Below, one piece after another: positions 1 to 37,938 of a DNA stretch of 37,938 bases. The stretch covers positions 1 through 37,938 of the forward strand of contig WJMD01000110.1 of the NCBI GenBank assembly GCA_014728125.1. The letters are read 5' to 3'. The position numbers and the translations under genes were made by a program. Positions within the stretch are counted from its first letter, which is position 1; every line of letters begins with the position of its first letter. The stretch is from Candidatus Effluviviaceae Genus V sp. GTDB taxonomy: Bacteria; Joyebacterota; Joyebacteria; Joyebacterales; Joyebacteraceae. Below the pieces are notes generated by a model. The model saw only the letters and a program-made list of their open reading frames with translations. It was not told the origin of the DNA and did no database searches.

Positions 1-91
1 AATCAAGGATCAGGTGGAACGGGTCATCGAGCTGGCCGTCGAGCGCGGCTCCTCGAGACCCCGGAACGCCGACGGAGCGCTCGAGACGTGA
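1..91 (+). CDS. cmk: C-terminal end of probable cytidylate kinase (partial)
   Basis: An open frame enters from the left edge (first whole codon at base 2) and ends at TGA 89-91, giving about 29 residues with an amphipathic 'VERVIELAVERG' helix. Cytidylate kinases (CMP to CDP) commonly end in a helix of this kind, and cmk often stands directly before plsC, ispH and rpsA, as here. The stop overlaps the GTG start of plsC (GTGA), so the two are translationally coupled. The call rests mainly on gene order; the fragment is too short to be certain. Another small C-terminal helix would look the same. Confidence 0.5.
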   Translation, partial: IKDQVERVIELAVERGSSRPRNADGALET

Positions 92-684
92 GGTTCCACT
101 ACAGGATCGGCTGGACGCTCGCGCGATTGCTTGCGAAGCTGCTCTGGGGCTTCAGAACCGAGGGCAGCGGCGGCATCCCGGGGGACGGTCCGGTCCTTCT
201 GGCAAGCAATCACATCTCGGGCTGGGATCCGCTGCTCGTCGGACTCGGATGCCCTCGGGAGACGCACTTCCTCGCGAAGGAGGAGCTCTTCCGTAATCCG
301 TTCCTGGGATGGCTCATCAGGACATACAACGCCATCCCCGTCCGGCGCGGCGCGTCCGACAGGCGGGCGCTCAGACGGGCCGTCTCGGTCCTCGAGCGGG
401 GCGGCGTGATGCTGATGTTCCCGGAGGGAACGCGGAGCAGGGACGGACGGCTCGGGAAAGGACGTCCCGGCGCGGCCTGGGTGGCTGCGGCCGCGGGTGC
501 TGCGATGGTCCCGGTCTGGATCACCGGCTCGAGGGACCTCGCCGTGGCCTTCAGAAGGAAGAGACTGCTCCTTGTGAGGTACGGACGGCCGATCGCCCCG
601 CGAGAGGACGGCGACTACAGGGCTCTCGCCGAAGAGGTGATGGCGGCCATCCGGGAGCTGGCAACGGGTACGGTGACGGTATGA
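88..684 (+). CDS. plsC: 1-acyl-glycerol-3-phosphate acyltransferase (PlsC family)
   Basis: A 198-residue acyltransferase that should add the second acyl chain to lysophosphatidate to make phosphatidic acid at the inner membrane. The HX4D motif is at H42-D47 (NHISGWDP) and the substrate-binding FPEGTRSRDG motif starts at residue 112; an N-terminal hydrophobic and basic stretch suits membrane attachment. The length is usual for short PlsC proteins. The GTG at 88 overlaps the stop of the upstream frame, and the stop overlaps the ispH start (ATGA), so it sits in a coupled operon. Family membership is clear. Acyl donor and exact acceptor cannot be read from the sequence. Confidence 0.93.
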   Translation: MRFHYRIGWTLARLLAKLLWGFRTEGSGGIPGDGPVLLASNHISGWDPLLVGLGCPRETHFLAKEELFRNPFLGWLIRTYNAIPVRRGASDRRALRRAVSVLERGGVMLMFPEGTRSRDGRLGKGRPGAAWVAAAAGAAMVPVWITGSRDLAVAFRRKRLLLVRYGRPIAPREDGDYRALAEEVMAAIRELATGTVTV

Positions 685-1565
685 CGGTCGAGGTCGCTCC
701 CGGCGCGGGGTTCTGTTTCGGCGTCAAGCGTGCGCTCCGGCTCGCCTTCGAGGCGGCGAGAGGCGGAGACGGGCGGGTCGTCACGCTCGGGCCGATCATT
801 CACAACCCGCAGGTCGTCGAGAGGCTCGAGGAGGAGGGACTCCGGGTCGTCAACGACCTGGACGAGATCGAGACCGGGACGCTGGTGGTCAGATCGCACG
901 GCCTGCCGGCGTCGGTTCTCGAGGAGGCGCGACGCAAGGGTCTCACGATCGTCGATGCCACGTGCCCGTTCGTCAAGCAGGTGCAGGACCGGGCCAAGGA
1001 GCTGGAGCAGGAGGGCTACCTCGTCGTCGTGGTTGGAGAGGAGGACCATCCGGAGGTCCTCTCCATCACCGGCAGTCTGGAGAAGCAGGCGCTCGTGGTC
1101 GACGGGCCGGGCGGCCTCGCCGGCATCGATGGGGCGGAGCGCGTTGGTGTCGTCTGTCAGACGACGCAGCCGCCGGAGCGACTGCGCTCGGTCGTCGAGG
1201 CTCTGCTGGCGGTCGCGCCCGAGGTCAGGGTGTACAACACGATCTGCGAGGCGACGTTCGAGCGACAGGCGAACGCGCTCGAACTGGCGAAGCGTGCCGA
1301 CGTGATGCTGGTCGTCGGCGGAAGGAACAGTGCCAACACAAGGCGTCTATGGGAGCTCTGTCGCGAGGCGGGCTCGCGCGCTTATCACATAGAGACGGCC
1401 GACGAGTTCCAGCCCTCGTGGCTCGAGGACGCCGGGACCGTTGGGATAACGGGAGGCGCATCGACACCGCAGTGGATCATCGATGAACTGGTGTGCGCGG
1501 TCGAGAGCGCCATGGCCTCCGGAGGAACCGGAGGAGGAACGCCGCCCTCAGTCGGCAGCAGTTGA
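681..1565 (+). CDS. ispH: 4-hydroxy-3-methylbut-2-enyl diphosphate reductase
   Basis: The last enzyme of the MEP isoprenoid pathway, a cytoplasmic Fe-S protein that reduces HMBPP to IPP and DMAPP. The 294-residue protein has the three cluster cysteines C12 (GFCFGVKRA), C95 (DATCPFVK) and C189 (NTICEAT), the active-site histidines H41, H73 and H123, and the late ITGGASTPQW segment. I start it at ATG 681, which overlaps the plsC stop and puts the first cysteine at the family position; the same frame is open upstream to 309, but that part overlaps plsC out of frame. DMAPP made here feeds MiaA, encoded further along. This implies the MEP rather than the mevalonate route. Confidence 0.96.
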   Translation: MTVEVAPGAGFCFGVKRALRLAFEAARGGDGRVVTLGPIIHNPQVVERLEEEGLRVVNDLDEIETGTLVVRSHGLPASVLEEARRKGLTIVDATCPFVKQVQDRAKELEQEGYLVVVVGEEDHPEVLSITGSLEKQALVVDGPGGLAGIDGAERVGVVCQTTQPPERLRSVVEALLAVAPEVRVYNTICEATFERQANALELAKRADVMLVVGGRNSANTRRLWELCREAGSRAYHIETADEFQPSWLEDAGTVGITGGASTPQWIIDELVCAVESAMASGGTGGGTPPSVGSS

Positions 1566-1591
1566 CGTTTCGAGAGGAGTGAACAGGCAGG

Positions 1592-4009
1592 ATGGTCGAG
1601 GACAAGGACAGAATCGAGTCACAGGACACGACGAACGAGGACGCGACGGCAGGCACGGAGACCGCGAAGACGGACGAGCCGGCCGAGCCGAGGCAGGACG
1701 ACACGACGGCCGAGACCGCTTCTGCGGAGAGCGGCACCGAGACGCAGGAGACAGCGACGGAGACGGCCGTGCAGGATCCTGAGGCCATCGAGAGCGCCGT
1801 CGCGACGCCCGACGAGCTCCCCGACGAGGCGCTGGAAGCGGCCGAGAAGGTCACGACGGCCATCGAGGTCTCGGACGATGAGCTCGAGGAGCTCGGCTAC
1901 ACGCGCGAAGAGTACGAGGCAATGGCCGAGATGTACGAGTCGACCCTCCGCTCGATCGACGAGGGTGAGCTCGTGAAGGGCCGCGTGCTCTCGGTCAACG
2001 AGAACGAGGTGATGGTCGACATCGGCTTCAAGTCCGAGGGCCGGATCCCGATCGAGGAGTTCACGGAGCCCGACGAGATCAAGCCGGGCGACGAGATCAG
2101 CGTGCTGCTCGAGGCGACCGAGGACCAGGACGGCGAGGTACGCGTCTCGAAGCGCAAGGCCGACTTCCTGCAGGTCTGGGACAAGATCAAGGAAGCGCAC
2201 GACGACCAGTCGATCGTCGAGGGCGTGCCGAAGCGCAGGATCAAGGGCGGCCTCAAGGTCGACCTGTTCGGCGTCGAGGCGTTCCTGCCGGGCTCGCAGG
2301 TCGCGCTCAGGAGGATCCCGAACCTCGAGGACATGCTCGGGAAGAGGCTCCGCTTCCGCATCCTCAAGGTCAACAAGCGCCGCCGGAATATCGTCATCTC
2401 GCGCCGCGTCGTGCTCGAAGACGAGCGCCAGAGCATGAAGGAAGAGCTCCTCAAGGAACTCGAGGTCGGACAGACCAGACAGGGCGTCGTGAAGAACATC
2501 ACGGACTTCGGCGCCTTCGTGGACCTGGGCGGCATCGACGGACTGCTTCACATCACCGACATGAGCTGGGGACGCATCCGGCATCCCTCAGAGCTCGTGG
2601 CCATCGGCGACGAACTGACCGTCAAGGTCCTCTCGTTCGACCCTGAACGGGAGCGCATCTCGCTCGGTCTGAAGCAGCTCATGGAGTACCCGTGGGAGAA
2701 CGTCGAGGACGAGTTCCCGGTCAACTCGAAGGTCCGCGGGAAGGTCGTGTCGATCACCGATTACGGCGCGTTCATCGAGCTCAAGGAGGGTGTCGAGGGA
2801 CTGGTCCACATCTCCGAGATGTCGTGGACGCAGCACATCCGTCACCCCTCGAAGATACTGGGCATCGGTGACATCGTCGAGGTGAAGGTCCTGAACGTCA
2901 ACAAGCCGGAGGAGAAGATCTCCCTGTCGCTCAAGCGGACGGAGAGCGATCCCTGGCAGGACCTCGACACGAAGTACCCCGTCGGAACACGGATCGAGGG
3001 ACGCGTCCGGAACCTCACGGACTTCGGCGCGTTCGTCCAGCTTGAGGAGGGCATGGACGGTCTCGTCCACATCTCCGACATGTCCTGGACGAAGCGGATC
3101 AAGCATCCGAGCGAGGTCGTGCACCGCGGCGAAAAGGTCGAGGTCATGGTCCTCGGGATCGACAAGGACCGACACAGGATCTCCCTGGGCATCAAGCAGT
3201 GCCAGGAGAATCCCTGGCCCGAGATCGCCGAGAAGTACGCTGTCGGAACGCACGTGGACGGAAAGGTCTCCCGCATCCACAAATCCGGCATCGTCGTGGA
3301 GATCCCCGAGGACATCGAGGGCTTCGTGCCGATGTCACATCTGGCCCTGCCCGATATCTCGCGGGTCGAGGCGCGCTTCGCTCCGGGCGACACGATACCG
3401 CTCGAGGTGATCGAGGTCTCGCCTGAAAACCGGCGGATCGTCCTGTCGGTCAAGACCTACATGGAGAAGCAGCCCGAGGAGACGCTTCAGGAGTACATCG
3501 CGGCGCACGAGGTGCGCTCCGAGCTCCTCGAGCCGAGTGAGGGCGAGGAGAAGGCCGACGACAGCGGGAAGAAGCCCGAGGAGAAGTCTGAGGGCGACTC
3601 CGAAGAGAAGCCCGAGGACGAGAAGCCTGAGGGCGACTCCGAAGAGAAGCCCGAGGACGAGAAGCCTGAGGGCGAAGCCGAGGAGAAGCCCGAGGAGAAG
3701 CCTGAGGGCGATTCCGAGGAGAAGCCCGAGGAGAAGCCTGAGGGCGATTCCGAGGAGAAGCCCGAGGAGAAGTCTGAGGGCGATTCCGAGGAGAAGCCCG
3801 AGGAGAAGTCTGAGGGCGAGGCCGACGAGAAGCCCGAGGAGAAGTCTGAGGGCGAAGCCGAGAAGAAGCCCGAGGAGAAGCCTGAGGGCGATTCCGAGGA
3901 GAAGCCCGAAGACGAGAAGCCTGAGGACGACTCCGAGGAGAAGCCCGAGGAAGAGAAGCCTGAGGGCGATTCCGAAGAGAAACCCGAGGAAGAGAAGAAG
4001 ACCCTGTAG
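1592..4009 (+). CDS. rpsA: 30S ribosomal protein S1 with long acidic repeat tail
   Basis: S1 binds mRNA and helps dock it to the 30S subunit. The 805-residue product has an acidic, low-complexity N-terminal extension of about 120 residues, then six S1 (OB-fold) domains at roughly 125-190, 205-273, 292-362, 377-447, 463-535 and 550-622. Domains 3-5 carry the typical 'TDFGAFV / GLVHISDMSW / ISLG' pattern. From about residue 661 to the end it is almost pure K/P/E/G/S/D repeats, much longer than the tail of E. coli S1 (557 residues in total). A GGAG-type ribosome site lies before ATG 1592. It follows ispH by 26 bases and is probably the last gene of the cmk-plsC-ispH-rpsA unit, followed by a strong hairpin. 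Confidence 0.93.
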   Translation: MVEDKDRIESQDTTNEDATAGTETAKTDEPAEPRQDDTTAETASAESGTETQETATETAVQDPEAIESAVATPDELPDEALEAAEKVTTAIEVSDDELEELGYTREEYEAMAEMYESTLRSIDEGELVKGRVLSVNENEVMVDIGFKSEGRIPIEEFTEPDEIKPGDEISVLLEATEDQDGEVRVSKRKADFLQVWDKIKEAHDDQSIVEGVPKRRIKGGLKVDLFGVEAFLPGSQVALRRIPNLEDMLGKRLRFRILKVNKRRRNIVISRRVVLEDERQSMKEELLKELEVGQTRQGVVKNITDFGAFVDLGGIDGLLHITDMSWGRIRHPSELVAIGDELTVKVLSFDPERERISLGLKQLMEYPWENVEDEFPVNSKVRGKVVSITDYGAFIELKEGVEGLVHISEMSWTQHIRHPSKILGIGDIVEVKVLNVNKPEEKISLSLKRTESDPWQDLDTKYPVGTRIEGRVRNLTDFGAFVQLEEGMDGLVHISDMSWTKRIKHPSEVVHRGEKVEVMVLGIDKDRHRISLGIKQCQENPWPEIAEKYAVGTHVDGKVSRIHKSGIVVEIPEDIEGFVPMSHLALPDISRVEARFAPGDTIPLEVIEVSPENRRIVLSVKTYMEKQPEETLQEYIAAHEVRSELLEPSEGEEKADDSGKKPEEKSEGDSEEKPEDEKPEGDSEEKPEDEKPEGEAEEKPEEKPEGDSEEKPEEKPEGDSEEKPEEKSEGDSEEKPEEKSEGEADEKPEEKSEGEAEKKPEEKPEGDSEEKPEDEKPEDDSEEKPEEEKPEGDSEEKPEEEKKTL
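3572..4003 (+). repeat. In-frame tandem repeats encoding the S1 acidic tail
   Basis: About eleven units of 36 or 39 bases, plus a partial unit, encode KPEEKPEGDSEE, its 13-residue variant KPEDEKPEGDSEE, and close relatives (S for P, EA for DS). Unit length changes only in whole codons and third-position differences occur between units, so the reading frame and composition appear to be kept. The coded tail is strongly acidic overall, proline-rich and surely disordered. Such arrays change copy number by slippage, so length may differ between strains and may be mis-assembled. Confidence 0.93.
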
Positions 4010-4055
4010 TCCGGGGGACATCGCCCCCGCGCGTGTGGGTCGATGAGACAGGATC

Positions 4056-4081
4056 GGGGGGACTCGCACTCGGGTCCCCCC
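4056..4081 (+). terminator. Strong hairpin after rpsA (possible terminator)
   Basis: A perfect 8-bp stem (GGGGGGAC with GTCCCCCC) and a 10-base loop lie 46 bases after the rpsA stop and 27 bases before mtaB. Only a short CCTTTG follows, not a true U-tract, so termination efficiency is uncertain. It probably ends or attenuates the plsC-ispH-rpsA transcript. Confidence 0.6.
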
Positions 4082-4107
4082 GCGCCTTTGAGAGGAAACG
4101 AAGCGCG

Positions 4108-5433
4108 ATGGACCGCCGACGACGGCCGACCGTCTCGCTGACGACGGTCGGATGCAAGCTCAACCAGTACGAGAGCGAGGGGCTGGCGGACGGGTTCGAA
4201 CGGGCCGGGTTCCGCGTCGTGCCGTCCGGCGACCGGGCCGACGTCTGCGTCGTCAACACGTGCACGGTGACGACGCGAAGCGACTACCGCTCCCGTCAGA
4301 TGCTCCGGAGAGGAGCGCGAGTGAGCGACGTCGTGGTTGCCACCGGCTGCTACGCGGAGCGCGAGCCCGGCTCTCTGGCCCGGATGCCCGAGGTCAGGCT
4401 CATTGTCGGCAACGGCTCCAAGAACAGACTGGTCGAGCTGGTGTCCGAGCTGCTCGACGGAGGGCCGGTCGACCGCATCCACCATGAGCCGGTCAGCACC
4501 TCCTGTGATGGGTACGATGTCTCGACATTCCGTGGACACACGCGGGCGTTCATCAAGATCCAGGACGGCTGCGACCATCGCTGCTCATACTGCGCGGTCC
4601 CCGACGCGCGCGGCCCGTCGAGGAGTCGTCCGACGGCGGAGATCCTCGACCAGGTCGCTCGGCTGGCGGGCGCGGGATACAGAGAGGTCGTCCTGACAGG
4701 CGTCCACATCGGCTGCTTCGAGGACGGGATCGAAGCGGGCTCGGCGCTCGCGCGCCTCGTGGAACAGGTGGTCGACGTCGAGGGCATCGAGCGCGTCAGA
4801 CTCGGATCCGTCGAGCCGACGGAGCTCCTGCCCGATCTGGCGGAGCTCATCGTGCGCGAGGAGAGGGTCTGCCCGCACCTCCACATTCCGCTGCAGAGCG
4901 GCTCGGACAGGGTCCTGAAGGCGATGGGGCGGCGCTACGACAGCGCGTCCTACATCGACAACGTTCGCCTCGTAACGGACGAGCTCCCGTTCTGCGGCTT
5001 CGGCGCCGACGTGATGGTCGGGTTTCCCGGCGAGACCGACGAGGACTTCGCCGAGACGGTCGAGGTCATCGAGAGCCTGCCGTTCACGTATCTTCACGTC
5101 TTCTCCTACTCGCCCCGCGCCGGCACGGAAGCGGCGCGCAGGAGCGACCAGGTCCCCGGCGTTGAGAAGCGGAGGAGGAGCAGACAGCTGCGCGAGCTCT
5201 CGAGGCGCCGTTCGCTGTCCTTTCGCCGTTCGCTCATCGGCAGGAAGCTCAGCGTTCTGTTCGAGGACAGGGAGGGACCGGCTCCCGGGCTCGCCACGGG
5301 CCTCTCCGAGAACTACGTCCGGATCGACGCACCGGGCGGCCCGGAGCTCGCAAACCGCCTGGGCGAGGTGGAGATCATAGAGGCCGACGGCGAGGCGACG
5401 CGGGGCGCCGTCCTGGAGTCCACGCTGCGATAG
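4108..5433 (+). CDS. mtaB: tRNA t6A37 methylthiotransferase, MtaB type
   Basis: A radical-SAM enzyme of the MiaB/RimO/MtaB group that should add a methylthio group to t6A at position 37 of ANN-reading tRNAs. The 441-residue protein has the N-terminal cluster cysteines C16 (VGCKLNQYES, an MtaB signature), C52 (NTCTVTT) and C81 (TGCYAE), and the radical-SAM cluster C155-X3-C159-X2-C162. A C-terminal part of about 60 residues fits a TRAM domain. ATG 4108 is chosen because a GAGAGGA site precedes it and the protein then starts as the family does; the frame is open further upstream into the hairpin. MiaB follows 8 bases downstream. RimO is less likely because of the GCKLNQYE motif. Confidence 0.9.
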   Translation: MDRRRRPTVSLTTVGCKLNQYESEGLADGFERAGFRVVPSGDRADVCVVNTCTVTTRSDYRSRQMLRRGARVSDVVVATGCYAEREPGSLARMPEVRLIVGNGSKNRLVELVSELLDGGPVDRIHHEPVSTSCDGYDVSTFRGHTRAFIKIQDGCDHRCSYCAVPDARGPSRSRPTAEILDQVARLAGAGYREVVLTGVHIGCFEDGIEAGSALARLVEQVVDVEGIERVRLGSVEPTELLPDLAELIVREERVCPHLHIPLQSGSDRVLKAMGRRYDSASYIDNVRLVTDELPFCGFGADVMVGFPGETDEDFAETVEVIESLPFTYLHVFSYSPRAGTEAARRSDQVPGVEKRRRSRQLRELSRRRSLSFRRSLIGRKLSVLFEDREGPAPGLATGLSENYVRIDAPGGPELANRLGEVEIIEADGEATRGAVLESTLR

Positions 5434-5441
5434 GAGACGCT

Positions 5442-6734
5442 GTGCGGGTCTACATCGAGACGTACGGCTGCCAGATGAACGAGTATGACTCGAAGCTGAT
5501 CCGCGAGAGTCTCCGGCTCCATGGACACAGTCTCGTCTCGAGCCCGGAGCGGGCCGACGCCGTCGTCGTCAACACATGCAGCGTCCGGGAACGGGCCGAG
5601 ATGCGCGTCCTCGGGCGGCTCCGGCATCTGCGCGGGCTGGCCCCGCCGGACGCCGTCGTCGCGGTGGTCGGGTGCGTGGCGCAGCGACTGGGTTCCGAGC
5701 TCTTCGAACTGACGCCGGTCGACCTGGTCGTCGGTACCGACGGATACGGCCGTCTTCCCGAGCTTCTCCGGGCCGCGCGCGACGAACGGTGCCTCTGGAC
5801 GCCGGTCTACCGCCGGGATCCCTACGACGAACGCGACGCGCCAGTGACGGCGGGTATCAGAGAGTTCGTCGCTGTGATGAGGGGCTGCGACAACTACTGC
5901 ACCTACTGCATCGTCCCGTTCGTGCGCGGCCGCGAGAGGAGCCGCACGGCGAACTCGGTCCTGCGTGAGGTCGGCCGCCTGACCGCGCTCGGGACGAAGG
6001 ACATCACGCTCCTCGGGCAGAACGTCAACTCCTACCGCGACGGAGACGCGGACTTCCCGGAGCTCCTCCGCCGCGTCGCGGCCGTCCCGGGACTCGAACG
6101 GCTGCGATTCGCCACGTCGCATCCCAAGGATCTCTCGGACGAGCTCATCGAGACGATCGCCTCGACGGGTGCCGTCTGCGAACACATCCACCTGCCGGTC
6201 CAGTCCGGCTCCGACCGGGTCCTCGCCTCGATGGGGCGTTCATACGATCGGGAACGGTATCGAGCGCTCGTCCGCACGATCCGCGAGCGTGTTCCCGATG
6301 TCGCGCTGACGACCGACATCATTGTCGGGTTCCCGGGAGAGACCGCGGACGACTACGAGGAGACGGTCTCCCTGATGGAGGAGGTCCGTTTCGACTCCGC
6401 CTTCATGTTCCGCTACTCGGTCCGGTCAGGCACCGCCGCTGCGGACCTCGCGGACGATGTACCGGAAGAGGAGAAGATAGCGCGCCTCGAGCGGATCATA
6501 GAGCTGCAGAAGGGCATCACCTGGCGCATCAACGAGGGTCTCGTCGGTCAGCGGGTCGAGGTGCTCTGCGAGGGCCCGAGTCAGCGGGACAACGACGTCC
6601 TCTTCGGAAGAACCCGTCAGAACAAGGCCGTCGTCTTCAGCGGCCGGGCCGACGTCGGAGAGCTCGTGGATGTCACCGTTCGCGAGGCGTCCGCATGGAC
6701 GCTTCGCGGCGTCGTGAGCGACCGTTCAGCCTGA
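5442..6734 (+). CDS. miaB: tRNA-2-methylthio-N6-isopentenyladenosine37 synthase
   Basis: Adds the methylthio group to i6A37 to give ms2i6A, using SAM and Fe-S clusters in the cytoplasm. The 430-residue protein has C10 (YGCQMNEYDS), C46 (NTCSVRERAE) and C78 (VGCVAQR) for the auxiliary cluster, C149-X3-C153-X2-C156 for the radical-SAM cluster, then IVPFVRGRERSR, which is diagnostic for MiaB, and a C-terminal TRAM region. The start is GTG 5442 with GGAGA just upstream. Its substrate-making partner MiaA is encoded at 13620-14582 in the same window. Transcription is probably shared with mtaB (8-base gap). Confidence 0.96.
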   Translation: MRVYIETYGCQMNEYDSKLIRESLRLHGHSLVSSPERADAVVVNTCSVRERAEMRVLGRLRHLRGLAPPDAVVAVVGCVAQRLGSELFELTPVDLVVGTDGYGRLPELLRAARDERCLWTPVYRRDPYDERDAPVTAGIREFVAVMRGCDNYCTYCIVPFVRGRERSRTANSVLREVGRLTALGTKDITLLGQNVNSYRDGDADFPELLRRVAAVPGLERLRFATSHPKDLSDELIETIASTGAVCEHIHLPVQSGSDRVLASMGRSYDRERYRALVRTIRERVPDVALTTDIIVGFPGETADDYEETVSLMEEVRFDSAFMFRYSVRSGTAAADLADDVPEEEKIARLERIIELQKGITWRINEGLVGQRVEVLCEGPSQRDNDVLFGRTRQNKAVVFSGRADVGELVDVTVREASAWTLRGVVSDRSA

Positions 6735-6796
6735 CGGTCCGTCACGGAGGTCGGCACCAGCGATCTGTCAGACGGCGGCCGGACGGGAGAAACCCC

Positions 6797-6826
6797 TTGC
6801 GACCGGTTTCGAACCGTTGCTAGACT
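6797..6826 (+). promoter_or_regulatory. Predicted promoter for lapA-lapB
   Basis: TTGCGA, an 18-base spacer and TAGACT, with TG one base before the -10 (extended -10 type: TGC TAGACT). The spacer holds a short inverted repeat (CGGTT, TCG, AACCG) that could be a protein site. It lies about 100 bases before the lapA start, in the 189-base gap after miaB. The same TAGnnT form recurs before other genes here. Confidence 0.6.
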
Positions 6827-6854
6827 GTCGCTGCCCGCACACTGCGGGAGTCTG

Positions 6855-6878
6855 CGGGCCCGATGATCCCGGGGCCCG
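6855..6878 (+). other. GC-rich hairpin in the lapA leader
   Basis: CGGGCCC pairs with GGGCCCG across a 10-base loop in the predicted 5' leader of lapA, followed by GGCGCGAAAAAGC. There is no U-tract after it, so it is more likely a leader stem affecting stability or translation than a terminator. It could also be chance in GC-rich DNA. Confidence 0.35.
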
Positions 6879-6909
6879 GCGCGAAAAAGCACACCAGCTC
6901 TTCAGGATC

Positions 6910-6917
6910 AGGAGGTG
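6910..6917 (+). promoter_or_regulatory. Ribosome binding site fixing the lapA start
   Basis: AGGAGGTG is a near-perfect Shine-Dalgarno sequence. It contains the earlier in-frame GTG at 6915, which therefore cannot be the start used from it. The next in-frame GTG at 6924 lies 8 bases after AGGAGG and is the better choice. Confidence 0.75.
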
Positions 6918-6923
6918 CCAGCC

Positions 6924-7247
6924 GTGTGGGTCCTGAGAATGCTCCTCATCCTCATCCTCGTCGTGGCCATCACGTGGTTCGCCATGATCAACAGCGGTGA
7001 GAGAGCGACTATCTCGCTCGGCACCGCGGAGCTGACGTTCGAAGACGTGCCTCTGGTCCTGCTGCTCTTCGAAGCGTTCGTCGTCGGTGCCGTCGTCTGG
7101 TTCTTCGTCTCGATCTTCCACGAGGTCACGCTGCGCCGCCGCATGCGCGCGCTTCAGCGAGAGAACAAGGACCTTCAGCAGGAGATCGCCGGTCTCAGGA
7201 ACATCTCGCTGGACGGCATCGAGACCGATGCGGAGGACGACGTCTAG
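6924..7247 (+). CDS. lapA: LapA-domain (DUF1049) inner-membrane protein
   Basis: A small 107-residue membrane protein. Two hydrophobic segments, near residues 4-20 (LRMLLILILVVAITWF) and 38-63, are followed by a basic, heptad-like cytoplasmic tail (VTLRRRMRALQRENKDLQQEI) that should form a coiled coil. This is the LapA/DUF1049 layout. In enterobacteria LapA works with LapB in LPS assembly and in control of LpxC through FtsH. Here it stands directly before a LapB-like gene (20-base gap), which supports the call. Start GTG 6924 was chosen from the ribosome site at 6910. The exact role outside proteobacteria is inferred. Confidence 0.8.
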   Translation: MWVLRMLLILILVVAITWFAMINSGERATISLGTAELTFEDVPLVLLLFEAFVVGAVVWFFVSIFHEVTLRRRMRALQRENKDLQQEIAGLRNISLDGIETDAEDDV

Positions 7248-7267
7248 CAGGCGCTCTGGAGGACGAG

Positions 7268-8398
7268 GTGAACGCGTTCGCTCTGACAGCGGTCGTCGTC
7301 GCGGCGGCCATCATCCTCTTCGCGTGGCGCATCGCGGCGCTGCGGCGCTCGCGCGCGGCCCTCGAGGATTCGACCCCGTACCGGCTGGGCATCGATGCCA
7401 TGATCCGGGGCGACCGGGAGGAGGCAGTCAGGCATCTGACCGCCGCCGTCCGTGAGGATCCCAGGAACGTCGATGCCTACATCAAGCTCGGGAACCTGCT
7501 CCGGGAACAGGGGCGGGCGCGCCAGGCAGTTCAGGTCCACCGGGAGCTCCTCGTCAAGCGCCGCCTCTCGAAGACCGTGCGGAACGAGATCATGCGGAAC
7601 CTCGCCCTGGATCTCAGGCAGGAGAGCCGCTGGCGAGAGGTCCTCGAGAGCGTGGCGGCCCTCGACCGCTCGAGCCGGAGCGACCCCGAGATCATCGAGA
7701 TGACGCGCGATGCCTACGAGGCGACGGGGGAGTACGAGCGGGCACGAGAGGCGCACAAGGAGCTTCTGAAGACCGGCGCCGTCGGCCCGGAACTCGGTGT
7801 CTACCGCGCGCATCTCGCACTGCTTGCTCTCAGGGCCGGCGACACGGCGCGGGCGCGTTCCGAGTTCAGAGCCGCGCTCAAGGAGAGCCCCGAAGGTGCC
7901 GCGCTGGCGAACGTCCACCTCGGGGACATCGCCGCCGCCGAGGGCGACACGGACCGCGCGATCGCCTACTGGATGAAGATCGTCACCGACCGGCCGGAGT
8001 GCGCATTCACCGTGTTCGAGAGACTCGAGAAGGCGTTCTTCGAGGTCGGCGACTTCGGCAGAATGATGGGGATCTACGAGGACGTCGTCACCCGCGCGCC
8101 GACGAGCACGCACGCGCTCATCGGTCTCTCGAGGATGCTCGAGCGTAAGGGCTCGATCGACGACGCGGTCAGAACCGCCCGGGAGGCCGTGAAGCACGAG
8201 GGCGAGTCGCTCACCGGTCACAGACGCCTGAGCGAGCTCCTGGTGCGCCAGGAGCGCTTCGAGGAGGCCGCCCGCGCAGCGGACCAGCTGCTTGAACGTC
8301 TCGCCTCCGACGGCAGGACCTGCCCGACCTGCGGCGCGTCGACCGAGGAAGGAGCGTGGCGCTGTCCCGCCTGCCGCGCTTGGATCGATGCCTGCTGA
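7268..8398 (+). CDS. lapB: LapB-like TPR protein with C-terminal zinc ribbon
   Basis: A 376-residue protein with one N-terminal membrane helix (about 3-20), a run of TPR helices through about residue 345, and a C-terminal rubredoxin-type metal site: C352-X2-C355 and C366-X2-C369. Helix, TPRs and rubredoxin-like tail in this order are the hallmark of LapB/YciM (389 residues in E. coli), which in E. coli works with FtsH to tune LpxC and hence LPS synthesis. The family call is strong from this architecture and from the adjoining lapA. GTG 7268 is preceded by a GGAGGACGAG stretch. The last 11 bases overlap the next gene. Confidence 0.85.
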   Translation: MNAFALTAVVVAAAIILFAWRIAALRRSRAALEDSTPYRLGIDAMIRGDREEAVRHLTAAVREDPRNVDAYIKLGNLLREQGRARQAVQVHRELLVKRRLSKTVRNEIMRNLALDLRQESRWREVLESVAALDRSSRSDPEIIEMTRDAYEATGEYERAREAHKELLKTGAVGPELGVYRAHLALLALRAGDTARARSEFRAALKESPEGAALANVHLGDIAAAEGDTDRAIAYWMKIVTDRPECAFTVFERLEKAFFEVGDFGRMMGIYEDVVTRAPTSTHALIGLSRMLERKGSIDDAVRTAREAVKHEGESLTGHRRLSELLVRQERFEEAARAADQLLERLASDGRTCPTCGASTEEGAWRCPACRAWIDAC

Positions 8399-9221
8399 CA
8401 TCCGGACATGCGTCACAGGTCTCGTCGCCGCCGCTCTCGTGGCGGCGCTCGTCGTGTCGTCCCCGGCGGAACCGACGGCGCGTGAGGCCGTGGCCAGAGC
8501 GCGCGCCCTCGAGCGTTCGGGACGTCCCGATGAGGCCAGAACGTATCTGTCGGAGCTGACGGCATCGGACGACAGGCTGGCCGAGGAGGCCTCGGTCCTC
8601 CTGGAGCTGGCCCGGCTGACGGCCGACGTCGACACCCTGACCACGCTTCTCGACGCAGCTCTGGATGCGGCGCGGAGACCGGAGGAGATCGCGGCGGCGC
8701 ATATGATGCGCGGCGACCTGCTGTTCGCCCGCGGCCGGTACACGGCCGCTGCCGAGGAGTACGCCCGGGCCGACCGGTCTGCGCCGGCCTTCCGGCCCGG
8801 AGCCGCCGAGTTCAGACGTGCGGAGAGCCTGCTGGCAGCCAGGGACGGCTCTGCCGCGCTCGACGCGTTCACGACCATCGCGGAGGCCCCCGGCACGCTG
8901 GAGGAGATCCGCCCCCGGGCCGAGCTCGGGGCGGCGAGGGCGCTCCTCGAGCTTGGACGCCACGAGGAGGCGGCCAGGTCGTTCGAGAAGGTGGCGGCCG
9001 AGTATCCCGACGGCGATGTGAGGCTGCTCGCGCTCTCAGGCGCCGCCGAGGCGCGGGCACAGATCGGGGACCATGCCGCGGCGACCGAGCTGCTGTCGTC
9101 GCTGGTCGAGGAGTACCCGGGGACCTTCCACGCAACACTGGCGCTGGAGCGGCTCTCCCGCCCGGCCCCGCCCGACACAGCATCAGCCGACACGACATCG
9201 CCGTCGAACGAGTCCCGCTGA
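8388..9221 (+). CDS. TPR-repeat protein, probably exported
   Basis: A 277-residue protein that I recognise only as a tetratricopeptide protein. It starts with a hydrophobic segment (about residues 8-25) that reads as a signal peptide or anchor ending near SSPAEP, then alanine- and glutamate-rich helical pairs with TPR spacing (for example 'GDLLFARGRYTAAAEEYARA' and 'ARALLELGRHEEAARSFEKV'), and a short disordered Pro/Ser/Thr tail. The layout resembles periplasmic CpoB/BamD-like proteins, but no specific motif identifies it. ATG 8388 overlaps the end of lapB by 11 bases, so it probably belongs to the lapA-lapB unit and may act in envelope assembly; that is inference. Confidence 0.75.
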   Translation: MPADIRTCVTGLVAAALVAALVVSSPAEPTAREAVARARALERSGRPDEARTYLSELTASDDRLAEEASVLLELARLTADVDTLTTLLDAALDAARRPEEIAAAHMMRGDLLFARGRYTAAAEEYARADRSAPAFRPGAAEFRRAESLLAARDGSAALDAFTTIAEAPGTLEEIRPRAELGAARALLELGRHEEAARSFEKVAAEYPDGDVRLLALSGAAEARAQIGDHAAATELLSSLVEEYPGTFHATLALERLSRPAPPDTASADTTSPSNESR

Positions 9222-9266
9222 CAGCCCGGGCGGTTCGCGTGAACCGGTGACGGCCGGAGGCACTGA

Positions 9267-11888
9267 ATGGCCGAGCTGACACCCATGATGCGCCAGTACA
9301 GGAAGATCAAGGGGGAACACGGCGACGCGCTCCTGCTCTTCCGGATGGGCGACTTCTACGAGACGTTCTTCGAGGACGCGAAAACCGCCTCGGACATTCT
9401 GGGGATCGCGCTGACCACGCGGGACAAGGGCAGCGACAACCCGATCCCCCTCGCCGGCATTCCCTACCACGCACTCGACAATTACCTGGCCAGGCTCGTC
9501 GCCGCCGGTATCAAGGTCGCCATCTGCGATCAGGTCGAGGACCCGAAGAAGGCGCGCGGCCTGGTCAAGCGCGAGGTCACCGAGATCGTCACGCCCGGGA
9601 CCGTCATGGGTGAGGGACTCCTCGACGACGGCCGCTCGAGCTACCTCGTGGCGGTCGCGCCGTCGGAAGCGACGATCGGGATGGCGCGCGTCGACCTCTC
9701 GACCGGCGAGTTCTCGCTGACGGAGCTCGCCCCGGGGGACGTCCGAAGGGAGGTGCTCCGCGCGGACGCCGCCGAGATCGTCGTCCCCGAGACCGCGGCG
9801 GAGCGCGAGCCGCTCCGAGCTGTACTCTCCGAACTCGGGGGCGTCACCGTGACGCGGCTGGCCGACTGGGAGTTCACTCCGGAGGAGGCGGCCTCGGCGC
9901 TCAGAGAGCATTTCGGAGTGGCCAATCTGGACGGCTTCGGAGCCACCGATATGCCGTCCGGCGTGGCGGCCGCCGGCGCCGCCATCAGGTATCTGCGCGA
10001 CCTCAAGCGCCGGGATCTGACGCAGATCACGACCATGCGTTCCGTGAGCGCAACGGAGCACATGGTCCTCGACGAGACGACGCAGCGGAACCTCGAGCTC
10101 GTCGAGCCTATGGAGCGGGGACTCGAGGAGGCGACCCTCTTCGCGGTGCTCGATCGCACTGTGACGGCGATGGGCGCGAGGCTCCTGAGGCAGTGGATCC
10201 TCTACCCTCTGCTGGACGTCGACAGGATCTCCGCCCGCCACGATGCGGTCGAAGAGCTCCTGGACGACGCCGCCCTCCGCGAGAACCTCAGGAGCATCCT
10301 GTCCGAGCTCTGCGACGTCGCCAGGGTGATCGGCCGTGTCGCGTCCGGCCACGCGTCACCGCGGGACCTGGCGCACCTCCGCCGCAGTCTGGAGCTGGCG
10401 CCCCAGGTCTCAGAGACCTGCACGGCCTCCAAGGGACCGGCCGTCGCCTCGCTCGGTACGAGCCTGCCCGACGTCGCCGACGTCGAGGGGTTCCTCGCGG
10501 GTGCGGTCACCGACAGTCCGCCGGCGTCCCTCCGCGACGGCGGCGTCATCCGCGAGGGGTTCGACGACGAGCTCGACAGGCTCCGAACCGTCACCCGGGA
10601 CGGCAAGGGATGGATCGGACGACTCCAGACGCGGGAGCGCGAGAGGACCGGCATCCCGTCGCTCAAGATCGGGTTCAACAAAGTCTTCGGCTACTACATC
10701 GAGATCAGGAAGACCCATCTCGAAGCCGTGCCGGATGACTACATCCGGAAGCAGACGCTGGTCAACGCCGAGCGATTCGTCACGCCGGAGCTCAAGGAGC
10801 ACGAGGAGACCGTTCTGACGGCCGAGGAGGACATGAGCCGCCTCGAGGCCGAGCTCTTCGAGGGGATCAGAAGCCGCGTCGCGGAATCGGCCCCGCGGAT
10901 CCAGGAGCTCTCGAACGTGCTGGCCCGGATAGATGTGCTCGCGGGTCTCGCCGAGTCGGCCGCAGAGTCGCGCTTCGTACGCCCCTCGGTCGACCGGTCG
11001 GGCTCGCTCCTTGTGCAGGAGGGACGGCATCCGGTCGTGGAGAGCCTGCTTCACGGAGAGCGCTTCGTCCCGAATGACCTCGACCTGTCGGTCGACGAAC
11101 GACAGATCCTCCTGATCACGGGCCCGAACATGGCAGGCAAATCGACCTACCTGCGCCAGACCGCGCTCATCGTGATCATGGCCCAGCTGGGCTCCTTCGT
11201 CCCGGCCCGGGAGGCCCGCGTCGGCCTCGTCGACCGCGTGTTCACGCGCATCGGCGCGACCGACGCGCTGGCCAGGGGGCGCAGCACGTTCCTGGTCGAG
11301 ATGAGCGAGACCGCCAACATCCTGAGGAACGCGACCGACCGGAGCCTCGTGCTCCTCGACGAGATCGGCCGCGGCACGAGCACGTTCGACGGCCTGTCGA
11401 TCGCGTGGGCCGTGACGGAGCACCTCCACAACCGGGAACAGGGTCGTCCGAGGACGCTCTTCGCCACTCACTACCACGAGCTCACGGAGCTCGCCGACGT
11501 TCTGCCCCGTCTCTGGAACATGAACGTGCTGGTCAGGGAGACCGGCGATACGATATCGTTCCTGAGGAGGGTTGTGCCCGGCTCGGCCGATCAGAGCTAC
11601 GGCATCGAGGTGGCGCGTCTGGCGGGCGTGCCAGACGAGGTGATAGCCCGCGCGGGCGAGGTGCTCCGCAACCTCGAATCGACGCAGTACGGGGTCGACG
11701 AGATGCCGCGTCTGGCCGCCGGCGAGCACGGGCCGCTGGGACCGGAGAGCCCGCAGCTCGCCCTCTTCGAGCGGCGGCCGTCACAGGTCGAGAGAGAGCT
11801 CTCCGACATCGATCTCGAGTCGATGACGCCGCTCGAGGCGTTCGACCGGCTCAGGAAGCTGAAGGAAGAGGTCCAGAGTGACACGTAG
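9267..11888 (+). CDS. mutS: DNA mismatch repair protein MutS
   Basis: Recognises mismatches and small loops and starts repair with MutL. The 873-residue protein has the mismatch-reading Phe-X-Glu at F30-Y-E32 (RMGDFYETFF), connector, lever and clamp regions, and an ABC-type ATPase with Walker A GPNMAGKST near residue 619, the signature region 'GRSTFLVEM', Walker B 'LVLLDEIGRGTSTFDG' and the 'ATHYHEL' switch. The C-terminal helix-turn-helix ends near MTPLEAFDRLRKLKEE. Length is normal for MutS1. ATG 9267 has GGAGG six bases upstream. Its end overlaps mutL by 11 bases. Confidence 0.98.
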   Translation: MAELTPMMRQYRKIKGEHGDALLLFRMGDFYETFFEDAKTASDILGIALTTRDKGSDNPIPLAGIPYHALDNYLARLVAAGIKVAICDQVEDPKKARGLVKREVTEIVTPGTVMGEGLLDDGRSSYLVAVAPSEATIGMARVDLSTGEFSLTELAPGDVRREVLRADAAEIVVPETAAEREPLRAVLSELGGVTVTRLADWEFTPEEAASALREHFGVANLDGFGATDMPSGVAAAGAAIRYLRDLKRRDLTQITTMRSVSATEHMVLDETTQRNLELVEPMERGLEEATLFAVLDRTVTAMGARLLRQWILYPLLDVDRISARHDAVEELLDDAALRENLRSILSELCDVARVIGRVASGHASPRDLAHLRRSLELAPQVSETCTASKGPAVASLGTSLPDVADVEGFLAGAVTDSPPASLRDGGVIREGFDDELDRLRTVTRDGKGWIGRLQTRERERTGIPSLKIGFNKVFGYYIEIRKTHLEAVPDDYIRKQTLVNAERFVTPELKEHEETVLTAEEDMSRLEAELFEGIRSRVAESAPRIQELSNVLARIDVLAGLAESAAESRFVRPSVDRSGSLLVQEGRHPVVESLLHGERFVPNDLDLSVDERQILLITGPNMAGKSTYLRQTALIVIMAQLGSFVPAREARVGLVDRVFTRIGATDALARGRSTFLVEMSETANILRNATDRSLVLLDEIGRGTSTFDGLSIAWAVTEHLHNREQGRPRTLFATHYHELTELADVLPRLWNMNVLVRETGDTISFLRRVVPGSADQSYGIEVARLAGVPDEVIARAGEVLRNLESTQYGVDEMPRLAAGEHGPLGPESPQLALFERRPSQVERELSDIDLESMTPLEAFDRLRKLKEEVQSDT

Positions 11889-13623
11889 GATCCGCACGCT
11901 CTCGGAAGCCGTCTCGAACATGATCGCGGCCGGCGAGGTCATCGAAGGTCCGTTCTCGGTGGTGAAGGAACTCGTCGAGAACGCCATCGACGCCGGCGCG
12001 GACGAACTCAGCATCGAGATCAAGGGCGGAGGTAGCGATCTCATCCTCGTGAGCGACAACGGCGTCGGTATGGACCGCGACGACGCGGTCGACGCGTTCA
12101 AGCGATATGCGACGAGCAAACTCTCGGGGCCGGAGGATCTCGAGGTCGTCGAGACCCTCGGCTTCCGCGGGGAGGCGCTTCCGTCGATCGCCTCGGTCTC
12201 GAGGGTCCGGGTGGTCACGTGCGAGCCGGGGAGCGTCGAGGGGACCGAGGTGAGCGTTGTCGGGGGCGAGCTCAGAGACGTCCGTCCCGCGGGCAGGGCG
12301 CCCGGGACGACCGTCGAAGTGTCGTCGCTGTTCTTCAACACGCCCGCGCGGCGGAAGTTCCTCAGAAGCGACCGCGTCGAGACCCGGAAGGTGGTCGAGC
12401 TTCTGACCGAGTACGCCGTGCTCTACCCGGCCGTCCGGTTCGACGTCGCGGTCGACGGCAAGCTCACCATGAACATAGGACCGTCCGGAGGTCTGCGCGA
12501 CCGCGTCGGCGAGGTGCTCGGCCAGTCGCTCGTCGACGACCTCTTTCCGATCTCGGCGTCCGAGGGAGGCTACGCCGTATCGGGCCTCGCCGGGAAGCCC
12601 TCCATCGCCAGAGCGCGCGGCGCGCTCCAGATCGTCGCAGTCAACGGCCGCCCGATCGGCAGCCGCCTGGTCGGCGCTGCTGTGAGGGCCGGGTACGGCG
12701 AGCTCCTGCCGCGGGACCGCCACCCCGTCTACGTTCTCCTCATCGACATCGACCCCGCGCTGGTCGACGTCAACGTCCACCCGACGAAGCGGGAGGTCCG
12801 GTTCGGCGACACGCGACGGATCTTCGGACTGGTCGAGGCGGCCGTCAGGAAGACGCTGATGTCGCACGACAGCGCCCCGCGGTTCGGCGGCGTCAGGGAC
12901 GGAAGTCCGGACAGCGGCTGGAGCGGACCGCGCGCGGAGAACAGCATCCCCGCCGCACAGCTCTCGCTGCCCCGCGACATGGCCGAGGGCATCGCGACGC
13001 AGACCGAGGAACGGCGCCCGTCGGACGAAGACCGGGAGGTCGGGCCTCTGGAGGAGGTCAAGTTCTGGCAGCTCCACCACCAGTACATCTTCGTCCAGAC
13101 GAGAGAGGGCGTTCTGCTGCTCGACCAGCACGCCGCTCACGAACGGGTCGTCTACGAGGAGGCAAGGCGCCGCCTGACCGGAGCCGCGGAGGAAGGGCCC
13201 GGCCAGCAGCTGCTTTTTCCGGTCGCCGTCGATCTCTCGCCGCAGGAATGGAGCGCCTTCGAGGAGGTGAGCGGGCTCGTAGGCAGGCTCGGGTTCTCGG
13301 TCAGACCCATGAGCGGCAGGACCGTCATGATCGAGTCCGTTCCCGGGGCCTTCCCGCGCCTCGCGCACGAAACGGTTCTCAAGGACATCCTGAACGCCCT
13401 GCCTTCAGGCGCGTCCGGCACGCGAGACTACGTGGAGAGCATTGCGCGGACCTTCGCCTGCCGGACGGCCATCAAGGCCGGTGACAGGCTGCGGGAGGAG
13501 GAGATGCGCGCCCTTGTCGATCAGCTGTTCGCCACCGAGCTTCCGTACTCGTGTCCGCACGGCCGGCCGACCTTCATGCGCATGACGCTCGAGGAGCTCG
13601 ACAAGAGGTTCGGGAGGACATGA
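11878..13623 (+). CDS. mutL: DNA mismatch repair protein MutL, endonuclease type
   Basis: A 581-residue GHKL ATPase that links MutS to strand removal. N-terminal ATP motifs are visible (ELVENAIDAGAD, DNGVGM, TLGFRGEALPSI). The C-terminal domain carries the full endonuclease set: DQHA-X2-E-X4-E (DQHAAHERVVYEE, about residue 415), ACRTAIK, CPHGRP and FMR. It should therefore nick DNA itself, as in bacteria without MutH, and no mutH is seen nearby. GTG 11878 lies inside the end of mutS, and the stop overlaps miaA (ATGA), so mutS, mutL and miaA look like one translationally coupled operon. Confidence 0.97.
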   Translation: MTRRIRTLSEAVSNMIAAGEVIEGPFSVVKELVENAIDAGADELSIEIKGGGSDLILVSDNGVGMDRDDAVDAFKRYATSKLSGPEDLEVVETLGFRGEALPSIASVSRVRVVTCEPGSVEGTEVSVVGGELRDVRPAGRAPGTTVEVSSLFFNTPARRKFLRSDRVETRKVVELLTEYAVLYPAVRFDVAVDGKLTMNIGPSGGLRDRVGEVLGQSLVDDLFPISASEGGYAVSGLAGKPSIARARGALQIVAVNGRPIGSRLVGAAVRAGYGELLPRDRHPVYVLLIDIDPALVDVNVHPTKREVRFGDTRRIFGLVEAAVRKTLMSHDSAPRFGGVRDGSPDSGWSGPRAENSIPAAQLSLPRDMAEGIATQTEERRPSDEDREVGPLEEVKFWQLHHQYIFVQTREGVLLLDQHAAHERVVYEEARRRLTGAAEEGPGQQLLFPVAVDLSPQEWSAFEEVSGLVGRLGFSVRPMSGRTVMIESVPGAFPRLAHETVLKDILNALPSGASGTRDYVESIARTFACRTAIKAGDRLREEEMRALVDQLFATELPYSCPHGRPTFMRMTLEELDKRFGRT

Positions 13624-14582
13624 CCGGAACCCCGCGCGACAGGCGTCGGACGGTCATGGCGATCGTCGGGCCGACGGCCGTCGGGAAGACAGGCGTCGCC
13701 GTGCCGGTCGCGCGCGAGCTTCGCGGCGAGATCGTCTCGGCCGACTCACGCCAGATCTACCGCGGTCTCGACATCGGCACGGCGAAGCCCGACGCCGCCG
13801 AGACAGCTGCTGCGCCCCATCATCTCATCGACATCGCCGAACCGTCGGAGCGCTTCGACGCCGCCAGGTTCGCATCGCTCGCCGAGCACGCCATCGAGGA
13901 CGTGTTCGGGCGGGATCTGACTCCGATCGTCGTCGGAGGAACGGGCTTCTACGTGACCTCGCTCTTCGAGGGTCTCTTCGAGGGGCCGGGGCGGGACAAG
14001 GCCATTCGGTCCAGATTGGAGGAGGATGCCGCGCGGCTCGGACCCCGCGCCCTCCACGAGCGGCTGGCCGCGGTCGACCCCGACGCGGCGGATCGGCTGC
14101 ACCCGAACGACGCCGTCCGTGTCGTCCGGGCCCTCGAGGTCCACGAATCCACGGGCCGGACGCTCTCGGCCTGGCAGAGGGAGGGGCGTCGCGAGCCGCG
14201 CTACCGGCCGTGGTACGTGCTTCTCACCATGGACAGAGAGCTTCTCTACCGCCGCATCGAGCTGCGGGTGGACCGCATGGTCGAGGCGGGTCTCCTTGAG
14301 GAGGTCGATCGGCTTCTGGCATCAGGCAGACTCGCAGAGGACATGCCGGCGGCAAACGCCCTCGGATACCGCGAGCTCATCCCTGTCGTGAGAGGCGAGA
14401 GGGCGCTCGAGGAGGCGGTCGAGGAGATCAAGAGGAACACGCGCCGCTTCGCCAAGCGCCAGGTGACGTGGTTCTCCAGGACCCCCGCTGAGCTGACCAT
14501 CGACATGGGGAAGAAGGAGCCCGAAGAGGCAGCGCACGGCCTGCTCGAGGCCTGGAGGCGCGCAGCGGGTCGAGAGCGCTGA
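13620..14582 (+). CDS. miaA: tRNA dimethylallyltransferase
   Basis: Transfers the dimethylallyl group of DMAPP to A37 of tRNAs reading UNN codons, making i6A for MiaB. The 320-residue protein has the P-loop GPTAVGKT (17-24), the ISADSRQIYRGLDIGTAKP-type region (here VSADSRQIYRGLDIGTAKP), 'VVGGTGFYV', and the late 'RFAKRQVTWFSR' segment, all typical. ATG 13620 overlaps the mutL stop; a later ATG at 13656 also fits but lacks a ribosome site. Position after mutL is also seen in E. coli (mutL-miaA). The 3' end is convergent with the sulfatase-like gene, with 24 bases between the stops. Confidence 0.97.
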   Translation: MTGTPRDRRRTVMAIVGPTAVGKTGVAVPVARELRGEIVSADSRQIYRGLDIGTAKPDAAETAAAPHHLIDIAEPSERFDAARFASLAEHAIEDVFGRDLTPIVVGGTGFYVTSLFEGLFEGPGRDKAIRSRLEEDAARLGPRALHERLAAVDPDAADRLHPNDAVRVVRALEVHESTGRTLSAWQREGRREPRYRPWYVLLTMDRELLYRRIELRVDRMVEAGLLEEVDRLLASGRLAEDMPAANALGYRELIPVVRGERALEEAVEEIKRNTRRFAKRQVTWFSRTPAELTIDMGKKEPEEAAHGLLEAWRRAAGRER

Positions 14583-14606
14583 GGGACGTCCGTTCTCCGC
14601 CGGCGG

Positions 14607-16535
14607 CTACTCGAGGTAGCCGAGCGCCCGGAGCGCCTCGATACGCTCCGGACTGAGTTGCTCAACCTCGACCGCTCTGGTCTGTGTCGTCGCCAGCCAC
14701 TCGGTCACCCTGCGGGACATGTCGCGTCTGACGTCGGGCAGCTCTTCAGCCAGGTTGACCGTCTCCGCGGGGTCGGCCTCGAGATCGTACAGCTCCTCGA
14801 GTTCGATCTCCGGCGAGTCGATGTACTTCCACGGCGGGAGGCGGAGCCCGACCGAGACTCTCGAAGAGAGCGGTTTGGGGTTCTCGAAGTCCGTCTGGCA
14901 GAACGCCGGGAGATCGCCCTCCATAGTCACCCCGTCCCGCACGACGGCCGAGAGATCGAGCCCCTGCACGCCGGGAGGCGGATCGACGTCCACCAGACCG
15001 AGGATCGTCGGACACACCTCGAGCAGCGTCACCTGCGTCGGTACCCTCCGCGGCTCGACGCCGGGGACCCGGACCATCATGGCGACGGCCACGAGCTGAT
15101 CGTAGAGCCTGTTCCCGTGGGCGAAGTAGAACTGGTGCTCGAATCCCTCGCCGTGATCGGACACGAGAACGACGATCGTGTCGTCCCGGAGTCCCAGCCG
15201 GTCGAGTTCATCGAACAGCCTACCGACCTCCCGGTCCATGAACCGGATCTCGCCCTGATAGCGCAACCACTCGCGCATGAGGAAGTCCCGCGGCATCTCG
15301 AAATCCGTGCGGAACCGGTCCTGCGGATCATCGTAGGGAACAGGAACATCGGCCAGTCCGGCCTCTGCAGCGAAGTCGAACGCCGGCGGCGGCTCGTACG
15401 GCCAGTGCGGATCGAAGTAGTGAACGTATGCGAAGAACGGCCTGCCGTGGTTGGCCTCGATCCACGTTGCCGCCCGGTCGGTCATCATGTCGGCCGGAAG
15501 CTCGATCGCCGCGACCGGAGCATAGCCCAGCGCCGAGACCAACTGTCTCAGAGCCAGCGCCCTGTGCAGGGTCCATGGTGTTTCGGTCGGCTCGACGTAC
15601 GTGTCGAACCCCTGATCGGTCCCGTAGTAACTCGAGAGAACTGTGGCCGCCGCGAACGCGCCGGTCGCGTAGCCGCGGTCACGCAGCAGCTCGGCGAGCG
15701 TTGTGATCTCGCCCGGCAGCGACTTCGTGTTCGTGTCGACGCCGTGCGACATGGGATAGAGACCGGTGAAGAGGGTCGCCGCCGCCGGCCGCGTCAGAGG
15801 CTCCGGCGTCACACAGGCCTCGAAGAGCACGGAGTCGTCTGCGAGCGCGTCGATCGACGGCGAGAGACCGTCGACCGATCCGTAGCAGCCCAGGCAGTCG
15901 ATTCTCGTCGTATCGAGCATGATGAGGACGATGTTCGGCACGTCCGGAACGGGACGGCCGCTCTCGATGTCGGCCGGGCCGAGATCGGCCGCACCTTCGA
16001 TGCGATCCACGCCGCCCGCGCCGGCCCAGTAGACGGGCAGGATGAAGAGCAGGACAAGAACGCAGACCCTCCAGAACACCGGTCGACCCGAACGCGCCGC
16101 CCGCCGCAGAAACAGCCCGAGCAGCACCAGCGCGATCGCGAGCGCCAAAACGTCGAGAGCCAGTGACACCGGGTGCGTCGCCCCGTGCGGCGAGAGCCTG
16201 TTGAGGGAGAGGACCCAGTAGAGGAAGACGGAACCGGCGAACACGAAGGCCTGACCTCCGGCGGGGGTGGTCACAGCGGTCCATCGTCCGCCCGTCGCGG
16301 CTCGCAGGAGAAGCCCGACGAGGACCGCGGCGGCGCCGGCCACTACTCCGAAACCCGCGTAGAGCAGGACGTTCCAGAGCATCACGGCGGCGAGACTGCC
16401 GCTCCACACCACGGGGAGCTTGATGACGAGGACGATCCACTCGAGCAGGGCGAGTCCTGCGAAGATGAGCAGGCCGCCGCCCAGTGTCGCACCGACGAAA
16501 CTCCCGGTCGAACCTCCGTGTGCACGTGCCCGCAT
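14607..16535 (-). CDS. Membrane-anchored sulfatase / alkaline phosphatase-superfamily hydrolase
   Basis: The only clear minus-strand gene. The 642-residue protein has about five N-terminal membrane helices (to about residue 170), then an extracytoplasmic sulfatase-fold domain starting at 'NIVLIMLDTTRIDCLGCYG', with metal-site Asp residues, a 'SDHGEGFEHQ' metal motif, and the C-terminal 'ERIEALRALGYLE' found in many membrane sulfatase-like proteins. At the nucleophile position (normally C/S-X-P-S-R) it reads T248-R-P-A-A-A, so formylglycine cannot form and a threonine would be the nucleophile, as in phosphotransferases such as LtaS or EptA. Substrate unknown; envelope lipid or glycan modification is possible. 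ATG 16535 is chosen because AAGGGA lies 8 bases upstream; GTG 16541 is an alternative. Confidence 0.8.
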   Translation of the reverse strand: MRARAHGGSTGSFVGATLGGGLLIFAGLALLEWIVLVIKLPVVWSGSLAAVMLWNVLLYAGFGVVAGAAAVLVGLLLRAATGGRWTAVTTPAGGQAFVFAGSVFLYWVLSLNRLSPHGATHPVSLALDVLALAIALVLLGLFLRRAARSGRPVFWRVCVLVLLFILPVYWAGAGGVDRIEGAADLGPADIESGRPVPDVPNIVLIMLDTTRIDCLGCYGSVDGLSPSIDALADDSVLFEACVTPEPLTRPAAATLFTGLYPMSHGVDTNTKSLPGEITTLAELLRDRGYATGAFAAATVLSSYYGTDQGFDTYVEPTETPWTLHRALALRQLVSALGYAPVAAIELPADMMTDRAATWIEANHGRPFFAYVHYFDPHWPYEPPPAFDFAAEAGLADVPVPYDDPQDRFRTDFEMPRDFLMREWLRYQGEIRFMDREVGRLFDELDRLGLRDDTIVVLVSDHGEGFEHQFYFAHGNRLYDQLVAVAMMVRVPGVEPRRVPTQVTLLEVCPTILGLVDVDPPPGVQGLDLSAVVRDGVTMEGDLPAFCQTDFENPKPLSSRVSVGLRLPPWKYIDSPEIELEELYDLEADPAETVNLAEELPDVRRDMSRRVTEWLATTQTRAVEVEQLSPERIEALRALGYLE

Positions 16536-16580
16536 GTTCACCGTCCCTTGGTATCTGCCCGGACCCCTTGCGCCAAGCCG

Positions 16581-16609
16581 ATTCTACGCCGAACGGGAGC
16601 ATCGGGCAA
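16581..16609 (-). promoter_or_regulatory. Predicted promoter for the sulfatase-like gene
   Basis: Read on the minus strand: TTGCCC (16609-16604), a 17-base spacer and TAGAAT (16586-16581), about 46 bases before the start. It has the same TAGAAT box as the tRNA-Pro(CGG) and tRNA-Arg promoters. It is divergent from the tRNA-Gly promoter, about 35 bases away. Confidence 0.65.
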
Positions 16610-16642
16610 CCCCGGAGGGGCCGCACGCCAGGCCGAACGGAC

Positions 16643-16672
16643 TTGACACCCCGTTGTGCCGGATGGTTCCAT
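16643..16672 (+). promoter_or_regulatory. Possible promoter for tRNA-Gly
   Basis: A perfect -35 box TTGACA lies 60 bases before the tRNA. The best -10 at 18 bases is TTCCAT, which is poor, so the -35 is convincing and the -10 is not. The transcript may continue into the DUF512-der-plsY-gpsA genes. Confidence 0.4.
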
Positions 16673-16702
16673 TGTGTGGGACAGCAACAGACTCAAAGGC
16701 GA

Positions 16703-16778
16703 GCGGGCATAACTCAGCTGGTAGAGTATCAGCTTCCCAAGCTGAGAGTCGCGGGTTCGAGTCCCGTTGCCCGCTCCA
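16703..16778 (+). tRNA. tRNA-Gly(CCC)
   Basis: A complete 76-base cloverleaf: acceptor GCGGGCA pairs with TGCCCGC, anticodon stem TCAGC/GCTGA with loop TTCCCAA gives anticodon CCC (reads GGG, Gly), T-arm CGGGTTCGAGTCCCG, discriminator T and an encoded CCA. Anticodon and D-arm (GGTAGAG) are intact. Confidence 0.97.
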
Positions 16779-16787
16779 TTTCTTGTT

Positions 16788-16818
16788 CACCCGCCGCCGC
16801 GCCGACGTGCGGCGGGTG
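16788..16818 (+). terminator. 10-bp hairpin directly after tRNA-Gly
   Basis: CACCCGCCGC pairs perfectly with GCGGCGGGTG across an 11-base loop, starting 9 bases after the CCA end and finishing 19 bases before the next gene. No U-tract follows. It may end the tRNA transcript, mark 3' processing, or limit read-through into the DUF512 gene. Confidence 0.5.
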
Positions 16819-16837
16819 TCCGACGTTCGGGGGCCGT

Positions 16838-18136
16838 GTGAGAGTCGTGCACGTGAGGCCCGGAAGCCGTGCCGACCGGGCCGGGATCAGGTCCGGCGAC
16901 GAGCTCACATCCATCGGGTCGCTGGAGACCTCCGACGCGCTCGATGTCGCGTTCGCGCTGGGTTGGCTGGAGCGCCGCGCACCGTGGCGCTTCGTCCGCG
17001 AGGGCCGGCTCCTCGACGTGGAGCTTCCTCTGCGGGACCCGGCCGAGTGCGGGATCGAGTTCGAGCCGGACCGACCGAGGACCTGCCCGAACAACTGCGT
17101 CTTCTGCTTCGTGGACCAGCTGCCCGCCGGGATGAGAGAGAGCCTGTACGTCAAGGACGAGGACTTCCGTCTCTCGTTCACCTGCGGGAACTACATCACC
17201 CTGACGAACCTCGACGAAAGGGCCTACCGGCGGATCGAGCGGCAGAAGCTCTCGCCGCTCTACGTCTCGATCCACGCGACCGACGACGACGTCCGCCGCA
17301 CACTTCTGGGAAATCCACGGGCCCCGTCGATCATGCCGTCGCTCCGGAGACTCGCGGACGCGGGCATCACGCTGCACGGCCAGATCGTCGTCTGCCCCGG
17401 GCTGAACGACGGTGAGGTCATCGAGCGGACGCTCGCGGACCTGGCGACGCTCGGGGACGCGGTGGCCACCGTCGCCGTCGTCCCTGTCGGTCTCACGGCG
17501 CACCGGGACGGTCTGTTCCCGCTGACGCCGGTGGACCGGGAGGGCGCACTCGCAATCCTCCGGGCCGTGGAGAAGGCGGGCGGCGCGGAGGGAAGCGGCC
17601 CCTCGATCCACGCCTCGGACGAGGTCTACCTTCTTGCGGGTGAAGACCTGCCGCCGTACGAGCACTACGGGGAGTTCGAGCAGATCGAGAACGGCGTCGG
17701 GCTGCTCAGGCTCTTCGAGCGAGACCTCGAAGCATCGGCGCCGGCGCTCGCCGGCAGGCTGACCGAGCCGGTGAACGTCGTGCTGCTGACCGGGGAGCTG
17801 GCCGCTCCCTTCATTGCGGACGTGGCGCCGCGGGAGCTCCGGAAGCACGCGCCGGTCGAGCTCGACGTCGTGCCCGTCGAGAACCGGCTTCTGGGACGCA
17901 GCGTCACCGTGGCCGGCCTCCTGTCCGGCGCCGACCTCGTGCGGGGGCTCTCGCAGGCGCCGGAGGCGGGACTCTACCTCTTGCCGGGAGAGGCCTTCAA
18001 CGCGGACGGCGTGACGCTCGACGGGATGACCGTCGCTGAGATCGCCCAGGCGGGCGGCCGTCGGCCGGTCGAGGCGAGCGTCGACCTTGTGCGGGCGATT
18101 CTTGCCGCAGCCAACGGGGAAGGAGACGCTTCGTGA
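16838..18136 (+). CDS. PDZ / radical-SAM / DUF512 protein
   Basis: A 432-residue protein of the DUF512 family, whose biochemical role is not known to me. Residues 1-60 form a short PDZ-like module (VRPGSRADRAGIRSGDEL). A radical-SAM-type cluster C83-X3-C87-X2-C90 (RTCPNNCVFCFVDQLP) is followed by 'LSFTCGNYITLTNL' and 'SPLYVSIHATDDDVRR', which are very conserved in the family, and then the DUF512 C-terminal domain. GTG 16838 is chosen because the PDZ domain then begins at residue 1, as in relatives; the frame is open upstream through the tRNA, which cannot be coding. It overlaps der (GTGA). In Firmicutes the same gene also often precedes der, plsY and gpsA. Confidence 0.88.
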   Translation: MRVVHVRPGSRADRAGIRSGDELTSIGSLETSDALDVAFALGWLERRAPWRFVREGRLLDVELPLRDPAECGIEFEPDRPRTCPNNCVFCFVDQLPAGMRESLYVKDEDFRLSFTCGNYITLTNLDERAYRRIERQKLSPLYVSIHATDDDVRRTLLGNPRAPSIMPSLRRLADAGITLHGQIVVCPGLNDGEVIERTLADLATLGDAVATVAVVPVGLTAHRDGLFPLTPVDREGALAILRAVEKAGGAEGSGPSIHASDEVYLLAGEDLPPYEHYGEFEQIENGVGLLRLFERDLEASAPALAGRLTEPVNVVLLTGELAAPFIADVAPRELRKHAPVELDVVPVENRLLGRSVTVAGLLSGADLVRGLSQAPEAGLYLLPGEAFNADGVTLDGMTVAEIAQAGGRRPVEASVDLVRAILAAANGEGDAS

Positions 18137-19464
18137 GCGCCGACACCCTGCCGCTCGTGGCCGTCGTCGGAAGACCGAACGTCGGTAAGTCGATGCTCTT
18201 CAACCGGCTGACGCGCAGCAGAGCCGCCGTCGTCGACGATGAGCCGGGCGTGACGCGTGACCGGAAGGCCCTCGAGACGGACTGGAGCGGTCGCCGCTTC
18301 GTGCTCGTCGACACCGGCGGGCTCGTGCCGAACGAGGCGGAGGGCCTGTCCGGCATGGTCCGGGCGCAGGCCGAGAGCGCCATCTCGGAGGCCGACGCGA
18401 TCATCCTGGTCGTCGACCGGGAGACAGGGCCGACGGCGCTCGACCGGGACGTCGCGAGGCTGGTGCGGCGCTCCGACCGACCGGTCCTGCTGGCGGTCAA
18501 CAAGGTCGACTCCGGAGCGCAGGAGATGGACGTCCACGCGTTCCACGAACTCGGGCTCGGTGAGCCGGCTCCCGTCTCCGCGCTTCACGGACGGGGGACG
18601 GGCGACCTGCTCGACCGGCTCGTTGCACTCATCCCCGAGGTCGCAGTCCCCGAATCACCTGACGCCCTCAGACTCGCTCTCGTCGGCAGGCCGAACGTAG
18701 GCAAGTCCTCACTGGTCAATGCGATCGTCGGCCAGGACGTAGTGATCGTCGACTCAGAGCCGGGCACGACCCGGGACTCGATCGACACGACGATAGAATA
18801 CGAGGGAGAGCACTACGTCCTCGTCGATACGGCCGGACTCCGGAAGCGTTCCCGCATCGACCGCGGCGTCGAGTTCTACAGCGCGATGCGCTCCTTCAGG
18901 AGCATCGAACGGTGCGACGTGGCGATCCTCGTCGTCGACGCGACCGACGGCGTCGTCGGACAGGACGCGAAGATCGCATCGCTCGCCGAGGAGGCCGGCC
19001 GCGGGCTCGTCATCGCGTTCAACAAGTGGGACCTCATCGAAAAGGACAACACCTCCGCGGCGGCGGCCGAGAGACACGTCCGGGAGACACTGCCGTTCGT
19101 CCGACACGCGCCCGTCGTGCTGGTATCGGCGGCCACGGGGCAGCGCGTGCGCCGGCTTCTGGAGACGGCACGCCGCGTCCACGAGGCGGGGTCGGTCCGG
19201 TTGTCGACGGCCGAGATGAACCGCTTCATCGAGGAGGCCGTTGCGCACCGGCCGCCGCCGGGCGGGCGCCGGAGCGGGATTCTCTACGCGACCCAGACGG
19301 GCATCCGGCCGCCGACCTTCGTCGTCTTCGTCAAGGACGCCGACGCCATCACCGAGAGCTACCGGAGGTACCTTGCCAATCAGCTCCGCGAGCGGTATGG
19401 TTTCGGCGGCAGTCCGATACGGATCGCCGTCAGGCGGAGACGCTCGAGGGGAGGGCGCTCGTGA
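18133..19464 (+). CDS. der: Ribosome-assembly GTPase Der (EngA)
   Basis: An essential double GTPase needed for maturation of the 50S subunit. The 443-residue protein has two G domains, each with a P-loop GRPNVGKS (near residues 13 and 186), switch regions 'DEPGVTRDR' and 'SEPGTTRDS', 'DTGG/DTAG' motifs and 'NKVD/NKWD', then a C-terminal KH-like domain and a basic tail (RRRRSRGGRS). GTG 18133 overlaps the DUF512 stop, and the der stop overlaps plsY (GTGA), so the genes are coupled. Confidence 0.98.
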   Translation: MSADTLPLVAVVGRPNVGKSMLFNRLTRSRAAVVDDEPGVTRDRKALETDWSGRRFVLVDTGGLVPNEAEGLSGMVRAQAESAISEADAIILVVDRETGPTALDRDVARLVRRSDRPVLLAVNKVDSGAQEMDVHAFHELGLGEPAPVSALHGRGTGDLLDRLVALIPEVAVPESPDALRLALVGRPNVGKSSLVNAIVGQDVVIVDSEPGTTRDSIDTTIEYEGEHYVLVDTAGLRKRSRIDRGVEFYSAMRSFRSIERCDVAILVVDATDGVVGQDAKIASLAEEAGRGLVIAFNKWDLIEKDNTSAAAAERHVRETLPFVRHAPVVLVSAATGQRVRRLLETARRVHEAGSVRLSTAEMNRFIEEAVAHRPPPGGRRSGILYATQTGIRPPTFVVFVKDADAITESYRRYLANQLRERYGFGGSPIRIAVRRRRSRGGRS

Positions 19465-20102
19465 ACCCCGCGGCAGCGATCATAGTCGCCTACTTCCTCG
19501 GCGCCGTTCCGTCGAGCGCCATCGCAGGCCGCATCGCCGGCGTCGACCTGCGCTCCGAGGGAAGCGGCAACCTCGGTTTCACGAACGTGCTGCGCGTGCT
19601 CGGTCCCCGCGCCGCCGTGCCTGTTCTCATCGCCGACGCCGGCAAGGGTGTGGCAGCCGTGGTCCTGGCCCGCCACGCGGTCGGCGCGGACTGGCCGCTC
19701 GGGGCCGAGACGACGGCGCTCCTCGGCGGCCTCGCCGCCATCGCGGGACACGTCTGGTCGGTCTTCGTCCGGTTCAGGGGAGGCAAGGGCGTCGCCACCG
19801 CGGCGGCCGTCTTCGGCGCCCTGGCGCCTCCGGCCGCCGGCATCTCGATCGCCGCCTGGCTGATCGTCGTCCTCTCGACGCGCTACGTATCGCTGGCATC
19901 CATCACGGGAGCCGTGCTTCTCCCGTTGGCCGTCGCGGCCACTCACGCGGCGGCGGGCGTTCCGCAGCCGGTGCCGCTCCTGGCCGCATCGACCGGCATC
20001 GCTGTACTGGTCGTCGCGACGCACCGCGCCAACATCCGCAGGCTCCTGAACGGAACCGAGAACCGCTTCGGCTCGAAGCGCAGGACGCAAGGAGGAGATT
20101 GA
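19461..20102 (+). CDS. plsY: Acyl-phosphate:glycerol-3-phosphate acyltransferase PlsY
   Basis: Membrane enzyme making lysophosphatidate from acyl-phosphate and glycerol-3-phosphate. The 213-residue protein has several membrane helices and the three family motifs: SEGSGNLGFTNVLRVLG (canonical SGNxGxTNxxR), a central 'GHVWSVFVRFRGGKGVAT', and a late 'THRANIRRLLNGTENR' segment. GTG 19461 overlaps der; the stop shares one base with gpsA (TGATG). Being next to gpsA, which makes its acceptor substrate, and with plsC at 88-684, it completes the two acylations of phosphatidate synthesis within this window. Confidence 0.96.
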   Translation: MNPAAAIIVAYFLGAVPSSAIAGRIAGVDLRSEGSGNLGFTNVLRVLGPRAAVPVLIADAGKGVAAVVLARHAVGADWPLGAETTALLGGLAAIAGHVWSVFVRFRGGKGVATAAAVFGALAPPAAGISIAAWLIVVLSTRYVSLASITGAVLLPLAVAATHAAAGVPQPVPLLAASTGIAVLVVATHRANIRRLLNGTENRFGSKRRTQGGD

Positions 20103-21121
20103 TGGCCTGCATCGCGGTCCTTGGCGCCGGAAGCTGGGGAACGACCCTCGGTCTGGTGCTCCACGGCAACGGCCACGAGGTCACGTTCTGGGAGTTCGAC
20201 CAAGACCAGGTGGAGCGCCTGGAGCGGGATCGCGAGAACGCGAAGTTCCTGCCGGGCGTACCGATCCCCCGGGACATCCGCATCACCGGCGACATAGGGA
20301 CGTGCCTGGACGGTTGCGAGGCCGCGGTCTTCGCCGTCCCGTCGCACGCTGTTCGCGATGTCGCCGGACGGGCCGGGGAGCACATCGAGCCCGGGACAAC
20401 GGTCGTCAACGTGGCCAAGGGCATAGAGAACGAGACACTCATGAGGATGTCGGAGGTGCTCTCCGAGGTCCTGGACCGCCCCGGGTCCCGCGCGATAGCG
20501 TCGCTGGTCGGGCCGAGCCACGCGGAGGAGGTCAGCCGCGGCCTGCCCACGACGATCGTCTCATCCGCCCTCGACGAGGGCACGGCGGTCAGGGTGCGGG
20601 AGCTCTTCATGATGGAGACCCTCCGCGTCTACACGAACACCGACCTCGTCGGAGTCGAACTCGGAGGCTCGCTCAAGAACATCATCGCGATCGCCGCGGG
20701 CATCTGCGACGGACTCGGATACGGAGACAACACCAAGGGAGCCCTCCTGACTCGAGGACTGGCCGAGCTCACGCGCCTCGGCGTGGCGCTCGGAGGACGG
20801 CCCGAGACGTTCGCGGGGCTGTCGGGCATGGGCGACCTCATCACGACGTGCATCTCGCGCCACAGCAGAAACCGGTACGTCGGCGAGGCGATCGCCGGCG
20901 GGCGCGCGCTCGATGAGATCCTCGAAGACATGGTGATGGTCGCCGAGGGCGTGCGCACGACGAGGAGCGCCAACGAGCTGGCGGACCGTGAGGGTATCGA
21001 GATGCCGATCGCCTTTGAGATGGGACGCGTGCTCTTCGACGGGGACAACCCGCGCGAGGCCATCGTCCGTCTCATGGTCAGGGAACCGAAGTCCGAGATC
21101 CGGGGAATGGGGGGCCCTTGA
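20102..21121 (+). CDS. gpsA: Glycerol-3-phosphate dehydrogenase [NAD(P)+]
   Basis: Reduces dihydroxyacetone phosphate to sn-glycerol-3-phosphate for phospholipids. The 339-residue protein has the Rossmann motif GAGSWGTT (8-15), 'VNVAKGIE', 'SLVGPSHAEEV', the catalytic-lysine region 'ELGGSLKNIIAIAAG', and 'GLSGMGDLITTCISRHSRN', all standard. ATG 20102 shares its A with the plsY stop. It is the last gene of the DUF512-der-plsY-gpsA run; the tRNA-Pro promoter follows 14 bases after the stop. Confidence 0.98.
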   Translation: MACIAVLGAGSWGTTLGLVLHGNGHEVTFWEFDQDQVERLERDRENAKFLPGVPIPRDIRITGDIGTCLDGCEAAVFAVPSHAVRDVAGRAGEHIEPGTTVVNVAKGIENETLMRMSEVLSEVLDRPGSRAIASLVGPSHAEEVSRGLPTTIVSSALDEGTAVRVRELFMMETLRVYTNTDLVGVELGGSLKNIIAIAAGICDGLGYGDNTKGALLTRGLAELTRLGVALGGRPETFAGLSGMGDLITTCISRHSRNRYVGEAIAGGRALDEILEDMVMVAEGVRTTRSANELADREGIEMPIAFEMGRVLFDGDNPREAIVRLMVREPKSEIRGMGGP

Positions 21122-21135
21122 GGCGCCGATTCGGC

Positions 21136-21164
21136 TTGTCTGGCCGACGACGCTGTGCTAGATT
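21136..21164 (+). promoter_or_regulatory. Predicted promoter for tRNA-Pro(GGG)
   Basis: TTGTCT, a 17-base spacer and TAGATT with an extended -10 (TGC before it). It ends 9 bases before the mature tRNA, so the transcript would begin within a few bases of the tRNA 5' end. Confidence 0.7.
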
Positions 21165-21173
21165 CTTCGGAGT

Positions 21174-21251
21174 CGGGGCGTGGCGCAGTCCGGTTAGCGC
21201 ACTAGCATGGGGGGCTAGGGGTCGCTGGTTCGAATCCAGTCGCCCCGACCA
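21174..21251 (+). tRNA. tRNA-Pro(GGG)
   Basis: A 78-base cloverleaf: acceptor CGGGGCG/CGCCCCG, anticodon stem CTAGC/GCTAG with loop ATGGGGG giving anticodon GGG (reads CCC and CCU), T-arm CTGGTTCGAATCCAG, discriminator A and encoded CCA. Anticodon-loop position 32 is A, which is somewhat unusual. Confidence 0.96.
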
Positions 21252-21296
21252 CTTCTCTTCTCTGGAACTGCAAGGCCCGGAACGGCGGCACGGTTG

Positions 21297-22208
21297 ATGT
21301 TTGCCTACCGCTTCTACAAGCTCGGCGCGTTCCTGGCCCGGAGGTTCTCACTGCCCACCGCACGGCAAGGCGCCGCTGTGGTGGGCAGATTGACGTGTTT
21401 CCTCCAGGCCCGAACGCGGAAGACGCTTCTCAAGAACCTCCGGCACGCGTTCGGCGACGAGCTCACGGAGCGCGAGCTGCGGCGACTCAGACTCGACATC
21501 TACGAGAACTTCGGCGTCTTCGTGCTCGACTTCCTGAAGCTCCCGGACATCGACGCGAGCGTCTTCGACCGGATCCTGACGCCGGAGAGCAGGGCGCGGT
21601 ACCAGGAGGTCGTCGAGCTGTCGCGGTCGGGGGAACCGACGATCATCTTCACGGCCCACCTCGGAAACTGGGAGATGGCCGCGGCGGCCGGCGCCGCTCA
21701 CGGGCTCCCTCTGGTAGTCCTCGCGGACGCGCATCCAAGCCCCGGCGTCACCCGCTTCTTCAACGAGCGGCGCGAGGGCAAAGGCGAGACGGTCGTGCCG
21801 GTCAGCGACTTCCACAAGTGCTTCCTGGCACTCCGCAGGGGAGACGTCGTGGCCATCGTCGGCGACCGTCCGGTGACGGGCCACGGTATCACCATCGAGT
21901 TCTTCGGCCGGCCGACGCTCGTCCCCGAGGGGTACGCCCTGCTGGCTCGCCGCTTCGGCGCGAGGATCGTCCCGGGCTTCCTGGTGATGAACGAGGACGG
22001 ACTCTACGACATGCTCTTCGAGGAGCCGTTCTACACGCGCACGACCGACGATGAGGAGGCGGACATCAGGGAGACCGTCGAGCGGTGCATGGGACTCGTC
22101 GAGCAGTACGTCCGGCGCTACCCGGACCAGTGGTACGTCTTCCAACCGGTCTGGCCCGAGACCGCGGCTGAGAGGCTTCGCGCGCGGCAGGACAGACGCG
22201 CCGGCTGA
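21297..22208 (+). CDS. Lipid A-type lauroyl acyltransferase (LpxL/HtrB family)
   Basis: A 303-residue late acyltransferase expected to add a secondary acyl chain to lipid A at the inner membrane. It has the HX4E catalytic motif at H121-E126 (AHLGNWE), 'VAIVGDRPVTGHGITIEFFGRP', and 'PEGYALLARRFGARIVPGF', all typical. The N-terminus is hydrophobic and basic. ATG 21297 is chosen over the in-frame TTG just before it; the ribosome site is weak. It follows tRNA-Pro(GGG) by 45 bases and may be read through from that promoter. Paralogues in this superfamily also acylate other lipids, so lipid A as acceptor is an inference. Confidence 0.88.
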   Translation: MFAYRFYKLGAFLARRFSLPTARQGAAVVGRLTCFLQARTRKTLLKNLRHAFGDELTERELRRLRLDIYENFGVFVLDFLKLPDIDASVFDRILTPESRARYQEVVELSRSGEPTIIFTAHLGNWEMAAAAGAAHGLPLVVLADAHPSPGVTRFFNERREGKGETVVPVSDFHKCFLALRRGDVVAIVGDRPVTGHGITIEFFGRPTLVPEGYALLARRFGARIVPGFLVMNEDGLYDMLFEEPFYTRTTDDEEADIRETVERCMGLVEQYVRRYPDQWYVFQPVWPETAAERLRARQDRRAG

Positions 22209-22221
22209 GGAGGCGGGAACC

Positions 22222-22893
22222 GTGAGGACGCTCGTTGTCGTACCTGCGAAGAACCTCGAGACGCGCATCGGCGATGTCGTCCAGCGCGTCCGTGCGAACG
22301 CGCCCGGCGTCGACGTGCTCGTTATCGACGACGGCTCCGATGACGACACGGCTGAAGCGGCCTCGGAGGCCGGCGCGAGGGTCGTGAGGCACGAGATCAA
22401 CAGAGGAAAGGGAGAGGCCATCAAGACCGGGATCGCTGCCGCCGACGAGGGCGGCTACGATGCCATGCTCACGATGGACGGCGACGGGCAGCACGACCCC
22501 GTCGCGGTGCCGGACTTCCTGAAGGCGATGGCGTCGGGACGCTGGGACATCGTGGTCGGCTCACGGATGTCGAACACGGGGTCGATGCCGCCACTGCGGG
22601 TCTGGACGAACAGGACGACGTCGCGGATCGTCTCTCTGCTTGCCGGACAGACGATTCCCGACAGCCAGAGCGGGTACCGGATCCACCGGACGGTCCTGCT
22701 CCGCGACATGCCACTCGTGTCGTCCCGATACGACCTCGAGTCGGAGATCCTCATCAGGGCCGGCCGGAGAGGACACTCGATCGGCTGGATACCGATCGAG
22801 TCGATCTACGAGGACAGCGAGAGCCACATCAACCCCTTCGTCGACACGTTTCGTTTCATCCGCCTCGTCGTCAGAAGCGCGCGATGGCGGTAG
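22222..22893 (+). CDS. Family 2 glycosyltransferase (DPM1/DpgS-like)
   Basis: A 223-residue soluble GT-A protein. It begins 'RTLVVVPAKN', has 'VLVIDDGSDDDT' for nucleotide-sugar binding, 'NRGKGEAIKTGI', the metal-binding 'MDGDGQHDP', and 'DSQSGYRIHRTVLL', the pattern of polyprenyl-phosphate sugar transferases and related GT2 enzymes. There is no C-terminal membrane domain. GTG 22222 has GAGGAGGCGGG upstream. It lies between the acyltransferase and surE with very short gaps, which suggests an envelope glycolipid role; donor and acceptor cannot be read. Confidence 0.87.
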   Translation: MRTLVVVPAKNLETRIGDVVQRVRANAPGVDVLVIDDGSDDDTAEAASEAGARVVRHEINRGKGEAIKTGIAAADEGGYDAMLTMDGDGQHDPVAVPDFLKAMASGRWDIVVGSRMSNTGSMPPLRVWTNRTTSRIVSLLAGQTIPDSQSGYRIHRTVLLRDMPLVSSRYDLESEILIRAGRRGHSIGWIPIESIYEDSESHINPFVDTFRFIRLVVRSARWR

Positions 22894-22907
22894 GAAGAGA
22901 GCAGCAG

Positions 22908-23726
22908 GTGTCCGCGACCATTCTCGTGAGCAACGACGACGGCATCACGGCCCCCGGCATCGCCGCCCTCGAGTCGGCGCTCATCGGGCTGGGCGAGGTC
23001 TTCGTCATCGCCCCCGACCGTGAACGAAGCGCATCGAGCCACTCGTTGACGATCGACGTGCCTTTGAGGGCCGTCCCGGTCAGAGAGAGGGCCTTCGCCG
23101 TCAAGGGCACGCCGACGGACTGCGTGCTGCTGGCCGTGGAGAATCTGCTCCCGACGCGTCCGGACCTGGTCGTTTCGGGCATCAACCGGGGCCCGAACAT
23201 GGGGAACGACGTGACCTACTCGGGTACCGTCGCGGCGGCGATCGAGGGGACGATCCTCGGCATTCCCTCGATGGCCGTCTCGCTCGACCACAACAAGGCG
23301 GGGACGTACGACTACACTGCGGCCGGGACCGCGTCGCGGGCCCTTGCGGCCGCCGTCCTCGAGCGCGGACTGCCGGAGGGCACGCTCCTGAACGTCAACG
23401 TCCCGAACGTGCCCGCGGAACAGGTGAAGGCGCCGCGCCCCACACGGCTCGGTTCTCAGGTCTACGAGGACTCGATCGTCGAGAAGACGGACCCCCGCGG
23501 CAAGAGCTACTACTGGATCGGCGGGCAATCGTCCCGCAGGTCGTGCGATTCGGGCACGGATTTCGCAGTCGTGGCAGAGGGACATGTCTCGGTGACGCCG
23601 ATCCAGCTCGACATGACGGACTTCGAGACGCTCGCCCACATGGCGGACTGGCCGTTCGACGCGATCCACGACTCGCGGAAGGGCGGCGGAGCGGCTGTGG
23701 AGAAGTCCAGAGAGGAGTCGGCTTGA
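22908..23726 (+). CDS. surE: 5'/3'-nucleotidase SurE
   Basis: A survival-protein phosphatase acting on nucleoside monophosphates. Family motifs are all present: the N-terminal metal site 'VSNDDGI' (D10, D11), 'SSHSLT', 'GTPTDCV' and 'SGINRGPNMGNDVTYSGTVAAA'. GTG 22908 gives 272 residues and places the metal site at the family position; ATG 22884, eight codons upstream and overlapping the glycosyltransferase by 10 bases, is the alternative. The stop overlaps the TTG start of pcm. surE-pcm pairing is also known in proteobacteria. Confidence 0.95.
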   Translation: MSATILVSNDDGITAPGIAALESALIGLGEVFVIAPDRERSASSHSLTIDVPLRAVPVRERAFAVKGTPTDCVLLAVENLLPTRPDLVVSGINRGPNMGNDVTYSGTVAAAIEGTILGIPSMAVSLDHNKAGTYDYTAAGTASRALAAAVLERGLPEGTLLNVNVPNVPAEQVKAPRPTRLGSQVYEDSIVEKTDPRGKSYYWIGGQSSRRSCDSGTDFAVVAEGHVSVTPIQLDMTDFETLAHMADWPFDAIHDSRKGGGAAVEKSREESA

Positions 23727-24388
23727 ACGACCGGCAGCGGCAACGCGACCACATGGTGGAAACCCAGCTGATCCCGCGCGGGATCAACGACCCGCGCGTC
23801 CTCGAGGCCTTCCGGAGCGTCCCCCGGCACGCGTTCGTGCCCCCGGCGCTGGAGGGCTCAGCGTACGGCGACCATGCGCTGCCCATCGGCGACGGCCAGA
23901 CCATCTCCCAGCCGTTCATGGTGGCCCTCATGACGCAGGCCCTCGACCTCTCGGGCGACGAACGGGTGCTCGAGATCGGCACGGGCTCCGGCTACCAGAC
24001 CGCGATCCTCTCGGAGGTGGCCGGCCAGGTCTTCAGCATCGAGCGCGTTCCGGCGCTGGCCGAACGCGCCAGGAGGATGCTCGAGGAGCTGGGCGCCGCG
24101 AACGTAGCTATCCGCGTCGGCGACGGAACGATCGGCTGGAAGGAGTTCGAGCCGTTCGACCGCATCATGGTGACGGCCGGCGCGCCGGAGATCCCGTCGA
24201 GCCTGATCGAGCAGCTCGCCGACCCGGGGAGGATGGTCATCCCGGTCGGATCGCAGGGACTCCAGGACCTCAAGGTGGTCACGAAGGACCGCGGAGCCGT
24301 CGAGATGCAGAGCGCCGGAGGGTGCGTCTTCGTCCCCCTCCTGGGTCGAGAGGGATGGGGCGGCAACGGCAACGCGAACACCGGATGA
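23723..24388 (+). CDS. pcm: Protein-L-isoaspartate O-methyltransferase
   Basis: Methylates isoaspartyl residues so that damaged proteins can be repaired. The 221-residue protein starts in family style (RDHMVETQLIPRGINDPRVL, VPRHAFVP), has SAM motif I 'VLEIGTGSGYQTAIL' and 'DRIMVTAGAPEIPSSLIEQL'. The start is TTG 23723, supported by AGGAG upstream and overlap with the surE stop (TTGA); ATG 23753 would remove conserved residues. The last 15 or so residues are Gly/Asn-rich and probably disordered. Confidence 0.95.
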   Translation: MNDRQRQRDHMVETQLIPRGINDPRVLEAFRSVPRHAFVPPALEGSAYGDHALPIGDGQTISQPFMVALMTQALDLSGDERVLEIGTGSGYQTAILSEVAGQVFSIERVPALAERARRMLEELGAANVAIRVGDGTIGWKEFEPFDRIMVTAGAPEIPSSLIEQLADPGRMVIPVGSQGLQDLKVVTKDRGAVEMQSAGGCVFVPLLGREGWGGNGNANTG

Positions 24389-24461
24389 TCGGCGCGGCGC
24401 GGCGGTTGCCGACGGCGCGTCCTCGACCGGTGCCGACCGGTCGGATCGGGAAGACGTCACG

Positions 24462-24950
24462 ATGACAGAGCATCTCGTTGAACTGCTGTCCGGACTGCCG
24501 AAGGAGCTGGTCGTCTTTCTCGTCTCGACCCTCCCGATCGCCGAGCTCAGGGGAGGGATCCCCCTGGCGACCGGCTGGGGCATTCCGTGGCGACAGGCCT
24601 ACTTGCTCTGTGTGACGGGCAACTTCCTTCCGGTCATCCCGATCATCTTCCTGATGGATCCGGTCGCCCGCTTCCTGCGTCGCTTCGCCTTCTTCGACCG
24701 GTTTCTGGACCGGCTCTTCTCCAGAACCAGAGCTCGCGGCAGGCTGGTCGAGCGCTACGAGGCGCTCGGGCTGATCCTCTTCGTCGCCGTGCCGCTCCCC
24801 ATAACGGGCGCGTGGACAGGCGCGCTGGCGGCGTTTCTGTTCGGTGTGCGCCCTCGATACGCGATACCGGCCATCGCGTGCGGAATTCTGATCTCCGGGG
24901 TCGTCGTGACACTGGCCTCCCAAGGAGTGTTGCATCTGTGGAACCTCTAG
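24462..24950 (+). CDS. Small multi-drug export family membrane protein (PF06695 type)
   Basis: A 162-residue integral membrane protein with about four hydrophobic segments. It has the two conserved half-motifs of the family, 'LPIAELRGGIPLATGW' near residues 25-40 and 'VPLPITGAWTGALAAFLFG' near 110-128, which look like re-entrant loops as in DedA-like proteins. The family name refers to a putative role; transport of drugs has not been shown from anything here. It follows pcm by 73 bases. The promoter of tRNA-Pro(CGG) begins inside its last codons. Confidence 0.85.
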   Translation: MTEHLVELLSGLPKELVVFLVSTLPIAELRGGIPLATGWGIPWRQAYLLCVTGNFLPVIPIIFLMDPVARFLRRFAFFDRFLDRLFSRTRARGRLVERYEALGLILFVAVPLPITGAWTGALAAFLFGVRPRYAIPAIACGILISGVVVTLASQGVLHLWNL

Positions 24951-24958
24951 TGTAGAAT
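24930..24958 (+). promoter_or_regulatory. Predicted promoter for tRNA-Pro(CGG)
   Basis: TTGCAT, a 17-base spacer and TAGAAT. The -35 box and most of the spacer lie inside the 3' end of the preceding membrane-protein gene. The -10 ends 12 bases before the mature tRNA. Confidence 0.7.
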
Positions 24959-24970
24959 CTTCTCTCACGT

Positions 24971-25048
<78 letters not shown>

Positions 25049-25065
25049 CTTTTTGAGCGCACATG

Positions 25066-25096
25066 AGCGCCCTCGGGCTTCGAGTCCGGGGGCGCT
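25066..25096 (+). terminator. 14-bp hairpin after tRNA-Pro(CGG)
   Basis: A stem of 14 consecutive pairs (two G-T wobbles) closes a 3-base TCG loop; flanking GCGCA and TGCGC can extend it past a bulge. It begins 18 bases after CCA. A T5 run precedes rather than follows it. A smaller CCGCC/GGCGG hairpin follows at 25107-25121. The pair probably ends the tRNA transcript before the promoter at 25129. Confidence 0.6.
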
Positions 25097-25128
25097 GCGC
25101 GTGAGGCCGCCTCCGCGGCGGACTCCAC

Positions 25129-25157
25129 TTGAACGGGAGACCCTGCTCGGGTAGTGT
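25129..25157 (+). promoter_or_regulatory. Predicted promoter for the LOG-like gene
   Basis: TTGAAC, a 17-base spacer and TAGTGT, 42 bases before the ATG at 25200. It would drive the LOG-like gene, acyP, the M23 lipoprotein and perhaps apt. Confidence 0.5.
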
Positions 25158-25199
25158 TCTTGCTGGCTGGAAGATGGGGACCTCATAGAGGAGCTGCGC

Positions 25200-25670
25200 A
25201 TGTCGATCACCCGACCACCGAGGATCACCGTCGTGGGACGCGGCCGGTGCTCTGAGGAGCTGGCGTCGCTGGCGGCCGACGTCGGTGCGGAGATCGCCCG
25301 ACGGGGTGCGATCCTGGTGTGCGGGGGCCTCGGCGGCGTCATGGAGGCCGCCTCGCGAGGGGCTCTCGAGGCCGACGGCATGACGATCGGCGTGCTTCCG
25401 GGGACGGATCCGGAGCGCGCCAATCCCTACATCGTGGTCCCGATTCCGACCGGCATGGGCGAGGCGAGGAACGTCATCAACGTGCGAGCCGGCCGGGCAG
25501 TCATCGCCCTCGACGGAGGTAACGGGACGCTGTCCGAGATCGCGCTCGCCCTGAAGATCGGCATCCCGGTCGTCGCCCTCGGTGCGTGGAGCGAGCTTGA
25601 CGGTGTGGTCGCCGCCGGCGACGCGTCGGAGGCCGTCGATGAAGCGCTTCGACTGGCGGGAGGAGACTGA
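25200..25670 (+). CDS. LOG-like Rossmann protein (TIGR00725 type)
   Basis: A 156-residue protein of the LOG / 'lysine decarboxylase-like' fold. It has 'GGLGGVMEAASRGA' near residue 42 and 'GGNGTLSEIALALK' near residue 105, matching the two nucleotide-phosphate loops of the family (PGGxGTxxE in true LOG proteins, here DGGNGTLSE). LOG enzymes release cytokinin-type bases from nucleoside monophosphates, but this short subgroup has no settled function and may simply bind a nucleotide. ATG 25200 has a good GAGGAG site. acyP starts one base after its stop. Confidence 0.82.
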   Translation: MSITRPPRITVVGRGRCSEELASLAADVGAEIARRGAILVCGGLGGVMEAASRGALEADGMTIGVLPGTDPERANPYIVVPIPTGMGEARNVINVRAGRAVIALDGGNGTLSEIALALKIGIPVVALGAWSELDGVVAAGDASEAVDEALRLAGGD

Positions 25671-25671
25671 C

Positions 25672-25950
25672 GTGAAGAGCGAGCGACTCGAGGCAACGGT
25701 GCACGGTGTGGTGCAGGGCGTCGGATTCCGAGCCTTCGTCAGGCGGACCGCGTCGGATGCCGGCCTGGGCGGGTTCGTGCGCAACCGTCCGGACGGTACG
25801 GTCGAGGTCGTGGCCGAGGGACCGCCGGAGACACTCGATGCTCTCGTCGCCGCGCTCGAGCGCGGTCCCGCCGCGGGCCGGGTCGAGCGGGTCGAGTCGC
25901 GCCGTCTCGATGCCTCGGGCGGGTTCGAGGGGTTCTCGATCAGATACTAG
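25672..25950 (+). CDS. acyP: Acylphosphatase
   Basis: A 92-residue enzyme that hydrolyses acyl-phosphates such as carbamoyl- and acetyl-phosphate. It shows the phosphate cradle 'GVVQGVGFRAFVRR' with catalytic Arg20 and 'GFVRNRPDGTVEVVAEG' with catalytic Asn38, and ends in the usual 'FSIRY'. GTG 25672 is fixed by a strong GGAGGAG at about 25659-25665; ATG 25639 would add a tail overlapping the preceding gene. Note that PlsY, elsewhere in this window, uses acyl-phosphate, but no link is shown. Confidence 0.95.
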   Translation: MKSERLEATVHGVVQGVGFRAFVRRTASDAGLGGFVRNRPDGTVEVVAEGPPETLDALVAALERGPAAGRVERVESRRLDASGGFEGFSIRY

Positions 25951-25965
25951 GACGCGGGAGTCGCC

Positions 25966-26691
25966 GTGTCGCATCGCACAACCAGCATCGGTCTGGTCCT
26001 TGTCGTCCTGGCTCTCTCACTGTCCCTGCTGGGCGGCTGCACGCCGCTCCAGCCGAGGACGGCTCCGCCGGGAACACAGATCGACCGCACCGGAGACGGT
26101 GTCTACCATACGGTCCGAAAGGGCGAGACGCTCTGGCGGATCTCGAGGACGTACGGCGTGGCGCTCGCCGAGCTCGTCGAGGCGAACGATCTCGAGAGCT
26201 ACACGATCCGGGTCGGTCAGAGGATCTTCGTTCCGGGGGCGACCTCGGGACGACGGGTACCGGAACCGCCCGACCATGAGCCGGGCCCCATCGAGACGCC
26301 GCTCGACTGGCCCCTCGCTGGACGCGGGCGTGGCTCCGTGACGAGCGGCTTCGGCCCCAGGGTCGACCCGGTCACGGGCGGCGAGGTCTTCCACAAGGGC
26401 ATCGACATCGACGGCGCGCGCGAGGAGCGCGTCCTCGCCGCGGCCGGCGGAGAGGTGGTCTTCTCCGGCGGAATGCACGGATACGGAATCGTCGTCATGG
26501 TCGATCACGGAGACAGGCTGATCACGGTCTACGCACACTTGAGCAGAGCGATCGTCAAGCTCGAGGACAGGGTCGCGAAGGGCCAGACGATCGGCTACGT
26601 CGGAACGAGCGGGAGAACCACGGGAGCACATCTGCACTTCGAGGTTCGGTCGCGCGGCATCGCGGTCGATCCGCTCGAGTATCTGCCGTAA
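25966..26691 (+). CDS. LysM and M23 peptidase lipoprotein
   Basis: A 241-residue envelope protein. It has a lipoprotein signal peptide with lipobox LGGC (Cys25), one LysM domain (about 46-90, YHTVRKGETLWRIS), a Pro-rich linker, and a LytM/M23 domain (about 115-240). The zinc and catalytic residues are intact: H143-X3-D147, H191 and H222-X-H224. The layout is that of NlpD, which also lies near surE-pcm in proteobacteria, but E. coli NlpD lacks the zinc site, whereas this protein should be an active peptidoglycan endopeptidase. GTG 25966 follows acyP by 15 bases. Confidence 0.9.
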   Translation: MSHRTTSIGLVLVVLALSLSLLGGCTPLQPRTAPPGTQIDRTGDGVYHTVRKGETLWRISRTYGVALAELVEANDLESYTIRVGQRIFVPGATSGRRVPEPPDHEPGPIETPLDWPLAGRGRGSVTSGFGPRVDPVTGGEVFHKGIDIDGAREERVLAAAGGEVVFSGGMHGYGIVVMVDHGDRLITVYAHLSRAIVKLEDRVAKGQTIGYVGTSGRTTGAHLHFEVRSRGIAVDPLEYLP

Positions 26692-26742
26692 CCACCAAAG
26701 GAGCCGCTGCGGCCCCGGCAGCCCGGTGCAGGGAGGACAGTC

Positions 26743-27264
26743 ATGGACCTGAGGAAGCTGATCCGCGACGTGCCCGATTTCCCCAAGGTCGGCATCGTCT
26801 TCAAGGACATCACGACTCTGACGAAGGACCCGGAGGGCTTCCGTCAGACGATCGACGAGATCGTCGACCGGTACAGGGACAGGGAGATCGATGCCGTCGT
26901 CGGCATCGAGTCGCGCGGCTTCATCTTCGGGGGCGCGGTCGCGTATCGTCTCAACGCCGGCTTCGTGCCGGCGCGGAAGCCGGGCAAGCTCCCGGCCGAG
27001 ACAGTGCGCGCCGAGTACGAGCTCGAGTACGGCACCGACGCGATCGAGATGCACAGGGACGGGATCGAGCCGGGCCAGCGCGTCCTGATCGTGGATGACC
27101 TGCTGGCGACCGGCGGCACGGCCGCCGCGGCCGTCAAGCTCGTCGAGGAGCTCGGGGGCGAGCTGGTCGGCATCGCCTTCCTCATCGACCTGACCTTCCT
27201 CAAGGGGAGAGACAAACTGCGTGGGCACGACGTCTTCTGTCTGCTAGAATACGATGCGGAGTAA
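26743..27264 (+). CDS. apt: Adenine phosphoribosyltransferase
   Basis: Salvages adenine to AMP with PRPP. The 173-residue protein has '[17 protein letters not shown]' at the N-terminus, '[15 protein letters not shown]', '[11 protein letters not shown]' and the PRPP motif '[14 protein letters not shown]', all classic for Apt, and a normal length. ATG 26743 has GGGAGGAC upstream. The promoter of tRNA-Arg lies inside its last codons. Confidence 0.97.
27222..27250 (+). promoter_or_regulatory. Predicted promoter for tRNA-Arg, inside apt
   Basis: TGGGCA, a 17-base spacer and TAGAAT with an extended -10 (TGC before it), wholly within the 3' end of apt. The -35 is weak (4 of 6) but the extended -10 is good. 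Confidence 0.55.
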
Positions 27265-27288
27265 GACACCGTCGCGCACACGCCGCGT

Positions 27289-27365
27289 GCCCCCGTAGCT
27301 CAGGTGGATAGAGCATCGGTTTCCTAAACCGAGTGCCGCAGGTTCGAGTCCTGCCGGGGGTACCA
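27289..27365 (+). tRNA. tRNA-Arg(CCT)
   Basis: A 77-base cloverleaf: acceptor GCCCCCG pairs with CGGGGGT (first pair G-T), anticodon stem TCGGT/ACCGA with loop TTCCTAA giving anticodon CCT (reads AGG), T-arm GCAGGTTCGAGTCCTGC, discriminator A and encoded CCA. Confidence 0.96.
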
Positions 27366-27373
27366 GTTCCTTC

Positions 27374-27405
27374 GAGGCCGTCCGATCTTCCGACCGGGCG
27401 GCCTC
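27374..27405 (+). terminator. 11-bp hairpin after tRNA-Arg
   Basis: GAGGCCGTCCG pairs with CGGGCGGCCTC (one T-G) across a 10-base loop, starting 9 bases after CCA. It is followed by CCTTCGTTCC, a loose T/C stretch and no true U-tract. Probable terminator of the tRNA transcript. Confidence 0.6.
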
Positions 27406-27414
27406 CCTTCGTTC

Positions 27415-27438
27415 CGCCCGCCGCGCCGCCGGCGGGCG
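27415..27438 (+). other. Second GC-rich hairpin in the tRNA-Arg/nadE gap
   Basis: CGCCCGCCG pairs perfectly with CGGCGGGCG across a 6-base loop, 9 bases after the first hairpin. It may be a back-up terminator. The rest of the 219-base gap holds only the nadE promoter and ribosome site. Confidence 0.45.
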
Positions 27439-27491
27439 CCACCCGATGTCGGCGCGCCGCGCGCGTTCGCTTTCCTGCGATAGGCGCCACC

Positions 27492-27520
27492 TTGACGGAC
27501 ACACGTCCCCACAGTAGTCT
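27492..27520 (+). promoter_or_regulatory. Predicted promoter for nadE
   Basis: TTGACG, a 17-base spacer and TAGTCT, 64 bases before the nadE start and after the two hairpins. Confidence 0.65.
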
Positions 27521-27584
27521 GGTGTCCTCGCCGGGCGGCCGCCGCCCGACATTGGATGACCGACGGTTCGGAAGAGGAGAGGAC

Positions 27585-28490
27585 GTGGCCCCGACGACGC
27601 ATGCGCGCATCGAGCGCATCACGGAGTTCATCAACGGGCGCCTGGCCGAGTCCCCGAGAACGGGCATCGCCGTCGGACTCTCGGGCGGACTCGATTCGAC
27701 GGTCACGGCCGCGCTCGCGGCGCGCGCCGCCGGCCCGGAGAACGTCACCGCCTTTCTCATGCCCGAGCGTGAAGGGCCCAGCGAGGACACGGGAGACGGT
27801 CTCTTCGTGTCCGACTGGCTGGGGACGCGATGTGTCAGGGTCGACGTGACCGCCGCGCTCGACGGGCTCGGGGTCTACGACTTCCTCCTGTCAAAGCTCC
27901 CCGCGCCGGCGAGCGAGGCTCTCGTTCGTCTGGCATACGAGGCGCGCAGGCTGTTCAGCTCGCAGGACCCCCTCATCGCATCGCTCACCGGTTCCCCCAG
28001 TCCGTTCGTCTACAAGGCGGCGGCGCACGTCAAGATCCGTCACCGCATGCGAATGGTCACACTGCTCTTCGAAGCCGAGAAGCGGAACCTCCTGGTCGCC
28101 GGCGCGGCCAATCTCACCGAGAAGCTGACGGGCATCTACACGCGCTTCGGGGTCGACGATTGCGCCGACATCATGCCTATCGGGAGCCTCTACCGTTCCG
28201 AAGTGCTGGAGGCAGCGCGCGCTCTCGACGTCCCGAGCCGGATCGCGGACAAGCCGCCCGCGCCCGGCATCATCCCCGGCGTCCGGGACAAGTACCGCTA
28301 CCTTCTGGGACTCTGCGCCGAGGACGTCGACGCCGCGCTGATAGCGCTCGAAAACGGGGAGGAGCCGAACGAGATCGCGGGACGACTGAGCATCGCACCG
28401 AAGCTGGTGCGGCGCCTCGCCCTCGTCCGCGAGACCGCGCTTCGTCTGAGGGAACTCCCCCTCGTGCCGCTGCGCGTCGAGGACCAGTAG
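27585..28490 (+). CDS. nadE: Ammonia-type NAD+ synthase
   Basis: Amidates nicotinic acid adenine dinucleotide to NAD+. The 301-residue protein has the ATP-pyrophosphatase loop SGGLDST near residue 37, 'KIRHRMRMVTLLFEAEKRN', 'LVAGAANLTEKLTGIYTRFG', 'DIMPIGSLYRSEV' and 'PSRIADKPPAPGI', matching NadE in order. No glutaminase domain is attached, so ammonia or a separate donor is expected. It differs from common NadE in details (AAN for TGN/GSN) and has a larger helical insert near residues 90-140. GTG 27585 follows GAAGAGGAGAGG; the frame is open upstream across the tRNA, which is not coding. Confidence 0.85.
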   Translation: MAPTTHARIERITEFINGRLAESPRTGIAVGLSGGLDSTVTAALAARAAGPENVTAFLMPEREGPSEDTGDGLFVSDWLGTRCVRVDVTAALDGLGVYDFLLSKLPAPASEALVRLAYEARRLFSSQDPLIASLTGSPSPFVYKAAAHVKIRHRMRMVTLLFEAEKRNLLVAGAANLTEKLTGIYTRFGVDDCADIMPIGSLYRSEVLEAARALDVPSRIADKPPAPGIIPGVRDKYRYLLGLCAEDVDAALIALENGEEPNEIAGRLSIAPKLVRRLALVRETALRLRELPLVPLRVEDQ

Positions 28491-28497
28491 GGTCTGC

Positions 28498-28526
28498 TTG
28501 CCTCGACGCGTCCCGTCCGGTATAAG
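28498..28526 (+). promoter_or_regulatory. Predicted promoter for the ATPase-DUF2254-transglutaminase unit
   Basis: TTGCCT, a 17-base spacer and TATAAG, beginning 8 bases after the nadE stop and ending 70 bases before the ATPase start. It is one of only two here with a TATAAT-like rather than TAG-type -10. Confidence 0.65.
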
Positions 28527-28596
28527 AGCAGGAAGCGCGTCCGTTCTGGACTCGGACGCCTCGAACGGACGACACCGAATCGGTCCGGAGGGAATC

Positions 28597-31386
28597 TTGC
28601 CCCAGGAAGAGACCACGGCCTACTACCGGATGACTGTCGAGGAGGCCCTCGGCGCTCTGGAGACGTCCCCCAAGGGCCTGCCCAGAGACGAGGCCGACAG
28701 GCGCCGCGACGAGCACGGCCCGAACGAGCTCTCCGGCGAGTTCCACGTCTCGAAGATCCTGACCTTCCTCAAGCAGTTCCGCGATGTCTTCGTCATTCTG
28801 CTCATCATCGCGGCCGGCATCTCGTACGCCATCGGCAGCTTTCGCGACGGTTCCGTGATGCTGGCCATCGTCGTCGTCAACGCCGTCATCGGGTTCATCC
28901 AGGAGTACAAGGCCGGCAAGATCGTTGAGAGCCTGCGCAACCTCATCCGCTCGCCGGCGCGCGTCGTGGTCGGAGGCGAGCTGTCCGAGATCCCGCAGCA
29001 CCAGCTCGTCCCGGGGGACATCGTGCGCGTCGAGGCCGGCGACAAGATCCCGGCCGACATGCGCATCATCGAGTCGTTCAACCTCAGGACGAACGACTTC
29101 TCGCTCACCGGCGAGTCGACACCGCAGGGGAAGCACACGAACGCGGTGCGCGAGGAAGCGGTCCTGGCCGACCGCGACAACATGGCCTATCTCGGCACGA
29201 CCGTCGCGTCGGGCACGGCGACGGGGGTCGTCACGGCGACCGGCATGGAAACCGAGATGGGGAAGATCGCGGGCATGACGCAGGCGACCCGCGAGATACC
29301 GTCGCCGCTCGAGCGGGAGCTTTCGTCGCTCGCCAACAGGCTGACGGTCGTCGTGATCGTGATCAGCGCGACGCTCTTCGGCGTCGCCCTCTGGCAGGGG
29401 TTCAGCCTCTACACCAGTCTGATCTACGCGCTGGGGATCGCGGTCGCGATGGTCCCTCAGGCGCTCCCGGCCCAGGTGACGGTCGCCCTTTCCTCGACCA
29501 GCAAGCTCCTGGCGGAGCGGAACGCCGTCGTCAAGAACCTGCCCTCCGTAGAGACGCTCGGCTCGACGACCGTCATCTGCACCGATAAGACCGGGACGCT
29601 GACCAAGAACGAGATGACCGTTCAGAAGGTGTGGTTCGACGGAGAGCACCACGAGTTGACGGGCCTCGGCTATGAGCCCGAGGGCGAGATCCTGGGAGAG
29701 GACGGGCAGGCGCTCTCGAAGGAGGAGATCGACGAGATCGAGGTCCTGATGGACGCGGCCACGATGGCGTCGAACGCCGAGATCCACGAACCCGACGAGG
29801 ACCATCCCACCTGGTATGCGGTCGGAGACCCCACCGAGGCGGCCCTCGTGACGATGTCGACGAAGCTCGGAACTCGCTCCCCCAGGGAGGACGAGGAGAA
29901 CCCCGAGCTCCACGAGTTCCCGTTCGACTCCGAGAGGAAGCGCATGAGCTCGGTGCGCCAGTTCGGCGACCGGGTCGAGCTGGCGATGAAGGGCGCGACC
30001 GACAGCGTCCTTGCCATCTCGAAGTCGATCTACAAGGACGGCGAGGTCCGCCCGATCACCGACGAGGACCGCGAGCGCATCAGGAGGATCAACGAGGAGT
30101 ACTCCAACCAGGCGCTCCGCGTGCTCGCCATCGCGTTCCGACCGCTGGACGAGCAGGGCAGGGACTACGACATCGAGGAGGTCGAGAAGGACGTCACCTT
30201 CCTCGGTCTCGTCGGTATGATCGACCCGCCGAAGGAGGGCGTCAGGGAGGCGGTCGCCGAGTGCCGGAAGGCACACATCCGGACCTTCATCATGACCGGC
30301 GACCACGCGATCACGGCACAGGCCGTCGGCCGTGAGATCGGGCTCTTCGAACCCGACGACCCGGCTCCAGTTATCACCGGACGCGAGCTCGGCGGGATAG
30401 AGGACGAGGAGCTCGCGAAGACGATGGCGGACAACAGGGCGATCATCTTCTCCAGGGTCGCTCCCGAGGACAAACTGAGGATCGTCGATCTCCTCTCGAA
30501 CAGGGGAGAGGTGGTCGCCGTGACGGGAGACGGCGTGAACGACGCCCCCGCGCTCAAGCGCGCCGACATCGGCGTCGCCATGGGACAGATCGGCACCGAC
30601 GTGGCAAAGGAGGCCTCGGAGCTCGTCCTGCTGGACGACAGCTTTCCGACGCTCGTCGAGGCCGTGCGTCAGGGACGGACGATCTATGCGAACATCCGCA
30701 AGATCGTCCTGGCGTCGCTCACGACGAACGGAGCCGAGCTCTTCGTCGTACTGTTCGGACTGGCCGCGGCCGCCCTCCAGGACTGGGCCATCGGCATCCT
30801 TGCCATCCAGATCCTCGCGATCGACCTTCTGGCCGAGATCCTGCCGCTGACCTCACTGACGTTCGATCCGCCCAACGAGGCCATGATGAGCTCGAGGCCG
30901 CGGGATCTAGACGATCACATTCTCAATCGAAGCACGGCTCCGGAGGTCGCCTGGCTCGGGCTCCTCATCGGCGGACTCGCCTTCGTCAACTACGTGCTGT
31001 TCATGGTCAGGGAGAACACGTTCTTCATGACCGACGTGGGACGGAACGCGATGTACGCCAGGGGGACGACACTGGCCTATCTGACGATCGCCTACTGCCA
31101 GTTCGCCAACATCCTCTCGAGGCGCTACGAGCGCACGACGGTCTTCAACAGGAACTTCTGGACGAACCGGCCCATGCTCATCTCGGTGGCCGCGTCGATC
31201 GTCATGACGTCGGTCGCGGTCTACGCTCCGGGGATCTCGGACTTCCTCTTCTTCGAGGGGCCGACGGCCGCCGACTGGGTCTACATCCTGGGGGCCGGCC
31301 TCCTGTACCTGGGGGTCTTCGAGGCCATGAAGGCCGTCAAGCGGCGCAGGCCCGCCGCGGCGCCGTACGCGGCCCGGAAGGAGTGA
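28597..31386 (+). CDS. P2-type cation-transporting ATPase with altered ion-site residues
   Basis: A 929-residue P-type ATPase of the Ca2+/SERCA-like group. It has the N-terminal cation ATPase segment, TGES (171-174), phosphorylation motif DKTGTLT with Asp330, 'TGDGVNDAPALKRADIG', and about ten membrane helices. Compared with SERCA, the M4 PEGLP motif is PQALP (Gln288 for Glu309); M5 keeps N711 and E714 (for N768 and E771); M6 has D743, A746 and E747 (for N796, T799 and D800). The transported ion is therefore uncertain; Ca2+ is only one option. TTG 28597 is chosen for its GGAGG site five bases upstream; ATG 28630 has none. A four-base gap separates it from the DUF2254 gene. Confidence 0.9.
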   Translation: MPQEETTAYYRMTVEEALGALETSPKGLPRDEADRRRDEHGPNELSGEFHVSKILTFLKQFRDVFVILLIIAAGISYAIGSFRDGSVMLAIVVVNAVIGFIQEYKAGKIVESLRNLIRSPARVVVGGELSEIPQHQLVPGDIVRVEAGDKIPADMRIIESFNLRTNDFSLTGESTPQGKHTNAVREEAVLADRDNMAYLGTTVASGTATGVVTATGMETEMGKIAGMTQATREIPSPLERELSSLANRLTVVVIVISATLFGVALWQGFSLYTSLIYALGIAVAMVPQALPAQVTVALSSTSKLLAERNAVVKNLPSVETLGSTTVICTDKTGTLTKNEMTVQKVWFDGEHHELTGLGYEPEGEILGEDGQALSKEEIDEIEVLMDAATMASNAEIHEPDEDHPTWYAVGDPTEAALVTMSTKLGTRSPREDEENPELHEFPFDSERKRMSSVRQFGDRVELAMKGATDSVLAISKSIYKDGEVRPITDEDRERIRRINEEYSNQALRVLAIAFRPLDEQGRDYDIEEVEKDVTFLGLVGMIDPPKEGVREAVAECRKAHIRTFIMTGDHAITAQAVGREIGLFEPDDPAPVITGRELGGIEDEELAKTMADNRAIIFSRVAPEDKLRIVDLLSNRGEVVAVTGDGVNDAPALKRADIGVAMGQIGTDVAKEASELVLLDDSFPTLVEAVRQGRTIYANIRKIVLASLTTNGAELFVVLFGLAAAALQDWAIGILAIQILAIDLLAEILPLTSLTFDPPNEAMMSSRPRDLDDHILNRSTAPEVAWLGLLIGGLAFVNYVLFMVRENTFFMTDVGRNAMYARGTTLAYLTIAYCQFANILSRRYERTTVFNRNFWTNRPMLISVAASIVMTSVAVYAPGISDFLFFEGPTAADWVYILGAGLLYLGVFEAMKAVKRRRPAAAPYAARKE

Positions 31387-31390
31387 CATC

Positions 31391-32749
31391 GTGCGCACCT
31401 GGCTCGAGAACCGTCTCGAGATCCTGAGCACGAACTTCTGGACCCTGCCCGCGGCGATGGCTGTCGCCGCTCTGGCTCTCTCGCTCTCTCTCGTGTCGAT
31501 CGACATGCGCGTCACGATCGACTTCGGGGGACCGGTCGGCTGGCTCAACATCGGCAGCATCGAGGGCGTCAGAACGCTCCTCGCAACGCTCGTCGGCTCG
31601 CTCGTGACCGTGCTCGCGCTCGTCTTCTCCATTACGATCGTCGCGCTGACGCTCGCCGCGTCGCAGCTCGGGCCGCGCCTTCTCCGCAACTTCATGCGCG
31701 ACCGGAGCAACCAGGGCGTTATCGGCGTCTTCACCGCGACCTTCCTCTACACACTGGTGGCGCTGCTCTCGGTCGGCCGCCTCGAGGCGCGCGGCGTCGT
31801 GCCCCATATCACCGTCTTCGGCGCGTTCGTTCTGACGACATGGAGCGTCGCGGTCCTCGTGTACTTCATCCATCACGTCTCGGAGTCGATCCAGGCGCCG
31901 AACGTCGTCCTGGCGGTTTCGCGTGAGCTGGAGGGCGTCATCACCCGGCTCTTCCCTCCGAACGACCCCGAGGCCGCCCCTGAGGAGCCGACGAAGCCGC
32001 CGAAGGACATCTGGAGCCGCGAGGCGGGAGAGGCCTGCTCGCCGCGGAGCGCCTACGTTCAGGCGATCAACGAGGGGAAGCTCGTGTCCGTCGCGAAGGC
32101 CCACGACGTCGTGCTCGACGTCGAGCTGCGCCCGGGAGACTTCGTGGCGGCCGGCCAGGCGCTGGCCTCGGCGTACGGCGACGAGCCTCTTGAGGAGGAC
32201 GCGAGGGAGGCGATCGCGGACGCCTTCTTCCTCGGCGAGAGGCGGACCGCCACGCAGGACGTGGAGTACGTCCTGATGCAGCTCGTCGAGATCGCCGTCC
32301 GCGCGCTCTCGCCCGGGATCAACGACCCCTTCACGGCGATGACCTGCATCGACAGGATCGGATCGGCACTGGGTCTGCTGATGTCCCGGGCCGAGCGGCC
32401 GAGGCGACTGGCCGACGACGACGGCGCGCTCAGAGTCGTGCTCGATCGAACGGACTTCGACGGCATCATGGGAACCGGGCTCCGGCAGATACGTCAGCAC
32501 GGCTCGTCGCAGGCGGCGGTGCTCATCCGGATGCTCGAGGTGCTTGCCCGACTCGGGGGGACCGCTCGAACGGACGAACAGCGCGCGTCGATCAGGAAGC
32601 ACGCGGACGCCGTCGCCAGAGCGGGGGAGGCGCTTTCAGAAGAATCGGACCGAATGGACATCGTGGGCCGACACAGGGCAGTCCTTGCGGCTCTCGGAGA
32701 CACCTCCGAACAGGGAGTGAACGACACCGAGGAAGGGAGTGGAACGTGA
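31391..32749 (+). CDS. DUF2254 membrane protein
   Basis: A 452-residue protein of the DUF2254 family, function unknown. It has four hydrophobic segments near residues 18-36, 61-91, 107-129 and 139-160, with the conserved 'SQLGPRLLRNFMRDRSNQ' between the second and third. A large soluble part follows, including 'SPRSAYVQAINEGKLVSVA', 'LDVELRPGDFVAAGQALA' and 'ALSPGINDPFTAMTCIDR', all family-like. It starts at GTG 31391, four bases after the ATPase stop, and its stop overlaps the next start (GTGA). The coupling to an ion pump suggests a role in ion handling or membrane state, which is inference. Confidence 0.87.
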   Translation: MRTWLENRLEILSTNFWTLPAAMAVAALALSLSLVSIDMRVTIDFGGPVGWLNIGSIEGVRTLLATLVGSLVTVLALVFSITIVALTLAASQLGPRLLRNFMRDRSNQGVIGVFTATFLYTLVALLSVGRLEARGVVPHITVFGAFVLTTWSVAVLVYFIHHVSESIQAPNVVLAVSRELEGVITRLFPPNDPEAAPEEPTKPPKDIWSREAGEACSPRSAYVQAINEGKLVSVAKAHDVVLDVELRPGDFVAAGQALASAYGDEPLEEDAREAIADAFFLGERRTATQDVEYVLMQLVEIAVRALSPGINDPFTAMTCIDRIGSALGLLMSRAERPRRLADDDGALRVVLDRTDFDGIMGTGLRQIRQHGSSQAAVLIRMLEVLARLGGTARTDEQRASIRKHADAVARAGEALSEESDRMDIVGRHRAVLAALGDTSEQGVNDTEEGSGT

Positions 32750-34803
32750 GCTTTCGATACCTCCTGTTGCCGCTCGTCGCGGCCCTCGCACTTCTCGCGG
32801 CGACCGCAGTCGCTCAGACGGGAGAGCAGCAGAGCGACCTGCCTCCGGGCGACGTCCCGCCGCCGACGCTCGTCGACCGCGTAGAGAGCGCCGGGACGGC
32901 TGAGGACCACGACGGGGCGGACTACGTGGTGGTCTTCGAGCACGCCGTCAACCGCGTGAGCGATCTCGGCGTGAGCACCGTGAACGAGACGGTCGTCTAC
33001 AAGGCCCTGACGGCGGCGGGCTGCAGGAACCTCGCCGTCCGGACGTGGTGGTACGAGCCGTGGAGCCGGATGATGAGGATCGAGGCCGCCGCCGTCATCC
33101 GGGACGGCGAGCTCATCCCGTTCGACGTGGACGCTCTGGACCTCCCGGCGCCCCAGTCGTCGATCTACTGGAACGCCCGGATCCGGATGCTGCAGACGCC
33201 GCGCCTGAACGTCGGCGACGGCCTCATGTTGAAGCTGTTCAGAAAGGGATACTCCTACGCGCTGCTGGAAGAGAACGGCGCGGCCGCGACCTCGGTGTCC
33301 ACAGCGGCGACGGACTCCGAGGAGGACGGCAAGTATGTTCCTCCCATGCCCGGGGAGTACTTCGACATCGTCCTCTTCCAGGAGAGCGTGCCGGTCATCG
33401 AGCGACGCTACGAGCTCGTCCTGCCTGCCGACAAGCGGATCCACTCCGAGACCTATAACGGGCCGCTCTACTCGTCGACGACCTACTCCGGCGACTCCAC
33501 GCGCTACGCCTGGTGGGCGAAGGACGTTCCAGCCCGGCCCTCCGAGTACAGAAGCGCTGCGGCGAGCGACATCTCGCCGAAGGTCGTCCTTGCGACGGTC
33601 GAGAGCTGGGAGGCGAAAAGCCGCTGGTTCTTCGACGTCAACCGGAACCAGTTCGACGTCACGCCCGAGATCCAGGCGAAGATCGACGAGATCCTCGAGG
33701 TTGCCGGCGTCGCCCGTGGCACGGAGGAGCAGAAGGCCGAGGTCCTCGTCCACTGGGTCGCCCAGAACATCCGGTACAGCGGGCAGACGATGGGCGAGGG
33801 CGAGGGGTTCATGCTGCATCCCGGATGGATGATCTTCGAGCAGCGGAGCGGCGTCTGCAAGGACATCGCGGGGATGCTCATCACCATGATGCGCGCGGCC
33901 GGGATGGACTCGTACGGCGCGATGACGATGGCGGGGAGCCGCATCGAGGAGGTGCCCGCCGACCAGTTCAACCACTGCGTCACTGCCCTCCGGACGGACG
34001 ACGGCTCGTTCGTCATGTACGACCCGACGTGGGTCCCGTACGTCAACGACATCTGGTCGAAGTACGAGACTGAGCAGCAGTACCTCATCGGCACGGCGGA
34101 GGGAGAGTACCTCGCGACCATTCCGTACAGTCCACCCGAGGAGTCGCCGCTCCGAGTCGACCACGAGGCGACGCTCTCCGTGGACGGCACGCTCGAGGGG
34201 ACACTCAGACTGGAGACGGCGGGCGCGCTCGACGGACGTCTGAGGAACCTCGTCGGGTGGAGACGGCGCGCCGACCTGCACCGCGACATCGCGGGCCTCC
34301 TGTCGCACATCGGTCCGGCCGTCGAGTCGTTCGAGTTCGACCATCCCGAACGGGACGATTTCAGTCAGAACATGTGGCTTGAGATCGAGTACCGCCTCCG
34401 GGATGCGGCGCTTCCGGTGGGGCAGGGACTCGAGTTCAGAAGTCCGGCGACGGCCGTCGTGCTTAACGACGGATGGCTCTTCCGGGCGGGCGTCCGCGAC
34501 TGGCCCGAGGACAGGGAGACCGACCTGTTCCTCTGGTTCACGCAGCTGGTCGACATCCGCGAGAGGATCACCGTTCCGCGCGGGTACGATCTGGTGGAGT
34601 CGCCGGAGGCCGACGAGGTCGACGCGACCTACGCGGCGTTCGCAGCGTCGTTCGAGCTCGACGGACGGACGCTGGCCATCGACTCGGAGGCCGAGGTCCG
34701 CAGGCGTCAGATTCCTCCCGAGGGATACGCCGGGTTCAGAGAAGCGATCACCGCCATGAGAACGTGGGGTGACGGGATCTACCGTGTCGAGGAGGCCGAC
34801 TGA
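32746..34803 (+). CDS. DUF3857 / transglutaminase-like exported protein, triad intact
   Basis: A 685-residue protein with an N-terminal signal peptide (about 1-24, ending near AVAQTG), an N-terminal beta-rich domain of the DUF3857 type (about 50-250), a transglutaminase-like domain (about 310-440) and a further beta-rich C-terminal part. The Cys-His-Asp triad is complete: C371 (RSGVCKDIAGML), H410 (QFNHCV) and D426 (MYDPT). It could act as a peptidase, cross-linking enzyme or acyltransferase in the periplasm or at the cell surface; the substrate is unknown. GTG 32746 overlaps the DUF2254 stop. It is paired with a related protein directly downstream (TGATG). Confidence 0.87.
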   Translation: MSFRYLLLPLVAALALLAATAVAQTGEQQSDLPPGDVPPPTLVDRVESAGTAEDHDGADYVVVFEHAVNRVSDLGVSTVNETVVYKALTAAGCRNLAVRTWWYEPWSRMMRIEAAAVIRDGELIPFDVDALDLPAPQSSIYWNARIRMLQTPRLNVGDGLMLKLFRKGYSYALLEENGAAATSVSTAATDSEEDGKYVPPMPGEYFDIVLFQESVPVIERRYELVLPADKRIHSETYNGPLYSSTTYSGDSTRYAWWAKDVPARPSEYRSAAASDISPKVVLATVESWEAKSRWFFDVNRNQFDVTPEIQAKIDEILEVAGVARGTEEQKAEVLVHWVAQNIRYSGQTMGEGEGFMLHPGWMIFEQRSGVCKDIAGMLITMMRAAGMDSYGAMTMAGSRIEEVPADQFNHCVTALRTDDGSFVMYDPTWVPYVNDIWSKYETEQQYLIGTAEGEYLATIPYSPPEESPLRVDHEATLSVDGTLEGTLRLETAGALDGRLRNLVGWRRRADLHRDIAGLLSHIGPAVESFEFDHPERDDFSQNMWLEIEYRLRDAALPVGQGLEFRSPATAVVLNDGWLFRAGVRDWPEDRETDLFLWFTQLVDIRERITVPRGYDLVESPEADEVDATYAAFAASFELDGRTLAIDSEAEVRRRQIPPEGYAGFREAITAMRTWGDGIYRVEEAD

Positions 34804-36698
34804 TGAGAACGCGCACAACCATCATCCTCACCGCGGCCGCCGTCTTCGCCCTGGCGTCCGCCGCAGCGGCGGTTCCGGCGGACGCCGCGGGCCGACACGA
34901 CATCGGCCGCCTGCTCGAGCTCGGCGACCAGTGGTTCGACCTGGAGAGCCAGGACGCCGTCATCCTGCTCGATTCGCTCCACATCGAGCGGCTGCCGTCC
35001 GGAACGGTCGTCAGGACGACGCACACGATCGTCTGGTTCGGAACGGAGAACGGTCTCGACGCCTATGCAGACGTGCACGTTCCATGGAACGCCCTCACCG
35101 GCTCGATCGAGGTCCACCACCTCAGGACCTGGAGGGACGAACGATGGTGGCCCGCGCCGGACTCGGTGAGCCGGACGGCCGTCGTCGAAACCACCCCGGG
35201 GGCGGTGTACAGCGCATACGACTACGCGAAGGCGCTCAGACAGCAGGCGCTCCTTCACGACGGGGTCGAGGTACCGTGCGTTGTCGAGACCCGCTACACG
35301 GTGACCGAGGCCCGGGCGCCCTCGCTCGGGATGGACGGTTCACGGGTCGCCTCGGCGCCCGACCCGACGGTGAGGAACGCTCTCTTCCTGCGGATGCCGG
35401 AGGGCGAGAACGTCGCCTTCGAGACCCTGCGCGGCGCGCCGGCGCCGGAGGTGTCGGGCGACGGCGGGCACGCCTGGAGCATGACCCGGATCGACCGGCT
35501 CGGACGGCCTCTGGTTCGCGACCGGACCGCGGCGTCTCCGACGCTCGTCTGGTCGACCTGGCCCTCGTGGGACGCGCTGGCCGAGTCGTTCCTGACGCCG
35601 TTCGAGGGGGCCGCCGTGCTCGAAGGCGCGCCGCTCGACAGCCTGGCCGAGCGAACGAAGGGCCGACACGGGGCGGAGGACCTGGCCCGGGCCGCGGCGG
35701 CCTATCTCGCCGAGGCGACGCGGCACGTCGGCGCGGACCACGGAGCATGGCTGTTCGGTCCGCGTCCCGCGCAGAGGACCTGGGAGACATCCTACGGGCA
35801 CGCCGTCGACCGCGCGGTGGCGGCCTGTGCGCTCCTCCGCGAGGTCGGCCTCGAGGCCGAACCGGTCTGGGTCGGATATCGGGACACGGATCTCACGGAG
35901 AGCCCACCGGGGCTCTCGCGGTTCGAGCAGCTCCTCGTCGAAGTGCGCGGCGCCGGGTTCCAGGGCACGCTCGATCCGGCGACGGCGCGGCTGACATCGG
36001 CAGGTCCCACCGTGGCGGGGCGCACGCTCTGGCGTCCCGGAGACGAAGACCCGTCGCATCGGCCGGCGGAGCCGGGCGTCCTCGAGGTGGCTGTCCGTCT
36101 TGAGCGCAACGAGGACGGCGGGTTCGGGGGCCGGGGCTACGTGCTGGGAACCGGCTGGCTCGCCCCGTACGGGAGCGTGGCCGGTCTGGATGGCGCGCTC
36201 GGCGGTTACGCGGACCGGCTCGTTCGCTCGGTGCTTCCAGGATCGAGTGCCGAAAGCCCCGGTCTGACCGCTCTGGAGACATCGAGGGTCGAGGCGGGGT
36301 TCGACGTGGTCCTGGATGCGCCCGGGGAAGATGACCTGGGTCGCATCCCGCTCGTCGTCGGGGACCCGACCGGCGGGATTCTCGACGGGTTCGAGCCGTC
36401 GCTCGAACTCGCGGTCCCGACACGCGGGACCGCCGTCCGGCTTCCGGCTCCCGCGACGCAGAGCGTGATGCTTGAGATCGACACAGGAGAGGGCGAGCCG
36501 GCTCACGTCCCCGAGGAGACCGACCTTCGGAACGAGGCGGGGACGTTCTCGCTCACCGTCGACCGGGACGGTTCCTGGGTAACCGTCGAGCGGAGACTCG
36601 AGGTCGACAACGACGTCGGTCCGGACCTCTGGCCCGAGCTCAGAGCGCTCCTCCTGGAATGGAACGCCCCTAGGAACAGGACCCTGCTGCTCGACTGA
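34803..36698 (+). CDS. DUF3857 / transglutaminase-like exported protein lacking the catalytic Cys and His
   Basis: A 631-residue protein with a signal peptide (about 1-29), a DUF3857-like N-terminal region and a degenerate transglutaminase fold near residues 290-395. The helix that should carry G-X-C-X-D reads G332-H-A334-V-D336 and continues 'RAVAACALLREVGLEAEPVW' as in true enzymes, so alignment is secure and Cys is Ala. The His strand reads 'FEQLLVEVRG', without His; the Asp strand 'GTLDPATAR' keeps Asp. It is probably a non-catalytic partner of the upstream protein. ATG 34803 shares one base with the previous stop. A hairpin terminator follows. Confidence 0.8.
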   Translation: MRTRTTIILTAAAVFALASAAAAVPADAAGRHDIGRLLELGDQWFDLESQDAVILLDSLHIERLPSGTVVRTTHTIVWFGTENGLDAYADVHVPWNALTGSIEVHHLRTWRDERWWPAPDSVSRTAVVETTPGAVYSAYDYAKALRQQALLHDGVEVPCVVETRYTVTEARAPSLGMDGSRVASAPDPTVRNALFLRMPEGENVAFETLRGAPAPEVSGDGGHAWSMTRIDRLGRPLVRDRTAASPTLVWSTWPSWDALAESFLTPFEGAAVLEGAPLDSLAERTKGRHGAEDLARAAAAYLAEATRHVGADHGAWLFGPRPAQRTWETSYGHAVDRAVAACALLREVGLEAEPVWVGYRDTDLTESPPGLSRFEQLLVEVRGAGFQGTLDPATARLTSAGPTVAGRTLWRPGDEDPSHRPAEPGVLEVAVRLERNEDGGFGGRGYVLGTGWLAPYGSVAGLDGALGGYADRLVRSVLPGSSAESPGLTALETSRVEAGFDVVLDAPGEDDLGRIPLVVGDPTGGILDGFEPSLELAVPTRGTAVRLPAPATQSVMLEIDTGEGEPAHVPEETDLRNEAGTFSLTVDRDGSWVTVERRLEVDNDVGPDLWPELRALLLEWNAPRNRTLLLD

Positions 36699-36722
36699 AG
36701 CGGTCACAGCGGACGAACACAG

Positions 36723-36752
36723 AGGGGCCCGGGCACGGCGCTCGGGCCCCTT
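36723..36752 (+). terminator. Hairpin terminator after the four-gene unit
   Basis: GGGGCCCG pairs with CGGGCCCC, with one more outer A-T pair, around a roughly 11-base loop, 25 bases after the last stop and followed by TTCTCGT. It is a strong stem with only a minimal U-tract. Confidence 0.65.
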
Positions 36753-36867
36753 CTCGTGCGGCCCGCATCGACCCCACGCAGCCGGACCTGGGGCCCTCTC
36801 CGAAACGCGCAGGCGGCCCTCTGGCCGTCTCGAGACATGAGAGAAGATGGAGAGACAGAGAAATCGC

Positions 36868-36897
36868 TTGCACCACGAGCCGCCCTGGGAGTACAAT
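36868..36897 (+). promoter_or_regulatory. Predicted promoter for the secreted protein at 37193
   Basis: TTGCAC, an 18-base spacer and TACAAT, a good sigma70-type match in a locally AT-richer stretch. It implies a leader of nearly 290 bases before the gene at 37193. Confidence 0.65.
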
Positions 36898-36992
36898 GAC
36901 GCCGAGTCGGGAAATAGCGAAGGCAGCCACAGAGCCGCTTCCGACACCCCCCTCCCGCGCACGACCGAGAGGTCTTGTGAGCGGGGAGCATC

Positions 36993-37076
36993 ATGCCTGA
37001 ACAGCAAGACCCCCACTTTGCAGGGCCCCGAGAGCCTTTCTGTTACTGGGATTGCGCCGCATTCATGTCGTTCTGA
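36993..37076 (+). CDS. Possible 27-residue leader peptide
   Basis: ATG to TGA, preceded by GGGGAG four bases upstream, inside the predicted leader of the secreted-protein gene. The peptide is MPEQQDPH..., with a CYWDC stretch and an aromatic-rich end. Ribosome site and position fit a leader peptide, but a frame this short can arise by chance and no homologue is known to me. Confidence 0.25.
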   Translation: MPEQQDPHFAGPREPFCYWDCAAFMSF

Positions 37077-37085
37077 TCTCCGTTC

Positions 37086-37127
37086 CGGACGGTCACGCGG
37101 GACCGTCCGCCGGCGGGAAGGTGCCGG
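37086..37127 (+). other. Two adjacent hairpins in the leader
   Basis: A perfect 9-bp stem (CGGACGGTC/GACCGTCCG, 6-base loop, 37086-37109) is followed with no gap by CCGGC/GCCGG with an 8-base loop (37110-37127). Together they end 65 bases before ATG 37193 and 10 bases after the start of the first lies the end of the possible leader frame (37076). They could control translation or RNA stability, or act as an attenuator; no U-tract follows. Confidence 0.45.
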
Positions 37128-37192
37128 ACGCGGAGATGCGAGTCGCGAGGTGTGAGCTGGACCACCTTCCCAGAGAAGGGGGGACTGATCGA

Positions 37193-37938
37193 ATGAGAAG
37201 CACGATTTTCGCACTGACGGCGGTCGCGCTGATCGTCTGTCTCGCCGTTCCGGCCGCCATGGCCAAGGGCGACGGAACCGAGTACAGGAGCGCCATGTCG
37301 ATCGTCGACTTCGAGCAGCAGTCGAGGTCACAGCACGAGGGCACCAGACTCGACACGCTGTGGATCTTCGACGCGGACTTCTCGGACCTCACCGGCGACA
37401 ACGCCGGCTGGACGGCCTGGGACCGCAGCGGCACGCTCGGACAGGAGAACTACTGGCATCACGACACGATCCGCATCAACGGCTTCACCCATCTGGGCGA
37501 CAGCACGTGGTGGTGCGGTACGGAGAACGTGTGCTGGCGTCAGCCGCGCGGGTACGGCAACGACTGGATCCAGATCCTCGAGCGCGAGTTCACCGAGATG
37601 GCCACGGCCACCGGCGGCGTGACGCTCGAGTGGGACCAGCGTATCGCCATGGAGCACGATTACGACTACGGGTACGTCGACGTCTCGACGGACGGCGGCG
37701 CGACCTGGACGAACCTGTACTGGGTCTCGAACCCGGGCTTCAGCGGGAAGCCGGGTTCGTCGAAAGACTGGGACGACCCGACGTACGGACACGAGAGCCT
37801 CGACCTCACGTCCTACGCGGGTTCGACCATCGACCTTCGCTTCCGCTTCGAGGCGGACGTTGCGTACTCGTCGCAGGATCAGTTCAACAACCCGCCGCAG
37901 GAGTCGGTGAAGGACGGCGCCTGGCAGCTCGACAACAT
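37193..37938 (+). CDS. Secreted beta-sandwich protein (immune-inhibitor-A-like domain), partial
   Basis: The frame runs off the right edge after 248 codons. A signal peptide (about 1-24, ALTAVALIVCLAVPAAMA) is followed by a Trp/Tyr/Asp-rich region. The parts 'GGVTLEWDQRIAMEHDYDYG', 'VDVSTDGGATWTNL', 'LDLTSYAGSTIDLRFRFEAD' and the final 'KDGAWQLDN' are the pattern of the MAM-like / immune inhibitor A (peptidase M6-associated) beta-sandwich, common in large secreted proteins of deep-branching diderm phyla. No catalytic motif is visible in the part present; a protease or sorting domain could follow beyond the edge. ATG 37193 follows GAGAAGGGGGGA. Confidence 0.75.
   Translation, partial: MRSTIFALTAVALIVCLAVPAAMAKGDGTEYRSAMSIVDFEQQSRSQHEGTRLDTLWIFDADFSDLTGDNAGWTAWDRSGTLGQENYWHHDTIRINGFTHLGDSTWWCGTENVCWRQPRGYGNDWIQILEREFTEMATATGGVTLEWDQRIAMEHDYDYGYVDVSTDGGATWTNLYWVSNPGFSGKPGSSKDWDDPTYGHESLDLTSYAGSTIDLRFRFEADVAYSSQDQFNNPPQESVKDGAWQLDN

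Follow-up and report, generated by a model that had tools for sequence, protein, structure and literature searches.

LapG and HvyA, of the BTLCP family, are periplasmic transglutaminase-fold enzymes which act on envelope targets by means of a Cys-His-Asp triad (PMC3032545, PMC4241560). A transglutaminase-fold cysteine protease is also known in vasohibin (PMC4866520), and VASH2-SVBP was described as a heterodimer in which the partner has no catalytic function (PMC6642083). Neither LapG/HvyA nor VASH2-SVBP employs a degenerate twin of the enzyme, unlike the gene pair reported here, named TG1 and TG2. TG1 resembles the BTLCP enzymes in its export, fold and triad. However, these enzymes carry the PF06035 domain and are associated with a LapD-type regulator, whereas TG1 has a DUF3857 domain and a dead twin; PF06035 was not matched at E values up to 0.01, and membership of the BTLCP family was therefore rejected. 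Vasohibin-SVBP can be likened to TG1-TG2 as a transglutaminase-fold enzyme with a non-catalytic partner, but it is eukaryotic and, where TG2 is a degenerate version of the enzyme, SVBP is a separate small protein.

The pair was found in a stretch of 37,938 nucleotides, hereafter the window, which forms contig 110 in a draft genome of 2.5 Mb. The genome is assigned to Candidatus Effluviviacota, a phylum from seeps whose relatives are Eisenbacteria and Latescibacterota (PMC11323493).

Gene organization of the locus

Four genes lie closely packed on the + strand. They encode a P2A-like P-type cation ATPase of 929 aa (28597-31386; Pfam, NCBIfam and a phmmer match to 6zhf, LMCA1), a DUF2254 membrane protein of 452 aa (31391-32749; PF10011, E 9e-118, 393.7 bits against a cut-off of 28.8), TG1, an exported 685-aa protein with DUF3857 and a transglutaminase core (32746-34803), and TG2, an exported 631-aa protein with DUF3857, a degenerate transglutaminase core and DUF3858 (34803-36698). 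Four bases separate the ATPase and DUF2254 genes, a GTGA overlap joins DUF2254 to TG1 and a TGATG overlap joins TG1 to TG2. A previous sequence-only reading of this DNA had listed the same four open reading frames, tight junctions and families, all of which were confirmed, including PF12969 and PF01841 in both exported proteins, PF01841 falling below its curated cut-off in TG2.

The same reading had placed one promoter in front of these genes and a strong hairpin behind them. The candidate sigma-70-type promoter, TTGCCT-N17-TATAAG (28498-28526, + strand), matches the consensus at 9 of 12 positions and is the sole site of this quality on the + strand between 28001 and 37000. However, mononucleotide shuffles yield about one such site per 9 kb, which corresponds to chance level, and the site was missing from the output of a stricter promoter scanner, so that this promoter is plausible and carries no statistical significance. 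The most likely start of the ATPase is TTG 28597, preceded by GGAGGG, rather than 28498. At the other end, the hairpin 3' of TG2 (about 36724-36750, + strand, announced at 36723-36752) has an 11-bp stem and proved stable upon folding (-31.6 kcal/mol, z -3.16), and it may mark the end of the transcript. It reads as no canonical intrinsic terminator, because a proper T-run is missing, and was absent from intrinsic-terminator predictions. Further downstream, positions 37193-37936 encode a secreted protein whose MAM domain is immune-inhibitor-A-like.

The four-gene arrangement is restricted to the window genome

The tight junctions had led to the proposal that the four genes form one system coupling cation export to the modification of envelope proteins. 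In agreement with this view, the ATPase adjoins the pair in six same-family genomes, the window genome counted, and this part of the arrangement therefore predates the window genome. The remaining data speak against it. The DUF2254 gene was found in 1 of 20 same-family genomes, that of the window, and was missing from the other 19; only three clear relatives, at most 36% identical, were recovered among 193 sampled genomes. An ATPase ortholog, about 70-75% identical, occurs in almost all same-family relatives, but it stands beside the pair only in genera g4, g7 and g8 and in the window genome, and apart from it in g3, g5 and g6, which still carry both. No ATPase was seen at any TG pair locus outside the family.

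The slot filled by DUF2254 in the window is itself variable, and may be a hotspot for insertions within the operon. In g4 and g7 an MGMT-type gene (O6-methylguanine-DNA-methyltransferase, PF01035) lies between ATPase and TG1, while in g8 the ATPase directly adjoins TG1 with nothing in this position. The MGMT-type genes of relatives are located at L030:7416-7895, L032:8468-9025 and L031:7475-8092. In g3 and g6, the gene behind the ATPase is related to the MAM-domain gene located downstream of TG2 in the window, and the neighbourhood has therefore been repeatedly rearranged. A survey of co-occurrence and gene order had been suggested together with the proposal, and its result, the complete set adjacent in the window genome alone, is the one that the sequence-only reading had itself named as a refutation. 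The neighbourhood data thus refute the four-gene set as a conserved system, and we regard a coupling of the four products as very improbable. In the window lineage, the ATPase and DUF2254 genes probably share a transcript with the pair as neighbours and lie outside its mechanism.

The ion site of the ATPase was also considered. The protein carries the DKTGT and TGES motifs and shares its full-length P2A-like architecture with Ca2+-ATPases of the LMCA1/PMR1 type (E 1.5e-152 to 6zhf by phmmer), but it scores below the curated equivalog cut-offs (583 versus 798.3 bits for TIGR01522 and 529.7 versus 703.4 for TIGR01116). The TM4 site-II glutamate of PMR1/SERCA-type Ca2+-ATPases is missing: the window protein reads PQAL where PEGL or PEAL is expected, a Glu to Gln change relative to LMCA1/SERCA that the window protein shares with 8 orthologs. 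TM5 contains N-x-x-E, and the Asn/Asp of TM6 is replaced by Asp/Glu. Because of the substitutions in TM4 and TM6, Ca2+ specificity appears doubtful, and the protein may represent a P2 subgroup with unassigned ion specificity. A supply of Ca2+ by the ATPase to a Ca2+-dependent transglutaminase is conceivable, but the ion site departs from the canonical Ca2+ site and the ATPase is linked to the pair only locally.

TG1 and TG2 as a predicted active/inactive pair

TG1 matched PF12969 with 77.5 bits (cut-off 24.6) and PF01841 with 32.9 bits (cut-off 23.0). In TG2, PF12969 (42.6 bits, cut-off 24.6) and PF12970 (33.0 bits, cut-off 27.0) were recovered. The triad of TG1 is invariant among readable orthologs: Cys371 (TGC, 33856-33858, + strand) is conserved in 81/81, His410 (CAC, 33973-33975, + strand) in 80/80 and Asp426 (GAC, 34021-34023, + strand) in 80/80, and TG1 is predicted to be catalytically active. 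The GVCKD motif of TG1 corresponds to GHAVD in TG2, where Ala334 (35802-35804, + strand) occupies the Cys position as set by a local-pair alignment with divergent members. In TG2 orthologs this position is variable and no His is conserved; one of them (L111, YGHCLDRA) has a Cys at the Cys position, yet no His. Having lost both nucleophile and His, TG2 is predicted to be catalytically dead. A YGHxLDRA motif and many fold residues are conserved among its orthologs, which points to selection on TG2 and not to decay.

The N-terminus is hydrophobic in 48/50 TG1 and 73/74 TG2 proteins. No transmembrane segment was predicted in the body of TG1 proteins, and a TM-like segment was seen in just 3 TG2 proteins. 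Both proteins would thus be exported via signal peptides, without a membrane anchor.

Conservation of the TG1-TG2 pair across phyla

A profile search of GTDB genomes with TG1 gave 80 loci of 38-66% identity, out of 262 candidates. Their record titles include Eisenbacteria, Krumholzibacteriota, Latescibacterota, Zixibacteriota, Calditrichaeota, Electryonea and others, Effluviviacota being also covered. Wherever the downstream sequence could be read, in 74/74 loci, TG1 is directly followed by TG2 on the same strand; 7 further loci, which break off at a contig edge or an N-gap, were left out of this count. In 69/74 the two genes overlap by 1 or 4 bases (ATGA/GTGA or TGATG/TAATG). The distance matrices of TG1 and TG2 were closely correlated (r = 0.90, permutation maximum 0.28, n = 53), as is expected of linked genes inherited together. 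The conserved unit is therefore the TG1-TG2 pair, not the four-gene set. The sequence-only call of an active and an inactive transglutaminase-like protein is strongly supported, and the conservation of the pair across phyla goes beyond what had been supposed.

Neighbour clustering of 53 loci revealed no third gene universally linked to the pair. Several partners were recovered, each limited to one lineage, and the genes downstream vary (a MacAB-like exporter, an amidase, GH38, MeaB and others). A universal third partner was rejected, the best candidate being the MacAB-like exporter at 10/53 loci; this linkage fits a role near export, though it is not a general one. The MacAB-like set, composed of a membrane-fusion protein, an ABC ATPase and a permease, stands directly behind TG2 at L060:14083-17419 and at similar loci in at least two lineages.

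Structural models and relation to 3KD4

AF2 models were of high confidence for TG2 (pLDDT 93.2, pTM 0.88) and lower for TG1 (pLDDT 84.9, pTM 0.79), whose low-confidence loops (348-353 and about 390-410) lie near the active site, which weighs against the enzyme-pseudoenzyme reading given below. The best Foldseek match of both proteins was 3KD4 (4.4e-35 for TG2, 1.9e-30 for TG1), which is also their best match by sequence and the sole solved DUF3857/DUF3858 structure that we found. This protein (BDI_1141 from Parabacteroides distasonis, a 'putative protease') has the DUF3857-core-DUF3858 architecture, as in the TG pair. By profile it matches TG2 far better than TG1 (E 6.5e-43 versus 7.5e-7), and a phmmer search of the PDB with the single TG1 sequence gave no match. 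3KD4 reads SAYGTPLEIA where active members have GVCKD and, on these residues, belongs to the dead type; its name as a protease appears doubtful because the catalytic Cys is missing.

Weaker but significant fold matches of TG1 and TG2, over part of their length, were obtained with ribophorin I (OST1) and with the N-terminal domains of M1 aminopeptidases, and the models make a distant relationship between DUF3857 and these domains possible. Such partial likeness, together with the beta-strand-rich model of TG2 around its degenerate core, would suit a TG2 that binds carbohydrate or peptide in the envelope without catalysis, has its own function and stayed beside TG1 merely because the pair arose by tandem duplication. 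Neutral linkage would not preserve the pair without one separation in 74 loci over phylum-level divergence, and we hold this explanation to be quite improbable.

Live-then-dead order in the wider DUF3857 family

DUF3857 was found in 85/290 sampled genomes. Divergent tandems were selected for two domain hits close together, in a sampling that was not exhaustive; all of those read, 15 plus at least 7 more from many unrelated families, have the live copy first and the dead copy second. In every complete tandem Cys, His and Asp are present in the upstream protein, whereas one or both of Cys and His are missing from the downstream protein. The single-copy members that were read are live. The live-then-dead order thus appears general for the DUF3857 tandems read. 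Two half-degenerate second copies were observed, at L129:1143-3107 and L141:528-2651, one with Cys and no His and the other with His and no Cys. The window genome also contains a second, divergent DUF3857 live/dead pair (G000:C14, L041:5378-10435), which is conserved in the family. In three genomes of different families, a live N-terminal and a dead C-terminal half are fused in one frame (L181, 1305 aa; L178, 1282 aa; L179, 1343 aa).

These data bear on another possible role for TG2, as a separate inhibitor, an export or folding chaperone or a substrate-like protein, produced in equimolar amounts from the same mRNA while TG1 is the enzyme. An enzyme followed by its dead copy in overlapping cistrons would fit a dedicated antagonist or chaperone equally well, and TG2 evolves faster than TG1 (mean identity 34% versus 56%), as expected under fewer constraints. 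On the other hand, the three single-chain fusions better fit a permanent complex than a reversible inhibitor, and TG2 retains its entire domain architecture. We consider such a separate role rather unlikely.

Proposed function of the pair

The conservation of TG1 and TG2 side by side in many little-studied bacterial phyla, together with their occasional fusion, suggests one two-part envelope enzyme, and we think it rather likely that they are an exported enzyme-pseudoenzyme pair acting in this manner. TG1 would be a clan-CA transglutaminase-fold enzyme using Cys371-His410-Asp426, which in the periplasm would most likely cleave envelope or secreted proteins or modify them by transamidation or deamidation. 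TG2 is translated from the downstream cistron, which overlaps that of TG1, and keeps the DUF3857-core-DUF3858 architecture; it would bind TG1 as a structural, substrate-positioning, stabilising or regulatory subunit. The genes, the fold, the residues kept in TG1 and lost in TG2, the fixed order, the overlapping junctions and the natural fusions are observed, while the physical complex, probably a heterodimer, and the chemistry, periplasmic site and substrate are inferred. Co-inheritance, coupling and fusion would be equally compatible with two proteins that act one after the other, and linked genes would show a high distance correlation in any case. Single-copy DUF3857 enzymes that have no dead partner also count against this reading, as does the lack of a universally linked third gene.

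A search of the open literature, subscription journals being outside its scope, recovered no description of a DUF3857 live/dead pair, of the order rule or of the fusions. The protein families were already known and enzyme-pseudoenzyme pairs are a known kind; what appears new is the live/dead DUF3857 pair. Tentatively, and with somewhat more doubt than belief, TG1-TG2 could represent an undescribed, phylum-spanning class of heterodimeric periplasmic enzymes in which the degenerate twin is an obligate subunit selecting or presenting envelope or secreted substrates.

DUF3857 is widespread, yet its sole structure came from the dead type and was labelled as a putative protease; annotation of dead members as proteases is unwarranted. 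A live/dead pair with invariant order and natural fusions leads directly to a two-subunit enzyme hypothesis and provides a set of cases on which structure prediction and biochemistry can test it. If this hypothesis is true, a heterodimeric enzyme class, naturally fused forms included, would exist in several phyla whose known members are mostly uncultivated.
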